This document shows positions 1-64,000 of a DNA stretch of 64,000 nucleotides, in pieces. The DNA is taken from assembly GCF_020782235.1 (NCBI RefSeq), contig NZ_JAJGNO010000006.1, forward strand, positions 1 through 64,000, given 5' to 3'. Both the position numbers and the translations under genes were made by a program. Position 1 is the stretch's first letter. Every line of letters starts with the position of its first letter. Below the pieces are notes generated by a model. It was not told the origin of the DNA. It saw only the letters and a list, made by a program, of their open reading frames with translations, and did not search any database. This stretch comes from Sphingobium naphthae (GTDB lineage: Bacteria > Pseudomonadota > Alphaproteobacteria > Sphingomonadales > Sphingomonadaceae).

Positions 1-796
1 CTTGTGCCGGTGGCGCAGCACGAATATCAAACCGGCGGACTCTCATTATGACCGCGGGACCAGCGGGGGGCAGGTCAGCGGCGAGATAGTTTTCAGGGCA
101 CTTGTCGTGGCGAGTTGCAATGCCCCGGAAGTGATTGATGCGATTGAAGAAGCGCTCGACCAGATTGCGTTGGCGGTAGAGCCAGCCTGAGAACGGGAAG
201 CGCTGCTTGCGATTGGAACGTGACGGGATTTTGGCCAGATGTTCTTGCTGGCGGCGGCTGTGCGAATGGCGTTGCTGTCGTAGCCCTTGTCGGCCAGCAG
301 CGTGGCGCCCTCGGGCATAGCATCGAGCAGGGCCTGGGCTTCCTGGCTGTCGTGGACTTGCCCGCCGGTCAGGCGGAGCGCAACGGGACGACCGTCAGCG
401 TCAACGAGGGCATGGATCTTACTCGTGAGGCCGCCTCGGGAACGTCCCATGCCGCGATCTTTGGATCTCCTTTTTTCCCGTCGCACCGTGCTGGTGGACG
501 CGGACGCAAGTGGAGTCGATCATCACGATCTCGCCTTCGAATGCGGTGGAAACTGCGGCCAAGAGTCGGTCCCACACCCCGGCTTTGCGCCCACGCACGA
601 ACCGGTTGTAACAGGTCGTCGAAGGGCCGTAACGCTCGGGCACCTCGGCCCAGGGCGAGCCGGTCCGAAACCGCCAGAGAATGCCGTTCAGCACCCGCCT
701 GTCATCGACCCCAGGAACGCCGCGCGCCTTGTTCGGCAGCAGCGGCTCGATGATCAACCATTCTCTAGCCGTCAGTTCGTATCGCCGCCGTGTCAT
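1..796 (-). pseudogene. IS5-family DDE transposase, frameshifted and truncated by the window edge
   Basis: The reading starts at ATG 796 behind a GGAGG-like site. The first frame (to 419) carries the N-terminal IS5 region and the first catalytic Asp in IDSTCVRVHQH. The second frame (from about 480) carries GMGRSRGGLTSKIHALVD and the second Asp in LADKGYDS. The third frame (below about 230) carries RQRNLVERFFNRINHFRG, which holds the last catalytic Glu, and runs off the window edge. The first switch is at an A6 tract (471-476 on the plus strand) and could be programmed frameshifting, which is common in this family, although a net +1 shift is needed. The second switch is at an A4 tract (229-232). 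One extra A there restores WPKIPSRSNRK, so it looks like a single-base deletion and the copy is probably dead. Confidence 0.75.
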
Positions 797-880
797 CCTG
801 CCTCCATCGCAATGGAGAGCCTGAATCATGCAAGCCGGCAAACCTCAAGACGGTTTATGAGTTTACCGCCTAATCACGAG
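1..880 (-). mobile_element. IS5-family insertion sequence, cut by the window edge
   Basis: The element is recognised from its transposase fragments on the minus strand (see the pseudogene entry). Its 5' end, upstream of the transposase, lies roughly between 797 and 885, where non-coding sequence separates it from the DUF6118 gene. The other end lies outside the window, so the terminal inverted repeats cannot be paired and the 880 boundary is approximate. A GGTTTATGAGTTTACC stretch near 853-868 could be part of the terminal repeat, but this is a guess. Confidence 0.6.
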
Positions 881-1023
881 GTCACTATAATGCGAAGGAA
901 CGCGGCCTGATGGGCGGATTTTCGGCGTTTTCGGATCGTCTTGCTTCGCATTATTTGGCGCCGAACCTCTGCCGGTCAATCGACCAGCAGAGCAACTGCC
1001 AATGTCGAATATGGCAGCGTGAC

Positions 1024-1806
1024 TCACAACCCTATGCCTCCGGCAGACCCGGTGCGGTTCACTATCTTTATAGTGCACCGTACTGGCTCCGCGGCCTGCT
1101 CCGCCGCCCTCTCGCACGCGTCGATCGTGTCACGGTTCGCCTGTCGCATATCGGCGGCATCTACTATGGCCTGCCAACCTTCCGGGTTCTCGGTGCGCAT
1201 CAGGCGAATGCCTGCTTCCCACAACGATGGCTGCCCCATGGTGCGCACTGCGAGCCTTTCGGGCCAGTTCCAGCCATGGGGCGCAAGGCTCGCCGCCCAT
1301 CCCGGATAGAACAGCCACAGGAGCGCGACCGCGAGCGCTGTGCCTAGGCCGGTGTGAATCACGAGCCGCCGCTGATGATCCTTGTTGCGGATAGCGCCGA
1401 TGGCCCGCATCTGATCGGCATAGGTTTCGCGCAGAAGCGCCTGCGCCTGCTTGATGGACGCCTTGTCCGTTTCCCGCGCCGCTTCGGCTGATATGATGAT
1501 CCGTTCAGCCATGCTCTCCGGGGTCATGCTGAGCGCTTCGGACTCCTTGACCGCCTTCATATGCTTGGCGAACTCGGCCAAGGCGGCGTTAATCTTTGCG
1601 AGCGTGGGGGTATAGTCGGGAACCTCAATGCTCTGTTTCTCGACGGCGATATGCTCAAGAGCGCGGGCGATCACCGCCAAGCGCCCGTCAAGCCGCTGCT
1701 CCATCGCCTCCACGCGCGCCGCCAGGTGCGCGAACGCCTCCGCCGCCGTGCCGTTTGGTCTTTCGGGTTCCGGGCCGTTCAACAGGGATTGTTCGTCCAT
1801 ATGCAC
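1024..1806 (-). CDS. DUF6118 family protein (TraA-linked)
   Basis: A 260-aa protein beginning 11 bp after the traA stop codon, so probably cotranscribed with it. Residues about 20-150 are rich in Ala, Glu and Lys and probably helical or coiled coil. One hydrophobic segment near residues 152-170 (TALAVALLWLFYPGW) suggests a single membrane anchor, with a C-terminal tail of about 90 residues. Proteins of this type recur directly downstream of Ti-type traA relaxase genes in sphingomonads. No biochemical function is known to me. The family call comes from the neighbourhood and overall character rather than a catalytic motif. Confidence 0.65.
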   Translation of the reverse strand: MHMDEQSLLNGPEPERPNGTAAEAFAHLAARVEAMEQRLDGRLAVIARALEHIAVEKQSIEVPDYTPTLAKINAALAEFAKHMKAVKESEALSMTPESMAERIIISAEAARETDKASIKQAQALLRETYADQMRAIGAIRNKDHQRRLVIHTGLGTALAVALLWLFYPGWAASLAPHGWNWPERLAVRTMGQPSLWEAGIRLMRTENPEGWQAIVDAADMRQANRDTIDACERAAEQAAEPVRCTIKIVNRTGSAGGIGL

Positions 1807-1817
1807 TTCTCCTTGTC

Positions 1818-4800
1818 CTAGCGTTCCATGCCACGGCTGATGCCGCGGCCATGATCGAAGGGGATGGAAGCGGCGAGGTCGCGGCCGATGCTGCGGCCCA
1901 TGTCCTGACCGATTTCAAGGCCAAGCTCGCGGCTGCGCAGCCCCAGAACGGATTCAAGCTGGGCGTCGCGCTCAAGGCTTTTGGCCATGTCGGCCATGTG
2001 CTGCGCCGTGGTCTTCGCGGCCCGGAAATTGCCGTCGCGCACCAGTTCCTGATGCTGGCGCTGCAATTGCTGCCAGCCCTCTACGAACCTGTCCGCACGC
2101 TGGAACGGGTCGATGCGGATTTCCGCTTCCGCCTGCATCGCGCGCACGGCTTCATGGCCGCGCCCTTCCGCCGCCTCGCGGATCAGTTCCGGGCCAGCCC
2201 GGAACGCGCTGTTGAGGTCCGTCGAGCTTTCGGGCCGGATCGCGTCGAGGGCGTCGCGCGCCTTGTCCAGCGCCTCGCGCTGGTGGGGCATGGCATCGAT
2301 GCCCTGCGCGCGGGTCTGCCGGATCGCGTCCACCGCCTTGGCGTAACGCTCGACCGCGCCGCGCAATCCTCCTACGCGCATAAGCTGCGGGTCAGGCTCG
2401 CGCTGCTGCTGGCGGGCAGGATCGTGGACGGGCGGGGAAGCGAAACGGCCAAGGTCGAGGCCATCGAACATGCCGCGCTGTGCTTCCGGTATCGCTGGCG
2501 CAACGCGATCCTGACCGGGCAGCGAAAGGCGCAACCCGTCGAAGATCCCGCGCGCCTTCTCCACCACGGGCCTGACGATCTCGGCAACACGTTCGCCAAA
2601 GCTGATGCCGCGCCGCTCGGCGAATTGCTGCGCCGGATCGCGGCGCTCGTAATCGCTCGCCATATCCTTGGCGCGCTCACGGGACAGCGTGCGGACAAGG
2701 CGGCGGTCGTCCTTGAAATCGTCCCGCCCATAATGGAAGTCCACCCCCTCCCGGTGGCGAGTGAGAACGACATAGGTTCCGTGCCGGTCCATCCCCGGCG
2801 TGGCGAGCGCGTGCGTGCGATCGACGCTGACCGCCTGCGTCTTGTGAATCGTGACGGCATAGCCATGATCGAGGTCGCGATAGTCCTTGAGGTAGAACGC
2901 GACGGAGCGCCCGTCATCGGTGCGCACCGTCATGCTCTGCTGGTTCACCTGCTCGATGGTTCCCAGCGTGCCGTTCTTGACCTCAAGGCTGCGTTCGTTC
3001 CGCCGGAACATGACGCGATCCCCGGATGCAAAATCCCGGTCGCCGTTCGCGGTCTTCACGCGCGCATCGTCGCCCAGCTCGCCCGCGTCGCGGCGCTTGT
3101 CGCGCGCCTTCTCGTTGAGCGTGCGCACCTCGTCATTGGTGTAGGTGAAGATCATCCGCGTCTTGCCGGGTTCGGCTTGCCGCGCCGCGTCCCAACGGTC
3201 GATCAGGTCGCCACGCGCCTGCTCGCGCGTCTCGGCGGCATGGACCATGCCATGATCGGCATAGGCCCGGATCGCTTCGCCGGTCCTGCCGGTCGCCAGA
3301 TGGCGGGTAGCGTCCTTCTGCCAGTCCTCATGCTGGCGGCGGATTTCGGTGATCTCGACGCCGCCATGTCGCTCATGAATGGCACGGAACGCCGCGCCCG
3401 CCTCGATCGCCTGCAACTGTTCCGCGTCACCAACCAGTATGACCTTCGCGCCCGCCGCTTCGGCATGAGAGAGAACGCGCTCCATCTGGCGCGTGCCGAC
3501 CATGCCCGCCTCATCGATCACCAAAACGTCGCGGGACGTGAGAAGATCGCGCCCTTGTGCCCAGCCATATTCCATGCTGGCGATAGTGCGCGAGGCGATG
3601 CTGGAGCCGTTTTCCAGCCCTTCCGCAGCGATGCCCGACAGCGCCACGCCGCGCACCTCAAACCCCGACCGCTCCCACGCCTCCCGCGCCACGCCCAGCA
3701 TCGCGCTCTTGCCGGTGCCTGCGTAGCCCACGACGATGCCCAGATCCCGATCGCCGGTCACATGCTCGAACGCCGCGCGCTGCTCGCCAGACAGCAGCAA
3801 TCCGCGTCCCTCCGCGCTGTCCAATGCCGCCTCGCGTGCCTTCTCCTCTGTGCGATGCCGTTCGCGTTCCGCCATCAATTCCAAGGCGCGCTGCAATCGC
3901 TGTTCGGTTTCGATCATGTCGAGACTGGTGAATCGGTCTTCGCCGCGCCCGTCTTTGCCCAGCGCGATCAAATCGGGTGAGGCGCGCACGGCGCTCATCG
4001 CCCGGTCATATTGCTCCTTGCCCTCGCTGTGGCGGTGGACGAATATGGCAAGGTCGCGGCGGGTGAATGTCGCCTGATGGTGGGTGATGGCATTGAGCGC
4101 CACGGATGGGTCAGCGATGATCCGATCGCCGTTGCGCTGCGCGATGGCGCGGTGATCCTCGATCCGTTCGGATTCAAGGCCCCGCGCACCCATGCGCGAA
4201 GCGGCGGGGCCGATTTTGTCCTGCGGCTCAAGGTCGATGCTCTGCGCCTCCAGGCTGCGGTGATCGATCCGCGCGTCTATGTCGAGTTCGGCGAGGCGCG
4301 TGTTGACGTGCTCGGCCCAGCGCTCCCGCCACTGCTCGACAAGTTCGGTGCGGTTCCAGCCGCGGACCTTCGCGCCGAACCCGTCTTCGCCGACTTGGCG
4401 CATGGCGAGCATGACATGAGCATGGGGCTTGGGCTGGCCGTTCGGGTCCATATCCCAATGCACATTGAGGTCCGCGATCATGCCGCGATCGACAAATTCG
4501 GCGCGCACAAAATCCTGTGCCAGCGCGGCGCCTTGCTGCTGGTTCATCTCGCGCGGAATGGCGAACTCGACTTCGCGGGCAAGCTGCGCGTCTTTGCGCT
4601 TCTCGGTCGCCTCGACCTCGTTCCAGAGAGTCGCGCGATCCGAGAAGCGTTCGGGCGCACCTTCGGGCAGGAGGATTTCCGAGTGGACGACGCCTGCCTT
4701 GTTCGTGAAGTCATGGCCGCGATCAAGGCGCTCGTCGTGCAGCCGTTCCGCCGCACGATAGGCCGCCGCGGCGACGGCGCTGCGCCCGTGCGCACGGCCA

Positions 4801-4832
4801 ATGACCTGAACGGAGAAATGGAAGATCGCCAT
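1818..4832 (-). CDS. traA: Ti-type conjugative relaxase-helicase TraA (MobQ)
   Basis: A DNA strand transferase that nicks oriT, stays bound to the 5' end and unwinds the transferred strand. About 1004 aa from ATG 4832 (an upstream TTG is in frame, but MAIFHFSVQ is the usual family start). The N-terminal MobA/MobL domain has the AAAYRA motif with the likely catalytic Tyr25 and metal ligands H125, H137 and H139 (PHAHVML). A RecD/TraI-like helicase follows, with Walker A GYAGTGKS at 369-376, VIDEAG near 438-443 and VTIHKTQA near 650. The length fits intact family members. It diverges from traC/traD across the oriT candidate, as in Ti plasmids, and is followed by DUF6118. No coupling protein or type IV secretion genes are visible in the window. 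Confidence 0.93.
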   Translation of the reverse strand: MAIFHFSVQVIGRAHGRSAVAAAAYRAAERLHDERLDRGHDFTNKAGVVHSEILLPEGAPERFSDRATLWNEVEATEKRKDAQLAREVEFAIPREMNQQQGAALAQDFVRAEFVDRGMIADLNVHWDMDPNGQPKPHAHVMLAMRQVGEDGFGAKVRGWNRTELVEQWRERWAEHVNTRLAELDIDARIDHRSLEAQSIDLEPQDKIGPAASRMGARGLESERIEDHRAIAQRNGDRIIADPSVALNAITHHQATFTRRDLAIFVHRHSEGKEQYDRAMSAVRASPDLIALGKDGRGEDRFTSLDMIETEQRLQRALELMAERERHRTEEKAREAALDSAEGRGLLLSGEQRAAFEHVTGDRDLGIVVGYAGTGKSAMLGVAREAWERSGFEVRGVALSGIAAEGLENGSSIASRTIASMEYGWAQGRDLLTSRDVLVIDEAGMVGTRQMERVLSHAEAAGAKVILVGDAEQLQAIEAGAAFRAIHERHGGVEITEIRRQHEDWQKDATRHLATGRTGEAIRAYADHGMVHAAETREQARGDLIDRWDAARQAEPGKTRMIFTYTNDEVRTLNEKARDKRRDAGELGDDARVKTANGDRDFASGDRVMFRRNERSLEVKNGTLGTIEQVNQQSMTVRTDDGRSVAFYLKDYRDLDHGYAVTIHKTQAVSVDRTHALATPGMDRHGTYVVLTRHREGVDFHYGRDDFKDDRRLVRTLSRERAKDMASDYERRDPAQQFAERRGISFGERVAEIVRPVVEKARGIFDGLRLSLPGQDRVAPAIPEAQRGMFDGLDLGRFASPPVHDPARQQQREPDPQLMRVGGLRGAVERYAKAVDAIRQTRAQGIDAMPHQREALDKARDALDAIRPESSTDLNSAFRAGPELIREAAEGRGHEAVRAMQAEAEIRIDPFQRADRFVEGWQQLQRQHQELVRDGNFRAAKTTAQHMADMAKSLERDAQLESVLGLRSRELGLEIGQDMGRSIGRDLAASIPFDHGRGISRGMER

Positions 4833-4861
4833 AACGATCGTCAATTTACTATCTCAAGCGC

Positions 4862-4893
4862 ACGTCGGCACGACGTATAAGCGCGCCCTCCTC
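4862..4893. other. Candidate origin of transfer (oriT), Q-type
   Basis: This site lies in the short gap between traA and traC. A perfect inverted repeat, ACGTCG-GCA-CGACGT (4862-4876), is followed after one base by TAAGCGCGCCCTC (4878-4890). The second block closely resembles the nick region of Q-type origins such as RSF1010 (core of the TAAnTGCGCCCT type), and the hairpin-then-core order is the same. The position between divergent traA and traC genes matches the oriT of Ti plasmids. The sequence match is observed; function is inferred. Confidence 0.7.
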
Positions 4894-5003
4894 GAATAAA
4901 ATCCGAGCAGGGATTATGCGGTGTCATCCCGTCTCATCGTCTCTACTGCATCATGCGAGACGTTGATCTAGAACCACTCTCACGGGAAGCGATGGAGACT
5001 GTC

Positions 5004-5309
5004 ATGCGCAAACTAAGGGACTATGATTCGGAATTGAAGGCGCTTGCTGGCAAGGCGAAGGCGCTCAAGGAAAGGCGTGTGCGCCAGCTTGGCGAGTTGG
5101 TCGTTGCTTGCGGGGCCGATGCACTTGACGCCGATCTACTCGCGGGCGTGTTGCTCGATGCCGTCGCCAGCAAGGATGTCGCTGCAAGGGAGGGCTGGCA
5201 TCGAGCAGGCGCGGCCTTCTTTCGCGGCAAACAACGCGAGCCTGCGCCGCGATCTGAACGCCAGCGGACAAGCGCTCTTCCGCTCGAAGGCGGCACGGCA
5301 TCGCGTTGA
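5004..5309 (+). CDS. traC: Conjugal transfer protein TraC-like
   Basis: A 101-aa protein with MRKLRDYDSELKALAGKAK followed by a Lys/Arg-rich helical stretch, QLGELVVACGADALD, and a GAAFFRGK end followed by a variable tail. This is the pattern of the small TraC/TraD accessory proteins encoded opposite traA in rhizobial and sphingomonad elements. They are thought to help relaxosome formation at oriT. The start at 5004 is preferred because GGAG lies about 8 bp upstream; an in-frame ATG at 4953 lacks a ribosome site. The gene is transcribed away from oriT and followed by traD. Confidence 0.72.
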   Translation: MRKLRDYDSELKALAGKAKALKERRVRQLGELVVACGADALDADLLAGVLLDAVASKDVAAREGWHRAGAAFFRGKQREPAPRSERQRTSALPLEGGTASR

Positions 5310-5346
5310 GGCTGCCAAGGCGCGAACCGATACAAGGGCATGGGTG

Positions 5347-5655
5347 ATGAAGCGCAGAGAAAGAACGCGCCACCTGATCGAGCTTGGTGGCTTGGTGGTC
5401 AAAGCCGGTCTGGTCGATCTGACGGACGATGATCGCGCAACGCTCTATGGCGCGTTCCTGGTCACGGCCGACCGGCTGCGCGGCGAGGAACGGGCGAACG
5501 CGCTGACGCTCTGGCAACGCAAGGGCAAGCGCGCGTTTGCAGCTGACGCATTGCTCGATGCGGCTCGACCCGTCATAGGGCAGCGCCATGGAAGAACAGA
5601 CGAACGCGATCATCCTGCGCGTGCTGGAACGCGCGCCCCAATGGATAAGGCATGA
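5347..5655 (+). CDS. traD: Conjugal transfer protein TraD-like
   Basis: About 102 aa. The core RTRHLIELGGLVVKAGL followed by DDDRATLYGAFL and an ALTLWQRKGKRAFAAD segment is characteristic of the small TraD accessory protein of Ti-type transfer systems. ATG 5347 gives the expected MKRRERTRHL start. The open frame continues upstream with coding-like sequence (5218-5346), so a slightly longer protein from an alternative start is possible. The gene ends inside the following DUF6771 gene (68-bp overlap). It probably acts with TraC and TraA at oriT. Confidence 0.7.
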   Translation: MKRRERTRHLIELGGLVVKAGLVDLTDDDRATLYGAFLVTADRLRGEERANALTLWQRKGKRAFAADALLDAARPVIGQRHGRTDERDHPARAGTRAPMDKA

Positions 5656-5761
5656 TCTGGAATCGAAGGATGTAGGCGTGCGGGCCAGAGCGGAGGAAAC
5701 GCTTGCTGCGATGATCGCCAACGCGCTCGGCGAAGGAACTGGTGCATCTTCCGAGGATTGA
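5588..5761 (+). CDS. DUF6771 family small protein
   Basis: A 57-aa protein from ATG 5588. The pattern ILRVLERAPQWIRHDLES then RARAEETLAAMIANAL matches the short DUF6771 proteins that sit next to traD in sphingomonad mobile elements. It is probably all-helical, with no catalytic signature. The start lies inside the end of traD, so expression is likely coupled to the tra genes. Function is unknown; the position suggests a role in the transfer or maintenance module. Confidence 0.6.
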   Translation: MEEQTNAIILRVLERAPQWIRHDLESKDVGVRARAEETLAAMIANALGEGTGASSED

Positions 5762-5790
5762 GGGAAGGTCTCCATCGGAGCATTGTCGTC

Positions 5791-6129
5791 ATGCGCTTCC
5801 GGCCAATCGGTCTATGCGTTGCTGTTGCTTTTTCATTGAGCCTTCTGGCATCCCGGCCCGCCTTGGCGAACGGGGCGACGGACGTGCGCGTTCAATGTGC
5901 GGAGGGGCGAGCATTTCTGCTGCGGCTTTATCACAAGCAGGCAAAGGTCCTCGTCGGCAACCGACGACTAGATTTGCGGCGCAAGCCTTCGCCCCTTGGA
6001 CGATATTATAGCAATGCAGAGGCAGCGCTGATCGTGGATGGCGATTTTGTCGCCTTCGTGCCGAAAAAAGATCGTCAATGGCGGAATTGCCGAATTGATG
6101 TTGGGGCAATGAGGCAAATCAGAGATTGA
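5791..6129 (+). CDS. Secreted MliC-like (lysozyme inhibitor-type) protein
   Basis: A 112-aa protein. The N-terminus is a clear Sec signal peptide (Arg, then LCVAVAFSLSLLA, cleavage after ALA near residue 26). The mature part has two cysteines framing the domain (VQCAEGRAF near the start, NCRID near the end) and a G-RYYSN segment between. That is the Cys, aromatic, G-x-Y, Cys layout of MliC/PliC periplasmic inhibitors of c-type lysozyme. The similarity is by pattern only and the usual active loop is not obvious, so the function is tentative. ATG 5791 was chosen because upstream in-frame starts would bury the signal peptide. Confidence 0.5.
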   Translation: MRFRPIGLCVAVAFSLSLLASRPALANGATDVRVQCAEGRAFLLRLYHKQAKVLVGNRRLDLRRKPSPLGRYYSNAEAALIVDGDFVAFVPKKDRQWRNCRIDVGAMRQIRD

Positions 6130-6243
6130 TGTGACGACGGCAAAGAACCACTATTTACCCTATTGCACTTCTGCGATTATTCGTCTTCTGCCGAATGCCA
6201 TCACTACAGCATTTCCCTTCCCACCGAGCGAGAGACCGGCCAC

Positions 6244-6729
6244 ATGTCCAACGACGTCATTCCACAAGAGACTCTTGTCACCCTGACCGCTGATATTGTC
6301 GCTGCTCATGTGTCCAACAATTCCGTGAGCGTCAGCGATGTCTCGCAGCTGATCGCCAATGTGCATTCGGCGCTTTCCACGCTCTCCGTGCCCCAGCCGG
6401 TGGAAGAAGCAAAGCCCGAACCGGCCGTGTCAGTGCGCGCGTCGGTCAAGCCGGATTACATCATCTGCCTGGAGGATGGGAAAAAGCTCAAGATGCTCAA
6501 GCGCCATCTGATGACCCAGTATCAGATGACGCCCGACGAATATCGTGCCCGATGGAGCCTGCCCGCCGATTATCCGATGGTCGCGCCCAACTATGCCGAA
6601 CAGCGCCGCACCTTGGCCAAGAGCATCGGCCTAGGCCGCAAGCCCAAGGCAGCAACCGCGACAGCCGTCAAAGCACCCGCCAAGCGCGGCCGGAAGGCGA
6701 AGGTGGAAATGAAGTCCGAACCGGCCTGA
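6244..6729 (+). CDS. MucR/Ros-family zinc-finger transcriptional regulator
   Basis: A 161-aa protein. The core YIICLEDGKKLKMLKRHLMT, then DEYRARWSLPADYPMVAPNYA and LAKSIGLGRK, is the MucR/Ros DNA-binding domain. Putative ligands are Cys75, Asp78 and His88; the usual second His region reads TQYQ. The N-terminal 50 residues match the oligomerisation region (LTADIVAAHVSNN). The C-terminus is a Lys/Ala-rich tail. MucR proteins bind AT-rich targets and often repress horizontally acquired genes. This copy lies in the accessory element and may regulate transfer genes. ATG 6244 matches the conserved family N-terminus. Confidence 0.9.
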   Translation: MSNDVIPQETLVTLTADIVAAHVSNNSVSVSDVSQLIANVHSALSTLSVPQPVEEAKPEPAVSVRASVKPDYIICLEDGKKLKMLKRHLMTQYQMTPDEYRARWSLPADYPMVAPNYAEQRRTLAKSIGLGRKPKAATATAVKAPAKRGRKAKVEMKSEPA

Positions 6730-6740
6730 CGCCCGTAGGG

Positions 6741-7061
6741 TCAGCGGCGGTCTCCCCATAGCCATTGATCAAATGGCGCGGGGCCGCCGCAAACCCGGCG
6801 AATGACCTGCCGCAGGCATCGGTACGCGGTTCGTTCAAAGGTCCACATGCGTCGGGCGATCTGGCGCGTGTTCAGCCCCTCATGGCAGAGCTGGAGGACC
6901 GCAGAGTGGGTGTCCGACAGGCTGAAGACGATGACCGTCATGACGGCTTGCGCGTCGTCGCCACCCTCGCGCCATTCGACCGGTAGGCTGTAGCCCCGCC
7001 TACGTAATCCTTCCTCGCAATAGGCGCGGTAGCGTTCACGTAGCTTGCGTTCGGCCCGCAT
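6741..7061 (-). CDS. Small helix-turn-helix protein (second of an overlapping pair)
   Basis: A 106-aa protein from ATG 7061, with GGGAGGGG about 10 bp upstream as a strong ribosome site. Residues about 40-90 (SDTHSAVLQLCHEGLNTRQIARRMWTFERTAYRCLRQVIRR) look like a LuxR/sigma-region-4-type HTH. The start lies inside the end of the preceding HTH gene in another frame. Either the two are translationally coupled, or they are one protein split by an indel in the G-run near 7070-7076. I do not recognise a named family. Confidence 0.5.
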   Translation of the reverse strand: MRAERKLRERYRAYCEEGLRRRGYSLPVEWREGGDDAQAVMTVIVFSLSDTHSAVLQLCHEGLNTRQIARRMWTFERTAYRCLRQVIRRVCGGPAPFDQWLWGDRR

Positions 7062-7351
7062 GATCGGCGCGCCCCTCCCATTCGGATCGAACCGCGCCGC
7101 GTCTCGGCTTCCAACTTTGCCGCAATCGTCGCCAGGGCTTCGGCAAGGCACGCCTCGACGGTAGGGATGTCAATATCCAGCCGGTCGGCAATTACTCGAT
7201 AATTTCGTTCATCCCTGCGGTGCATCAGGAGAACTGCGCGCAGAAGCGGCGGAAGGCCATCCACCAAACCTTCATAGGGCGTCTTAGGATCGAGAAGCGG
7301 ATAAGGAGAATGCCCCATGTCTTGCCGCATCGGTTCGAAGCTGGCGGACAT
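6938..7351 (-). CDS. Small sigma-region-4-like HTH protein (first of an overlapping pair)
   Basis: The ATG at 7351 uses the last base of the upstream stop codon (TAATG), so translation is coupled to the preceding gene. Residues about 25-75 (LPPLLRAVLLMHRRDERNYRVIADRLDIDIPTVEACLAEAL) resemble sigma region 4 with the usual HTH spacing. The C-terminal 55 residues, which overlap the next gene, look non-native and may be read-through after a frameshift. It is probably a regulator of the accessory cassette. No close named family was recognised. Confidence 0.5.
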   Translation of the reverse strand: MSASFEPMRQDMGHSPYPLLDPKTPYEGLVDGLPPLLRAVLLMHRRDERNYRVIADRLDIDIPTVEACLAEALATIAAKLEAETRRGSIRMGGARRSCGPNASYVNATAPIARKDYVGGATAYRSNGARVATTRKPS

Positions 7352-7986
7352 TAGATTGACTCTTTTCTGCGTCGCTGCCACCCGCTTGGCCGAGGATGCC
7401 CCGTGATAGCATGCACGCGGTCGAGCAAGGCGCGCAGCAGCGGCATGGCCTGCTCAGGAGAAAAGCCGCCGTCATCGGGTTCCGGCTCACCGAACAGGCG
7501 AGGCGTGTTCCACCGGCAATAGGGGGTGAGAACAAGCGCGAGACGCGCCATTTCAGGACAGTCATGGCCAAACCCGGTGGCATTGGCGTAGGCGAGCGAC
7601 TTAGCGACGCGGAGGCCGATGTGGCGCGCATTCCATGTATCCGAGAAACCAACGTCTAGCAGATGGGCGGAAAGGCCAAGCTGGGCGACGATCCCGGCAC
7701 GATAGAGAAAATCGTGCCGGCCCATTCCATATTCTCGCCAGCGATGGGGCATGAACGCTTCGGCCCGGTGATAGCGCACGCGGCTGAGGCGTCGCCTCTC
7801 CCTTGTCCGGATGAGGATGGCGGGTTCGTCCTCATGGGTATCGTGCAGCCTGGCCAGCGCATCGCTCCAAGGGGGTGCCGGAACGGCAAGCGCCGCGACG
7901 GGCGCAATGGTCAACGCCTGTAGCAGCGCGCGGCGAGACGTTGGGGCACCGACCGAATCAGTGGAAGAAAAATTGCGTGAAATCAT
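7351..7986 (-). CDS. Hypothetical protein, first gene of a coupled minus-strand cassette
   Basis: A 211-aa protein from ATG 7986, with GAGAGA 7-8 bp upstream. The N-terminus has SRRALLQALTIAPVAALAVPA, resembling a short Tat-like or Sec signal without a full twin-arginine motif. The rest is mixed alpha-helical with Trp/Arg-rich patches (PHRWREYGMGRHDFLYRAG) and no recognisable catalytic motif. It overlaps the next gene as TAATG and diverges from the RHH gene. I do not know its function. Membership in the mobile element suggests an accessory role. Confidence 0.6.
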   Translation of the reverse strand: MISRNFSSTDSVGAPTSRRALLQALTIAPVAALAVPAPPWSDALARLHDTHEDEPAILIRTRERRRLSRVRYHRAEAFMPHRWREYGMGRHDFLYRAGIVAQLGLSAHLLDVGFSDTWNARHIGLRVAKSLAYANATGFGHDCPEMARLALVLTPYCRWNTPRLFGEPEPDDGGFSPEQAMPLLRALLDRVHAITGHPRPSGWQRRRKESI

Positions 7987-8081
7987 CGCTAAGTCTCTCT
8001 CGTTCGTCCCACTGGCCGTCATTAAAGGCGGTTGATGGGGATATCCGATATCGCTTATAGCGCCAAAGAGAGCGGTAAATC

Positions 8082-8101
8082 AATAACAGATATCTGTTAT
8101 T
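8082..8101. promoter_or_regulatory. Perfect 20-bp palindrome, candidate operator
   Basis: The half-site AATAACAGAT is followed directly by its exact reverse complement, with no spacer. It lies in the divergent gap between the minus-strand cassette (start 7986) and the RHH gene (start 8146), 44 bp before the latter. A TTGACT hexamer (8101-8106) abuts it and may be a -35 element, although no convincing -10 follows. RHH proteins typically bind such symmetric sites and autoregulate; binding here is inferred. Confidence 0.6.
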
Positions 8102-8145
8102 TGACTTCAGATTGCATCGGCGGCTCGGCTCGATACGACAATTCT

Positions 8146-8310
8146 ATGGGAAGGCCGCCACTTGGAGTGAAAACCACTGTCGTTCGTTTGCCGGAAGGAT
8201 TGGCCGAACGAATTGACGCTCTTCTTGGCCCCAACCGACGCGCCGTTTTCATCCGCGAAGTTGTGGAGCGCGAAGTCGAGCGATTGGAACGTGAGCAGCC
8301 GAAAATCTGA
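8146..8310 (+). CDS. Ribbon-helix-helix DNA-binding protein
   Basis: A 54-aa protein. VKTTVVRLPEGLAERIDALLGPNRRAVFIREVVEREVERLE follows the RHH pattern: a beta strand with alternating Thr/Val/Arg, then two helices with a short turn (residues about 6-46). Proteins of this size act as dimeric repressors, often as antitoxins or copy-number and transfer regulators. No toxin gene is adjacent on the same strand. The 20-bp palindrome upstream is a likely binding site. ATG 8146 gives the compact RHH fold; the longer upstream open frame runs through the palindrome. Confidence 0.75.
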   Translation: MGRPPLGVKTTVVRLPEGLAERIDALLGPNRRAVFIREVVEREVERLEREQPKI

Positions 8311-8596
8311 CGGCGGACTGGTTCCGACTGATGCCTGCTGCCGCGAACGGTCAAAACAGACGTAAAACGGCATCATAATGCCGAACCGGCACTGCAGTGC
8401 CCATGCCCTTGCGCGCCCTGTCGAGTCGGCGCAGTCCGCTTCCTGAGGGGCAGGTCCACGGCGAAAAGGAGGACCATGCCGAGTAGAGCGTAGTCAAAGA
8501 TGTCGGCCATAGGGATAGATGCACGAAACAGTGACAATTAGGCAACATTGTCCAGGAAAATGACAAGTGCAAATTCGGCAATGAAGTTCCGTTGAA

Positions 8597-8623
8597 GTCC
8601 CTCTGCGTCCCTCCATGTCCCTC
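8597..8623 (+). repeat. Three GTCCCTC copies at exact 10-bp spacing, in a 446-bp non-coding gap
   Basis: GTCCCTC begins at 8597, 8607 and 8617, one helical turn apart, 134 bp before alpA. The gap 8311-8756 otherwise shows no supportable gene; the minus-strand open frame there (8351-8632) lacks family features. Phased copies suggest cooperative protein binding on one DNA face, for example by AlpA, the RHH protein or a recombination directionality factor. This is inference. Confidence 0.5.
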
Positions 8624-8756
8624 TAGAGCCACCTATAGCCCTACGAATTGTATCCTGATGGCAGAGATCATCTCAGGATGATCTTGTATTTGATGAAAAC
8701 TCGGTCAATTTTGATTTCAGGGGGTGTCCGCAACGCATAACTTGAAGGTTTCCCCT

Positions 8757-8960
8757 ATGTCGAACGCAGACCGTATCATCCGAATGAAAACCGTCCTGGC
8801 CCGCACCGGGCTTTCCCGCTCCACCCTATATCGCAAGATCGCAGAAGGCAGCTTTCCCCGGCAAGTGCCGATCAGCATTCATGGCACCGGTTGGCATGAG
8901 TCCGCCGTCAACCGATGGATCGCCAATCCCGCCGCCTACCACGAGGAGCGCGTCGAGTGA
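8757..8960 (+). CDS. AlpA-family regulator/excisionase
   Basis: A 67-aa protein. RIIRMKTVLARTGLSRSTLYRKIAEGSFPRQVPI followed by WHESAVNRWI is the AlpA/MerR-like winged HTH of phage and island regulators. Such proteins activate integrase expression or act as directionality factors in excision. ATG 8757 follows a GAAGG site by about 9 bp. A strong hairpin begins right at the stop codon. The integrase gene is convergent and next door, the usual pairing in P4-type islands. Confidence 0.88.
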   Translation: MSNADRIIRMKTVLARTGLSRSTLYRKIAEGSFPRQVPISIHGTGWHESAVNRWIANPAAYHEERVE

Positions 8961-8988
8961 CGAAGGCCGGGTTATTCCCCGGCCTTCG
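8961..8988 (+). terminator. Hairpin terminator after alpA
   Basis: An 11-bp perfect stem (CGAAGGCCGGG at 8961-8971 pairing with 8978-8988) closes a 6-nt loop, TTATTC, immediately after the alpA stop. The downstream T-tract is poor (CCTTGC), so termination may be partial. It also separates the convergent alpA and integrase genes. Confidence 0.6.
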
Positions 8989-9013
8989 CCTTGCGCAATG
9001 TGCCGTTGATGAC

Positions 9014-10204
9014 CTACGCGCCATGACGAAGGGAATCGAGGTGATCCGACCAATGTTGCATCATGCGCACACGCTCGTCCCAATATTCGCCGCGCGTGTA
9101 GGCCCGACGCACTGCGTTGTTATCGCAATGGGCAAGCTGCCGCTCGATAGCGTCGGGGTGCCATAGCCCCATTTCGTTGAGCAGCGTCGCAGCCATCGCC
9201 CGAAAGCCGTGGCCGGTCATTTCGTCCTGGGCGAAGCCCAAGCGCCGCAGCGCCGCATTGATGGTATTTTCCGACATAGGCCGGTCCACCGAACGCAGCG
9301 ACGGAAACAGGTATCTGCTATATTCCTCGTCATGCTCGATAGTTTCGAGAATGGCGAGCGCCTGCCGGGAAAGCGGGATGCTGTGGATCCGCCGCATCTT
9401 GGTCTTGTGCTTCGGGATAACCCAGAGGGCCTGGTCGAAATCGAAGTCCGCCCATTCGGCAAAGCGAAGCTCGCCGGGCCGCACGAATACATGGGGCAAC
9501 AGCCGAAGCGCCGCCTTGGTGTTGGCGTGCCCCTCGAATGCTTCGATGGCGCGAAGCAAGCCGCCCGCCCCGTTGGCACTGGTGATCGCGGCCCGGTGGA
9601 CAGGCTGGGGTGCAATCAGCGCGCCGCGTAGATCGGCAGCAACGTCGCGCTCGGCGCGGGCCGTCGCGATGGCGTAGCGCAATATTTGGCTGGCAGTGCT
9701 CCGAAGCCGCTTTGCCGTCTCGTAACGACCCTTGCTCTCCATCTTGCGGAGCATGATAAGAAGCTCCGGCGCGGTGATAGAGGCGATAGGGCGCTGGCCG
9801 ATGGACTGGTTGATGAAGTCCAGCAGCCAGCGCAGTTTCTTCATGGTGACAGCGGAACGGCCTTCAAGCTCGACCTTCACAAGCCATTCGTCAGCTACGG
9901 CCTTGAAACTATTGGATGCGGCGACTGCCGCCGCGATCTTTTCCAGCTTGATCTGCTCGGCCGGATCGCAACCGCGTGCAAGAACCTTCCGAGCTGCGTC
10001 CCGCTGCTCGCGAGCTTCGGCTAGGCCGATGCCGGGGTAGACGCCGAACGCAAGAGTCTTTTGCTTGGCCATATGGCGATAGTTCATGCGCCAGTACCGG
10101 CCACCGTTGGGCGTCACATACAGGAACAGCCCGTCGCCATCGGTAAGCTTGTAGGGCTTTGCGCGGCCCTTGGCTTTAGTGATTGCAATAGCGGTAAGCG
10201 CCAT
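9014..10204 (-). CDS. int: P4-type tyrosine integrase
   Basis: A site-specific recombinase of 396 aa. It has an N-terminal DUF4102 arm-binding region (residues 1-85, KPYKLTDGDGLFLYVTPNGGRYWR), a core-binding SAM-like domain (about 100-195) and the catalytic domain. Visible catalytic residues are R242 (VRPGE), H332/R335 (GHGFR), H359 (AHCD) and Y369 (RRAYTR), with a Lys around 265-269, so it looks intact. The start is 164 bp from the 3' end of tRNA-Glu and is read away from it, the standard position for islands integrated at a tRNA 3' end. Confidence 0.93.
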   Translation of the reverse strand: MALTAIAITKAKGRAKPYKLTDGDGLFLYVTPNGGRYWRMNYRHMAKQKTLAFGVYPGIGLAEAREQRDAARKVLARGCDPAEQIKLEKIAAAVAASNSFKAVADEWLVKVELEGRSAVTMKKLRWLLDFINQSIGQRPIASITAPELLIMLRKMESKGRYETAKRLRSTASQILRYAIATARAERDVAADLRGALIAPQPVHRAAITSANGAGGLLRAIEAFEGHANTKAALRLLPHVFVRPGELRFAEWADFDFDQALWVIPKHKTKMRRIHSIPLSRQALAILETIEHDEEYSRYLFPSLRSVDRPMSENTINAALRRLGFAQDEMTGHGFRAMAATLLNEMGLWHPDAIERQLAHCDNNAVRRAYTRGEYWDERVRMMQHWSDHLDSLRHGA

Positions 10205-10367
10205 GATGGTATCTCCGACAAGGGGAGGACCGCGCTACCATCAGATATACCATCTAGACGGTGGTATCCGATGGCACGAAGCCGCTCCGTATGGAATACC
10301 TATACCACGAATATCCGCAGAAATCCGCCATTCCTGGCACTTCCTGAAACCCTCTGGGAGAGGATTT
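10205..10367. other. Attachment-site region with GATGGTAT repeats between int and tRNA-Glu
   Basis: GATGGTATC lies at 10205-10213, inverted copies of GATGGTA at 10236-10242 and 10248-10254, and a GGTATCC variant at 10263. Repeats around an integrase start and next to the tRNA 3' end resemble integrase arm-type or excisionase sites. The att core is expected at the tRNA 3' end (from 10368). No second copy of the tRNA end was seen in the window, so the distal att site must lie further left. Confidence 0.45.
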
Positions 10368-10442
10368 TGGTGACCCCTACGGGAATCGAACCCGTGTTTC
10401 AGCCGTGAGAGGGCCGCGTCCTGACCGCTAGACGAAGGGGCC
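10368..10442 (-). tRNA. tRNA-Glu (CTC)
   Basis: A 75-nt cloverleaf with encoded CCA on the minus strand. The acceptor GGCCCCT pairs with AGGGGTC (one G-T). The D-arm has CTAGCGGTCAGGAC. The anticodon loop CTCTCAC gives anticodon CTC, and the T-arm is CGGGTTCGAATCCCG. Its 3' end faces the integrase and probably forms the right attachment site of the element to the left. Confidence 0.95.
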
Positions 10443-10534
10443 GTCGGCCGCATCGGCGGCCGGCAGGGGGAGCGCTTTAGCAGTCCCCGCAGGAGCGTCA
10501 AGCGAAAGCGGTCGCTTTGCCGTCGCCGCTCCAT

Positions 10535-10564
10535 AAAAAACCACCCCATGCAAGCATGGGGTGG
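10535..10564 (-). terminator. Rho-independent terminator of sapC
   Basis: On the minus strand a 10-bp stem (CCACCCCATG/CATGGGGTGG) with a 4-nt loop is followed by TTTTTT (10535-10540). It lies about 170 bp downstream of the sapC stop. The rest of the gap 10443-10735 holds further GC-rich hairpins (around 10444-10464 and 10583-10605) without T-tracts and no gene. Confidence 0.85.
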
Positions 10565-10735
10565 CCAAGGTTCAGGGAGGAGACGCCTCCAAAGGGGGAG
10601 GCGCCCATACGACACACCCGAAAGGGGGGCAGGTGCGCCGCATGATTGATAGATAGGGCAGCGCTATCCGCCTTTCAAGGGGGAAGCGATGCCCTGTCCG
10701 CCAGTAGATGGAGCCCGCCGCGCGGCGGGCTCGGC

Positions 10736-11536
10736 TCAGCCTTCGGCCGGCGTCGCGGCGTTGGCGGGCGCCGCCGGCGCGTTAATCGGGCCCTTGCCCT
10801 GGCTGATCTGCGCTTCGAAGATTTCGCGCATCAGCTGCAGCGAGAAGAGATGCGCGTAGATCAGCGGCAGCATGCCGCTCTGGTTGATCTTGCGCAGCTG
10901 GTCGCCGCGCAGGTCGCGCAGCTTTTCCTCGTTGATCATGCGGAAGCCGCGATAGACGAAGGGCTGATCGGCGATCGGCGTCTGGATCGACACTTCGCCG
11001 TCCATCAGCAAATCCATTTCCTGCAGTTCGCGAACGAACTGGCCGGTGCGGGCAGCGGCCTGCTCGAAATCCTCGCAGAATTTGAGCACGCCCTGCGTCA
11101 GCTCGCTGGGCTTGCCATCCTCGAACAGCGGCGTGCCTTCGTCGAAAGCGCCGAGCGCCGGGCTGGTCGGGTCGAAGCAGAGCGACAGCTCTTCGCTGTC
11201 GGGACGCAGCTTGGCGAGCATCCAGGGGTAGCGACGGACATAGGCGGGCACATAGGCCGGGCCGCGCAGCTTGCCCTCGTCATCCAGGAAGATGTTCACG
11301 CCTTCGTTGAGGCCCATCAGCAGCAGCGGCACGGAATCCGAACCGGCCGAAAAGATGATCGGCGCGAAGCGCTGGGCGGTGACGAATTCGTCGATCGTCA
11401 GCGGCACGGCATGCTGGCTGGTGAGGAACGGCGCCGAATCGACGTTGCGGCTCTTGTAATCGGCATGGTCCACCGTGCTGAGCGGCAGCAGGTCGTTGTA
11501 GAAGATCGGCAGATTGTTCGCGGGCGCAGTCGCCAT
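10736..11536 (-). CDS. SapC family protein
   Basis: A 266-aa protein. The N-terminal half (residues about 10-60, LPIFYNDLLPLSTVDHADYK) and the segments RFAPIIFS, PLLLMGLNEG and YVRRYPWM follow the SapC family, first named from an S-layer secretion locus in Campylobacter. The C-terminus ends in an Ala/Pro-rich tail. No signal peptide or membrane segment is visible, so it is probably cytoplasmic. Its role in sphingomonads is not established. ATG 11536 (MATAPANN) is preferred to ATG 11548, whose purine stretch sits too close to serve as a ribosome site. The gene is followed by a terminator. Confidence 0.85.
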   Translation of the reverse strand: MATAPANNLPIFYNDLLPLSTVDHADYKSRNVDSAPFLTSQHAVPLTIDEFVTAQRFAPIIFSAGSDSVPLLLMGLNEGVNIFLDDEGKLRGPAYVPAYVRRYPWMLAKLRPDSEELSLCFDPTSPALGAFDEGTPLFEDGKPSELTQGVLKFCEDFEQAAARTGQFVRELQEMDLLMDGEVSIQTPIADQPFVYRGFRMINEEKLRDLRGDQLRKINQSGMLPLIYAHLFSLQLMREIFEAQISQGKGPINAPAAPANAATPAEG

Positions 11537-11668
11537 GATCAGGTCCATTCTCTCTTATGGCGACGCCAAGTCGATGCGCCGCGGGCCTCAAGATTGGGGC
11601 AGGGCGATAAAGGCCTTGCCGGTCGGGTGCAATCGCTTTGTCGGCGCGACGTCGCGGCGGCGACGGGC

Positions 11669-13108
11669 TCAGCCTTCGCCGGGCAGGGGGATCAGCTTGC
11701 CGGGGTTGAACAGCCCCTGCGGATCGAACGCGCTTTTGATCGCGCGCAAGGCGGCGATGCGCGCGGGGCTGGCGAGCCGGCCCAGTTCCGCGCGCTTCAT
11801 CTGGCCGATGCCATGTTCGGCGGAGATGGAGCCGCCGGCGGCGACCACCGCGTCATGGACGAAGGCGTTGATCGCCTGACCCTGCGCCGCGATCCAGCCG
11901 GGGCCGTCGCTGGTTCCCTTGGGCGCGCGAACATGAAAATGGACATTGCCATCGCCCAGATGGCCGAAGGAGGAAGCGGTCGTCCCGGGAAAGCGCGCTT
12001 CGGCCGCGGCCGCCGCCTCGACCATGAAGGCGGGCATCTTCGCGACGGGCACGCTGATGTCATATTGCAGCGCCGGCCCCTGCGCGCGTTCGGATTCCGA
12101 CAGCGATTCGCGAATGCGCCAGAAGGCTTCGGCCTGCGCCTCGTTGGCGGCGATGGCGGCGTCGATCGCGATGCCGCGCTCCAGCGCATCGGCCAGCGCG
12201 CCTTCCAGCCTCTCGCCCGGCCCGGGCTCGGCCAGATCGGCCTGATCGACTTCGATCAGCACATGCCAGGGCGTACGCGTCTCGATGGGCGAGCGCGTGC
12301 CTGGAATATGCCCCAGCACGAAGCCCAGCGTTTCGTCGGCGATCACTTCGAACCCTTCGACGCTGTCGCCCAGCGTCTCTTCGGCATGGCGCAGCAGGCG
12401 CAGCGCCTGCGCCGGGCTGTCGACGCCGACCCATCCGACCGCGCGCGCCGCGATGGCGGGCACCAGCCGCAGCACTGCGGCGGTGACCACGCCCAGCGTT
12501 CCTTCCGCGCCGATCAGCAACTGCTTGATGTCATAGCCGCGATTGTCCTTCTTGAGCGCGTCCAGCCCGTCGAAAATGCTGCCGTCGGGCAACACCGCCT
12601 CCACGCCTTCCACCAGCGCGCGCATCGTGCCATGGCGCAGCACCTGCGTCCCGCCGGCATTGGTCGAGACGAGTCCGCCGATCGTTGCGGAGCCCTTGGC
12701 GCCCAGGCTCAGGGGGAAGCGGCGGCCGGCTGCCTCCGCCGCATCGTGCAGCACGCTCAGGATCACGCCCGCTTCGCACACGGCCAGATTGTCCTCGGGC
12801 GAAAGGCTGCGGATTTCATTCATTCGCCGCAGCGACAGGATCAGCGCCGACCCGTCGGCGGGCGGCGTGGCGCCGCCCACCATCGACGTGTTGCCGCCTT
12901 GCGGGACCAGCGGCACGCCCAGCTCAGCCGCCAGCCTGACCGTAGCGGCCACTTGCTGCGTGGAGGCGGGCGAGAGCATCGCCGCGGCTGCGCCATGATA
13001 GCGCCCCCGCCAGTCGCTCAGCCATGGCGCCAGGTCGTCGGCATCCGTGGTCACGCCCTTAGGCCCCAGCAGCGCGACGAAGCGGTCGATACTATCCTGT
13101 CCGATCAT
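11669..13108 (-). CDS. FAD-binding D-2-hydroxyacid dehydrogenase (D-lactate/D-2-hydroxyglutarate type)
   Basis: A 479-aa flavoprotein that would oxidise a D-2-hydroxyacid to the 2-oxoacid. The N-terminal PCMH-type FAD domain is visible (VPQGGNTSMVGGA, residues about 69-81, and IGGLVSTNAGGTQVLRHG further on). The C-terminal FAD-oxidase domain has GHLGDGNVHFHV, whose His residues bind metal, and EHGIGQMKR near the end. Length and motif order match mitochondrial-type D-2-hydroxyglutarate dehydrogenase and GlcD/Dld relatives. The exact substrate cannot be read from sequence. It is divergent from the small exported protein at 13187. Confidence 0.88.
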   Translation of the reverse strand: MIGQDSIDRFVALLGPKGVTTDADDLAPWLSDWRGRYHGAAAAMLSPASTQQVAATVRLAAELGVPLVPQGGNTSMVGGATPPADGSALILSLRRMNEIRSLSPEDNLAVCEAGVILSVLHDAAEAAGRRFPLSLGAKGSATIGGLVSTNAGGTQVLRHGTMRALVEGVEAVLPDGSIFDGLDALKKDNRGYDIKQLLIGAEGTLGVVTAAVLRLVPAIAARAVGWVGVDSPAQALRLLRHAEETLGDSVEGFEVIADETLGFVLGHIPGTRSPIETRTPWHVLIEVDQADLAEPGPGERLEGALADALERGIAIDAAIAANEAQAEAFWRIRESLSESERAQGPALQYDISVPVAKMPAFMVEAAAAAEARFPGTTASSFGHLGDGNVHFHVRAPKGTSDGPGWIAAQGQAINAFVHDAVVAAGGSISAEHGIGQMKRAELGRLASPARIAALRAIKSAFDPQGLFNPGKLIPLPGEG

Positions 13109-13186
13109 GGGACTTGCTATGCCCCGGAATTCATCGACTGTTCAACCATCTCGCGCTAGCGTCCGCGTCCCATAAAGGGGTTCGAC

Positions 13187-13621
13187 TTGCTTCATTCCGT
13201 CCTGCTGCTTCTCGCCGCGCCTGCCGCAGAGCCCGTGCAATGGGCCCAGATGACGATCGAACGCCGCGTGATCATCCGCGTGCCGATGGCGCGCAAGGGC
13301 AAGGCGCCGCCGCGCGCCACCCCCGAAGCGAGCGACGACTGGGACGAGAAGAAGGGGCCGCGCTGCATCGCGCTGCGGTCCATCCGGGGCGCGAGCATCG
13401 TCGTGCGCGATGGCGTCGATCTGCTGTTGGCGGACCAGCATCGTTACCGCGCGCGCCTGGAGCGGGGCTGCGATTCGGCGGGCTTCTATTCGGGCTTCTA
13501 TGTCGAGCCGCATGAGGATGGATCGCTCTGTTCGGGCCGGGACGAACTGCAGGCCCGCAACGGCATGAGTTGCGCGATCGACGCGTTTCGCCGCCTCGTC
13601 GCGGCGGATGATGACGATTAA
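13187..13621 (+). CDS. Hypothetical exported protein
   Basis: A 144-aa protein starting at TTG 13187. The first 14 residues (LHSVLLLLAAPAAE) form a short Sec signal peptide. The mature part has RRVIIRVP, a basic Pro/Ala loop, then CIALRSIRGASIVVRDGVDLLL and four cysteines, and ends with an acidic Asp tail. No known domain was recognised. The protein looks genuinely coding and sits between the FAD dehydrogenase (divergent) and rhlE. Confidence 0.65.
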   Translation: MLHSVLLLLAAPAAEPVQWAQMTIERRVIIRVPMARKGKAPPRATPEASDDWDEKKGPRCIALRSIRGASIVVRDGVDLLLADQHRYRARLERGCDSAGFYSGFYVEPHEDGSLCSGRDELQARNGMSCAIDAFRRLVAADDDD

Positions 13622-13744
13622 GCCGGCTTATCGTCGTAAAATCGCCTGAATTTCTTGACATCGGCGCGATATTTCCGCAAGTCGCGGCCGATTTCCGTAC
13701 TGCGGACGCGCAGTGCGCACTTTCCTCCTGTCCCGGACTCTTGA

Positions 13745-15130
13745 ATGACTTTTGCCGATCTCGGCCTCTCCGATGAATTGTTGAAGGCCGTCACCGAGGC
13801 CGGTTACGATACGCCCACGCCGATCCAGGCGCAGGCGATCCCGCCGGTGCTGATGATGAAGGACATTATCGGCATCGCGCAGACCGGGACGGGCAAGACC
13901 GCCAGCTTCGTGCTGCCGATGATCGACATTTTGGCGCATGGCCGCGCCCGCGCGCTGATGCCGCGCAGCCTGATCCTGGAGCCGACCCGCGAACTGGCGG
14001 CGCAGGTGGCCGAGAATTTCGAGAAATACGGCAAATATCACAAGCTATCCATGGCGCTGCTGATCGGCGGCGTGCAGATGGGCGATCAGATCAAGGCGCT
14101 CGAAAAAGGCGTCGACGTGCTGATCGCGACGCCTGGTCGCCTGATGGACCTGTTCGAACGGGGCAAGATCCTGCTCAACGGCTGCAGCATGCTGGTGATC
14201 GACGAGGCGGACCGGATGCTCGACATGGGCTTCATCCCCGACATCGAGCATATCTGCACCAAGCTTCCGGCGCAGCGGCAGACCTTGCTCTTTTCCGCGA
14301 CGATGCCGCCGGTCATCAAGAAGCTGGCCGACCGCTTCCTCAGCAATCCCAAGTCGATCGAGGTCGCCCGGCCGGCGACCGCCTCCACCAACATCGCTCA
14401 GCATCTGGTGAAGGTGGATTCGCGCAAGAAGCGCGAGGCGCTGCGCGCGCTGCTCGACGATCAGAAGGTGCAGAGCGCCGTCATCTTCTGCAACCGCAAG
14501 ACGACCGTGCGCGAACTCAACAAGAGCCTGCAGAGTCATGGCTACAAGTCCGGCGAAATCCATGGCGATATCGACCAGAGCTCGCGTCTGGCGGAGCTTG
14601 AGCGGTTCCGCGATGGAACGGTCAACATCCTCGTCGCGTCGGACGTCGCGGCGCGCGGCCTCGACATCAAGGGCGTCAGCCACGTCTTCAACTTTGACGC
14701 GCCCTGGCATCCGGATGATTATGTTCACCGCATTGGCCGCACCGGCCGCGCCGGGGCCAAGGGGGTCGCCTACACCTTCGTGACCAATGAGGATGCGGAG
14801 GCGATCGACAATATCCAGAAGCTGATCGGCACAAAGATCGATTATGCTCCGCTGCCCGGCGGCGCCAGCGAGGGCGCCTCTTCCAGGAAGGACAAGGAAG
14901 ACAAGCCCGCGCCGGCCAAGCCCCGCCGCGAAGAGCGTCGCGAGGAAAAGCGCGGCGAAGAGAAGCGCAGCGAAGAGAAGCGTGGCGAAGAGAAGCGCAG
15001 CGAACGGCGCCGCGACGATCGCAGGGATCGCCCCGCGACAAAGCGTCACAACTCTGCGAACGAGGATGGGCCGGACGAAGGCTGGAACGGGCCCGTGCCG
15101 GAATTCCTGTCGGTGGGCTTCAGCAACTAA
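13745..15130 (+). CDS. rhlE: DEAD-box RNA helicase, RhlE type
   Basis: A 461-aa ATP-dependent RNA helicase, probably in ribosome assembly, RNA decay or cold adaptation. The motifs are in order: Q motif (YDTPTPIQAQ, 21-30), AQTGTGKT (45-52), PTRELA (80-85), DEAD (153-156), SAT (184-186) and HRIGRTGRAG (about 325). After residue 385 comes a charged, low-complexity tail with a repeated EEKR(G/S) unit, which probably binds RNA non-specifically. An upstream gap of about 120 bp may hold the promoter. Confidence 0.93.
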   Translation: MTFADLGLSDELLKAVTEAGYDTPTPIQAQAIPPVLMMKDIIGIAQTGTGKTASFVLPMIDILAHGRARALMPRSLILEPTRELAAQVAENFEKYGKYHKLSMALLIGGVQMGDQIKALEKGVDVLIATPGRLMDLFERGKILLNGCSMLVIDEADRMLDMGFIPDIEHICTKLPAQRQTLLFSATMPPVIKKLADRFLSNPKSIEVARPATASTNIAQHLVKVDSRKKREALRALLDDQKVQSAVIFCNRKTTVRELNKSLQSHGYKSGEIHGDIDQSSRLAELERFRDGTVNILVASDVAARGLDIKGVSHVFNFDAPWHPDDYVHRIGRTGRAGAKGVAYTFVTNEDAEAIDNIQKLIGTKIDYAPLPGGASEGASSRKDKEDKPAPAKPRREERREEKRGEEKRSEEKRGEEKRSERRRDDRRDRPATKRHNSANEDGPDEGWNGPVPEFLSVGFSN

Positions 15131-15242
15131 TCAGCAAGTCTAAAGACGGAAGTCGTAGTATTTCCGTCATATTCTCTGCGGAGTTGTAACAATGCGGCGC
15201 TAAGGATTCGCTCCCAAGGACAGTGTTTCTGGGGACCGTATC

Positions 15243-16118
15243 ATGAACGCCATCACGCGCTTGCCCTTCCTTGGGGAGATGGAAGAAGGCGCTGACGACC
15301 AGCTCCATATCCCCGAGCGGGAAGGGGAGCGTCGCCGGTATCGCACCATCTGGATTTCCGACATCCATCTGGGCACGCGCGGCTGCAACGCCACGATGCT
15401 GATCGATTTCCTCGACAGCGTCGATAGCGAGACCATCTATCTAGTCGGCGACATCATCGACGGATGGCGGCTCAAGAAGCGTTTCTACTGGCCGCAGGCG
15501 CATAATGACGTCGTCTGGCGCATCATGAAGCGCGCCAAGCGCGGCACCCGCGTAGTGTATATTCCCGGCAATCATGACGAAATGTTCCGCCAGTTCACCG
15601 GCATGAGCTTCGGCGGCGTCGAAATCCGCCGCAAGGCGATCCACACGACCGCCGACGGGCGCAAGCTGCTGGTCCTGCATGGCGACGAATTCGACACGAT
15701 CATGCTGGCGCATCGCTGGCTCGCCTTCGTGGGCGACGCGGCCTACACGATGATGATGCGGCTCAACGTTGTCGTGAACGCCGTGCGCCAGCGCATGGGG
15801 CTGCCTTATTGGTCGCTCAGCAAGATGGCCAAGCACAAGGTCAAGAACGCCGTCGAATTCATTTCGAAGTTCGAGGATGTCGTTGCGCATGAAGCGGCGA
15901 CGCGCGGCGTGGACGGCGTGGTGTGCGGTCATATCCACAATGCGGAGATGCGCGAGATCGCCGGCGTGCAATATTATAATGACGGCGACTGGGTGGAAGG
16001 CTGCACGGCGCTGGTCGAGGATTTCGAAGGCCGGATGGACGTGCTGCACTGGGCCGACGAGATCGCCGCCCGGACCGCCCAGGAGACGGCGAAACAGTCC
16101 TCCCGGCTCGCTGCTTGA
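15243..16118 (+). CDS. UDP-2,3-diacylglucosamine diphosphatase-like metallophosphoesterase
   Basis: A 291-aa calcineurin-type phosphoesterase. Metal-site motifs are DIHLG (D40, H42), GDIIDGW (D70), GNHDE (N110, H111), HGDEFD (H146) and GHIHNAE (about 222). This LpxH-related group removes UMP from UDP-diacylglucosamine in lipid A synthesis. Since sphingomonads replace lipid A with glycosphingolipids, the real substrate here may differ. It overlaps the reading frame of the downstream glycosyltransferase, so the two form a unit. The N-terminal 33 residues are acidic and extra to the fold. Confidence 0.82.
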   Translation: MNAITRLPFLGEMEEGADDQLHIPEREGERRRYRTIWISDIHLGTRGCNATMLIDFLDSVDSETIYLVGDIIDGWRLKKRFYWPQAHNDVVWRIMKRAKRGTRVVYIPGNHDEMFRQFTGMSFGGVEIRRKAIHTTADGRKLLVLHGDEFDTIMLAHRWLAFVGDAAYTMMMRLNVVVNAVRQRMGLPYWSLSKMAKHKVKNAVEFISKFEDVVAHEAATRGVDGVVCGHIHNAEMREIAGVQYYNDGDWVEGCTALVEDFEGRMDVLHWADEIAARTAQETAKQSSRLAA

Positions 16119-16129
16119 CGGAGGAGCCA

Positions 16130-17158
16130 GTGCGGATCGCGATCGTTACCGACGCCTGGTCCCCGCAAGTCAATGGCGTGGTGCGGACGCTGCAGACGAT
16201 CCAGGGCGAACTGGAGCGCATGGGCCACCCGGTCAAGGTCATCTCGCCCGACCTTTACGGGTCGATCCCCTGTCCGACCTATCCTGAAATCCGGCTGGCG
16301 CTGGTGCGGTCGAGCGTTGTGGGGCATGAGATTGCCGCCTTCCGGCCAGATGCCGTCCATCTGGCGACCGAAGGCCCGCTCTGCGTCGCCGCCCGGCGCT
16401 GGTGCCTGCGCAGCGGCGTGCCCTTCACCACGGCCTATCATACGCATTTTCCCGATTATGTCGCCCAGCGGACCGGGCTGCCGGCCTCCTGGTTCTGGCG
16501 CTATATCCGCTGGTTCCACGGACCCGCGCAGGCGGTGCTGGTGTCGACCCGGTCGGTACGCGAGCAGTTGCGCGCCCATGGCGTCGCCAAGGTGCGGCCG
16601 TGGGGCAGGGGCGTGGATCTGAGCGCCTTCACGCCCGACGCGCCTGCGCCCGCGCTCTTTGCCGATCTGCCGCGGCCGATCATGCTCTATGTGGGGCGTG
16701 TCGCGGTGGAGAAAAATCTGGACGCCTTCCTGGCAGCCGATCATCCCGGCACCAAGGTGGTGGTCGGCGACGGTCCCGCACGCGCCGCGCTGGAGCGCGC
16801 CTGGCCGCAGGCGCGCTTCCTGGGGCCGCTGTTCGGCAAGGAGCTTGCCGGAGCCTATGCGGGCGCCGATGTCTTCGTCTTCCCCAGCCGCACCGATACG
16901 TTCGGCCTGGTCATGATCGAGGCGCTGGCCTGCGGAACGCCGGTGGCGGCTTTCCCCGTCACGGGCCCGGTCGATATCGTCACGCCGGAGACCGGCGCCC
17001 TGTCGGAGGATCTGGGCCAGGCGATCGGCGCGGCGCTGGAGCGGGACCGCGCGGCCTGCGCCGCCTATGGCCGCAGTTTCAGCTGGGAACGCAGCGCGCG
17101 CGAATTCCTGTCGGGGCTGCACGCCATCGATCCGGAAGTGATCGAAAGCGCCGCCTGA
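16130..17158 (+). CDS. GT4-family glycosyltransferase
   Basis: A 342-aa protein from GTG 16130, which sits 5 bp after GGAGG; a TTG at 16115 overlapping the upstream stop is an alternative. The N-terminus RIAIVTDAWSPQVNGVVRTL is the GT4 donor-fold start. VYVGR-like MLYVGRVAVEKNLDAFL and FVFPSRTDTFGLVMIEALACGTPV (about residues 245-270) carry the E-x7-E retaining motif. Members with this neighbour transfer mannose or another sugar to a membrane lipid, so a role in envelope glycolipid synthesis is likely. A terminator follows. Confidence 0.88.
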   Translation: MRIAIVTDAWSPQVNGVVRTLQTIQGELERMGHPVKVISPDLYGSIPCPTYPEIRLALVRSSVVGHEIAAFRPDAVHLATEGPLCVAARRWCLRSGVPFTTAYHTHFPDYVAQRTGLPASWFWRYIRWFHGPAQAVLVSTRSVREQLRAHGVAKVRPWGRGVDLSAFTPDAPAPALFADLPRPIMLYVGRVAVEKNLDAFLAADHPGTKVVVGDGPARAALERAWPQARFLGPLFGKELAGAYAGADVFVFPSRTDTFGLVMIEALACGTPVAAFPVTGPVDIVTPETGALSEDLGQAIGAALERDRAACAAYGRSFSWERSAREFLSGLHAIDPEVIESAA

Positions 17159-17218
17159 CCCGCGCCTGCCGGATTTTCTTGCCGGAAGCATCGGGATCGA
17201 CTATCTCTGCCCCGTCGT

Positions 17219-17251
17219 GGCCGCCCTGCTTGGGCGGCCCTTATCGTTTTT
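17219..17251 (+). terminator. Rho-independent terminator of the phosphoesterase-glycosyltransferase pair
   Basis: An 8-bp perfect stem, GGCCGCCC/GGGCGGCC (17219-17226 with 17232-17239), encloses the loop TGCTT and is followed by CTTATCGTTTTT. It ends the transcription unit 60 bp after the glycosyltransferase stop. Confidence 0.85.
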
Positions 17252-17269
17252 ACGTGCCGGAGAAGTCCC

Positions 17270-17968
17270 GTGTCCCAGCCTCTCATGCCCCATGCGACCG
17301 CCAGCTGGCTGGTCGACAATACCGCGCTGAGCTTTGACCAGATCGCGGAATTCTGCGGGCTGCATATCCTTGAAGTGCAGGCGATCGCCGACGATACCGC
17401 CAGCATCAAATATACCGGCCGCGACCCCGTGCGCGCGCACGAGATCACCATGGACGAAATCCACAAGGGCGAGGCCAACAGCGACTATAAGCTCAAGATG
17501 CTGAAGGGCCCCGAGCCCGTCCGTCGCACCAAGGGGCCGCGCTACACGCCCGTCAGCAAGCGCCAGGACAAGCCCGATGGCATCGCCTGGATCCTGCGCA
17601 ACCATCCGGAAATTTCCGATGGCGCGATCGGCAAGCTGATCGGCACGACCCGCACGACCATCGCCGCGATCCGCGACCGCACCCACTGGAACATTAGCAA
17701 CATCACGCCCAAGGATCCGGTGACGCTGGGGCTGTGTTCGCAGCGCGAACTGGATGCGTTGGTCGCGCGGGCGGCGAAGAAGGCCGGCATCGAGGCGCCC
17801 ACCGATTCGCGTCTCGACGGCGATCGCGAAGCGCTGATCGAGGAGCTGCGGCGTGAGCGCGACGATGCGGCGCGGCGCGCCGAAGAGGCGCTCAAGAGCG
17901 AGTCCGAGTTCATTTCCGGCGCGGCGACGATCCTGGATCCCTTCAGCAGCAACAAGGGCGAGGTGTGA
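17270..17968 (+). CDS. trcR: Cell-cycle transcriptional regulator TrcR (DUF1013)
   Basis: A 232-aa protein from GTG 17270, with GGAG upstream. It is a DUF1013 protein with ATASWLVDNTALSFDQIAEFCGLHILEVQAIAD near the N-terminus, the signature DPVRAHEITMDEI, and an HTH-like DGAIGKLIGTTRTTIAAIRDRTHW (about 112-135). The C-terminus is a charged coiled-coil-like helix. Alphaproteobacterial members are annotated as TrcR, linked to CtrA-associated cell-cycle control. Length and the conserved N-terminal half are typical. It is monocistronic, with its own terminator. Confidence 0.88.
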   Translation: MSQPLMPHATASWLVDNTALSFDQIAEFCGLHILEVQAIADDTASIKYTGRDPVRAHEITMDEIHKGEANSDYKLKMLKGPEPVRRTKGPRYTPVSKRQDKPDGIAWILRNHPEISDGAIGKLIGTTRTTIAAIRDRTHWNISNITPKDPVTLGLCSQRELDALVARAAKKAGIEAPTDSRLDGDREALIEELRRERDDAARRAEEALKSESEFISGAATILDPFSSNKGEV

Positions 17969-18024
17969 TGCCGTAGCGTCATCGGCGGTCACACCGCATG
18001 GCGCCGAAACCATAGGGTTCGAAG

Positions 18025-18056
18025 GGGCCGCGTCCGCGCAGGATGCGGCCCTTTTT
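18025..18056 (+). terminator. Rho-independent terminator of trcR
   Basis: The stem GGGCCGC/GCGGCCC (18025-18031 with 18045-18051) can extend inward with TCC/GGA and is followed by TTTTT (18052-18056). It lies about 57 bp after the trcR stop. Confidence 0.85.
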
Positions 18057-18105
18057 CGTTGGTTGACGCTTGCGTAAAGTGCTGCCGCGCCATACACTCG
18101 GGGCC

Positions 18106-19812
18106 ATGGAGAGCTTAGAAAAGATCCTGAAGGACCATTATCGCCATCCCACCCAGTGGGATCAGACCTTTCCCCCGCTGTCGATGGGACAGATGGTGAC
18201 GGATAGCGCTCTGGCGCATCCCAAAGCCCCTATGGTCGACTTCATGGGGCGCAAATTCAGCTATGGCGAGATGCACGACCAGATCCGTCGGGTCGCGTGC
18301 GGATTGCAGGCCATGGGCGTTCGCAAGGGCGACCGGGTCGGCCTCTATCTTCCCAACACGCCTCATTATGTCGCGGCCTATTATGGCGCGCTGATGGCGG
18401 GCGCCATCGTCGTCAACTTCTCGCCCCTCTACACCGCCGCCGAACTGGAGCATCAGGTCGAGGATAGCGGCACGAAAATCCTCTTCACTCTGTCGGCCAA
18501 GGCGTTGCTGCCCACGGCTATGGAGGTGCTGGAGCACAGCACGCTGGAGACGCTGATCGTCGGATCGGTCGCGGAAGTGCTCTCCCCGGTCAAGTCGCTG
18601 CTGTTCCGCTGGTTCAAGGCAAGCGAGAGCGTGGCGATCCCCGATGATCCGCGGATCATCCGCTATGACCGGTTCATGGCCAACAAGGGCGACTGCGCCG
18701 TGGCGGAGATCGACCCGGTCAACGACATCGCGCTGCTGCAATATACCGGAGGCACGACCGGCACGCCCAAGGGCGCGATGCTGACGCACCAGAATCTGAC
18801 CGCCAACGCGCGACAGGCGCAGGCGATCGACCCGCACCAGCATGAGCCCGACCGGATCATCGCGGTCCTGCCTTTCTTCCATGTCTTCGCCAATACCTGC
18901 ACGCTCAACCGCACGGTCGTGAATGGCGGCGAGATGGTGATGCTGCCGCGCTTCGATGCGGCGCAGGTGCTGGCCGCGGTGCAGCGGGTGAAGGCGACGT
19001 CGCTGCCCGGCGTGCCGACCATGTTCCAGGCGCTGCTGGATCATCCCGCGATCCGCAACATCGACTTTTCCTCGCTGCGCGCTTGCATCTCGGGTGGGGC
19101 GCCCTTGCCACTGGAACTCAAGCAGAAGTTCGAGGCGGCAACGGGCGCGCGGCTGATCGAAGGCTATGGCCTTACCGAAACCAGCCCGATCGTCTGCACA
19201 AATCCCTATGAGGGGCTCAACAAGAGCGGGACCGTGGGCCAGCCGGTGCCGGGCACGCGCGTCAAGCTCGTCGATCGCGAGGATCCGACGCGGCCGCCGC
19301 CCGAGGGCGAACCTGGCGAACTGCTCTTTGCCGGCCCCCAGATCATGAAGGGATATTGGAACCGGCCGGATGCCGATGCAGAGGTGTTCGTCGGCGAATT
19401 CGTCCGCACCGGCGACGTCGGGATCATCGACGATGACGGTTATGTGAAGATCGTCGATCGGTTGAAGGACATGATTGCCGTCGGCGGCTTCAAGGTCTTT
19501 CCGAGCCAGGTCGAATCCGTCCTCTATCATCATCCCGCGATCAAGGAGGCGTTGGTGATCGGCGTGCCCGACCATTATCGCGGGGAGCAGCCCAAGGCCT
19601 TCGTGACGCTGAACGAAGGGCATGAGATGGACGGGCCGGCGCTCAAGGAGTGGCTCAATCCGCAATTGGGCAAGCATGAACGCGTGTGCGAGGTGGAGGT
19701 GCGCCTGAACCTGCCGAAGACCCTGGTCGGCAAGCTGTCGCGCAAGGAACTGGTGGCCGAGGAACGGGCCAAGGCGGAAGCGGCGACGAAGGAGGCTGGA
19801 ACCTTCGCCTGA
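18106..19812 (+). CDS. fadD: Long-chain fatty acid-CoA ligase
   Basis: A 568-aa adenylate-forming enzyme that activates fatty acids to acyl-CoA through an acyl-AMP. The motifs are YTGGTTGTPKGAMLTH (ATP binding), EGYGLTETSP, RTGDVG, VDRLKDMIAVGGFKVFP (hinge and fatty-acyl signature) and a C-terminal KTLVGKLSRKEL with the catalytic Lys. ATG 18106 gives the usual MESLEKILKDHY start; an upstream TTG frame is longer without support. It is cytoplasmic or membrane-associated. It has no obvious operon partners. Confidence 0.93.
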   Translation: MESLEKILKDHYRHPTQWDQTFPPLSMGQMVTDSALAHPKAPMVDFMGRKFSYGEMHDQIRRVACGLQAMGVRKGDRVGLYLPNTPHYVAAYYGALMAGAIVVNFSPLYTAAELEHQVEDSGTKILFTLSAKALLPTAMEVLEHSTLETLIVGSVAEVLSPVKSLLFRWFKASESVAIPDDPRIIRYDRFMANKGDCAVAEIDPVNDIALLQYTGGTTGTPKGAMLTHQNLTANARQAQAIDPHQHEPDRIIAVLPFFHVFANTCTLNRTVVNGGEMVMLPRFDAAQVLAAVQRVKATSLPGVPTMFQALLDHPAIRNIDFSSLRACISGGAPLPLELKQKFEAATGARLIEGYGLTETSPIVCTNPYEGLNKSGTVGQPVPGTRVKLVDREDPTRPPPEGEPGELLFAGPQIMKGYWNRPDADAEVFVGEFVRTGDVGIIDDDGYVKIVDRLKDMIAVGGFKVFPSQVESVLYHHPAIKEALVIGVPDHYRGEQPKAFVTLNEGHEMDGPALKEWLNPQLGKHERVCEVEVRLNLPKTLVGKLSRKELVAEERAKAEAATKEAGTFA

Positions 19813-19851
19813 TCCTTCCTATCTGTGCGCTCCACGGATTTGAGGAACGAG

Positions 19852-20388
19852 ATGATGGCCGATGAAGTCGCGACGCTGGCAGGCGGATGCTTCTGGTGCA
19901 CCGAGGCGGTGTACCAGAATTTGAAGGGCGTGAAGGCGGTCGAGAGCGGCTATATCGGCGGATCGCTGCCCAATCCCAGCTATGAGCAGGTGTGTTCGGG
20001 GAGCACGGGTCATGCCGAGGCGATCCGCATCACCTACGACCCGGCGGTGATTTCCTACGCCGATCTGCTTGACATCTTTTTTGCCACGCATGATCCGACG
20101 ACCCTCAATCGTCAGGGCAACGACGTCGGCACGCAATATCGGTCCGCGATTTTCCCGCATTCGCCCGAGCAGGAAAGCGAAGCGCAAGCTGGCATCGATC
20201 GGGCGCAGGCGGACCAGTCCGCGCCGATCGTGACGGCGATCGAAGCGGACGCGCCCTGGTATCCGGCCGAGGATTATCACCAGAACTATTGGGACCGGGT
20301 GGGCGACAAGAATCCCTACTGCATGGCGGTGATCCCGCCCAAGCTCGCCAAGCTGCGCAAGGGGTTTGAAGAGCGCATTGCGGGCTGA
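19852..20388 (+). CDS. msrA: Peptide-methionine (S)-S-oxide reductase
   Basis: A 178-aa enzyme that repairs methionine-S-sulfoxide in proteins. The catalytic motif [12 protein letters not shown] places the nucleophile at Cys13, and EDYHQNYW near residues 142-149 is the family signature. The start is at the first of two adjacent ATGs (19852), after a GAGGA site. The C-terminus is short ([12 protein letters not shown]), without an MsrB fusion. A free-methionine-R-sulfoxide reductase elsewhere in this window (57796-58281) would complement it for other stereochemistry and substrate forms. Confidence 0.95.
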
Positions 20389-20501
20389 CGGGCTCCCCGT
20401 CCATCGCCAGGCCGGACGACGGCGCTATGCTTTTAGTGGCGTCCTGGCTGGGCGGGCCCTATGAAAGGGGCAGGCGCATGGGCAGCCGGCGGGGACAGGA
20501 T

Positions 20502-20765
20502 ATGAAGAAGTCGATGATGTTTGCGGCGCCGTTGCTGATGCTGGCGCTGCCGGGATGCGTGCGCACGGTGGCGAGCGTGGTGACGGCGCCCGTGCGCGCG
20601 GGCGCGCAAGTCGCGGACTGGACGACTACCAGCCAGGATGAAGCGGATCGCAACTATGGCCGCAAGATGCGCGAGAAGGAAGCGCGCGAGGGGCGTGAAG
20701 CCAAAAAGACCGAGAAGGCGCGGCGCAAGCAGTGCCGCGAAGCCGGCTACCAGGATTGCGACTGA
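20502..20765 (+). CDS. Small lipoprotein, hypothetical
   Basis: An 87-aa protein. MKKSMMFAAPLLMLALPGCVRT is a lipoprotein signal with the lipobox cysteine at position 18. After a short linker the rest is a highly charged Lys/Arg/Glu helix (about residues 48-80) and a C-terminal CREAGYQDCD with two cysteines. Probably a periplasmic or outer-membrane-anchored protein of unknown function. The start at 20502 was chosen because it begins the signal peptide. Confidence 0.65.
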   Translation: MKKSMMFAAPLLMLALPGCVRTVASVVTAPVRAGAQVADWTTTSQDEADRNYGRKMREKEAREGREAKKTEKARRKQCREAGYQDCD

Positions 20766-20816
20766 GCGCGCGTCACGGGCGCACCCTTAGCCATCGCCTA
20801 GCGTTGCCCGCCGCGT

Positions 20817-21773
20817 TCAGGCGGCGGCGCGCTTCAGCCGATCGTTGATCGCTGCGCCGATGCCTTCGGGCGGGATCGGCGCCACCGCGATGCGCGCCGA
20901 GGCGCTGGCGTCCGCGATATGCAGGGCGGCGAACAGGTTCGCGCCCGCTTCCCGCAAATCCGCCTCCGGGCTGAGATTGATGTGGCAGGGCATCAGGCCG
21001 AAACCGATCAGATATTCATCCGCTTCCGCCCGCAACGCATCGAGCCGGACGGGCTTGGAGGGCGCATAATGGCTTTCGAGCTGCCCGGGCGCTTCGATCG
21101 CCACGTCACCCTTGCCGGCGGCGACCGGCAGTCCCGTGGCTTCGGCCAGCATCGTCTCGGTAATGGGTCCTGGCCGCAGCAGGCGGATCTTGGTTGCTTC
21201 AGGCGCAGCGATGGTCGATTCCAGACCTTCGCTGGTGGGTCCTTCATCCAGCACCATGCGCACCTTGCCATCGAGGCTGGCGAGCACATGTTCCGCGCGC
21301 GTCGGGCTGATGCCGCCGCTGCGATTGGCCGAAGGCGCGGCGAGGGGGCGGCCGCTTTCGCGGATCAGCGCCCGCATCGCGGGATGCGCCGGCAGGCGCA
21401 GCGCGACCGTCGGCAGCCCCGCGGTCACGAGGTGCGAAAGGCCGCTGTCCGCTTTCACCGGCAGGACCAGCGTCAGCGGGCCTGGCCAGAAATGTTCTGC
21501 GAGCATCTCTGCAACTGGCGAGAACTGCGCCAGTGCGCGGGCCATGTCGCGATCCGCAACATGAACGATGAGCGGGTTGAAGCTGGGCCGGCCCTTGGCG
21601 CTGTAGATGGCCGCCACCGCATGATTGTCGGTCGCATCGGCCGCCAGCCCATAGACGGTTTCGGTCGGAACGGCCACGGGTTCGCCCGCGCGGATGAGCA
21701 GCGCCGCTTCGCGCAGCGCCTCAGCGCCATAGCGACAGGATTTTGTAGAATAGACTGGATTTGCGATGGTCAC
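20817..21773 (-). CDS. L-threonylcarbamoyladenylate synthase (Sua5/TsaC type)
   Basis: A 318-aa enzyme that makes threonylcarbamoyl-AMP from Thr, bicarbonate and ATP for the t6A modification of ANN-decoding tRNAs. The YrdC domain has PTETVYGLAADATD (about 36-49), KGRPSFNPLIVH and PLAAPSANRSGGISPT. An additional C-terminal Sua5 domain (after about residue 205, ESHYAPSKPV) makes it the long Sua5 form rather than the short TsaC. The start is GTG 21773. It is convergent with the small lipoprotein gene. Confidence 0.93.
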   Translation of the reverse strand: MTIANPVYSTKSCRYGAEALREAALLIRAGEPVAVPTETVYGLAADATDNHAVAAIYSAKGRPSFNPLIVHVADRDMARALAQFSPVAEMLAEHFWPGPLTLVLPVKADSGLSHLVTAGLPTVALRLPAHPAMRALIRESGRPLAAPSANRSGGISPTRAEHVLASLDGKVRMVLDEGPTSEGLESTIAAPEATKIRLLRPGPITETMLAEATGLPVAAGKGDVAIEAPGQLESHYAPSKPVRLDALRAEADEYLIGFGLMPCHINLSPEADLREAGANLFAALHIADASASARIAVAPIPPEGIGAAINDRLKRAAA

Positions 21774-21888
21774 GACCCCCGCGATATAGACCCCGGCTTG
21801 GTCGAGTAAAAGGCCATTGCGTCAGCAGAATGACATCGGGTCGCGGGAACGCTTCCCCTAAGTCGCGAAAATGCTCTAAGCCCGCGCC

Positions 21889-22707
21889 ATGAACGACGCA
21901 CTTCTGATCCGCATTGCCGAGGCATTGGAGCGGCTGGCGCCGCCGCCGCCGGTTTCCGCCGACTTGCAGGCCGCGCCTGCCTATGTGTGGGACGGACAGG
22001 CGATCCGGGCGGTCGAGGCCTTCGCGCCGGTCGATTATGCCTTGCTGACCGGCATCGACGCGCAAAAGGACGCTTTGCTCGCCAATACGCGCCGGCTGGC
22101 GGCGGGACATGCGGCCCATGACGTGCTGCTGTGGGGCGCGCGCGGTACGGGCAAGTCGGCGGCGGTCGCTGCCGTGGTGGGCCGGCTGCAGGAAGAGGGG
22201 GAGGATATCGCGCTCATGCAATGCGCGATCGACGAGCTCGCGACGCTTCCGGCCCTGTTTTCACTGTTGCGCGGCACGAGCCGGCCCTTCGTGCTGTTCC
22301 TCGACGACCTTGGCTTCGATGACCAGGGAACGGGCGATGCCCGCGCGCTGCGATCGCTGCTGCAGGGCGGAACGGCCGCGCGCCCGACAAATGTTCGGCT
22401 TTATGTCACGTCCAATCGCCGCCACATCGTGCCGCGCCACTTGGCCGAGCAGGATGACCCGATCAACCCGCGCGACGTCGTCGATGACAAGATGGCACTG
22501 TCGGATCGCTTCGGCCTCAGCCTGGGCTTCCACGCGATCGATCAGGATGCCTATGTAGCGATCGTGGAGGGATATGCAGCGACGCTGGGTCTCACCGTCG
22601 ATCGGCTGGAGGCGATCCAATGGGCGACGCAGCGCGGCAGCCGGTCGGGCCGCGTCGCCTGGCAATATGTGGTCGAGCTGGCCGGGCGCAACGGGCTGGC
22701 GATCTGA
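21889..22707 (+). CDS. DUF815 AAA-type ATP-binding protein
   Basis: A 272-aa protein. The Walker A motif GARGTGKSAAV is near residues 83-93, Walker B is VLFLDDLGF near 138-146, a sensor-1-like VRLYVTSNRRHI follows, and an Arg-rich segment is near the C-terminus. Proteins of this family are AAA-like ATPases of unknown role, widely conserved in proteobacteria. There is no membrane segment. It is divergent from the Sua5 gene and convergent with the sorbosone dehydrogenase-like gene. Confidence 0.85.
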   Translation: MNDALLIRIAEALERLAPPPPVSADLQAAPAYVWDGQAIRAVEAFAPVDYALLTGIDAQKDALLANTRRLAAGHAAHDVLLWGARGTGKSAAVAAVVGRLQEEGEDIALMQCAIDELATLPALFSLLRGTSRPFVLFLDDLGFDDQGTGDARALRSLLQGGTAARPTNVRLYVTSNRRHIVPRHLAEQDDPINPRDVVDDKMALSDRFGLSLGFHAIDQDAYVAIVEGYAATLGLTVDRLEAIQWATQRGSRSGRVAWQYVVELAGRNGLAI

Positions 22708-22722
22708 TCGCCAGCGTCCGCG

Positions 22723-24048
22723 TCACTGCGCCTTGGTCACTCGCCACACGATGCCGCCGACATCGTCGCTGACCAGCAGCGCGCCCTGGGCATCGGCCGT
22801 GACGTCGACCGGGCGGCCATGGGCGTTGCCCTGCTGGTCGAGAAAACCGGTGACGACGTCGATCGGCTTGGCCTTGCCGGCCTCCCCGTCCTGGAACCGG
22901 ACGAACACGACCTTGTAGCCTGCGGCTGGCTTGCGGTTCCAGCTGCCGTGCAGGCCGACAAAGGCGCCGTCGGTAAAGGGCGCGCCCAGCTGCACCTTGT
23001 CGGCGAACGTCAGGCCCAGCGGCGCGACATGGTTGCCCAGCGCATAGTCCGGACGCTTGGTATATTCCCGGATTTCCGGACGCTGCGGTTGCACGCGCCG
23101 GTCTTCATAGCCGCCCCAGTAATTCCAGGGCCAGCCATAGAAGGCGCCGAATTCGACGCGCGTCAGATAGTCCGGCACAAGGTCCGCGCCCAGCATGTCG
23201 CGCTCGTTGACAACGCCCCATAGCGCGCCGCTCTTGGGCTCGAACGCCAGGCCGACCGGGTTGCGCAGTCCGGAAGCGAAGACGCGCTTATAGCCATTGC
23301 GGGGATTGACCTCGAACACGACTGCGCGGTTGCGTTCGCGTTCCAGGCCATTTTCGCCGATATTGCTGTTCGACCCGACGCCGATATAGAGAAGCCCTTC
23401 GGGCGATGCGACCAGGCTCTTGGTCCAATGCTGATTGGGCGACTGGGCCGGAAGGTCGATGATCTTGCGGCCCGGAGCGCTGATCCTGGTCTCGCCTTCC
23501 TTATAGGGGAAGGCCATCAGCGCATCGGTGTTGGCGACATAGAGCGTGTCGCCAATCACCGCCATGCCGTAGGGCGAGTTGAGCCCGGTCAGGAAGACGG
23601 TCTTGGTTTCCGCGTGGCCATCCTTGTCCGTGTCGCGCAGCAGGGTGATGCGGTTCGCCGACGGCACGCCTGCGCCCGCCTTGTCCATCAGATAGTTCAT
23701 CACCCGCTGGACGATGCCTTCCTTGGGGCGCGGAGGGCTGTTGGTTTCGGCGACCAGAATGTCGCCATTGGGCAACCGCAGCAGCGATCGCGGATGCGCC
23801 AGCCCTTCCGCGAAGCGATCGATGGTGAGCCCCTTGGCTGCAACGGGCTTCTCGCTGGCCTTCCACGGCTTGACCTCGGCGATGTTGACCGTGGGCAGCA
23901 TTTCGCTGCGCGGGCTGGTGAACACCGGCTCGCGCCCAGTATCCGCGCCAGCCGGCAGCCGGGCCGTGTCGCCCTGCGCCAGATAGAGGAAGGCGCCGCC
24001 GGCGAGCGCGAGGGCAACGAGGGGCAGGACGATGACATGCTTGTTCAT
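22723..24048 (-). CDS. PQQ-dependent sugar dehydrogenase, sorbosone dehydrogenase-like
   Basis: A 441-aa exported protein. It begins MNKHVIVLPLVALALAGGAFLYL, a signal peptide or N-terminal anchor. The mature part follows the six-bladed beta-propeller pattern (FAEGLAHPRSLLRLPNGDILVAE, GLNSPYGMAVIGDTLYVANTDALM, VASPEGLLYIGVGSNSNIGENG, ASGLRNPVGLAFEPKSGALW, VTADAQGALLVSDDVGGIVWRVT). Members bind PQQ and oxidise aldoses or sorbosone in the periplasm; the substrate is unknown. ATG 24048 was selected because it starts the signal sequence. Confidence 0.85.
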   Translation of the reverse strand: MNKHVIVLPLVALALAGGAFLYLAQGDTARLPAGADTGREPVFTSPRSEMLPTVNIAEVKPWKASEKPVAAKGLTIDRFAEGLAHPRSLLRLPNGDILVAETNSPPRPKEGIVQRVMNYLMDKAGAGVPSANRITLLRDTDKDGHAETKTVFLTGLNSPYGMAVIGDTLYVANTDALMAFPYKEGETRISAPGRKIIDLPAQSPNQHWTKSLVASPEGLLYIGVGSNSNIGENGLERERNRAVVFEVNPRNGYKRVFASGLRNPVGLAFEPKSGALWGVVNERDMLGADLVPDYLTRVEFGAFYGWPWNYWGGYEDRRVQPQRPEIREYTKRPDYALGNHVAPLGLTFADKVQLGAPFTDGAFVGLHGSWNRKPAAGYKVVFVRFQDGEAGKAKPIDVVTGFLDQQGNAHGRPVDVTADAQGALLVSDDVGGIVWRVTKAQ

Positions 24049-24108
24049 GCGCCAACATCTATGCCGCGCGCGGACGGTGGGCAAGGTCGTTGGCGCCCGT
24101 GGTGATGC

Positions 24109-24282
24109 TTATTTGCCGCGCTCGCCCAGATAGATGAGCAGCGCGATGATGATGCCCAGCGCCAATCCCACCAGCAGCCCGATGCTCGGCTGCCCCAATA
24201 GTCCTCCGCCCACTGTGCCGATCAGGATCAGCAGGGCGATGATGGCGCCGGAGCCGGTCGGATTGGGGGTGCGCTTGGTCAT
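24109..24282 (-). CDS. Small two-segment membrane protein
   Basis: A 57-aa protein from ATG 24282, with an AAGGGA site about 8 bp upstream. After the polar MTKRTPNPTGSG come two hydrophobic stretches, AIIALLILIGTVGGGLLG and IGLLVGLALGIIIALLIYLG, ending in a short basic tail. This is a typical small membrane hairpin protein of unknown function. It follows the sugar-dehydrogenase gene start by 60 bp on the same strand but has its own ribosome site. Confidence 0.6.
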   Translation of the reverse strand: MTKRTPNPTGSGAIIALLILIGTVGGGLLGQPSIGLLVGLALGIIIALLIYLGERGK

Positions 24283-24502
24283 CGGAGATCCCTTGCCATG
24301 CCCGGATCGAGGACGCCAGCGCCTTTGGGTAGTCGCCGCATATGGGACAAGTTGTGCCGCAATGGATCGCCTGTCCCGCATAGAGACATGGCTAATCCAG
24401 CTTTTACCGTGCGACCCGGCGTGCGGAGCCGACACGCTGATCTGGCACGATCATTGATGCGTCGATGATCGAGAACAGATTGTCGAAAATTCGGGGGGCG
24501 TC

Positions 24503-24712
24503 ATGCAGTTGCCATATCTTGCGAGCCGCAAGAGCTATGAGGACGCCGCAGAGTTGATCAGCCTGTTCGGCGCCAATGCCGGCTATGAAGCGGCCGCGCG
24601 GGCGGATCGCAGCCTGGACCAGGGCAATCACATCCATTTCTGCCACTGGCGCCAGATCGAGCGCCTGATCCTGCTGCTGACCTATGACCAGCCGCTGGGG
24701 ACCGTGCACTGA
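24503..24712 (+). CDS. Hypothetical small protein
   Basis: A 69-aa protein with GGGGGG 4 bp before ATG. It begins MQLPYLASRKSYEDAAELISLFG, is mostly helical, and has a His/Cys-containing stretch, HIHFCHWRQIERLILLL. No domain was recognised. The strong ribosome site and coding-like composition support a real gene. It is convergent with argC. Confidence 0.6.
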   Translation: MQLPYLASRKSYEDAAELISLFGANAGYEAAARADRSLDQGNHIHFCHWRQIERLILLLTYDQPLGTVH

Positions 24713-24719
24713 CGGGTGA

Positions 24720-25664
24720 TCAGAGCCGCAGGCCCGCCGCTTCCGGGAGCCCGGCGAGGATGTTGAGATTCTGCACGGCGGCGCCGGCTGCGCCCTTGCC
24801 CAGATTGTCGAGGGCGGCGATCAGGCGCGCCTGACCGCTATCGTCATTGCCGAAGAGGAACAGGTCGAGCCTGTCCGTGGCGCCGACGGCTTCGATCGGC
24901 AGGCCCGACAGGCGCGCGCTATCCTGAAGCGGCGCGACGGTGACGATCGGCGAACCGTCATAAGCGGCCGCGAGGGCGGCGTGCAGGTCCGCGATTTGCG
25001 GCCTGCCCGGCATGGCGCGCAGTTGCAGGGGCACTTCCACGACCATGCCGCGATAGGCGTTGGCAACGGCCGGAGCGAAGAGCGGCGGATGCGCAAGCCC
25101 GGAATAGCGAGTCATTTCCGGCACATGCTTGTGGGCCAAGGTCAGACCATAGGGCCGGAAGGCGCTCGACGCGGTGGCAGCATCCTCATAGTCGGCGATC
25201 ATCGCCTTGCCGCCGCCCGAATAGCCCGACGCGCCCGACACCGTCACTGGCCAGTCTGCCGGCAACAGCCCCGCCAGCACCAGCGGCCTGACGAGCGCCA
25301 GGAAACCGGTTGGCCAGCAACCGGGATTGGCCACATAGCGGCTGTTCGCCAGGCGCTCGCGATGTCCGGGCTCCAGTTCCGGGAAGCCATAGGTCCACCC
25401 GTCGGCAACGCGGTGCGCCGTCGACGCGTCGATGATGCGCGTGCGGTCATTGTCGATCAGCGACACCGCCTCGCGCGCCGCGTCGTCGGGCAGGCAGAGG
25501 ATGACGATGTCCGCAGCATTGAGCGCGTCCCGGCGCGCGCCGGCATCCTTGCGGTCTTTTTCGTCCAGCGTGATCAGCGACAGCTCGGAGCGGCCGGCCA
25601 GCCTGTCGCCGATTTCGATCCCCGTGGTGCCATGGCCGCCATCGATGAAGATGCGGGTGGTCAT
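24720..25664 (-). CDS. argC: N-acetyl-gamma-glutamyl-phosphate reductase, type 2
   Basis: A 314-aa NADPH-dependent enzyme of arginine synthesis that reduces N-acetylglutamyl-phosphate to the semialdehyde. The N-terminus RIFIDGGHGTTGIEI is the type-2 nucleotide-binding start. VANPGCWPTG carries the active-site Cys116. GASGYSGGGKAM and HKHVPEM are conserved. The start codon overlaps the stop of the NlpC/P60 gene (ATGA), indicating translational coupling in a MarR-NlpC-ArgC operon, an unusual setting for an arginine gene. Confidence 0.95.
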   Translation of the reverse strand: MTTRIFIDGGHGTTGIEIGDRLAGRSELSLITLDEKDRKDAGARRDALNAADIVILCLPDDAAREAVSLIDNDRTRIIDASTAHRVADGWTYGFPELEPGHRERLANSRYVANPGCWPTGFLALVRPLVLAGLLPADWPVTVSGASGYSGGGKAMIADYEDAATASSAFRPYGLTLAHKHVPEMTRYSGLAHPPLFAPAVANAYRGMVVEVPLQLRAMPGRPQIADLHAALAAAYDGSPIVTVAPLQDSARLSGLPIEAVGATDRLDLFLFGNDDSGQARLIAALDNLGKGAAGAAVQNLNILAGLPEAAGLRL

Positions 25665-26569
25665 GCGCCGATCCTCCGCCGCGCGATGATGGGGCTGGGA
25701 TGATCCGTCGCCAGGCGCGCAACGACATCCGCCAGGGGTTCCTTGACCACCGCCATCCAAAAGGCATTGGCGTGCAGCAGCGTCTTGCCATCGGTCATGA
25801 TGCCGACATGGCCCGGGAAGAAGATGAGGTCGCCACGTTGCAGCCGGGCATCATTGTCGATCGGCGTGCCGATGCCTTCGCACTGCAGGTCGGTGTCGCG
25901 GGGCACGGCCATTCCGATGCGGCCCAGCGCCACCTGGACGAGGCCGGAGCAATCGATGCCGCGATGGCCGCGTCCGCCCCAGACATAGGGTTGGCCCAGA
26001 TGCCGTTCGGCGACCGCGACCCAGTCGGGCTCCTCCTGCGTCACCGGCTCGGCATGGCGCTTATGGACGAAGCCTTCTGCGCAGGCGAAGAAATCGCCTT
26101 GCGCCTCGGCGGTGAACAGCGCGCCCTGCGGCCAATAGTCTGCGATGGTCGACTTGATGTCGGGGCCGCTGAACAAGGGCGCGACCGCCGCCGTGACTCG
26201 ATGGGTGGCCTGTTCCTCGACGTCGAGCGCGTCGCGGCGGATATAGCCGACATAGCCGTCATGGCCGCAAAAGCCCCAGGCCCAGTCGGTGGTCACGTCA
26301 AGCGCATGAAATCGTTCGCCACGCAGCAGTTCGCTGACGGCCTCCGCGGTCGGGGAGGCGGATGCAAGGATCGGCGTGCCGGCCGCGACACAGGTCAGCG
26401 GAACGGCGCGGGCATAATGCGCGGAAAAGAGGGTGCCGGCGAGCGACAGATCGGCCAGGTCGCCGCGAGCCGCATGAACGCGGCGATCAAGCGCGACCGA
26501 TCGGCCCTGCAGCTTGAACCGGGTTCTTTCAGGCGGTGCGTTCCGCAGCGGAGTATTCGATCCTTTCAT
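25661..26569 (-). CDS. NlpC/P60 family peptidoglycan endopeptidase
   Basis: A 302-aa protein. The N-terminal part (about 25-175) holds bacterial SH3-like segments (WGFCGHDGYVGYIRRDALD). The C-terminal NlpC/P60 domain has YVWGGRGHRGIDCSGLV with the catalytic Cys207 and GDLIFFPGHVGIM with His254, followed by HAN near 266-268. It would cleave gamma-D-Glu-diamino acid bonds in wall peptides or recycle them. No signal peptide is visible, so it may act on cytoplasmic muropeptides. ATG 26569 overlaps the upstream MarR gene by 41 bp; there is no good later start. Confidence 0.88.
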   Translation of the reverse strand: MKGSNTPLRNAPPERTRFKLQGRSVALDRRVHAARGDLADLSLAGTLFSAHYARAVPLTCVAAGTPILASASPTAEAVSELLRGERFHALDVTTDWAWGFCGHDGYVGYIRRDALDVEEQATHRVTAAVAPLFSGPDIKSTIADYWPQGALFTAEAQGDFFACAEGFVHKRHAEPVTQEEPDWVAVAERHLGQPYVWGGRGHRGIDCSGLVQVALGRIGMAVPRDTDLQCEGIGTPIDNDARLQRGDLIFFPGHVGIMTDGKTLLHANAFWMAVVKEPLADVVARLATDHPSPIIARRRIGA

Positions 26570-26936
26570 CGCGCGGGGTTCCTGCGATGAAAAGGTGAAA
26601 GGCGTCAAGAAATTCCGCCCCTTTGGGCGTGCGCGTGATGAAAATATTCCGTCGATCCGCCACATCGCGCTCCCGGCGCAGATAACCCAGCGCCGAAAGC
26701 TTGTTCAGCGCGCGCGTGATGACGGGTTTCGACACATGCAGCGTTTCGGCGAGCCCGCGCACCGTATGAGGACCCTTGCTGATATAGACGGTCATCATCA
26801 GCGCCATCTGGCGATTGGTCAGGTCGGGCTTGCCCGAACGCACATAATCGACCAGCGTCGACATCCATTGGCGAAGCGACGGGATGCCCGGGCGGTCGAT
26901 CTCGGCGGATGAATCTGTGGCGGAAAGGGCGTTCAT
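26529..26936 (-). CDS. MarR-type winged-helix regulator
   Basis: A 135-aa protein. It has a winged-helix core, DLTNRQMALMMTVYISKGPHTVRGLAETLHVSKPVITRALNKLSALGYLRRERDVADRRNIFITRTPKG (about 38-105), with the MarR-typical DRR in the wing. It is the first gene of the operon with the NlpC/P60 gene and argC and probably controls it. The inducer is unknown. ATG 26936 is the only good start and is followed by a polar N-terminal extension. Confidence 0.85.
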   Translation of the reverse strand: MNALSATDSSAEIDRPGIPSLRQWMSTLVDYVRSGKPDLTNRQMALMMTVYISKGPHTVRGLAETLHVSKPVITRALNKLSALGYLRRERDVADRRNIFITRTPKGAEFLDAFHLFIAGTPRDERIEYSAAERTA

Positions 26937-26995
26937 GCCCGCTTAACGCGCGATGGCCAATCCGGTTGCGTAACGGACGGGCCTTTGTCAATGCG

Positions 26996-28393
26996 TCAAT
27001 GATCCTTGCCGTAGCGCCGCTGCAAGAGCCGGAATATGGCGCGCATTCCAAGCGCTTCGCCGCCCTTGGGCCGGCCAGGCTTGCTCGCAGGTCGCCAGGC
27101 GAAGGTATCGAGATGCAGCCATGGCGTATCGTCGGGAACGAATCGCTTGAGAAAGAGCGCTGCAGTGATCGCGCCGGCGAAGCCGCCTTCTCCGGCATTG
27201 TTGATATCCGCCACATCCGATTTCAGCATGTCGGCATAGGGATCCCACAAGGGCAGCCGCCAGAGCGGGTCGTCGACCTCCATGCCCGCGGCCATGGCCT
27301 GCCCCGCCAGATCATCGTCATTGCAGAACAGGGCAGGGAGATCGGGGCCGACCGCGACTCGGGCCGCGCCGGTCAGCGTCGCGAAATCGATCACCAGCCC
27401 CGGCCGCGCTTCGCCCGCGCGCGTGATCGCATCGCCCAGCACCAGCCGCCCCTCCGCATCGGTATTGCCAATCTCGACCGATAGCCCCTTGCGGCTGCGC
27501 AATATGTCCCCGGGGCGAAAGGCGTTGGCGCCGATGGCGTTTTCGGCCGCGGCGATCAGCAGGTGGAGCCGCACCGGCAATCGCGCGGCCATGATGAGCT
27601 GCGCCAGCCCCAGCGCATGCGCGGCGCCGCCCATATCCTTCTTCATCAGGCGCATGCCCGATGACGGCTTGATGTCGAGCCCGCCGCTGTCGAAGCAGAT
27701 GCCCTTGCCCACCAGCGCCAGCCGAGGATGCGCCGGATCGCCCCATTCCAGTTCGATCAAGCGCGGCGCGAAGCCGCGGTCCGCGGCCTTGCCGACCGCA
27801 TGAATCATCGGAAAGCCCCGTTCCAGGGCGTCGCCGCGCGTCGTGGTGACGCTGGCGCCGAAGGCCTGCGCGACCGCCTCGACCGCTTGTTCGAGGTCCG
27901 GCGGGCCCATGTCCGCGGCGGGAATGTTCACCATGTCGCGCACCAGCGCAGTCGCGCGCGCCAATTGCACCATCGGATCAATCTGGGCCACGCCGCTGGT
28001 CAGCAGGACGCGCGGGCCCAGCGCCGCGTCATCCTGCCGATAGCGGTCGAACCGATATTGCGCCATCAGCCAGCCAAAGGCCGCCGCCCCGGGAACGACC
28101 TCCGCCAGCCGATAACGGCCTTCCGGCAGCGTTTCGGCCAGCCTGGCGAGACACCAGGGGCCAAGCTTGGCCTTGTCCGGCACGGCGGCGACAACCGACC
28201 AGGCGCCATCCTTTTCACCCGGGATGATCGCCTGCTCCCCTGGCTTGCCGCGGAATTTCTGCGCCGTCAGCATCGATCGCACGGCGGAGGGCTGGGCGGC
28301 CATCCAGGCGTCATGGTCTTGGGCATCCAGAAGCTGGATCATGTGGCCGGGCTGCTGGTTGTCGGCTTTGAGCAGGTCGGAAAAGTCGGTCAT
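26996..28393 (-). CDS. Leucyl aminopeptidase family (M17)
   Basis: A 465-aa zinc or manganese exopeptidase that removes N-terminal residues from peptides. Metal and catalytic motifs are KGICFDSGGLDIKPSSGMRLMKKDMGG (Lys and Asp ligands) and the M17 signature NTDAEGRLVLGDAI. The N-terminal macro-like domain is present, so the protein looks complete and forms hexamers in the family. ATG 28393 (MTDFSDLL) is preferred; an upstream in-frame ATG has no support. It stands alone, with a 59-bp gap to the MarR gene. Confidence 0.93.
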   Translation of the reverse strand: MTDFSDLLKADNQQPGHMIQLLDAQDHDAWMAAQPSAVRSMLTAQKFRGKPGEQAIIPGEKDGAWSVVAAVPDKAKLGPWCLARLAETLPEGRYRLAEVVPGAAAFGWLMAQYRFDRYRQDDAALGPRVLLTSGVAQIDPMVQLARATALVRDMVNIPAADMGPPDLEQAVEAVAQAFGASVTTTRGDALERGFPMIHAVGKAADRGFAPRLIELEWGDPAHPRLALVGKGICFDSGGLDIKPSSGMRLMKKDMGGAAHALGLAQLIMAARLPVRLHLLIAAAENAIGANAFRPGDILRSRKGLSVEIGNTDAEGRLVLGDAITRAGEARPGLVIDFATLTGAARVAVGPDLPALFCNDDDLAGQAMAAGMEVDDPLWRLPLWDPYADMLKSDVADINNAGEGGFAGAITAALFLKRFVPDDTPWLHLDTFAWRPASKPGRPKGGEALGMRAIFRLLQRRYGKDH

Positions 28394-28534
28394 CCCGCCG
28401 ATGTAAGGGAAAGGTCCGGGCAAGGGGAAGAGGCAATTTCCCGTCGCTCGGGCGGCACGGCCGACCCTTTCTGTCTTTGCGTCGCACGCACGACGCGCCT
28501 AAAGTCTCTGGCAGAAGAAACAAGGAGATGGACG

Positions 28535-28735
28535 ATGATTCACGGAGATGATCGCAGCCTTCAGGCAGCGCGCGCCCGCGCCTATGAACTGGCTGAAAGC
28601 GGACGCTTCGACAATGGCAATGCCGTGCAGCAGGCGTTGATCGCCGAAGGCTGGTCGAACGCGGGCCGCGCGCTGGAAAGCGACTATGCCCGCAAGGCAA
28701 TCGGCGAACGCTGCCGCGCGGCGCAGGCGCATTGA
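28535..28735 (+). CDS. Hypothetical small protein
   Basis: A 66-aa protein from ATG 28535, with AAGGAG 8-9 bp upstream. It is helical and polar (LQAARARAYELAESGRFDNGNAVQQALIAEGWSNAGRALE) with a basic end. No domain was recognised. Its stop TGA shares one base with the ATG of the following lipoprotein gene, so the two form a coupled pair. Confidence 0.7.
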   Translation: MIHGDDRSLQAARARAYELAESGRFDNGNAVQQALIAEGWSNAGRALESDYARKAIGERCRAAQAH

Positions 28736-29550
28736 TGCGCGCCGGGGGGCTGATCGCGACCGGCGCCCTGATGCTGGCGGCCTGCTCGCCAGCGCAGGAC
28801 GTCGCCGATAACAGCGCCGCGAACGAAGCGGCGACCCGGTTCGCCAATCGCATGGCCGGCGAGCCGGCGCCCACGCCCCCCGGCAAGCCTTTCGCACAAA
28901 GCGACAAGAGCGACTATCTCGAATTCTCCTATACCTACCCCGGCGAAGCGGCGGCGATACCGGCTCTGGTCGACAAGTTTCGCAAGGCGATGGACACGGC
29001 CAAAGCCGATGCCCTGAAAATGGCGCGAGAGGATAGCGCGGCGGCGAAACAGGCGGGCTATCCCTTTCGTCCGCATAGCCTAGAGACGAAATGGACCGTG
29101 GCGGCCGACACGCCCCGTTTCCTGTCGCTGCGATCGGAAACCTATGTCTATACCGGCGGTGCGCACGGCATGACGGGTTATGAGGCGCTGCTTTGGGACA
29201 AGGCGCGCAAGCGCGAAACCAGCGTCAAGGCGCTGATGACCACGCCGGCCGCGTTCGCCGCCGCTATCGGCGATCGCTTCTGCGCGGAACTGGACAGGCA
29301 GCGCGCGCAAAAGCGCGGCGCGCCGGTCGTCCCCGGGGACGACGACTTCACCAAATGCATCGACCCGATGGAGCAGGTGCTGGTGCCGACATCGAAGGAC
29401 GGCAGGCTGATCGACAGCATGACCTTCGTCATCGGTCCCTACAGCGCTGGCCCCTATGCGGAGGGCAGTTACGAGGTGGCGCTGCCGGTGGACGCCGCGA
29501 TGCGCGGCGCGATCAAGACCGAATATCAGGATGCGTTCGTAGACAAGTGA
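28735..29550 (+). CDS. DUF4163/DUF3298 lipoprotein (RsiV-like ectodomain)
   Basis: A 271-aa protein. It starts with a lipoprotein signal, GLIATGALMLAAC (lipobox Cys near 17). The mature part has EFSYTYPGEAAAIPALVDKF (DUF4163-like) and RFLSLRSETYVYTGGAHGMTGYEALLWD, then a DUF3298 region to VIGPYSAGPYAEGSYEVALP. This two-domain ectodomain occurs in RsiV-type lysozyme-sensing anti-sigma factors, but here there is no transmembrane helix or anti-sigma domain. A ligand-binding envelope lipoprotein is the fair reading. It is coupled to the 66-aa gene. Confidence 0.8.
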   Translation: MRAGGLIATGALMLAACSPAQDVADNSAANEAATRFANRMAGEPAPTPPGKPFAQSDKSDYLEFSYTYPGEAAAIPALVDKFRKAMDTAKADALKMAREDSAAAKQAGYPFRPHSLETKWTVAADTPRFLSLRSETYVYTGGAHGMTGYEALLWDKARKRETSVKALMTTPAAFAAAIGDRFCAELDRQRAQKRGAPVVPGDDDFTKCIDPMEQVLVPTSKDGRLIDSMTFVIGPYSAGPYAEGSYEVALPVDAAMRGAIKTEYQDAFVDK

Positions 29551-29586
29551 CGATCATGCCCCGGCCGCTGCGGGGGCATGACCGGA

Positions 29587-30954
29587 TCAGACGGGCACGC
29601 CGTAAAGATCATGCTCGTCGGCATCCTCGATGCGCACGTCGATCATGTCGCCGGCCTTCCGCCCGTCGCCCACGTCCCGCAGGAAGACATTGCCGTCGAT
29701 TTCCGGTGCGTCAGCCTGGCTGCGGGCGGTGGCGCCGACGCTGCCATCTTCCTCATCGGGCTCGCCGACATCGTCCAGGATCACGGGCAGGACGCGTCCC
29801 ACCTTGGCCTGCAGCTTGGCGGCGCTGATCGCCGCCGTCTTTTCCATGATGCGCTGGTAGCGCTCTTCCTTGATCTCTTCGGGCACCGCGCCGGGCAGGT
29901 CGTTGGCGGCCGCGCCTTCCACGGGCTCGAAGCGGAAAGCGCCGACGCGGTCCAACTGCGCCTCGTCCAGCCAATCCAGCAGATATTGGAAATCGGCTTC
30001 GGTCTCGCCGGGGAAGCCGACGACGAAGGAGGATCGGATCGCGATGTCGGGGCAGATGTCCCGCCATTTGCGGATGCGGTCCAGCACCTTGGCTTCATTG
30101 GCCGGCCGCTTCATCGCCTTGAGCACATTGGGCGATGCGTGCTGGAAGGGAATGTCGAGATAGGGCGTCAGCAGTCCCTGCGCCATCAGCGGAATGACCT
30201 GGTCGACATGGGGATAGGGATAGACATAATGGAGCCGCACCCAAGGGGCGCGACCTTCGGCGGTGCGCAACTGGCCCAGCTCGCGCGCCAAGTCGGTCAT
30301 GTGCGCGCGGACTTCATGCCCCTTCCACATGCGGGTTTCGTGCCGGGTGTCGACGCCATAGGCCGAGGTGTCCTGGCTGATGACCAGCAATTCCTTCGTG
30401 CCCGCGGCCACCAGCTTTTCCGCCTCGCGCAGCACCGCGTCGATGCGGCGGCTGACCAAGTCGCCGCGGATCGATGGGATGATGCAGAAGGAGCAGCGAT
30501 GATTGCAGCCTTCGCTGATCTTCAGATAGCTGTAATGGCGCGGCGTCAGCTTCAGCCCACCTTCCGGCACCAGGTCGACAAAAGCGTTGGGAATGGGCGG
30601 GGAGGCGTCATGCACGGCATTGACGACCTGCTCATATTGATGCGCGCCCGTGACGGCCAGCACTTGCGGGAATTTCGCGCGGATGACGTCCGCTTCGTCG
30701 CCCATGCAGCCGGTCACGATGACGCGGCCATTTTCCGCCATCGCCTCGCCAATCGCTTCCAGCGATTCCTCCTTGGCGGAATCCAGAAAGCCGCAGGTGT
30801 TGACCAGCACGACGTCGGCGCCGGCATAGTCGGCGGACATCTGATAGCCGTCGGAGCGCAGCTTGGTCAGGATACGTTCGGAGTCGACCAGATTCTTGGG
30901 ACAGCCGAGCGACACCATGCCGATCTTCGGCGCGTCTGGAATTTTGGTTGCCAT
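29587..30954 (-). CDS. rimO: Ribosomal protein S12 methylthiotransferase
   Basis: A 455-aa radical-SAM enzyme that adds a methylthio group to the conserved Asp of ribosomal protein S12. The N-terminal UPF0004 cluster cysteines are C18 (SLGCPKN), C54 (VNTCGF) and C83 (TGCMGD). The radical-SAM cluster motif is CNHRCSFC (C150, C154, C157). The C-terminal TRAM domain is present after about residue 380. ATG 30954 ([10 protein letters not shown]) is the standard start. It is the last gene of the serS-surE-nlpD-channel array, 49 bp after the channel gene. Confidence 0.96.
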
Positions 30955-31003
30955 GATCGGCGCGCACATAGGGATTTTTGCGGCCAATGTCACGAGGAAC
31001 GAA

Positions 31004-32062
31004 TCAGACCGGCGGCAAAGCGTTTCCATAGCCGTCGCCTTCGGCGATTTCGATGATGACGTCGCCGGTCTGCAGCCGCTTCGCATCCTCTTCCCAAAAG
31101 CCGATCGGCCGGTTGTCGCGATATACCCGTACGCCCAGCCCTGTGCGGATGGCGGACAGGGGCTGGCCGATTTCATTCGGCAGGACGGCCCGTTCGTTGA
31201 GCTTCACGCGCCCGCCCGAGGCGGCGAGATCCGCCATGTAATCCGCGATATGCTGGCCGCTGGTGCTGCCCGCCAGCAACAGCCCGGCAAAGCTGACGGG
31301 GTTGATGACGGTCGTCGCGCCCGCCTGACGGGCGGGCAACTCATTATCCTCGTTGCGGACCACGATGCTGATCGGCAGGTGCGGCGCCAGATGGCGGGCG
31401 GTCAGGGTGATGAGGATCGACGTGTCGTCCCGCCCGGCCGACACGATCATGCTGCGCGCGCGGTGAATGGCGACGTCCTTCAACGTCTTGTCGCGAGTCG
31501 AATCGCCGCACAGCACGTTGCAGCCATGGGCCTCGGCGAGTTGCAGCGCCTTTTCGCTGCCGTCGATGACGACGATTTCGCGCGCGTCGGTGCCGCGGGC
31601 CAGCAGTTCATGCACTGCCTCCTGCCCGCTGGTGCCAAAGCCCGTGACGATGATGTGATTGTGCAGATCGGCCTGGATGCGTGCCATGCGCCACCTGTAG
31701 AGAATGTTGCGGAGAAAGAGATTATAGGCGGTGCCGAGGAAGATCAGCCAGACGAACAGCCGGATCGGCGTCACGAACAGCGATTCGAACAGCCGGGCCT
31801 CGGGCGTCACCGGCACGATGTCGCCATAGCCCACGGTCGTGACCGTGACCGTCGTGAAATAGAGGACATCGATGAAACTGATCTGATCGTCGAAATTGTC
31901 CTTCAGCCCGTCGCGGCCGATCCAGTGGAACAGGAGAACCAGAGCGATCAGCCCGAACAGCAGCACCACGCGCCAGGCCAGGTCCATCCACATCGGCATG
32001 GACGATCGGCGCCGCAGGAAACCGGCGGTGGCGGACGGGCCCGAGGCTTCGTCTATCCTCAT
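31004..32062 (-). CDS. Voltage-independent potassium channel with RCK domain
   Basis: A 352-aa inner-membrane protein. TM1 is [19 protein letters not shown] (about 30-48), the pore loop [18 protein letters not shown] contains the K+ selectivity filter TVGYGD, and TM2 is [21 protein letters not shown] cytoplasmic RCK/TrkA-N domain begins at [15 protein letters not shown] (about 137), and a C-terminal TrkA-C-like part follows. The domain layout is that of MthK/Kch-type ligand-gated K+ channels. It overlaps the nlpD-like gene by 4 bp (ATGA), so it is translated in the same operon. Confidence 0.9.
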
Positions 32063-33120
32063 GCGGGCGGCAGCTTTCCAAGCGGATCCACAGGCGCGCG
32101 ATCCTTGCGCAGTTCGAAATGCAATTTGGGCTTGCTGGCGTAGCCGGTATCGCCGGTCAGCCCGATGATCTGCCCTTTCGTCACCTTCTGCCCCCGCACC
32201 ACATCGACTCGGCTGGCATGACCATAAGCGCTCACCCAGCCGCTGCCATGATTGATCAGCACCAGGCCGCCGAACACCGCCACCTTGTCGCCGGCATAGG
32301 CAACGACGCCGTCGGCCGCTGCGCGGATCGGCGTGCCCACGGGCGCGGAAATGTCGATGCCATTATTCTTCGATCCGCTCTGGCCCGGGCCGAAGCGCGA
32401 CAGGATGGTGCCGGGGACGGGCCAGGCGAAACTGCCGGCGAATGCGCCCGGCTGGGCGATCGGCTTGTTCGCGGGCAGCGGCCTGGGACGCGTGGAGGCT
32501 GCCGCGGCGGGCGCATTTTCGCGCGTCGCGGGCTGGCCGCCGGTCAGGACATCGTCAATGTCGATGCGAAAGGCGGCCGCCCGCTGCTCCAACGAGGTCG
32601 CGCCAGCGGGCAACGCATCGGGCAGCAACAGCCGCTGTCCGCGCCGCAGGACATAGGGTTCCTCCAGCCCGTTGGCCTCGACAATGCGTCTCCAGGGGAT
32701 GGCATAGGCGGCGGCAATGGCGATGCCGGTTTCGCCTTCCGCTACCAGATGATAGCGGCCGCCCGGAATGCGCAGCTGTTGCCCGGCCTGCAATTGGTAG
32801 GGCGGCGTCAACCCGTTCGCCCGCGCGATCATCTCCGATCCTGCGCCGGTGCGATTGCCGATACCGCGCAGCGTGTCGCCGGGCTGCACGACATAGTGGG
32901 ATTCCGGAACGGTGCGGGCGTTGGCGACCACTTGCTGCGCCGTCCACACCGGCTCGGGCTCCGCAAGCTGAGCGGTGGCCGCATCGGCGCCCAGGCTGGG
33001 TGGCGGCGTGGGCATGGGGGCAGGAGCATAGGTCGGCTGCCGGTCGGCCTGCTGCGGAATGCAGGCGGTGAGCAGCAGCGGGCCGAGCGTGCAGGAAGGA
33101 AGGCGCAGCGAGGAAGGCAT
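32059..33120 (-). CDS. nlpD: NlpD-like LysM/M23 lipoprotein (catalytically degenerate)
   Basis: A 353-aa protein. The lipobox is LLTAC with Cys20. LysM repeats are at about 75-118 (HYVVQPGDTLRGIGNRTG) and 122-167 (YHLVAEGETGIAIAAAYAI). A C-terminal LytM/M23 domain covers about 235-350. The first metal His is replaced (KNNGIDIS instead of H-x3-D), while YGH and HFELR remain. Escherichia coli NlpD is degenerate in the same way and activates amidases instead of cutting wall itself. Location next to surE is the classic surE-nlpD arrangement. It probably acts in septal wall splitting. Confidence 0.88.
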   Translation of the reverse strand: MPSSLRLPSCTLGPLLLTACIPQQADRQPTYAPAPMPTPPPSLGADAATAQLAEPEPVWTAQQVVANARTVPESHYVVQPGDTLRGIGNRTGAGSEMIARANGLTPPYQLQAGQQLRIPGGRYHLVAEGETGIAIAAAYAIPWRRIVEANGLEEPYVLRRGQRLLLPDALPAGATSLEQRAAAFRIDIDDVLTGGQPATRENAPAAAASTRPRPLPANKPIAQPGAFAGSFAWPVPGTILSRFGPGQSGSKNNGIDISAPVGTPIRAAADGVVAYAGDKVAVFGGLVLINHGSGWVSAYGHASRVDVVRGQKVTKGQIIGLTGDTGYASKPKLHFELRKDRAPVDPLGKLPPA

Positions 33121-33184
33121 TGCAGGCTGTGTATCGCATCGCGCCAGCCTTGCCAGCCCTTAACCATGCATCGGCGTTCGCGGG

Positions 33185-33952
33185 CTATTGATCGCCAAAT
33201 GCCGCCGCCGTTGCCGCCAGCGCGCTGTCCTGCGTCAGATCATAATGTAGCGGCGTGACGGTGATATGATTGTCGGCAATGGCCGCCAGGTCGGTTCCTG
33301 CCGGCACGGACTGGCTGGTGCCAAGCCCGAACCAGAAATAGCGATAGCCGCGCGGATCGGTGCCTTCGATGATGCTGGTCCGATCGACGTCATGAAGGCC
33401 CTGCCGGACCACCTTGATGCCGCGCACGGCCTCCGCCTCGACCGCAGGAAAATTGATGTTGAACAGCATGCGCGGGCTGTGCGGCATGGCGATCAGCGGG
33501 CGCAGCACCCGCTCGCCCCATGCGGCTGCGGCGGAGAAGGGAACGGCATCGCCCATCCCCGAGCGGGCATAGACCTGACTGAGCGCGATCGAGCGGATGC
33601 CGGAAATCGCGCCTTCCATCGCTGCCGAAACGGTGCCGGAATAAGTCACGTCCTCGGCCAGATTGGCGCCGCGATTGACCCCCGACAGGATAAGGTCCGG
33701 CCTGCAATCCTTCATCAGGTGGCCGACGGCCATCATCACCGCGTCGGTGGGCGTGCCGGTGACGCTATAATGTTGATCGCCATGCTGGCGCAGCCGCAAC
33801 GGGCGCGTCAGCGTCAGGCTGTGCCCTGCGCCGGATTGTTCCTCGCTGGGCGCGACGATCCAGATGTCGTCGGAAAAACAGCGCGCAATTTCCTCCAGAA
33901 CCTTGAGCCCAGGCGCGTGGACGCCATCGTCATTGGTGAGGAGAATGCGCAA
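33185..33952 (-). CDS. surE: 5'/3'-nucleotidase SurE
   Basis: A 255-aa metal-dependent phosphatase of nucleoside monophosphates. It begins MRILLTNDDGVHAPGL with the metal-binding DD pair. EEQSGAGHSLTLTRPLR and SGVNRGANLAEDVTYSGTVSAAMEG carry the catalytic Ser/Asn region. Length is typical. It lies 11 bp after serS and 64 bp before the nlpD-like gene, a conserved neighbourhood. Confidence 0.96.
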   Translation of the reverse strand: MRILLTNDDGVHAPGLKVLEEIARCFSDDIWIVAPSEEQSGAGHSLTLTRPLRLRQHGDQHYSVTGTPTDAVMMAVGHLMKDCRPDLILSGVNRGANLAEDVTYSGTVSAAMEGAISGIRSIALSQVYARSGMGDAVPFSAAAAWGERVLRPLIAMPHSPRMLFNINFPAVEAEAVRGIKVVRQGLHDVDRTSIIEGTDPRGYRYFWFGLGTSQSVPAGTDLAAIADNHITVTPLHYDLTQDSALAATAAAFGDQ

Positions 33953-33963
33953 GGCGGACCGCC

Positions 33964-35250
<1,287 letters not shown>

Positions 35251-35335
35251 CTATGCCGCTGCGCGACCGGCCGCGCAACCCTGCGCGCCGTCATCCGTTG
35301 GTCCTGCATCATCGAAATACAATAGGAGACAGGCG

Positions 35336-35776
35336 ATGCAGATCGATCATGACGCGATGGTGCTGGTGGCGGACGGGCGCAAGATGCTGTTCTTCCGCAA
35401 CAAGGGCGACGCGGCCTATCCCAATCTGGAGGCGGAAACCGTCAAGGAGCAGGACAACCCGGCCGATCGCGAACAGGCCGCTGACGCGCCGGGACGATCG
35501 CATAATTCGGTCGGCAGCCATCGCAGCGCCATGGACGAGGTGAATTTCCACGACCTGGAGGAATCGCGCTTTGCGGCGGAGGCGGCCGACATGCTCAAGC
35601 GCCGCGCCATGGCCAATGATTTTGAAAAGCTGATCATCGTCGCGCCGCCGACGGCACTGGGCGAAATGCGCAAGCATCTGCACAAGGAAGTCCAGGATCG
35701 CCTGGTCGGCGAAATCCCCAAGGACCTGACCAACCATCCGGTGCCGGAGATCGAGAAGGTCATCGCCGCGAGCTGA
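35336..35776 (+). CDS. Host attachment protein family
   Basis: A 146-aa protein from ATG 35336, with TAGGAG 9 bp upstream. MVLVADGRKMLFFRNKGD and FEKLIIVAPPTALGEMRKHLHKEVQDRLVGEIPKDLTNHPVPEIEK are hallmarks of the 'protein required for attachment to host cells' family, found in many free-living proteobacteria. The fold resembles eRF1 domain-like nuclease-related proteins. The true role is unclear despite the name. It stands alone, divergent from serS. Confidence 0.85.
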   Translation: MQIDHDAMVLVADGRKMLFFRNKGDAAYPNLEAETVKEQDNPADREQAADAPGRSHNSVGSHRSAMDEVNFHDLEESRFAAEAADMLKRRAMANDFEKLIIVAPPTALGEMRKHLHKEVQDRLVGEIPKDLTNHPVPEIEKVIAAS

Positions 35777-35782
35777 CGCACC

Positions 35783-35810
35783 AAAAAGGGTGGCCCCCCG
35801 GAGCCACCCT
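35783..35810 (-). terminator. Rho-independent terminator of the serine-rich gene
   Basis: An 8-bp stem, AGGGTGGC/GCCACCCT (35787-35794 with 35803-35810), is followed on the minus strand by a short T-run (35783-35787). It lies 26 bp after the stop at 35836. It may also slow plus-strand transcription from the host-attachment gene. Confidence 0.75.
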
Positions 35811-35835
35811 CAAATGCCCCTCGCGGGAAAGGAAA

Positions 35836-36786
35836 TCAGGCGGACTGCTGCCCCTTGCGCTCGGCAAAACGCCGGCGCGCGACAAGCGCCACGGCAGCCG
35901 CGCCGAACAGCAGGACCATTGGCGGCGCGGGCACATCCGTGCCGCCGGTGCTGCTCGAGCCGCCGCTCGAACTGCTGGAGGAGGAACTGCTCGACGAGCT
36001 GCTGCTCGATGACGAGGAGGAGCTACCGGTGCTGCCGAAGCTGGACGATCCGCCGGACGACGAACTGCCCGAAGAGGAGCTGGACGAGCTCGAAGAGGAC
36101 GAGCTGCTGCCGGACGATCCGCCGGTGGAGCCGGGATGATCCGGCTTGTCGGGCTTGCCGCCGCTCGATCCGCCCGAACTGCTGGAGGAGGAGCTGGACG
36201 AGGAGGAGGACGAGCTGGAGCTCGACGAGGAAGAGCTGCTGCTGACGCCCGAGGAAGTCGAGACATTCCCGCTCGACGTCGAAACGTTGCCGCTCGACGT
36301 GGACACGCCGCCCGTGGAGGTGGAGACCCCGCCGGTGGTCGAACTGGTCGAACTGCTGATGCCGCCGGTCGAGCTGCTGGTGGACGAGATCACGACCGAC
36401 CCGCTGCCGCCGCTGCCACCGCCGCCGAAGAAGCCGCCGATGAAACCGCCCCCGCCAAAGCCGCCGCCGCCACCCATGACGACGGGAACCGCGCCGCCGC
36501 CGCCCGACATCATCGGCATCTCGGCCGGCGGCATGGGCGCGGGGAGGGGGACGGGGGCCGGCTGGCTGGTCACCGTCACGGTCTGTGGCGCGCAGGCAGT
36601 GACGGTCTTCACCACCTTGCGCTTGATGGTCCGCGCGGCGTAGCGCTTGGGCGCCGCCTTGACGCTCTTGCTGCTGTGCACGACCGCCGGACGTGCGCTC
36701 TCGGCCACGTGCACGGCGCCCCCGCCGATGATCGCACCGCCGCATGTGCAGGCGCATAATTTAGCCAAGGCCATCCGTACCGACAT
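35836..36786 (-). CDS. Serine-rich low-complexity exported protein with PEP-CTERM-like tail
   Basis: A 316-aa protein. The N-terminus (MALAKLCACTCGGAIIGGGAVHVA) is weakly hydrophobic and may be a signal or anchor. Residues about 90-130 are Gly-rich. From about 130 to 280 there are Ser/Gly/Thr repeats, including a V-STSSG-N unit and serine runs of around 20. The C-terminus TDVPAPPMVLLFGAAAVALVARRR has the three-part layout of PEP-CTERM sorting signals (Pro motif, hydrophobic helix, Arg cluster), with PAP in place of PEP. Such proteins are thought to be handled by exosortase and to coat the cell or support matrix formation. No exosortase gene is in the window. Confidence 0.7.
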   Translation of the reverse strand: MSVRMALAKLCACTCGGAIIGGGAVHVAESARPAVVHSSKSVKAAPKRYAARTIKRKVVKTVTACAPQTVTVTSQPAPVPLPAPMPPAEMPMMSGGGGAVPVVMGGGGGFGGGGFIGGFFGGGGSGGSGSVVISSTSSSTGGISSSTSSTTGGVSTSTGGVSTSSGNVSTSSGNVSTSSGVSSSSSSSSSSSSSSSSSSSSSSSGGSSGGKPDKPDHPGSTGGSSGSSSSSSSSSSSSSGSSSSGGSSSFGSTGSSSSSSSSSSSSSSSSSSSSGGSSSTGGTDVPAPPMVLLFGAAAVALVARRRFAERKGQQSA

Positions 36787-37192
36787 AGGTATCCACTCTT
36801 GTCTTCTTGCCGCCCGATCCCGACAGGGATGCGGTGCAGTCGCCTATGAGGAGGAAGGCAGAAGAAACTGTTAATCACAAGGTCATTAACCGTAAATCGG
36901 CCCGGAAACTAGGGGTAAACCCTTATAGTGCCCTACCGTAAATGGTTAACGTCCCAGTCTGATACGGGCGGCTTCGGCAGTGTGAATGGGGCGCGGGTCG
37001 GTCGCGCATAGTGGGGCGGGGGCGCTGCGATCGAGCGAATCGGCCGGACGCGAGGAGCGTCGCAGAAAGATCGTCACCCGCACTGAATGTCCGCTTGTGT
37101 CGGTGTGCGGCCATGGCTATGAGGCGCCCTCAATGAAAAGTCATTGGCGCCCCGGAACTTGAAGCGTCGGGGCCAGCGAGTCGGAGAGCCAG
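36787..37192. other. Non-coding region upstream of dksA with repeats and CtrA-like half-sites
   Basis: No supportable gene. Two direct copies of ACCGTAAAT occur at 36889-36897 and 36935-36943. The second abuts ATGGTTAA (36942-36949), whose complement TTAACCAT is the CtrA half-site, and TTAACCGT occurs at 36886-36893. The region probably contains divergent promoters for the serine-rich gene and dksA. Regulation by CtrA is a guess from motif similarity. Confidence 0.4.
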
Positions 37193-37657
37193 ATGGCATC
37201 GGTGCTGAATCCCGATAAAGACGGCGTCAAGCCGCCTAAATCGTCCGTTATCTTACCCGCAGACTATCGCCCGTCGCCCGACGAGGAGTTCATGAACCCG
37301 CTGCAGCTGGAATATTTCCGGCAGCGCCTGTGGGATTGGAAGAAGCAGATACTGGCGGAGGCCGAAGGTACGCTGGCGGTGCTGCAGAATGAGCCGCTGC
37401 GCGAACCCGACCTCAACGACCGCGCGTCGAGCGAGACCGACTGGTCCATTGAACTGCGCACCCGCGACCGGCAGCGCAAGCTGATTTCCAAGATCGATGC
37501 GGCCCTGCGCCGGATCGACGATGGCGAATATGGCTATTGCGAAGTGACGGGCGAGCCGATTTCGCTGGGCCGCTTGGAAGCGCGTCCGATCGCGACGATG
37601 ACCGTCGAAGCCCAGGAGCGGCACGAGCGGCAGGAAAAAATCTCGCGGGACGATTAA
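37193..37657 (+). CDS. dksA: RNA polymerase-binding regulator DksA
   Basis: A 154-aa protein that binds the RNA polymerase secondary channel and works with ppGpp. EYFRQRLWDWKKQIL starts the coiled coil. The tip residues match the DxxDxA pattern (D73, D76, A78 in DLNDRAS). The globular part has GYCEVTGEPISLGRLEARP with a single Cys116, so the four-Cys zinc finger of Escherichia coli DksA is missing, as is common in alphaproteobacteria. A separate promoter region lies upstream. Confidence 0.95.
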   Translation: MASVLNPDKDGVKPPKSSVILPADYRPSPDEEFMNPLQLEYFRQRLWDWKKQILAEAEGTLAVLQNEPLREPDLNDRASSETDWSIELRTRDRQRKLISKIDAALRRIDDGEYGYCEVTGEPISLGRLEARPIATMTVEAQERHERQEKISRDD

Positions 37658-37719
37658 CCCTTTTTCCATCGCCCGCGACTAGCATCTGTTTCGTGATGAT
37701 CTTTGCGCGCGGATTTGGA

Positions 37720-38091
37720 ATGGACGAGGACCAGGGGATTTCTGATCGAGGGCCGGCGCGGTCATCACCGCGCGACAGCCTGTTCCTGCTGGCGAGCCTC
37801 ACCGGCGCGGATGGCAGGTCGCTGGGACGCGCCCGTATCCGGAACTTGTCCGCGTCCGGCCTGATGGCGGATTGCGAGCGGCACGTGGCTGCCGGTGCAC
37901 GGGTCGAGATCGACCTGCGCGGGGTAGGCAATGTCAGCGGGACAGTCGCCTGGTCGCGCGATAACAAGATCGGGCTGGCGTTCGATGAGGCGATCGACCC
38001 GCAACTGGCGCGCAAGCCGATTTCTTCCGGCGCCGCGCAGCCGCTTCCCGATTATCTGAGGATGCACCAGCCGCTCGGGCGGGGGCGCTAA
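37720..38091 (+). CDS. PilZ-domain protein
   Basis: About 123 aa from ATG 37720 (ATG 37696 is an alternative, adding 8 residues). The sequence RDSLFLLASLTGADGRSLGRARIRNLSASGLMADCERHVAAGARVEIDLRGVGNVSGTVAWSRDNKIGLAF follows the PilZ fold, with R-x-S/xSxxG-like elements (RNLSASG). The full RxxxR c-di-GMP arm is not clear. It is probably a small c-di-GMP or envelope-associated adaptor. It follows dksA after about 60 bp. Confidence 0.75.
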   Translation: MDEDQGISDRGPARSSPRDSLFLLASLTGADGRSLGRARIRNLSASGLMADCERHVAAGARVEIDLRGVGNVSGTVAWSRDNKIGLAFDEAIDPQLARKPISSGAAQPLPDYLRMHQPLGRGR

Positions 38092-38220
38092 AGCAACGTC
38101 ACGTCTATCTGCACGCCGCGAACGGTCTGCTGCGGCATCTTCCAGGCACGAAAAACGCTGAAACGATGCGCCGGACCAGTGGAGGTCCCACCGGTCCCGC
38201 GCGATCGGGTCAGCCAGCCA

Positions 38221-38379
38221 TCAATGCTGCGCCGCCATCTCCTCCTTCAGCCGCAATTTCTGCTTCTTGAGCGAGGCCACGAGAATGGCGTCCGGCATCG
38301 GACGACTCGATTCGGCCTTGATACGAGCCTCGAGTCCTGCATGCTTGGCTGAAAGGGCTGAGATGTGGCTGTTTTCCAT
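38221..38379 (-). CDS. YdcH family protein (DUF465)
   Basis: A 52-aa protein from ATG 38379, with AAGGAG upstream. It is a single helical hairpin, LSAKHAGLEARIKAESSRPMPDAILVASLKKQKLRLKEEM; the LKKQKLRLKEE part is the family signature. Function is unknown. It is divergent from a second YdcH protein about 190 bp away. Confidence 0.85.
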   Translation of the reverse strand: MENSHISALSAKHAGLEARIKAESSRPMPDAILVASLKKQKLRLKEEMAAQH

Positions 38380-38566
38380 GACATTCTCCTTACGAGGGTG
38401 ATGGATTTCCGAGTAAATCACGAATCGCCCCTTCTGTCTCGCCGCGATTGGCCCTTTGCGGCGGACCGTTCGTAAATTTGCGGTGGCCCGCGCGTGGACG
38501 GCGCGCTATCAGTCCGGCCATGGAGCACGGGGAGCGCGAGCAGATACGGTGAGCCGGGAAGACATC

Positions 38567-38746
38567 ATGCGCCGCCTGGAACTGCTGCGGGTCGAGCATC
38601 GCGATCTCGACAGCGCCATCGCAGCGCTGATCGATGCGGGCGGCAGCGACCAGATGCAGATCGCTCGCCTCAAGAAGCGCAAGCTGCGCCTGAAGGACGA
38701 GATCAGCGCTCTGGAAGATCAACTCGTGCCCGACATCATCGCCTGA
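38567..38746 (+). CDS. YdcH family protein (DUF465), second copy
   Basis: A 59-aa protein from ATG 38567, with GGGAAG 6 bp upstream; GTG 38549 (adding SREDI) is an alternative. It contains RRLELLRVEHRDLDSAIAALID and the signature IARLKKRKLRLKDEISALEDQL. It is a small helical protein of unknown function, a paralogue of the divergent 52-aa gene. Confidence 0.85.
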   Translation: MRRLELLRVEHRDLDSAIAALIDAGGSDQMQIARLKKRKLRLKDEISALEDQLVPDIIA

Positions 38747-38862
38747 AGGGGCCGTTTACATTTTGCTTTTCAGCGCCTTGACCGGCCCCGAATGGGACAG
38801 CCGCGCCGGCAGCGGCCTTCTAGCCCCCTGACAAAGCCTCCATTCTATGCCAGTCAGCCCTG

Positions 38863-39342
38863 ATGCGAAACGCCGCCTCCCTTGATCGTGGTCTGCATCG
38901 ACGCCTGGTCGACGGCCTCTATCTCGAAGCCATGATGATGGCCGACGAAGCGCGCGCCTATTTCGATGGCGATGTGCTGAGCCAGGAGGACGCGGCCGAT
39001 CCGCTGCGTCGCGTGGCCTTTGCCTGTGAATCGCTCAAGGTGACGACCCGGCTGATGCACATCATCGCCTGGCTGCTCAGCCAGCGCGCCTGGCAGCGGG
39101 GCGAGATCGGCGAGGCGGAACTGGCGGACGAGAAATATCGCCTCGGTCGCGCTAGCCTGACCGACCCGACCCTGACCGAGAGTTTCCCCTTCGAAGCGCG
39201 CGCGTTGATCGAAGGCAGCCAGGATCTGTACGATCGCGTCGCCAGGCTGGAGGAACGGCTCGATCGCATGAGCGGCGGGCCGGGCGAAAGCGACGCCGGC
39301 CCGGCGCGCGCGCTGCTGGATCGGCTCAACACCGCTTTCTGA
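38863..39342 (+). CDS. DUF1465 family protein
   Basis: A 159-aa all-helical protein. LDRGLHRRLVDGLYLEAMMMADEARAYFD at the N-terminus and VTTRLMHIIAWLLSQRAWQRGEI with FPFEARALIEGSQDLYDRVARLEERL later follow DUF1465, an alphaproteobacterial family often found near cell-envelope and YdcH genes. No function is assigned. It lies just upstream of tamA but is separated by about 80 bp. Confidence 0.8.
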   Translation: MRNAASLDRGLHRRLVDGLYLEAMMMADEARAYFDGDVLSQEDAADPLRRVAFACESLKVTTRLMHIIAWLLSQRAWQRGEIGEAELADEKYRLGRASLTDPTLTESFPFEARALIEGSQDLYDRVARLEERLDRMSGGPGESDAGPARALLDRLNTAF

Positions 39343-39419
39343 CGCTTGGCCGACAGGCTGCTGATCGCGATGATGTTCGGTACTGGCGTTGTCCGCCGCT
39401 CTTGGTCTAGACCGTCGCC

Positions 39420-41456
39420 ATGACCCATGGTTTGCGGACCCGACGCCGCGCTTCTGGCCGACCGCATTCCCGGCTCTCGCTTGCGCCGTTGCTGTTGCTT
39501 GCGCCCATGGCGGCGCAGGCGCAGGATGCGCCCGTGTCCAGCGGGCCCGATGTGGATGCGCCGCTGGAGGCCATGCCGGACATCGGCCTCGACTGGCCCG
39601 ACATGGGGCAGCCCGATAGCGTCGATCCGCTGCCGCTCGATCCCGCGGATCAGGCGAGCGAGACGGTCGACATCGCCGATCCGGTCGCAGCCGATCCGAC
39701 CGAACCTGTCGTCACCTTTGCCGACGCGGGCGAGGAACGTCATTATACTGTCCAGCTTGTCGGGCTCGACGGCATCGCCGATCCGGTCTTCGACGAGCGC
39801 TTCGCCGAATTGTCGGTGCTGCGCCAGGGGCAGGACAAGGCGGCCAACCTGGCGCAGATCAACCGCCGCGTCAGCGAAGACAGCGAATTGCTGGACCGCC
39901 TGCTGCGCGCGAAGGGCTATTATTCGGCGCGGGTGCGCGGCAGCGTGACGGCGCCCGCGCCTGGAAGCGACCGCCTGATCGTCAGCTTCGCGATCACGCC
40001 GGGGACACGCTATCTCCTGTCCTCCGTCGATGTGACCGGCCTTGCTGAAACGGGTGACAAGGAAGCGGAGTTGCGTGCCGCCTTTCCACCGAAGGTGGAT
40101 GATCCCGTCGATGCCGATGCGATCATCGCCGGCCGCGTGCAGCTGCAGACGGCGCTGGCGGAAAGCGGCTTTCCCTTCGCCCAGGTCGACGAGCCGGAAG
40201 TGCGCATCGACCATGAGGACCGCAAGGGCGATCTTGACATGATCGTCACGCCGGGCGGTTTCCGCCGCTTCGGCGCAATCCGGATGGACGATGAGGAATT
40301 GTTCAGCGCACGCCATGTGCAGGAAATTGCGCGTTTCGACCCGAACGACACCTATATGGCCTCCGACGTGGAGGATCTGCGCCGCGCGATCGTGGCGACG
40401 GGGCTGGTGTCGTCCGTTTCGCTGACGCCGCGCGATGCGGGCGATGGCGAGCATGTGGATCTCGACGTCGATGTCCGTCCTGCGCCCCTGCGCACGATCG
40501 CGGGTGAACTTGGTTATGGCACCGGCGAAGGCTATCGCGCCGAGGTCAGCTGGCAGCATCGCAATTTCTTCCCGCCCGAAGGCGCTGTGACGCTACGCGG
40601 CGTGGTGGGCACGCAGGAGCAGACCGCGTCCTTCACCTATCGCCGCAACAATTTCCGTCGCCGCGACAATGTGCTCACCGGCCTGCTGTCGGTCAGCAAC
40701 ATCCGGCGGGACGCTTATGACGCGCGGACCATCACCTTGTCGGGCGCGCTGGAGCGGCAGACCAATATCCTGTTCCAGAAACATTGGGTCTGGCGCGTGG
40801 GCGCGGAACTGATCGCGTCCGACGAAGCGGATGCCTTTTCCGGCGGCGCACGGCGCACTTTCCTCATTGGCGCCGTTCCGCTCAGTCTCACCTATGACGG
40901 CAGCGACGATCTGCTCAACCCGACCAGGGGCTTCCGCCTCGGTGGACGCCTCAGTCCCGAACTGTCCTTTCAGGACACGACCTTCGGCTATGCCAAGGTT
41001 CAGGTGGACGGCAGCGTCTACCAGCCGGTCGGCGAGCGCGTGGTGATGGCCGCGCGCGCGCGTTTCGGCACGATCCTGGGCTCGACCGTGGACCAGATCG
41101 CTCCCTCCCGCCGCTTCTACGCGGGCGGCGGCGCATCGGTGCGCGGCTATGGCTATCAGGCGATCGGCCCGCGCTATGGCGAGGATGACGATCCGGTCGG
41201 CGGCAAGAGCCTCGCCGAATTTTCGCTGGAAGGCCGCATACGCTTCGGCAATTTCGGCGTCGTGCCCTTTGTCGACGCAGGCAATATCTCGACCAGCTTC
41301 CTGCCGCGTTTCCGCGACTTGCGGATCGGCGCGGGCATGGGTGTGCGCTACTACTCTAATTTCGGCCCGATCCGGGTGGATGTCGGCACGCCGTTGAACC
41401 CGCAGTCGGGTGACCCAAAAATTGCCGTCTATGTCTCGCTGGGGCAGGCATTCTGA
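39420..41456 (+). CDS. tamA: Autotransporter assembly factor TamA (Omp85)
   Basis: A 678-aa outer-membrane protein. The signal peptide ends near AQAQDA (about residue 35). Two or three POTRA domains are visible (HYTVQLVGLDGIADPVFDERFAELSVL; TRYLLSSVDVTGLAETGD; FGAIRMDDEELFSARHVQEI). The C-terminal 16-stranded Omp85 barrel ends in LGQAF with a terminal Phe. It works with TamB to insert outer-membrane proteins and transport lipids. The stop overlaps the tamB start (TGATG), so the two are coupled. Confidence 0.93.
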   Translation: MTHGLRTRRRASGRPHSRLSLAPLLLLAPMAAQAQDAPVSSGPDVDAPLEAMPDIGLDWPDMGQPDSVDPLPLDPADQASETVDIADPVAADPTEPVVTFADAGEERHYTVQLVGLDGIADPVFDERFAELSVLRQGQDKAANLAQINRRVSEDSELLDRLLRAKGYYSARVRGSVTAPAPGSDRLIVSFAITPGTRYLLSSVDVTGLAETGDKEAELRAAFPPKVDDPVDADAIIAGRVQLQTALAESGFPFAQVDEPEVRIDHEDRKGDLDMIVTPGGFRRFGAIRMDDEELFSARHVQEIARFDPNDTYMASDVEDLRRAIVATGLVSSVSLTPRDAGDGEHVDLDVDVRPAPLRTIAGELGYGTGEGYRAEVSWQHRNFFPPEGAVTLRGVVGTQEQTASFTYRRNNFRRRDNVLTGLLSVSNIRRDAYDARTITLSGALERQTNILFQKHWVWRVGAELIASDEADAFSGGARRTFLIGAVPLSLTYDGSDDLLNPTRGFRLGGRLSPELSFQDTTFGYAKVQVDGSVYQPVGERVVMAARARFGTILGSTVDQIAPSRRFYAGGGASVRGYGYQAIGPRYGEDDDPVGGKSLAEFSLEGRIRFGNFGVVPFVDAGNISTSFLPRFRDLRIGAGMGVRYYSNFGPIRVDVGTPLNPQSGDPKIAVYVSLGQAF

Positions 41457-44400
41457 TGGTGGACGAAGCGCTGCCCGAAGCTGTGCCGCCTCCGCCGCCG
41501 CGCTCGGTGCCGCGCCGCGCCTGGGATGGGCGTTGGCAGCGCTGGGTCGCGGGATTGCTGGCTGCATTATTCCTGATCGCGGCGGGTGCGCTCGCCTGGC
41601 TCGACACGGATGGCGGGCACAGCTTCCTGGCCAACCGGATCGCCGCCATCCGGTCCGCATCGGGCCTGCGCATCCATGTGGGCGCGATCGAGGGCAGCAT
41701 CTATCGCAAGGCGGTGCTGCGCGATCTCACCCTCTCCGATCCCACTGGCCCCTTCCTTGATGCGCCGCGGGTGGAACTCGACTGGTGGCCGTTCGCCTGG
41801 CTGTCGAACCGACTGGACATCGACCGGCTGTCGATCCCGCAGGCGCACCTGCGCAAGTTGCCCAAGCTCCATCCGACCGAGCGGCGCGGACCGATCCTGC
41901 CCGGCTTCGACATCAGGCTGATGCAATTTTCGGTCGGCCGCCTCTTCGTCGCGCCCGGCATCACTGGCCGCGCGCAGACTGCGACGATGGCGGGCGACGC
42001 CGACATTCGCGGCGGGCGCGCGATCATTGATTTGTCCGCGCGCACGCTGGATGGCCGCGACGTGCTCACCATCGCGCTGGACAGCCGCCCCGACGACGAC
42101 CGTTTCAAGCTGGATGTCACCGTCAATGCGCCCAGGCAGGGGCTGCTGGCGGCAATGGCCGGCCTGAAGCAGGACGCCAATTTGCGGATCGCCGGCAAGG
42201 GAAGCTGGAGCCAGTGGGATGGGCAGCTCGACGCGACGCTGGACGGCGCACCGGCCGTCGACCTCGTTCTGGCGGCGCGCAGCGGCGCATATTCGGCGCG
42301 CGGCACGATCGAAGGATCGGCCATCGCTGGCGGTGGGCTGGTTCGCCGGATCGCCGATCCGCGCCTGGCGGTGCGCGCCAATGGCACGCTGGCGGACCGC
42401 ATCATTGACGGCAAGCTGACGCTTCGATCGGCCGCGCTGGATATGACGGCCGATGGCTCCATTGACCTGCGCAACAATGCACTGGACAATATGCTGGTCC
42501 AGCTGACCCTTGCCCGGCCGCAGGCGCTGGTGCGAAATATGCGCGGCCGCGATGTGCAGGCGAAGGTTCGGCTGGATGGGCCGTTCAACGCGATGGGCTA
42601 TGACTATCTTCTGACCGCGCGCCAGATCGCCTTCGACAAGACGGTGATCAGCGACGTACGCGCCGAAGGCAGGGGGCGGGGCGCGGGCAGCGGGCCCTTG
42701 CTCATTCCTTTGGTGCTGAAGGCGCGCCGACTGGATGGTCATGGCGACCTTGTCCAAACCATCGTCCGCAACTTCACGCTCGATGGCGTGCTTCAGGTCA
42801 AAGGACAGCAACTTGTCAGCAATCCCATGCAGGTCCGTTCGGACAAGCTGCAGGGCAAGCTGATCATGTTGATGGACCTCAAGAGCGGACTCTATGACTT
42901 CGGGCTGGACGGCCAGATACGCAGCCTGTTCGTGCGCGGGTTGGGCGTGGTCGATCTCACATCCAAGTTGCGCGCCGTTCCGCGCCGCGACGGCAGCTTC
43001 GGCCTCAGCGGCAGTGCGCTGGCCCAGATGCGGCGAATGGACAACAGCTTTCTGCGGTCGCTGGGCGGTGGCTTGGCCACGGCGCGCAGCGCGCTGGAGC
43101 TGCAACCGGATGGGCAGCTGGCGTTCAACGGACTGACATTGCAGGCGCCCTTGCTGTCGCTCCAGGCCGATGGCGTGCGCCATCGCGACGGCAGCTTCCA
43201 TTTCGAAGGCAGCGGCCGCCATGATCGCTACGGCCCGCTGCAACTCACGCTGGATGGCCGCATCGAGCGGCCGACGATCGACCTTCTGCTGCAACGGCCG
43301 CTCGATGCCTTGGGCCTGCGCGACGTCCGGGCGCATCTGGTGCCCGACGCCAATGGCTATAATTATCGGGCGGAGGGTGGATCGGCGCTGGGGCCGTTCG
43401 ACGGCAGAGGCGTCATTCTGTTGCCGCAGGGTGGGCAGGCGGTGGTGCGCGTTGCCAATCTGGCCGTGTCGGGCGTGACCGCCAGCGGCGATATACGCCC
43501 GCTGCCGGGCGGTCTGGAGGGGCAACTGGGCGTCACGGGCCCAGTCACTGGCTATGTCGGGTTCAAGCCGGTCAACGACATCCAGCAGGTTCAGGTGAAG
43601 CTGACCGCCAATGGCGCCAGCTTCGCCGGGCCTACCGCCATCGACGTGCGGCGGGGTTCGCTGGATGCGACGCTTCTGCTCGATCCTGCCGGGACCAGCG
43701 TCACCGCAACCGCACAGGCGCGGGGATTGCGTGTCGGCGGCGCTCTGCTCGGGCGTCTTGCGCTCAATGCGGAACTGGTGGACGGCAGGGGGAAGGTGCG
43801 CGGCAGCCTGTCGGGTCAGCGCGGACGGCTTTTCGACCTGCAGGGCGAGGCGCAAGTTGAGCCAGACAGCGTCCGCCTGTCCGCCAGCGGCACGATCGAC
43901 AAGCGGCCAATCCGCCTGACCCGCGCAGCGCTGGTGAAGCGCACCGAGGATGGGTGGCGGCTGTCGCCCGCCACGGTTAGCTATGCCGGCGGATCGCTGC
44001 AGCTGGCGGGCGAACTCGGCGCGGCCTCCACGCGCGTGGAGGCGCGGATGCAGGCGCTGCCGCTTTCGCTGCTGGACATTGCCTATGATAATCTGGGGCT
44101 GGGCGGCATGGCGACGGGTTCGCTCAGCTATGCGCAGCCGCGCGGCGGTTCCCCCACGGGCAAGGCCGAACTGCGCATTCGTGGCCTGTCGCGGTCCGGC
44201 CTGTCGCTCAGTTCCCGTCCGGTCGATGTCGGCTTGAACGCAGCGCTGACGCCCGATCGCCTTGCCACCCGGATGCTTTTCGTTGCCGACGGGAAGACGA
44301 TCGGGCGGGCGCAGGCGCTGCTGACGCCGCTGGGGCAGGAGGGCGGGCTTGTGTCGCGGCTCAATGCGGCACCGCTCTTCGCCCAGCTGCGCTTTGGCGG

Positions 44401-45652
44401 CACCGCCGACACGCTCTGGCGGCTGACCGGGGTCGAGATCGTCGACATTGTTGGGCCGGTGAGCGTCTCCGCCGACATGCGGGGCACGCTGGGCAATCCG
44501 CAGATCAGTGGCCAGCTCGCCACCGACAATGCCACCATCAACAGCCCGGTGACCGGCATGCGCCTGCGCAACGTGAAGGCGCGCGGGCGATTCTCCGGCG
44601 CCCAGCTCGTCATCGGCAGCTTCGGGGCCAGCGCGCAAAATGGCGGGTCGGTGAGCGGCACCGGCCGCTTCACCTTCAACGGCATCGGCGGCGTGGGCAT
44701 GGACCTGGCGCTGCTGGCGGACAATGCCGCCTTGCTGGAACGCGATGACATCGCCGCAACCGTAACGGGCCCCATCACCTTGCGATCCGACGGGGCGGGG
44801 GGCACGATCGGCGGCGACGTGATCCTCAACCGCAGCCGCTTCACCATGGGACGCGCGGCCGCCGTCGCGCAGATCCCGGAGTTGCGCGTCGTCGAGATCA
44901 ACCGGCGCGGCGACGAGGTCGAGCGGCCGCGCACCAATGTCCCCTGGGCGCTGGCGCTGCACGCCCGCGCGCGCAATCGCCTGATGGTGACGGGTCTCGG
45001 GCTGGACAGCGAATGGCGCGCGGACCTGAACATCGGCGGCACGGTGACCAGTCCGACGATCGCCGGCCGGGCGGAGCTGGTGCGGGGCGGCTATGAATTT
45101 GCTGGTCGCCGGTTCGACTTGCGCGAAGGCCATATCCAGTTTGACGGCCGCACGCCCGTCAACCCTACGCTGGACATCGATGCGGAGGCGGACGTCAGTG
45201 AACTCAGCGCCACCATCCATGTCGGCGGGACCGGCCTCAAACCAGACATCAGCTTCACCAGCGTGCCGGCGCTGCCGCAGGATGAACTGCTTTCGCGTAT
45301 CCTGTTCGGCACATCGATCACCAACCTGTCCGCGCCGGAGGCGCTGCAGCTGGCGTCCGCCGTGGGGTCGTTGCAGGGCGAGGGGGGACTGGACCCGATC
45401 AACGCCGTCCGCAAGGCGGCGGGGCTGGATCGTCTGCGGATCATCGCCGCCGATCCGACGCAGGGGCAGGGCACATCGATCGCCGCGGGCAAATATCTGA
45501 CGCGCAAGACCTATGTGGAGCTGATCACCGATGGGCAGGGCTATTCCGCCACGCGGATCGAATATCAGGTGACGCGCTGGCTGTCTCTGCTAGGCGCCAT
45601 CTCCACGCTCGGCCGGCAGAGCGCGAACGTCCGGGTGTCGAAGGATTATTGA
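41456..45652 (+). CDS. tamB: Translocation and assembly module protein TamB
   Basis: A 1398-aa inner-membrane-anchored AsmA-like protein. One N-terminal TM segment ([20 protein letters not shown], about 24-43) is followed by a very long beta-rich periplasmic part. The C-terminal DUF490 domain (about 1000-1398, ending [10 protein letters not shown]) contains [30 protein letters not shown], which is diagnostic. It spans the periplasm and may carry phospholipids or help TamA. It is translationally coupled to tamA. Confidence 0.95.
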
Positions 45653-45654
45653 TC

Positions 45655-47049
45655 GTGACCAAAAGCCGCATCGATGCGGGCACCGCCATCAGCATCACCG
45701 ACCTGTTCACCATAGGGATCGGTCCCTCCAGTTCCCACACCGTTGGGCCCATGCGCGCGGCCTTGCAGTTCATGGAGTCGCTGCCCGCCGCGCCTGAACG
45801 CGTGCAGTGCGAATTGTTCGGCTCGCTGGCGCTCACGGGGCGCGGGCACGCGACCGACACCGCCGTGCTGCTCGGCCTGTCGGGCTATCGCCCCGAAGCG
45901 ATCGATCCCGACGCCATTCCGGACATCCTGTCCGCCATCCGCACGGATGGCCGCATCCATGCCGGCAGCGCGCAAGCCCAGTGGATTTCCTTCGATGAGC
46001 AGCGCGATCTGCTGTTCCGCATGGGGGAGTTTCTGGAGGCGCACAGCAATGGCATGCGCTTCACGGCCTGGCTGACCGATCGCGAGGAGCCAGTCGTCCG
46101 GGATTATTATTCCATCGGCGGGGGCGCGGTGTTGCCGGGCATGGTGCCGGTGAGCGACGATATGCCGCTGGGCCATAATGTCGTTCAGCCTTATCCCTTT
46201 TCATCGGGCGCGGAGCTGCTGGCGCAGGGGGAAGCGCACGGCTTCTCCATCGCCACTCTGGTGCTGCGCAATGAAGGCGCGTGGCGGGCGCAGGACGAAA
46301 CGGAAGCCTTTCTCGATCAGGTGATCGACGCCATGTCGGCCTCCATCGACCGGGGCCTCGCGCAGGAAGGTCTGTTGCCCGGCGGTCTCAAGGTCCGCCG
46401 CCGCGCGCGCGCCATTCACCAGCGGCTGCGGCTTCAGCAGGATGCGCTGGGGCCGGCGCAAATCTTCGAATGGGTCAGCCTGTTCGCGCTGGCGGTGAAT
46501 GAGGAGAACGCGGCCGGCGGCCGGGTGGTGACCGCGCCCACCAATGGCGCAGCGGGCGTCATCCCCGCCGTGCTGCATTATTATCGCCGGTTCGTGCCGG
46601 GTGCGGATCGGGACGGGGAGCGCCGCTTCCTCCTCACGGCGGCGGCGATCGGCTTCCTCTACAAGAAGCGCGCGTCCATCTCCGCTGCCGAGATGGGCTG
46701 CCAGGGCGAAGTGGGCGTCGCTTGCTCCATGGCGGCCGCCGGTCTGGCGGCCGTGCTGGGCGGCACCAACAGCCAGGTGGAAAATGCGGCAGAAATCGGC
46801 ATGGAGCATAATCTGGGCCTCACCTGCGATCCCATTGGCGGTCTGGTCCAGATTCCTTGCATCGAGCGCAACACGATGGGCGCGGTCAAGGCGATCAATG
46901 CCGCCTATCTGGCGCTGCAAGGCGATGGCCGGCATATTGTCAGCCTGGATGCCGTCATCGAAACCATGCGCCAGACCGGCGAGGATATGGCGAGCCGCTA
47001 CAAGGAAACGTCGCTCGGGGGCCTCGCCGTTAACGTGGTTGAATGCTGA
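45655..47049 (+). CDS. sdaA: L-serine ammonia-lyase (single chain, iron-sulfur)
   Basis: A 464-aa enzyme that converts L-serine to pyruvate and ammonia. The N-terminal beta domain has [25 protein letters not shown]. The C-terminal alpha domain carries 4Fe-4S cysteines in [17 protein letters not shown] and [20 protein letters not shown], with NAAYLAL-GDGRH near the end. The start is GTG 45655, only 2 bp after the tamB stop, so it may be read from the tam transcript. Confidence 0.95.
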
Positions 47050-47224
47050 CAGCTTGTTCATCTTGTCGCTGCAAACGCACATTGTTGGGTTGAGCCGAGC
47101 CTGATTTGTGGCATTAGCGCAACAGATTCAGTCGTTTATCTCCCGTTCATGAAACCAAAGCCTGTGCTCCGGCTTCAGCGTCTCGTCCCCGATGGGGAAT
47201 AGAATGACGAATGGAGTATCTGTT

Positions 47225-47878
47225 ATGCGCAAGTTGATGGTCGCAACTCTTCTGGCCGGCGCGAGCGTCGCCACCCCTGCTCTGGCGCAGGATGTCGGCC
47301 CCACCTTCACCGGTCCCCGCGTCGAAGCGATCCTGGGCTATGACCATGTTGGCGCCGGCAGCGACGTGGACAATGATGATGGCCGCGACGACCAGTCCAT
47401 CGACGGTCTGCTCTACGGTATTGGCGCTGGCTACGACGTCAATGTCGGCAGCGCGGTCGTGGGCATCGAGGGCGAGTGGACGGACTCCACCGCCAAGAGC
47501 GACCGCTATGACCTGACCGACCAGTTCGGCTTCGGTCGCGTCAGCCAGGGCCGTGACCTCTATATCGGCGCCCGCGCCGGTATCCTCGCGAACCCGGCCA
47601 CGCTGGTCTATGTGAAGGGCGGTTACACCAACAGCAAACTGAACGTCCTTGCCGGCAACACCAATGAAACGACCGATACCTCGTTCAAGCTGGACGGCTG
47701 GCGCATCGGCGCTGGCGTCGAGCGCGCGATCAACAACAACACCTTCGCCAAGCTGGAATATCGCTATTCCAACTACACCGACGGCCATATCGACTATATG
47801 GACGGCGACACCAGCAGCGAATTCGACATCGACACCGACCGTCACCAGGTCGTGGCGAGCGTCGGCTGGCGTTTCTGA
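47225..47878 (+). CDS. Outer-membrane beta-barrel protein (Omp25/OmpA-barrel type)
   Basis: A 217-aa protein. The signal peptide MRKLMVATLLAGASVATPALAQ is cleaved near residue 22. Alternating beta strands follow (GPRVEAILGYDHV, YGIGAGYDVNVGSAVVGIEGEW, DLYIGARAGI, TLVYVKGGYTNS, GWRIGAGVERAINNNTFAKLEYRYS), ending in VVASVGWRF with a C-terminal Phe. This is the 8-stranded barrel pattern of alphaproteobacterial Omp25/31-like proteins. ATG 47225 starts the signal peptide. A strong hairpin follows. Confidence 0.88.
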   Translation: MRKLMVATLLAGASVATPALAQDVGPTFTGPRVEAILGYDHVGAGSDVDNDDGRDDQSIDGLLYGIGAGYDVNVGSAVVGIEGEWTDSTAKSDRYDLTDQFGFGRVSQGRDLYIGARAGILANPATLVYVKGGYTNSKLNVLAGNTNETTDTSFKLDGWRIGAGVERAINNNTFAKLEYRYSNYTDGHIDYMDGDTSSEFDIDTDRHQVVASVGWRF

Positions 47879-47889
47879 CCCGATGAGGC

Positions 47890-47917
47890 GGGGGGCCGAT
47901 CTGCTGATCGGCCCCCC
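47890..47917 (+). terminator. Strong hairpin after the outer-membrane protein gene
   Basis: A 12-bp perfect stem (GGGGGGCCGATC/GATCGGCCCCCC) with loop TGCT lies 12 bp after the stop. The downstream tract CCTTGCC is T-poor, so it may act more as an mRNA 3' stabiliser than a full terminator. Confidence 0.7.
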
Positions 47918-47990
47918 CTTGCCATGCCCGGGTTCAACGCCTCGAATCATGTGTGCGGTGCTTAACCCGGCGGGCGCGCCGATGGCCCGA

Positions 47991-48155
47991 TCAGCGATCT
48001 AATTGCTGCACTGCAACAAGAAGACGGTTATAGATCGTAACCACCTGATCTTCGATAGGTTTGCTGGGATCCGGTTTCTTGACGCCGGACCGTATGGCCC
48101 AGGCTTGCGTCAACTGTGCAGCCACTTGCGCTGCAACTTCTCTGCTCATCGCCAT
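47991..48155 (-). CDS. Hypothetical small protein
   Basis: A 54-aa protein from ATG 48155, with GGGGAC upstream (ATG 48149 is an alternative). It has two short helices (SREVAAQVAAQLTQAWAIRSG and EDQVVTIYNRLLVAVQQL) joined by a Lys/Pro linker, KKPDPSKP. No domain was recognised. It is convergent with the outer-membrane protein gene and looks coding from amino-acid character only. Confidence 0.5.
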   Translation of the reverse strand: MAMSREVAAQVAAQLTQAWAIRSGVKKPDPSKPIEDQVVTIYNRLLVAVQQLDR

Positions 48156-48409
48156 GTTCGTCCCCGACCACGTTACGGTTGCGACACAGAATGGCATTTT
48201 GCCCCCTGATGTCAATGAATGTCGCTGCAGTGCAGCACGGATTTGCCTCCACTTGTCTCCAAATCGGACATTCGCTTTCCGTTGATGCAGGTTAGAATGC
48301 TGTTCACGGTGTGAGAGGGGTGCAAACGCGCGTCTGAGTGAGGGAAAACTCGAACCCTGTCGCACTTCCCCCCTATATGTTTGCCTGCGGGAATGTTATT
48401 TACATCACT

Positions 48410-48832
48410 GTGAGTAACGCGATTCCCCACAGCTATCCCGTCGGCATCGATCCGGACGACATCGACTTCATGGGTCATGTCAACAATGCCAGCTATCTCA
48501 AATGGGTGCAGAACGCCGTGCTCGATCACTGGCGCGCGCTCGCGCCGGCGGAGGCGGTTGCGGAGCATCTGTGGGTCGCGCTCAAGCATGAGATCACCTA
48601 CCGCAAGCCGACCTTCCTGGACGATGAGGTGATCGCGACCGTCCTGCTGGAAAAGGTGCAGGGTGCTCGCGCTTTCTACGAAACGGTGATCCGCCGGGGC
48701 GAAGAGGTGCTGGCGGAGGTCAAGTCCAGCTGGTGTTGCGTGGACGCGTCGACCCTCCGGCCGGTTCGCCTCGCACGCGACGTTATCCAGCATTTCTTCG
48801 CCACCGACGAGGATGGCGCCGGCACGCGCTGA
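48410..48832 (+). CDS. Acyl-CoA thioesterase (hotdog fold)
   Basis: About 140 aa from GTG 48410 (ATG 48377 would add 11 residues; neither has a good ribosome site). IDPDDIDFMGHVNNASYLKWVQNAVLDHW carries the 4HBT-type active-site Asp and the HVNNASY motif. The remainder follows the hotdog beta-sheet pattern (HEITYRKPTFLDDEVIATVLLEK, ARAFYETVIRRGEEVLAEVKSSWCCVD). It hydrolyses an acyl-CoA of unknown chain. The SRP RNA gene follows 75 bp downstream. Confidence 0.85.
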   Translation: MSNAIPHSYPVGIDPDDIDFMGHVNNASYLKWVQNAVLDHWRALAPAEAVAEHLWVALKHEITYRKPTFLDDEVIATVLLEKVQGARAFYETVIRRGEEVLAEVKSSWCCVDASTLRPVRLARDVIQHFFATDEDGAGTR

Positions 48833-48907
48833 TGCCGGGGGCGGGCCCGCGCCGCCCACCGCGCTTGCCTCTTGCCAGATCGGCTTCGACCCGCCATATG
48901 CCCGCTT

Positions 48908-48996
48908 GGGAGTCGGGCGGACGAGGCCGTCGCGAACCTGGTCAGGTCCTGACGGAAGCAGCCACAGTGATTCCGCCGCGGGTCGTCCCGGCTCCC
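48908..48996 (+). ncRNA. ffs: Bacterial small signal recognition particle RNA (4.5S)
   Basis: The conserved apical domain GAACCTGGTCAGGTCC-TGAC-GGAAGCAGCCACAG (48934-48967) is diagnostic for the SRP RNA site that binds Ffh. The outer stem pairs GGGAGTCGGG near 48908 with CCGGCTCCC ending at 48996. The apical tetraloop is TGAC (URRC type) rather than GGAA. Position just before dnaX is a common arrangement. The ends are estimated from base pairing. Confidence 0.9.
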
Positions 48997-49049
48997 ACCC
49001 TCCACCATCCGGCTTCGACAATCCCTGCCCGAACGGGTAGGACATCCCC

Positions 49050-50666
49050 ATGTCCGATTCACCCCAGCCCTATCGCGTCCTGGCGCGCAAATATCGACCG
49101 CGCAGCTTCAGCGAACTCATCGGGCAGGATGCTATGGTCCAGACGCTGGGCAATGCGATCCGGCGCGGGCGACTGGCGCATGCCTTTCTGATGACCGGGG
49201 TGCGCGGCGTCGGCAAGACGTCGACCGCGCGCCTGATCGCGAAGGCCCTGAACTGCGTCGGCCCGGACGGGCAGGGCGGCCCGACCATCGACCCCTGCGG
49301 CATCTGCGAACCCTGCCGGGCAATTGCCGAAGGCCGCCATATCGACGTGGTGGAAATGGACGCCGCCAGCCATACCGGCGTGGACGACGTGCGCGAAATC
49401 ATTGAGGCCGTGCGCTATGCCGCCGTGTCGGCGCGCTACAAGATCTACATCATCGACGAAGTCCATATGCTCTCCAAGAACGCCTTCAACGCCTTGTTGA
49501 AGACGCTGGAAGAGCCGCCGGCGCATGTGAAGTTCCTGTTCGCCACGACCGAGGTGAACAAGGTGCCGGTGACGGTCCTGTCGCGATGCCAGCGTTTCGA
49601 TCTGCGCCGCATCCCGGCGGATCTGCTCGCGACTCATTTCGCCCATGTGGTCGAGGCGGAAAGCGTCGCGGCCGAACCCGATGCGCTGGCGCTGATCGCC
49701 CAGGCGGCCGAAGGGTCGGCGCGCGACGGGCTCTCGATCCTCGATCAGGCGATCGCGCACGCCGAAATGGGCGAGGGCGCGCCGCTGGTCACGGCCGCAC
49801 AAGTGCGCGAGATGCTGGGGCTGTCGGACCGCGGGGCGGTGCGCCGGCTGCTGGCGCTGCTGCTGGAGGGCGAGACGGCCACCTTGCTGGGCGCCGTGCG
49901 CGATCTTTACGCACTAGGCATCGAGCCGCTTGCGCTCATGCGCGGGTTGATGGAACTGGTTCATGCCGTGACCCTGCTGAAGGCCGGGCGCGACATCGCC
50001 AGCCCCGGCCAGTCCGCCGAGGAACGCGAAGCGCTGGCCGACTGGGCCGCGCAGCTCGGCTTCGCGGCCCTGCATCGCCTGTGGCAATTGCTGCTCAAGG
50101 GGCATGACGAGGTGGCGAGCGCGGTGTTGCCGATCGAAAGCTGCGAGATGGCGCTGCTGCGCGTCATGCATGCCGCCACCATGCCCGATCCCGGCGAAAT
50201 CGCCAGGATGCTGCGCGAAGGCGGTCCTGCTGCGGGGGGTGCGGCCGCTGCTCCATCGGGAGGAGCGCCTGCTTCTTCTTCACCCGCCGGTCGATTGCCG
50301 AGCAGCTTTGCCGACTTGATCGAGGCCATGTGGCAGCGAGGCAAGGGGCAGCTGGCGCAGGAACTGCATGATTGCGTGGGCTTGGTGCGCTATGCGCCGC
50401 CCCAACTGGACTACCGGCCGACACCGCAATTGCCGTCTGACTTTTCCGCCCGGCTCCTGCCGGCCCTGCGCGAACTGACCGGCATTGCCTGGCAGGTGGC
50501 GCAAGCCGACGGACCGGCCGAACCGACGCTGCTGGAACAGGAGCAGCGCCGGGCGGCAGACGCGCGCGCCCGTATTTTGGAAACCCCGGTGGTCAAGGCG
50601 GCGATGGCCGCCTTCCCCGATGCCGAGCTGGACGACAAGCTCGAACGATGGAGTGCAGAAGCATGA
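49050..50666 (+). CDS. dnaX: DNA polymerase III subunits gamma/tau
   Basis: A 538-aa clamp-loader ATPase. YRVLARKYRPRSFSELIGQDAMVQTL begins the domain. Walker A is GVRGVGKTST, the zinc cysteines lie in CVGPDG to CGICEPC, the Walker B/DEVH region is IIDEVHMLSKNAFNALLKTLEEPP, and the sensor region is VLSRCQRFDLRR. The C-terminal third (tau-like, polymerase-binding) is Ala/Pro-rich. The stop overlaps the ybaB start (ATGA). Confidence 0.96.
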   Translation: MSDSPQPYRVLARKYRPRSFSELIGQDAMVQTLGNAIRRGRLAHAFLMTGVRGVGKTSTARLIAKALNCVGPDGQGGPTIDPCGICEPCRAIAEGRHIDVVEMDAASHTGVDDVREIIEAVRYAAVSARYKIYIIDEVHMLSKNAFNALLKTLEEPPAHVKFLFATTEVNKVPVTVLSRCQRFDLRRIPADLLATHFAHVVEAESVAAEPDALALIAQAAEGSARDGLSILDQAIAHAEMGEGAPLVTAAQVREMLGLSDRGAVRRLLALLLEGETATLLGAVRDLYALGIEPLALMRGLMELVHAVTLLKAGRDIASPGQSAEEREALADWAAQLGFAALHRLWQLLLKGHDEVASAVLPIESCEMALLRVMHAATMPDPGEIARMLREGGPAAGGAAAAPSGGAPASSSPAGRLPSSFADLIEAMWQRGKGQLAQELHDCVGLVRYAPPQLDYRPTPQLPSDFSARLLPALRELTGIAWQVAQADGPAEPTLLEQEQRRAADARARILETPVVKAAMAAFPDAELDDKLERWSAEA

Positions 50667-50986
50667 AGGACTTGAACGAAATTCTGGGCATGGCGAGCCG
50701 CGTCCAGGAGGAATTGCAGCGGGCGCAGGACAATCTGGACAAGCTGGAAGTCGAAGGCGCGGCCGGCGGCGGGCTGGTCAAGGTGCGGGCGTCGGCCAAG
50801 GGGCGGATCGTCGGCGTGTCGATCGACGACAGCCTGCTCGCCCCGTCCGAAAAGCAGATGCTGGAAGATCTGATCACCGCCGCCTTCAACGACGCGCGCA
50901 AGAAGGCGGATGAGGTCAGCAATACCGAAATGGGCAAGATGACGGCGGGTCTGCCGCTCCCCCCAGGCTTCAAGCTGCCCTTCTGA
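50663..50986 (+). CDS. YbaB/EbfC nucleoid-associated protein
   Basis: A 107-aa dimeric DNA-binding protein. LNEILGMASRVQEELQRAQDNLDKLEVEGAAGGGLVKVRASAKGRIVGVSID and AFNDARKKADEVSNTEMGKMTAGLPLPPGFKLPF are typical. ATG 50663 shares bases with the dnaX stop, the conserved dnaX-ybaB coupling; recR, the usual third gene, is not next here. Confidence 0.95.
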   Translation: MKDLNEILGMASRVQEELQRAQDNLDKLEVEGAAGGGLVKVRASAKGRIVGVSIDDSLLAPSEKQMLEDLITAAFNDARKKADEVSNTEMGKMTAGLPLPPGFKLPF

Positions 50987-51047
50987 TCGGGCAGAGCGGC
51001 AAGGCGATCACCCCCGGTTCATTGTTGCCTTGTTATGACAGTGTAGA

Positions 51048-51076
51048 TTGATTGACGCCCCGGGCATCCCCATAAA
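51048..51076 (+). promoter_or_regulatory. Possible lon promoter
   Basis: TTGATT (51048-51053), a 17-bp spacer and CATAAA (51071-51076) lie 48 bp before the lon start. The overlapping CCCCATAA resembles a heat-shock -10 element, and lon is a heat-shock gene in many bacteria. The match is modest, so this is tentative. Confidence 0.35.
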
Positions 51077-51123
51077 GGCGATGGACCGCTTGGAAGGGCC
51101 GCAGCTACGGCCCCGGAGACTGA

Positions 51124-53520
51124 ATGACTACGCATTATCCTCTTCTGCCGCTGCGTGACATCGTCGTTTTCCCGCAGATGATCGTTCCGCTCTTTGTTGG
51201 ACGCGACAAGAGCGTCGCCGCGCTGGAAGCCGCGATGGAAGGCGACAAGGAAATTTTCCTCGTGTCCCAACTCGACCCGGCGGAGGATGATCCGGGTCGC
51301 GACTCGCTGTACGATACCGGCGTCGTCGCTGTGGTTCTGCAATTGCTGAAGCTGCCCGACGGCACCGTGCGCGTGTTGGTGGAGGGCAAGCATCGTGCGC
51401 AGCTCAAGGCGATGGAGGCTCAGGAAAATTATCTGGTCGCCGAGATTGCGCCGGTCGAGGAACTCGCGGCCGAAGGGCCCGAGGCTGCCGCGCTGATGCG
51501 CTCGGTCGCCGAGCAATTCGAGAACTACGCCAAGCTCAACAAGAAGCTGCCGGCCGAAACGCCGGTGCAATTGCGCGAGATCGAGGATGCGGGCCGGCTG
51601 GCCGACGCGGTCGCCGCCAACATCAACGTCAAGGTGTCCGACAAGCAGTCGCTGCTGGTCGAAGCCGATCCGGTCAAGCGGCTGGAAATGGTCTTCGCCT
51701 TCATGGAGGGCGAGCTTGGCGTGCTGCAGGTGGAGAAGAAGATTCGCGGCCGCGTGAAGCGGCAGATGGAGAAGACCCAGCGCGAATATTATCTCAACGA
51801 GCAGTTGAAGGCGATCCAGCGCGAACTGGGCAATGGCGAAGGCGAGGAAGGCGACGAACTCGCCGAATTGACCGAAAAGATCGCCAAAACCAAGCTCAGC
51901 AAGGAAGCGCGGTCAAAGGCCACGGCGGAGCTCAAGAAGCTCAAGGCGATGCAGCCCATGTCGGCCGAGGCCACGGTCGTGCGCAACTATCTCGACGTGC
52001 TGCTGGGCCTGCCCTGGGGCAAGAAGGGCAAGGTCAAGAACGACCTCAAGAAGGCACAGGACATCCTCGACGAGGATCATTTCGCGCTGGAAAAGGTCAA
52101 GGACCGGATCATCGAATATCTGGCGGTGCAGGCGCGCACCAACAAGCTGAAGGGGCCGATCCTGTGCCTCGTCGGCCCGCCGGGCGTGGGCAAGACCTCG
52201 CTCGGTCGCTCGATCGCCAAGGCGACGGGGCGCGAATTCGTGCGCCAGTCGCTGGGCGGCGTGCGCGACGAAGCGGAAATTCGCGGCCATCGCCGCACCT
52301 ATATCGGCTCGCTGCCGGGCAAGATCGTGTCGAACCTGAAAAAGGCCGGCACGATGAACCCGCTCTTCCTGCTCGATGAGATCGACAAGCTGGGCCAGGA
52401 CTTTCGGGGAGACCCGGCCTCGGCATTGCTGGAGGTGCTCGACCCCGAGCAGAACAGCAAGTTCCAGGACCATTATTTGGAAATCGACGTCGACCTGTCC
52501 GACGTGATGTTCGTGACCACGGCTAACTCGCTGAACCTGCCGCAGCCGCTGCTCGACCGCATGGAGATCATCCGGCTGGAAGGCTATACCGAGGATGAGA
52601 AGGTGGAGATCGCCGAGCGGCACTTGCTGCCCAAGCAGATCGACGCCCATGGCTTGAAGGATGGCGAGGTCGAAGTGACCGAAGCCGCGGTGCGCGACCT
52701 CATCCGCTATTATACGCGCGAAGCGGGTGTCCGCACGCTGGAGCGCGAAATGGCGCGGCTTGCGCGCAAGGCGCTGCGCAAGATTCTGGAAGGCGAATAT
52801 GACAAGATCGTCATCACGCCCGACAATCTCGCCGACTTCGCCGGCGTGCGGAAATTCCGCCATGGCGTGGGCGAAGAGGAAAATCAGATCGGCGCTGTCA
52901 CGGGTCTCGCCTGGACCGAAGTCGGTGGCGAGCTGCTGACCATCGAGGCGGTGACGGTCCCTGGCAAGGGGCAGATCAAGACCACCGGCAAGCTCGGCGA
53001 AGTGATGAACGAATCGGTGCAGGCCGCCTTCTCCTATGTGAAGGCGCGGTCGCCGGGCTATGGCATCAAGCCGAGCGTCTTCAACCGCAAGGACATCCAC
53101 ATCCACCTTCCCGAAGGCGCGGTGCCCAAGGACGGGCCTTCGGCGGGCATCGGCATGGTCACGACGATCGTGTCGACGCTGACCGGCATTCCGGTGCAGA
53201 AGGATGTCGCCATGACCGGCGAAGTGACGTTGCGCGGTCGCGTGCTGCCGATCGGCGGACTCAAGGAGAAGCTGCTCGCGGCGCTGCGCGGCGGCATCAA
53301 GACGGTGCTGATCCCGCAGGAAAATGAGAAAGACCTAGCGGAAATTCCGGCCAATATTCGTGAAGGGCTGGAGATCATCCCAGTCTCTCATGTCGACGAG
53401 GTTCTGGCGCGCGCGCTGGTGTCGACGCCGGAGGCGATCGCCTGGACGGAAGAGGACGACCTTGCCGCCCAGCCGTCCAACCTGGCGGGACGGGACAGCG
53501 ACCCCGCGCTTCGGCACTGA
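51124..53520 (+). CDS. lon: ATP-dependent protease Lon
   Basis: A 798-aa protease. The N-terminal substrate-binding LON domain starts [20 protein letters not shown]. The AAA domain has Walker [10 protein letters not shown] (351-359) and [11 protein letters not shown]. The proteolytic domain has [11 protein letters not shown] with the catalytic Ser673, and GGLKEK with Lys716 at the standard 43-residue spacing. Length is typical. It degrades damaged and regulatory proteins in the cytoplasm. It is followed by hup, the usual neighbour. Confidence 0.97.
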
Positions 53521-53624
53521 AAAGTCACTGAAGTGAAACAAACCGCAGAACTCCTCGATTTTGCTCCATAATGCGCGGCAGGGCGCAAATTTGGAGCAAA
53601 GCGGGGGTCTTCGTCGCTTTCCCT

Positions 53625-53653
53625 TTGACAGGCGCCGGAATCCGCGCCTTATT
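53625..53653 (+). promoter_or_regulatory. Putative promoter of hup
   Basis: TTGACA (53625-53630), a 17-bp spacer and CTTATT (53648-53653), about 57 bp before the HU start codon. The -35 hexamer is a perfect consensus match. Confidence 0.55.
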
Positions 53654-53709
53654 GCCCCGCCTACGCCGCGATTCCTAACTAACCAACAGCACAAGGGGGT
53701 TCCCAAGGC

Positions 53710-53982
53710 ATGAACAAGCAGGATCTGATCAGCACGGTTGCTGAAAGCAGCGGCCTCAGCAAGAATGACGCGACCAAGGCGGTTGAAGGCGTGTTTGACG
53801 CGATCACCGGCGCGCTGAAGAAGGGCGACGAAGTGCGCCTCGTGGGCTTCGGCACTTTCTCGGTTTCGCAGCGCAAGGCGTCGACTGGTCGCAACCCGCG
53901 CACCGGCGAAACCATGACCATCAAGGCTTCGGCGCAGCCGAAGTTCAAGGCCGGCAAGGGCCTGAAGGATTCGGTCAACTGA
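53710..53982 (+). CDS. hup: HU-type DNA-binding protein
   Basis: A 90-aa histone-like protein. MNKQDLISTVAESSGLSKNDATKAVEGVFDAITGALKKGDEVRLVGFGTFSVSQRKASTGRNPRTGETMTIKASAQPKFKAGKGLKDSVN is complete in order, with the GRNPRTG DNA-intercalating arm at about 61-67. It compacts and bends DNA as a dimer. It is preceded by a TTGACA-type promoter and followed by a terminator. Confidence 0.97.
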   Translation: MNKQDLISTVAESSGLSKNDATKAVEGVFDAITGALKKGDEVRLVGFGTFSVSQRKASTGRNPRTGETMTIKASAQPKFKAGKGLKDSVN

Positions 53983-54110
53983 GGGCGAGGGCGTCCGTTC
54001 GCGCGGACGCTCGCTCTGGCTGACTTTGCCGGCATCGCGGTCGGAAAAGCATTAGGAGAGTGAGACGCGCCCAGGGCTTGTGCCGGGGCGTGTCCAGGAA
54101 GCCGAAAGCG

Positions 54111-54145
54111 AAGGGGTGAAGGCGCACGCGCCTTCGCCCCTTTTT
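54111..54145 (+). terminator. Rho-independent terminator downstream of hup
   Basis: A 14-nt stem arm (AAGGGGTGAAGGCG) pairs with CGCCTTCGCCCCTT, with one T-G wobble, around loop CACG (54125-54128). It is followed by TTTTT (54141-54145). A weaker hairpin (53991-54010) lies closer to the hup stop. Confidence 0.85.
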
Positions 54146-54196
54146 CCTTGGGCTCCTGTCTCGACGCGCCGGGCCGCGGGCGTTAGGGATGTCGCC

Positions 54197-54757
54197 ATGA
54201 CGGTTTGGACTAGGATGGCGTGGGCCGCTCCTGCCCTGGTGCTGGCGGCGTGTGGTGGCGGCAATTTCCGGCCGGTCAGCGACCACCCCGTGCGCATCGG
54301 CCCTCCCTATAAGGTGCGCGGGGTCAGCTATGTCCCCGCCGCCGACCCCCATTATGACATGCTGGGCTATGCCAGCTGGTATGGATCGGAATCGGGCAAT
54401 CGCACCGCCAATGGCGAACGCTTTCGCGCCAAATGGATCACCGGCGCGCATGTCACCCTGCCGCTGCCCAGCTATGTCGAGGTGACGTCGCTCGACACCG
54501 GCCGCACCATTCTTGTCCGCGTGAATGATCGCGGGCCCTTCGCCGGACGCGGACGCATCATCGACCTGTCGCGCGGCGCTGCGGAGGAACTGGGCATCCG
54601 CGCGCGGGGCCATGCGCCGGTGCGGGTGCGCCTGGTCGATCCGCCGGAAAAGGATCGCGCACGGCTGCGCAAAGGGAAAGCCGCGCGGGAGCGGCCCCGC
54701 CTCTCGGAAACGGCGCTCGCCAATCTGCGCGCACAACTGGCGGCCGGGATGCCGTGA
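54197..54757 (+). CDS. rlpA: Septal ring lytic transglycosylase RlpA-like lipoprotein
   Basis: A 186-aa protein from ATG 54197. The lipobox is LVLAAC (Cys19). The double-psi beta-barrel has YASWYGSESGNRTANGERFRAKWITGAHVTLPLPSYVEVTSLDTGRTILVRVNDRGPFAGRGRIIDLSRGAAEELG (about 55-130), with the catalytic-type Asp in VNDRGPF. It has no SPOR domain, and the C-terminal 50 residues are basic. It would cut stem-peptide-free glycan at the septum. An in-frame upstream ATG overlaps the terminator and was rejected. Confidence 0.9.
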   Translation: MTVWTRMAWAAPALVLAACGGGNFRPVSDHPVRIGPPYKVRGVSYVPAADPHYDMLGYASWYGSESGNRTANGERFRAKWITGAHVTLPLPSYVEVTSLDTGRTILVRVNDRGPFAGRGRIIDLSRGAAEELGIRARGHAPVRVRLVDPPEKDRARLRKGKAARERPRLSETALANLRAQLAAGMP

Positions 54758-54843
54758 CGAAAACGCGTCCGCATGATTTGCCCGCTTGACGGGCAGGGAT
54801 CGGCCGCATATGTGCCCTGTCTCTCGGGGCCGTCGGCCCCTGT

Positions 54844-54921
54844 GGCGATCGTAGCTCAGTTGGTTAGAGCGCCGGTTTGTGGTACCGGAGGTCGCGGGTT
54901 CGGATCCCGTCGATCGCCCCA
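54844..54921 (+). tRNA. tRNA-His (GTG)
   Basis: A 78-nt cloverleaf with encoded CCA. The acceptor GGCGATCG/CGATCGCC has 8 bp including the extra G-1 that is specific to tRNA-His. The D-arm is TAGCTCAGTTGGTTAGAGC. The anticodon loop TTGTGGT gives anticodon GTG, and the T-arm is CGCGGGTTCGGATCCCG. Confidence 0.96.
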
Positions 54922-54983
54922 TTTGGCTCCTTTTTTGCGCAGATGGACTTCGCATCGGGGCTGCCGCCCTCTATAGCGCGGCC

Positions 54984-55355
54984 ATGACCGACGCACGCGA
55001 CACGGGCCTGACCCTCAACCCCAAATATGATCGTGACGGCCTCATCACTGCTGTCGTCACCGACGATGCGAGCGGCGAGGTGCTGATGGTCGCGCATATG
55101 AATGCGCAGGCATTGGCGCTGACCGTGGACACCGGTCTTGCCCATTTCTGGTCCCGCAGCCGCCAGGCACTCTGGAAGAAGGGCGAGACGTCGGGCCACA
55201 TGCTCCAGGTGCGCGACATCCGCATCGACTGCGATCAGGACGCCGTGTGGGTAAAGGCGGTCCCGGCTGGCCCCACTTGTCATACCGGCGCCCGCTCCTG
55301 CTTTTTCCGGCGCATCGGGCCGGACGGTCTCAGCAGCGTCGATGCGGCGGGCTAG
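54984..55355 (+). CDS. hisI: Phosphoribosyl-AMP cyclohydrolase
   Basis: A 123-aa enzyme of histidine synthesis that opens the adenine ring of [34 protein letters not shown], the metal-site DCDQDAV and CHTGARSCF, with zinc cysteines, are all present. There is no HisE fusion. It overlaps the next lipoprotein gene by 14 bp. tRNA-His lies 62 bp upstream. Confidence 0.95.
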
Positions 55356-55878
55356 CTTAGCGCTCCTCTGTCTGTTGCTGAACGCCTGCCAGCGCAGTCC
55401 TGTCGGACAGGATGCCGCGTCGGCGCCGACAGGCGGCGCGGCATCCCGGCTGGAACGCGCGGCGATCGAGAGCGGGGCGATCGCCGATCCCGCGAAAGTC
55501 TCTCCCGTGGGTCTGTTCCAGCGCAGCCATGAAGCGGGTCGGGATGCGCTCTGCGTCGTGCCCGGTCCCGACGGTGCGCTGCGCTTCGGGCTGGAGGCGG
55601 TGTTCGGGGAAGAGCCCGCCTGCCGCGGGCAGGGTGCGGCCCGGCGCGCGGGCGACAAGCTGATCCTCAGCTTCAAGGGCGGTGATCGCTGCATCATCGT
55701 CGCGCAATATGATGGCGATCAGGTGGCCTTGCCCGGTGTCGTCGACTTGGCCTGCGCGGATTTGTGCGACGGACGCGGGTCGCTCGAAGGCGTCAGCTTC
55801 CCCCGCATCGCCAGTGATGCCGCCGCCGCGTTGCGCGCGCGCGACCGGTCCGGCGATCCGCTCTGCGCGGCTCAGTGA
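55342..55878 (+). CDS. Hypothetical lipoprotein
   Basis: A 178-aa protein. [16 protein letters not shown] is a lipoprotein signal with Cys16. The mature part has six cysteines ([37 protein letters not shown]) suggesting disulfides, and [11 protein letters not shown] followed by [15 protein letters not shown]. No domain is recognised. It overlaps hisI by 14 bp at the start and the convergent YitT gene by 7 bp at the end. Confidence 0.7.
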
Positions 55879-56498
55879 CCGATATAGCGGCCGGGGCGAT
55901 GATTGACCATCAGCACGCCGTTGATCGCCGCGGCTGACAGCACCGACAGTTCGAAGCGACCGGCGCTCAGCACCGGCAGCGACGCCAGCAGGATCAGCAC
56001 GTCGCATCCCATCTGCGTCCGCCCGGCATTCCAGCCGCGCGCCCTTTGCAGGATCAGCGCGATGACACCCACGCCGCCGACGCCCGCGCCATGCCGTGCA
56101 ATCGCCAATATGCCAAAGCCGATGATCGACCCGCCGAACAGCGCGGCGAACAGCGGGCTGACCTTCGCCACTTGGACGGCCCAGGGCATCATCAGCCCCA
56201 GCGCCATGATCGCCACATTGGCGAACAGCGTCTTGAGCCCGAAGGCGAGCCCCATCGCTCGGCCGCCGAACAGGAAGAAGGGGATGTTGATGAGGATGAA
56301 CAACGTCGCGGGCGACCAGGGGATCAGATAGGATACCAGCAGGGCGATGCCGGCCATGCCGCCGGTCACCAGATTGGCCTGCTTCAGCAGCATCAGGCCC
56401 ATGGCGATGAAGGCGCAGCCAATGGCGATGGCATAGCCGTCTTCGGCAAGGCTGTGGGGGCGGGCGGTCTGGCTGGACGCGGGCAGGACGGGAGGCAT
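55872..56498 (-). CDS. YitT family integral membrane protein
   Basis: A 208-aa protein with about five TM segments (YAIAIGCAFIAMGLMLL, GGMAGIALLVSYLI, ATLFILINIPFFLFG, VAIMALGLMMPWAVQV, CDVLILLASLPVL). The signature KQANLVTGGMAGIALLVSYL followed by LFILINIPFFLFG is typical of the YitT/YqfU family. The C-terminal DUF2179 domain is absent. Function is unknown. It is convergent with the lipoprotein gene. Confidence 0.85.
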   Translation of the reverse strand: MPPVLPASSQTARPHSLAEDGYAIAIGCAFIAMGLMLLKQANLVTGGMAGIALLVSYLIPWSPATLFILINIPFFLFGGRAMGLAFGLKTLFANVAIMALGLMMPWAVQVAKVSPLFAALFGGSIIGFGILAIARHGAGVGGVGVIALILQRARGWNAGRTQMGCDVLILLASLPVLSAGRFELSVLSAAAINGVLMVNHRPGRYIGH

Positions 56499-56654
56499 GG
56501 CGTATCCGATAGGCTGACAAACGCCCCGGTCATCCTCTCCCTGTCATGCCGTCGCGCCCCGACCGCTCAATGGCTGTCGGGGCGCCTGGCTGCCGGCCGG
56601 ATCGGCCGGAGCGGCTCCTTGGCACGAGCGGGCGTCGCCGTCCAGACGGCTGCG

Positions 56655-57656
56655 CTATTTGCAGCGGCAGGCGCGCCGGGTCCGGCGCACCGTCTTGCGC
56701 GGCGCGACCGTTTCCGTGACATAGGTGGTCGTCGTCGTGGTCGTGACCGCAGGCTGCACCGTCACGGTCGTCACCACAGGCGCGGGGTAATAATAGCCTC
56801 CCGACACATAGCCGCCGCCCGCTATGGGCGCGCCGCCCCAATGCGCTCCACCATCATAGGGCGGCGGCGGATAATCGACGCCCGCGCCGCGGACATCGCC
56901 TTCGAACCGGCCATCATAGGTGCCGGACACGGTGCGGCCGTCATCGGTCGTCCAGGTGCCGGTCCAGCGCCCTTCATATTCGTTGGAACTGGTCACGGCG
57001 TCGTCGGCATAGCCATAATCATAGCCGTCGTCATAGCGCGCGCCGGGGCGAGAGGGGGGCGCCGAGCGGCGGCGATCGTCCTCCGCCTTGTCGATCGCCA
57101 TGCCCGCGACCGCGCCGACGCCCGCGCCGATCAGCGTTCCTTCGGTCCGGTTGCCGCGCCCAGCGATGCGGTTGCCGGCGACACCGCCGACCACCGCACC
57201 GATCGCGGCGCCGCCCACGCCAGTGTCGCGGCGGTTCTCGGCATAGTCGCCATAGCCGCCCTCATACCGATCCCACTCGATATCCGACCGATAATCATAA
57301 ACCCGCCCATGGCGATCGGTCATGACGGCGTCGTCATAGTAACGGGACCAGCCATAGCCGGGCGCGGGGGCAGGCAGGCTATAAGCGGGATAATTGGCGA
57401 TATAATAGCTGGGGCTTACCCAATAGCGCGGCAGGATGAAGCCGCGGACCGGACGATGATAGGCGCTCCAGCCGCCCGGCGCGCGCCATCCGGCATACCA
57501 GCGTCCCTGGTAGCGCGGTCCCCAGCGACGCATGCCGTCCTGCTGCACGGCAGGCCGAGGCGGATGAACGCCGCCCCTGTCTCCGGCCATCGCCGGTCCG
57601 GCCGCACCCGTCATCGCCAGGCCGACGCCGATCAGGACGATCTGCAACATGCGCAT
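56655..57656 (-). CDS. RcnB-like/glycine-zipper envelope protein
   Basis: A 333-aa protein from ATG 57656, with AGGGAG upstream. The signal peptide is MRMLQIVLIGVGLAMTGAAGPAMA. An RcnB-like region (PVRGFILPRYWVSPSYYIANYP) is followed by a glycine zipper (GVGGAAIGAVVGGVAGNRIAG and GTLIGAGVGAVAGMAID, about 175-215) as in 17-kDa surface-antigen proteins. The C-terminus is Tyr/Gly/Pro-rich with a Thr/Val run and ends RACRCK. Probably an outer-membrane or periplasmic protein; exact role unknown. Confidence 0.8.
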   Translation of the reverse strand: MRMLQIVLIGVGLAMTGAAGPAMAGDRGGVHPPRPAVQQDGMRRWGPRYQGRWYAGWRAPGGWSAYHRPVRGFILPRYWVSPSYYIANYPAYSLPAPAPGYGWSRYYDDAVMTDRHGRVYDYRSDIEWDRYEGGYGDYAENRRDTGVGGAAIGAVVGGVAGNRIAGRGNRTEGTLIGAGVGAVAGMAIDKAEDDRRRSAPPSRPGARYDDGYDYGYADDAVTSSNEYEGRWTGTWTTDDGRTVSGTYDGRFEGDVRGAGVDYPPPPYDGGAHWGGAPIAGGGYVSGGYYYPAPVVTTVTVQPAVTTTTTTTYVTETVAPRKTVRRTRRACRCK

Positions 57657-57795
57657 CGACAAGTCTCCCTGTGGTCTTTGGATCGGCACGAGGCGCGCCG
57701 GGAAAAAGCTAACGCCTCGTTTAGCATGATGGTCCGCGGCTATCCACGCTTTGGCAGGGTCGGCACTGTCCTGAAACGGGGCAACAGGGTGGATT

Positions 57796-58281
57796 TCAGC
57801 CAACCCGTCCGGCGATCAGCGTCGCCAGTCGTTCGATCCCGGCCGCATCCTCGGCATCGAAGCGCGCGGGGCGGGGGCTGTCGAGGTCGATCACCCCGAT
57901 CAGCGCGTCGTCATGGAGGACCGGCACGACCAGTTCCGACGCGCTGGCAGCGTCGCAGGCGATATGGCCGGGAAAGGCGTGCACGTCCGCCACCAGCTGC
58001 GTCTCTCGGCTGGCCGCCGCGGCGCCGCATACGCCCCGGCCCACGGGAATGCGGATGCAGGCCGGCTTGCCCTGAAACGGCCCCAGCACCAGTTCGCCGT
58101 CCACCATCCGGTAAAAGCCGGCCCAGTTGAGATCGGGCAGAAACTGCCAGAGCAGCGCGGCCAGGTTCGCCATGTTGGCGACCGGATCCGGCTCCCCGGC
58201 CGTCAGCGCGTCGGCGGCGGAGAGCAGATCGTCGTAAAGTGTCGCCTTGTCGGCGGTGGCGGTGGGGGTGAAGTCGTACAT
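57796..58281 (-). CDS. Free methionine-(R)-sulfoxide reductase (GAF domain)
   Basis: A 161-aa GAF-fold enzyme. The three characteristic cysteines are in place: Cys75 (KPACIRIP), Cys85 (GRGVCGAAA) and Cys109 (GHIACD), followed by SELVVPVLHDDALIGVIDLDSP. It reduces free Met-R-sulfoxide with thioredoxin. ATG 58281 (MYDFTPTATADK) is preferred; the longer upstream frame overlaps the next gene. Confidence 0.93.
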   Translation of the reverse strand: MYDFTPTATADKATLYDDLLSAADALTAGEPDPVANMANLAALLWQFLPDLNWAGFYRMVDGELVLGPFQGKPACIRIPVGRGVCGAAAASRETQLVADVHAFPGHIACDAASASELVVPVLHDDALIGVIDLDSPRPARFDAEDAAGIERLATLIAGRVG

Positions 58282-58288
58282 GGCGCTT

Positions 58289-60070
58289 CTATAGGGATGC
58301 TCCTGCCACCAATCCAGATGGCGGATCCTCCCGGCCGCAATTGATTTGGTTGAGGTACGCGCGCAACGCTGCCACACGAGCGGCTTCAGGCCGGCTGTCA
58401 TCCGCCAGGATACCCGCCCGGCGATACTCGTCTCGATCGATGATCTGCACCCGATATTCGCGGCAAAGGTCGGTCAGTTGCCGCTCGTTCAGCTTAGCCA
58501 GGTCCATCAGCATAGGCGGGCGCAATGGCGCGCCTTCAAGGCGGATGATGTCCTGCGAAAAAGCGCTTCCGCGCGTGTCAACGAGCACGACGTCCGCCTG
58601 GCGCGCGAGCGCTTCTGCATGAAGACGCGCATAGGGCGTCGTCATCCTGTAGATCATGCCGGCCTGGACAATCATCAGGGCGGTCGCGAGAATGCTGGTG
58701 AGGATAACGGGACGAAGCCCGGCAGGCGAGTGGTGAAGCCGAGTCCAGCCAAGCCCCGCGAGCAGACAGAAAGACCCGATATAACCATGAAGATAGCGAT
58801 AGCCCCAGCCCAGGCCCTGATGGACCGTGAGCAGCAATCCCAGCCCGCAGCCGACGGCCAAGCCCAGGAACAACATCGTGCGGTGCTGCTCCGTGTCGTC
58901 CTGGCCGCTGCCGCGACGCCATAAGCTGATCGCCAGACCGGCGCCAAGCATGGCCAAAGGAAGCAACAGCGCATTGTTCCACGCGAAGAGGCGGGGAATG
59001 TAAAGCAGTGGCTCAAGGCTCTGCAGCCTGGGCGAAAGCGATACGCCTGTTGCCGCCTTGGCCGGAACCGCCAGATCCAGCGCATCGATAAGAATGATCG
59101 GGTAGATCTTCATCCAGAAGAGAAGGAACAGCGTGTAACATCCGGCGTATATCGCCGAGAGCTTCCAACGGCGCTGCCATAGCAGGATCGCCAGCACTGG
59201 CCCGGCGAACAATATGTGAAACTGGACCTTGTGCAGCGCCAACGCCAGCGCGCCGACCAGCAGCGCAGCGACATGGCAGCCAGGCCGGTCCCGCAGGAAA
59301 AGCGCGAGCCATACCATGTTGAGCGCAAAATGCGCTGTCATGGCGTAGGCGGTCATGGCGTTGAACAGCAATTGGCTGGATGTGAGCGCCAGCAGCATCA
59401 CCACCGCACGGGCATCTGGCCGGTTGGGCAACAAAAGGCGTGCCCCATCCCATAGCGCGAGGAGCCCGAGCGCCAGCAGGAGCGGCTGGGTCAAGGCAGG
59501 ATCGGCAATTTGCGAAACCAGCGCTTCGATCGCAGCCGACCCCGGCAGGTAGATGGAAATCCAGAAACGATCGCTCCCCATAGGATTGAGGAAAGCGGGG
59601 GACAGAGCGTCATGATAGGCGCGCCATTCGGGCGGAATGGCAAGGCCGAGCTTTCCCTGCTGGGCCAAGGTGGATGCGGTCATGCGCGCGAGCGTTTCGT
59701 CGCGCGACAGGGTATAGCCTGACATCAACCAATAATGGCCTGCCCAGGCGAGCAGGACCAGAAACAGGATCGCTGATGCGAGGATCCAGGGAGGGAAGGA
59801 GGAGCCGGGCTTCGCGCGCACGCGCGGCCAGGGCAGCAGAGCAAGGCAGACCAGCAACAGGGTTGCAACCGGAGCGTCCTGCGTCAGGAAGAGATATTGT
59901 TCGAACCGCAGTCCGTCGGGATGGCCGATCGAAAGAATAGCGGCGATCAGCCAGATGGCGGCGGGCACGACGAACCAGCGTAGGCTGATGCCGTTCAGGC
60001 GAGGCTTGTCTGACCCATGTTTTCGCGTGCCGCCAAAGATCATCGTCGCAATGCCCCCCTTTTCGATCAT
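58289..60070 (-). CDS. Polytopic membrane protein, GT-C glycosyltransferase-like
   Basis: 593 aa, with 11-12 predicted TM segments (for example WFVVPAAIWLIAAILSI, PPWILASAILFLVLLAWAGHYW, PLLLALGLLALWDGARLL, CGLGLLLTV, SFCLLAGLG). The first large loop has GYTLSRDETLARMTAS, where an acidic-residue loop is typical of GT-C enzymes. The C-terminal soluble domain starts around 480. It is probably a lipid-linked sugar transferase or an unknown membrane protein; no specific family was recognised. The start is 60070 or an internal ATG at 60043. It lies 7 bp before fRMsr. Confidence 0.6.
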   Translation of the reverse strand: MIEKGGIATMIFGGTRKHGSDKPRLNGISLRWFVVPAAIWLIAAILSIGHPDGLRFEQYLFLTQDAPVATLLLVCLALLPWPRVRAKPGSSFPPWILASAILFLVLLAWAGHYWLMSGYTLSRDETLARMTASTLAQQGKLGLAIPPEWRAYHDALSPAFLNPMGSDRFWISIYLPGSAAIEALVSQIADPALTQPLLLALGLLALWDGARLLLPNRPDARAVVMLLALTSSQLLFNAMTAYAMTAHFALNMVWLALFLRDRPGCHVAALLVGALALALHKVQFHILFAGPVLAILLWQRRWKLSAIYAGCYTLFLLFWMKIYPIILIDALDLAVPAKAATGVSLSPRLQSLEPLLYIPRLFAWNNALLLPLAMLGAGLAISLWRRGSGQDDTEQHRTMLFLGLAVGCGLGLLLTVHQGLGWGYRYLHGYIGSFCLLAGLGWTRLHHSPAGLRPVILTSILATALMIVQAGMIYRMTTPYARLHAEALARQADVVLVDTRGSAFSQDIIRLEGAPLRPPMLMDLAKLNERQLTDLCREYRVQIIDRDEYRRAGILADDSRPEAARVAALRAYLNQINCGREDPPSGLVAGASL

Positions 60071-60094
60071 GGCGGTTTCGGATTAACAAGCCCC

Positions 60095-60499
60095 TCAATC
60101 CATCCGCACTTTCCCGCGGCCCTGCTTGACGGAGCTGCGGGCCTTCTTGGCGTCGACGCGGCGGGCCTTGGCGGCTTTGCCGGGTTTGGTGGCGATGCGG
60201 CGGGCGTCGCGTTCATGGGCCTTGGCGATCATGTCGGCCAGGCGATCGCGAGCGTCCTGGCGGTTGGCTTCCTGGGTGCGGAAGCGGTTGGCCTGGATCA
60301 CAATCTCGTTGGCGGCGGTGAGGCGCGATCCCGCCAGTTCCTCGATCTTGCGATAGGCATAGGGCGGCAGTCCGAGCCGGAACAGGTTGACGCGCAGCTG
60401 CACCGCGGTCGCGACCTTGTTCACATTCTGGCCGCCCGGCCCGCCGCCGGTGATGAAGCGCTCCTCCAGCGCCTCTTCGGGCACGTCAAAGTCCTGCAT
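60095..60499 (-). CDS. arfB: Ribosome-rescue peptidyl-tRNA hydrolase ArfB
   Basis: A 134-aa protein that releases stalled ribosomes. The GGQ motif is at residues 22-24 (GGGPGGQNVNK). A basic C-terminal tail (about 95-134, many Lys/Arg) would enter the empty mRNA channel. Length is typical. The start overlaps the end of the RluA gene by 14 bp, so the two are coupled. Confidence 0.96.
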   Translation of the reverse strand: MQDFDVPEEALEERFITGGGPGGQNVNKVATAVQLRVNLFRLGLPPYAYRKIEELAGSRLTAANEIVIQANRFRTQEANRQDARDRLADMIAKAHERDARRIATKPGKAAKARRVDAKKARSSVKQGRGKVRMD

Positions 60500-61163
60500 C
60501 GTCCAGATATTCCGGGCCGAAGCCGGCGGCGACGAAGCTCTGCGGCAGCGGCGCGGTCGCTTCCGCGGCCGGCTTGTCGCCGCGCGGCACGCTCAGGAAC
60601 CGGCTGTGGAGCAGCATCGGCCCTTCGCCATTGCCATAGACCGGGTCGCCCATGATGCCGAATCCCAGCCCGTGCTGGGCATGGACGCGGATCTGGTGGG
60701 TGCGGCCGGTTTCCGGCGTGAAGGCGATCAGCGCGCGGCCGTCGCGCTCCGCCAGCTTGCGCCAATGAGTGACGGCGGCCTTGCCCGCCTTCGCCGCGAT
60801 CATGCGCCAGCCCTGCGTCGGCGTGCTGACCTTCTTGAGCGAGAGCGCGATCGTGCCCTCCGCCTCCGCCGGGACGCCGTCGACCACCGCGATGTAGCGC
60901 TTGGTCACCGTGCCGGCTTCGAACGCGGCGGCGAAGCGCTTGTGCGCCTTGGGGTTGCGGGCGAGCAGCAGGCAGCCGCTGGTGTCCCGGTCCAGCCGGT
61001 GGACGGGCAGGGGCCAGCGCTGGAAGCCGAAGGTCAGCGAGGCGAGATGATTTTCCAGGCTCATCGACCCGTCGCGCGGCGCATCGACCGGCAGGCCGGC
61101 GGGCTTGTCGAGGATCAGCGCCTCGCCATCAAGGAACAGGACATGGTCGGTCAGCAGGGGCAA
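60486..61163 (-). CDS. RluA-family pseudouridine synthase
   Basis: A 225-aa enzyme. The catalytic motif HRLDRDTSGCLLLAR has Asp58. PETGRTHQIRVHAQHGLGFGIMGDPVYG is the RluA signature. It has no S4 domain. The rRNA or tRNA target cannot be read from sequence. It is followed by arfB with a 14-bp overlap. Confidence 0.93.
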   Translation of the reverse strand: MPLLTDHVLFLDGEALILDKPAGLPVDAPRDGSMSLENHLASLTFGFQRWPLPVHRLDRDTSGCLLLARNPKAHKRFAAAFEAGTVTKRYIAVVDGVPAEAEGTIALSLKKVSTPTQGWRMIAAKAGKAAVTHWRKLAERDGRALIAFTPETGRTHQIRVHAQHGLGFGIMGDPVYGNGEGPMLLHSRFLSVPRGDKPAAEATAPLPQSFVAAGFGPEYLDDAGL

Positions 61164-61233
61164 GTGGAAGTCATCCTATCGGGAACAAGGGGGCGATTGA
61201 CGCGCGCGCGGCATCCTATAGGGCGGGCAGGCG

Positions 61234-62190
61234 ATGGAAAACAGGGGGCATGACGCGGCAACCGCGCAATTTCGGCTGGACTGGGTCGATGTGGCGCGGG
61301 GGATCGGCATCATCGCGGTCGTGGCGGGCCATGTCTGGACCCGCGGGCCGGCGCGCGACGCGATCTACAGTTTCCACATGCCGCTCTTCTTCCTGCTGTC
61401 GGGCATGCTGTCGCGGCCGCATCCCGTGGCGGCCTTCACCTGGCGGCAGATCGTCACCCAGGGGCGGCCCTATGCCGCCTTCCTGATCCTTCTCCTGCTG
61501 GCCGATCAGATCGTCGAGCCGATGAAGGGCAAGGCGCCGATCTTTCGCGACTGGCCGCAGGACATGGAATCGGTCCTGCTGGGCGGAACCTGGCTGGGCG
61601 GGCCGTTCATCATCTTCTGGTTCGTGCCCTGCCTGATGGTGGCGCGCATCGCGTTCAACATCGCGCTGCGCCGCTGGCCCGATCCGCTCGACGAACGCTG
61701 GGCGCTGCTGCTCCTGCCGCTGGCGCTGCTGGCCTATGGGCTGGGCTGGGCCTTCGACGAGTCCCCCTTGGGCCTGCTCAGCGCGCCCATGGCCGTGCTG
61801 CTGCTGTGGGCGGGCGCGGCCTTGCCGCGCATCCGCTGGCGCAACGGGCTGATCCTGCCGCTGGGCCTGCTGGCGATGGCGGGGCTGGCGGGCGTCTTTC
61901 CGACGCTCAACATGAAGGTCGCGAATTATGGCTGGCCGCTGCTGTCGATCGCGTCCGCGGTGGCGACGTCGCTGCTGCTGTTTCGCCTGTCGGCGCTGGT
62001 CGCGCGCTATGCCTGGCCGCTGAGGCAGTTCGGTCGCGCCTCGCTGGTCATCATGTATCTGCATGGCGCGCTCATTCATTATTGCGGTCCCTCCCTGTCC
62101 AAGGCTTGGCTTTTCCTTCTCGCCCTCCTCCTGCCCTTTCTTGCCTGGCACCTGCTGCGGCTGACGCCGCTGCGGCGCGTCTTCCTCTAG
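61234..62190 (+). CDS. Acyltransferase 3 family membrane protein
   Basis: A 318-aa protein with about ten TM segments. DWVDVARGIGIIAVVAGHVW carries the conserved His, and FHMPLFFLLSGML is the second signature. These acylate sugars or lipids in the cytoplasmic membrane. The substrate is unknown. It is divergent from the rluA/arfB pair and convergent with the ECF sigma gene, a 2-bp gap. Confidence 0.9.
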   Translation: MENRGHDAATAQFRLDWVDVARGIGIIAVVAGHVWTRGPARDAIYSFHMPLFFLLSGMLSRPHPVAAFTWRQIVTQGRPYAAFLILLLLADQIVEPMKGKAPIFRDWPQDMESVLLGGTWLGGPFIIFWFVPCLMVARIAFNIALRRWPDPLDERWALLLLPLALLAYGLGWAFDESPLGLLSAPMAVLLLWAGAALPRIRWRNGLILPLGLLAMAGLAGVFPTLNMKVANYGWPLLSIASAVATSLLLFRLSALVARYAWPLRQFGRASLVIMYLHGALIHYCGPSLSKAWLFLLALLLPFLAWHLLRLTPLRRVFL

Positions 62191-62192
62191 CG

Positions 62193-63056
62193 TCAGTGGA
62201 GATGGCGCAGCTTGTCGGGGTTGCGCATCACGTAGATGGCGCTGATCCGCTCATCCTCGATCGCGAGCGCGGTGGTCTGGATCTCGCCATCGGCCTCGCG
62301 CGTGACGAAGCCGGGCAGGCCGTTGATCCGGCAGGTGCGCAGCAGGGTCGACCCATATTTGCCGAACAGCACGCCCAGCGCCTTGTGCACCTGCATCACC
62401 TGCGCATGGCCGAGCGCGGGGCGAACCGCCGCAGGGCGCTTGCCGCCGCCGTCGCTGTGCAGGCTGACATCCTGCGCCAGCATCGCGCCGAGCGCGCGCA
62501 TGTCGCCGCTGCGCGAGGCGGCGAAGAAGGCGCTGGCGATCTCCAGCCCGCGCGCTTGCTCCATGCGGTAGCGGGGCCGTGCGTCGCGGACATGGCCGCG
62601 CGCCCGGGCGGCGAGCTGCCGGCAGGCCACGGCGTCGCGGCCGATGGTGGCGGCGACCTCCTCGAAGCCGAGGCCGAAGACGTCGTGCAGCAGGAAGGCG
62701 GCGCGCTCCAGCGGCGACAGGCGCTCCAGCGCCAGCATCAGCGGCAGGGTGACGTCGTCGGGCTCCGCCTCCGCATCCTCGACCAGCGGCTCGGGCAGCC
62801 AGGGGCCGACATAGGTTTCGCGCCGGACCCGCGCGGATTTGAGCTGGTCGAGGCACAGGCGCGTGACGATGCGGCGGAGAAAGGCTTCGGGTTCGCGCAC
62901 CGCGGCGTGATCCGCGCCCATCCAGCGCAGAAAGGCGTCCTGCACCACATCCTCGGCATCGGCGACCGAGCCGAGCATGCGATAGGCGATGCGGACGAGG
63001 CGGGGACGCAGCGGGTCGAAGCGCGCCGCCGCGTCCATCTGCGTCCCCTGCGCCAT
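62193..63056 (-). CDS. ECF41-type RNA polymerase sigma factor (SigJ-like)
   Basis: A 287-aa protein. Sigma region 2 is at about 14-75 and region 4 at about 108-160 (LSPLERAAFLLHDVFGLGFEEVAATIGRD). A SnoaL-like C-terminal extension follows. The three ECF41 hallmarks are present: WLPEPL (86-91) between regions, DGGGK (202-206) and NPDKL (279-283). ECF41 factors have no separate anti-sigma factor; the extension regulates activity. The ATG overlaps the upstream stop (TGATG). Confidence 0.95.
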   Translation of the reverse strand: MAQGTQMDAAARFDPLRPRLVRIAYRMLGSVADAEDVVQDAFLRWMGADHAAVREPEAFLRRIVTRLCLDQLKSARVRRETYVGPWLPEPLVEDAEAEPDDVTLPLMLALERLSPLERAAFLLHDVFGLGFEEVAATIGRDAVACRQLAARARGHVRDARPRYRMEQARGLEIASAFFAASRSGDMRALGAMLAQDVSLHSDGGGKRPAAVRPALGHAQVMQVHKALGVLFGKYGSTLLRTCRINGLPGFVTREADGEIQTTALAIEDERISAIYVMRNPDKLRHLH

Positions 63057-63538
63057 CAGGCGGCGACCTTCGCCTGGGCGGCGTCGCGCGCCTTGGTCGC
63101 GGGCGTTTCGAGCCACAGGCCAAAGCCCACCGCCAGCCGGTTCCAGCCATTGATGATGTTGATCGCCAGGGTCAGTTGCACCTGTTCCTCCTCGCTGAAC
63201 TCCCATTGGAGCGCCTGGCGGGCGGTATCCAGCTCCAGTCCTTCGGACAGGCGAGTCAACGCTTCGGTCCAGCCCAGCGCGGCGCGCTCCCGATCGGTAT
63301 AGCAGGGCGCATCGCGCCAGGCCGAGAGGAGATAGAGACGCTGTTCGCTTTCGCCCTGCGCGCGGGCGTCGGCGCTGTGCATGTTGATGCAATTGGCGCA
63401 CTGGTTGATCTGCGACGCGCGGATCTTGACCAGTTCCATGAGCGCGGGCTCCAGCGCTTCGGCGATCGCGGTGCTGGCGGCGTACCACGCCTTGATCTCC
63501 CGGGGCGCGGCAGTGAAGGGGTCGAGCTTGGCAGTCAT
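63056..63538 (-). CDS. Carboxymuconolactone decarboxylase/AhpD-like protein (ECF41 partner)
   Basis: A 160-aa protein. ELVKIRASQINQCANCINMHS has the AhpD-type CxxC (Cys47, Cys50) with His54. The C-terminal helix contains LTLAINIINGWNRLAVGF. Families of this kind (carboxymuconolactone decarboxylases, oxidoreductases, epimerases) are the conserved ECF41 partners. The start has AAGGA upstream and lies about 35 bp after the ECF41-like promoter. Coupled by TGATG to the sigma gene. Confidence 0.93.
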   Translation of the reverse strand: MTAKLDPFTAAPREIKAWYAASTAIAEALEPALMELVKIRASQINQCANCINMHSADARAQGESEQRLYLLSAWRDAPCYTDRERAALGWTEALTRLSEGLELDTARQALQWEFSEEEQVQLTLAINIINGWNRLAVGFGLWLETPATKARDAAQAKVAA

Positions 63539-63571
63539 GATGCAGTCCTTTCGCTTGAGGTCTGCAGCCAT

Positions 63572-63598
63572 GACGAGATGGTGGCGCGGGACGTGACA
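63572..63598 (-). promoter_or_regulatory. ECF41-type promoter
   Basis: On the minus strand TGTCACG (63592-63598) is followed by a 16-bp spacer and CGTC (63572-63575). ECF41 promoters known from other bacteria have a TGTCACA -35 and CGTC -10 with about 16 bp between them, so this matches at all but one base. It lies 34 bp before the partner gene start and would give autoregulation. Confidence 0.85.
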
Positions 63599-64000
63599 TG
63601 CGCCAGCGATTTTTTCGCGCCCGCGACGCGCCGCCAGGGTCACAGGGCGAAGTTCACACGATATCGCGTTTCCGGGCCGGAAGCGACCCGAAGGCGACCT
63701 ATAGGCGACCGCAACGCGACAGCGACGCGCCCCATCAGCGACACCCACGCGCCGATCGCGCGACGCGCATGCGCCGGCGTGGACGGGGGTGCGAGCGGAG
63801 GGGAGCGGGCTCATCGACCAGGGTAGATCAGATGATATCCTATTTGGGAAGGGGGTGCGGGGGTGGCGCGCGGGGAACCAGCGGGGGCTGATAGGGGTGG
63901 AAAGCGGACTGGCGGCTTTTGGGCCCAGTCGATTGATCACAGCCGCCAAATCACAGTCAAAATTTCATCGCCTCTTTGGATATATAGTCAGAGACGGAAC
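63599..64000. repeat. Non-coding right end with GCGAC copies at 11-bp spacing
   Basis: GCGAC starts at 63683, 63694, 63705 and 63716 (exact 11-bp period), with a fifth at 63722 and another near 63737. Short open frames here have no family features. The region may hold the promoter of the next gene to the right or the end of a transcription unit. No terminator or RNA gene was recognised. Confidence 0.45.

Follow-up and report, generated by a model that had tools for sequence, protein, structure and literature searches.

A predicted Q-type origin of transfer beside traA in a putatively mobilizable element at a tRNA-Glu gene of Sphingobium naphthae

The window analysed here is the initial 64 kb of the 322,836-bp contig C45 in the 4.28-Mb genome of Sphingobium naphthae (G000). 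It holds a relaxase gene, traA, two genes of the TraD family oriented divergently from it and, further to the right, genes for regulators, an integrase gene and a tRNA gene, as follows.

1024-1806, minus strand: DUF6118 gene downstream of traA, present also in the element of a relative (G019) and in plasmid NC_008036
1818-4832, minus strand: traA, encoding a MobQ relaxase with a RecD-like helicase, 1004 amino acids (profile matches, structure alignment)
4833-5003, plus strand: predicted oriT region between the divergent traA and TraD-family genes, a layout kept in 30 of 30 genus loci fetched
4862-4876, plus strand: hairpin ACGTCG-GCA-CGACGT with covarying stems, a likely relaxase recognition site
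4878-4889, plus strand: nick core TAAGCGCG/CCCT, with the predicted nick between 4885 and 4886
5004-5309, plus strand: relaxosome accessory gene of the TraD family, occupying the traC position (PF06412)
5347-5655, plus strand: second TraD-family accessory gene (PF06412)
6163-6729, plus strand: gene for a Ros/MucR-type regulator, start codon provisional (PF05443)
8757-8960, plus strand: gene for an AlpA-type small regulator, a candidate excision factor (PF05930)
9014-10204, minus strand: tyrosine integrase gene (profile matches; best 80 of 105 related loci kept)
10368-10442, minus strand: tRNA-Glu(CTC), the putative integration site, with a 16-bp att core (10368-10383) at its 3' end

The product of traA scored above the cut-offs of three profiles, with 244.9 bits against 26.7 for PF03389, 255.9 against 200 for NF041496 and 909.5 against 590.45 for TIGR02768. 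These matches indicate a full-length Ti-type TraA with a MobA/MobL relaxase domain and agree with the MobQ assignment given in the initial annotation. The protein also aligned with solved MobQ relaxases (4ht4, E 1.7e-31; 2ns6, E 6.7e-7). The genes to the right of the gap had been named traC and traD; both match the Pfam TraD family, and 'traC' is a name by position only. A sigma-region-4 gene was additionally noted in the element at 6938-7381.

Taking the likely start codons, ATG at 4832 for traA and ATG at 5004 for the first TraD-family gene, the gap between the two genes measures 171 bp. Hairpin and core together span 4862-4889 within it. The stem arms ACGTCG (4862-4867) and CGACGT (4871-4876) enclose the loop GCA (4868-4870), and a single spacer base, A, at 4877 is followed by TAAGCGCGCCCT at 4878-4889. 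The presence of a hairpin and a nick core between traA and the TraD-family gene was thereby confirmed. The initial annotation had placed the core directly after the hairpin; the hairpin is as it described, but the A intervenes, and the string as first written, without this base, has no match in the genome.

An inverted repeat followed by TAAGNGCG/CCCT and adjoining a relaxase gene defines a Q-type oriT, and this arrangement was found here with one spacer base. MobA of RSF1010 is described as cleaving CAGTTTCTCGAAGAGAAACCGGTAAGTGCG/CCCTCCC behind an inverted repeat, and the RSF1010/R1162 oriT likewise consists of a hairpin and then the core (PMC4814116). The window core differs at a single base from the RSF1010 nick core, TAAGTGCG/CCCT, and the closeness claimed at the outset thus holds in relation to a substrate cleaved in vitro. 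In comparison with RSF1010/R1162, the window shows C for T at one base, the additional spacer base, a stem of 6 bp as opposed to the 10-bp inverted repeat described there, a relaxase fused to a helicase and an integrated carrier (PMC4814116). The nick position, 4885/4886, is predicted by analogy with RSF1010.

The exact core TAAGNGCGCCCT had a single occurrence in the window, and 100 dinucleotide shuffles yielded none. A pattern combining a 6-bp stem, a loop of 3-4 nt, a spacer of 0-2 nt and TAAGNGCGC[C/A]CT was likewise found once, and in none of 200 Markov simulations. The core alone, with one mismatch allowed, stood at chance level (1 found against 1.00 expected), and the folding of the 68 nt around the hairpin was not unusual (z -1.27; 24 of 200 shuffles equally good). 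The evidence for a predicted oriT is the combination of hairpin and core, its place and its conservation.

Matches to TraA were present in 50 of 61 same-genus genomes searched. From more than 150 such matches, 30 loci were fetched, including the best-match loci and the window's own, and all 30 (window counted) carry the hairpin and core upstream of traA. The core reads ATAAGCGCGCCCT in 17 loci and ATAAGCGCGCACT in the other 13. Six standard stem pairs are formed in 28 of the 30, and five in L071 and L072. The layout extended to four of five plasmids fetched from outside the family, three of which have quite different stems: AGTTGC/GCAACT in the Rhizobium and Methylorubrum plasmids, and CGTCGC/GCGACG, with the core TAATTGCGCCCT, in the Sinorhizobium plasmid. 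In the stretch searched of Acidiphilium pACMV2 the core was not found. Across 38 rows with 10 distinct stems, 59 of 60 cells were paired; when the 3' arms were shuffled 10,000 times, a procedure that ignores kinship, no arrangement paired equally well.

The distance from the traA start to the hairpin is 30 bp, a plausible position for an operator, and repression of these promoters by relaxosome proteins is reported for Ti plasmids. A site serving solely as operator or terminator of the divergent genes would suit such a position. The covarying stem, and a nick core common to RSF1010 and to a short MobQ relaxase locus elsewhere in the genome (C19), argue against a purely regulatory site, and the two roles can coexist; we regard the exclusively regulatory reading as highly improbable.

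The initial annotation had not seen that the element stands at a tRNA-Glu gene beside its own integrase. The integrase gene stands before the 3' end of tRNA-Glu(CTC), that is, next to the putative integration site, as in an integrative mobilizable element (IME), and the element therefore looks integrated. In the complete elements of relatives G019 and G001, two att cores lie 15.1 and 27.6 kb apart, respectively, with traA and the integrase gene between them. Both of these elements thus have att repeats at their two ends; in the genome under study the second core is on another contig and its flank is mismatched. In ten genomes the match to window positions 10200-11600 ran without interruption from the integrase side across the tRNA. 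For seven of these (G000, G001, G007, G015, G019, G029 and G036) traA is listed on that contig, no more than 20 kb away, and for G006, G014 and G031 none is listed within that distance. The cargo of the 27.6-kb G001 element (L036:4711-19151 and L037:4232-8879) includes Tad (TadE/G-like), GGDEF, EAL, AIPR and HEPN-domain proteins, and in the G019 element an ECF sigma factor gene meets a protein-kinase gene (L038:4340-7269).

Searching with the window's integrase yielded 105 relatives. The best 80 were retained, with DNA covered to about 10 kb on each side at most. Among these best 80 of 105 loci, 51 have a 15-base att core, 24 have traA (counted when more than 150 aa aligned) and 20 have both. 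Twenty-two traA starts were visible in 21 of the loci, L106 having two, one of them on the other side of the integrase. All 22 show the hairpin-core layout, with the CCCT core 46-47 bases upstream; several genomes are represented both here and among the 30 genus loci. In L144, TTAAG replaces ATAAG in the core; the integrase of L151 is a more distant one, and that locus has no att core. ARAGORN was run on 60 of the 80 loci and named tRNA-Glu in 43 of them. In Sphingobium sp. SYK-6 (L091), tRNA-Glu lies at 9762-9836, the integrase gene at 10001-11188, the core at 13401 and traA at 13446-16469. Of the 51 loci with the att core, 31 show no traA within the DNA covered, which for some of them extends 11 kb downstream. 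Four of these (L103, L104, L105 and L112) show a CCCT core near the locus end; in the remainder, traA may be further off or missing altogether.

None of the 1,021 plasmid records matching the integrase reaches 60% identity, which fits a predicted chromosomal integrase lineage. The genome itself has no second full-length integrase close to that of the window (next best 48%). Integrase fragments 75-77% alike the window's, covering only the C-terminal end, were noted at C43:53415-53713 and are likely the remnant of another such element.

Contig C45 begins in a transposase of IS4/5 type, inside the element. The only second att core outside tRNA-Glu genes in the genome, a 16-bp core at C3:154323, adjoins 119 nt that resemble the left end of the G001 element at 72% (for G019 the figure is 70% over 127 nt). 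The flank of this core is found in relative G004 on a different contig than tRNA-Glu, and the left flank of G004 itself has a counterpart on C48. Because of this mismatch, the att core does not fix the size and full content of the present copy; the att-like end on C3 may stem from a rearrangement, from a second insertion or from use of a secondary site. The left flanks of four relatives did not align with one another, and no empty site emerged from their comparison. At C3:154323-156200 (L023) the core stands beside an MFS gene, followed by transposase genes towards the contig end. On C48 (about 212480-214083, L089) unrelated DNA, with what by eye resembles a chloride-channel gene, occupies the place where G004 has tRNA-Glu, just beyond a tRNA-like stretch, and may represent an insertion hot spot.

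The transposase at the contig end, the displaced att-like end and the integrase fragments elsewhere in the genome might be taken as signs of decay, in which case the oriT and traA would be as described here, in keeping with the main reading of the site, in an element that no longer moves. Against decay, traA, both accessory genes and the integrase gene are open reading frames, the core is exact, and traA is 94% alike over 228 aa in another genome. A decayed element is accordingly judged unlikely.

Contig C45 gave no match to VirB4 (PF03135) or to the coupling protein (PF02534), in a search directed at the TrbE/VirB4-type ATPase and the TraG-type coupling protein. Elsewhere in the genome VirB4 matches were located on C6, C9 and C33, and coupling-protein matches on C6, C33, C8, C44 and C1, the last two being lower-scoring. 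Since the contig end cuts the element, the absence of pore genes applies, for this copy, to its readable part. In the complete elements of the relatives, no T4SS families were detected in the called ORFs scanned (10 of 12 in G019 and 10 of 28 in G001), which included all those of at least 445 aa apart from traA, itself found by tblastn. Nor were T4SS-like genes present in any of the 24 traA-bearing integrase loci, in the DNA covered (about 10 kb each side at most). A tblastn search of all 80 loci with the VirB and coupling proteins of the genome under study gave matches in L158, L159 and L167 only, none of which has traA, and these matches show that the test was able to find such genes.

The integrases of L158, L159 and L167 share 60-61% identity with that of the window and lie beside VirB4- and VirB10-like genes, with a VirB11-like gene also in two of the three; these loci are probably ICEs with a related integrase. 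Such neighbours, the VirB4 genes on other contigs of the same genome and the start of the contig inside the element would accord with a complete ICE whose pore genes lie beyond the contig end. The scanned ORFs of the complete G019 and G001 elements and the 24 traA-bearing loci speak against a complete ICE, and L158 sits at tRNA-Leu; we consider such an element quite unlikely. The initial proposal, a mobilizable element that has an oriT of its own and would use the pore of another element, is supported by the lack of pore genes in what could be read. Contig C6 carries a run of genes of the VirB1-like, VirB4, VirB5-like, VirB6, VirB8, VirB9, VirB10, VirB11 and VirD4 types, and this VirB-type system is a possible candidate helper.

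Taken together, the site is very probably the oriT of an IME located at the 3' end of a tRNA-Glu gene that would borrow the pore of another element, as predicted from the sequence features of the locus. Excision of the element as a circle would be carried out by the integrase, perhaps with the AlpA-type protein. TraA, aided by the two TraD-family proteins, would bind the hairpin at 4862-4876, nick after TAAGCGCG, between 4885 and 4886, and stay on the 5' end, CCCT. The strand would then exit through a coupling protein and a pore supplied by another element of that cell. With the strand polarity predicted here, the accessory and integrase side would lead and traA would enter last; in the recipient, the circle would be closed and then integrated at tRNA-Glu.

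Elements of this kind are already known as traACD IMEs, and that of the window is a new example. Those of Mesorhizobium (IMEMl R88B-like) are described as chromosomal and as inserted in most cases at tRNA genes; their oriT, as in the window, lies between Ti-like traA and traC genes transcribed divergently (PMC8627217). The window element differs in its sphingomonad host, its tRNA-Glu site, its two TraD-family genes and an AlpA gene situated near the integrase, where the Mesorhizobium elements are described as having an RDF gene downstream of traA; their relaxases are filed there as MOBF, in contrast to the MobQ assignment by NCBIfam obtained here (PMC8627217). According to a 2017 review, no IME then described from Proteobacteria was canonical, with its own relaxase and without a T4SS (PMC5704250); the Mesorhizobium elements appear to be of this canonical type. 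The tra region of Ti plasmids similarly has an oriT between traC and traA and a Ti-type TraA, classed as MOBQ2 (PMC6546132). Unlike the Ti plasmid, the window element is integrated and has no match to a TrbE/VirB4-type ATPase or TraG-type coupling protein on its contig.

Within Sphingobium, pPDL2 of S. fuliginis has been called an integrative mobilizable element and is described as helper-mobilized, not self-transmissible, and as recombining at a seryl-tRNA site (PMC3516476). Like the window element, it has an integrase, a predicted oriT and a tRNA gene whose 3' end holds the attachment site, there attB. It differs in being a replicating plasmid, in the seryl tRNA as the place of attB and in an oriT compared with that of pLB1; the protein tested was RepB rather than a MobQ TraA (PMC3516476). 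The F plasmid of Sphingopyxis alaskensis, NC_008036, typed as mobilizable and MOBQ, shares the core, traA, two TraD-family genes and the DUF6118 and AlpA genes with the window, but is a 28.5-kb plasmid record with hydrogenase cargo and no integrase annotated. It was considered as the excised circle of such an element and rejected for want of an annotated integrase. Among the matches listed in the open-licence literature, no paper on a sphingomonad tRNA-Glu element family was recognised.

The genome carries three MobQ relaxases with three different cores. That of the window has the loop GCA and CCCT, that on C8, a 46-kb contig, has the loop GCAA and CACT, and that on C19 has the stem GCAAAC and TAAGTGCGCCCT. 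This last relaxase, a short one, is encoded together with its hairpin and core on a 7.9-kb contig (C19:1-7935, L013) that looks like a small mobilizable plasmid. All 22 cores of the integrase loci read GCGCG/CCCT with a 3-nt loop. Among the 30 genus loci, a 4-nt loop accompanies each of the 13 CACT cores, and no contig carrying one exceeds 192,095 bp; 7 of the 17 CCCT cores are on contigs of more than 1 Mb. A tentative and rather doubtful reading is that the integrated elements of sphingomonads (CCCT) and their plasmids (CACT, small contigs being putative plasmids) use two insulated nick dialects. NC_008036 and Jannaschia p1, both plasmid records with CCCT, are exceptions. In the relaxase tree the 13 CACT rows and C8 grouped with one CCCT row, that of Jannaschia, and the forks were without strong support; that dialect follows relaxase clade is thus a tendency only. 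Were it true that a TraA reads only its own dialect, co-resident elements would share pores without cross-nicking. The CCCT/CACT split makes the relaxase-oriT specificity of co-resident elements testable in one genome with three relaxases.

The 28 bp of hairpin and core offer an exact target for nicking and mobilization assays. Sphingomonads are known for passing on pollutant-degradation genes, and the present findings point to a family of MobQ-mobilizable elements, integrated at tRNA-Glu, that is distributed across this group.
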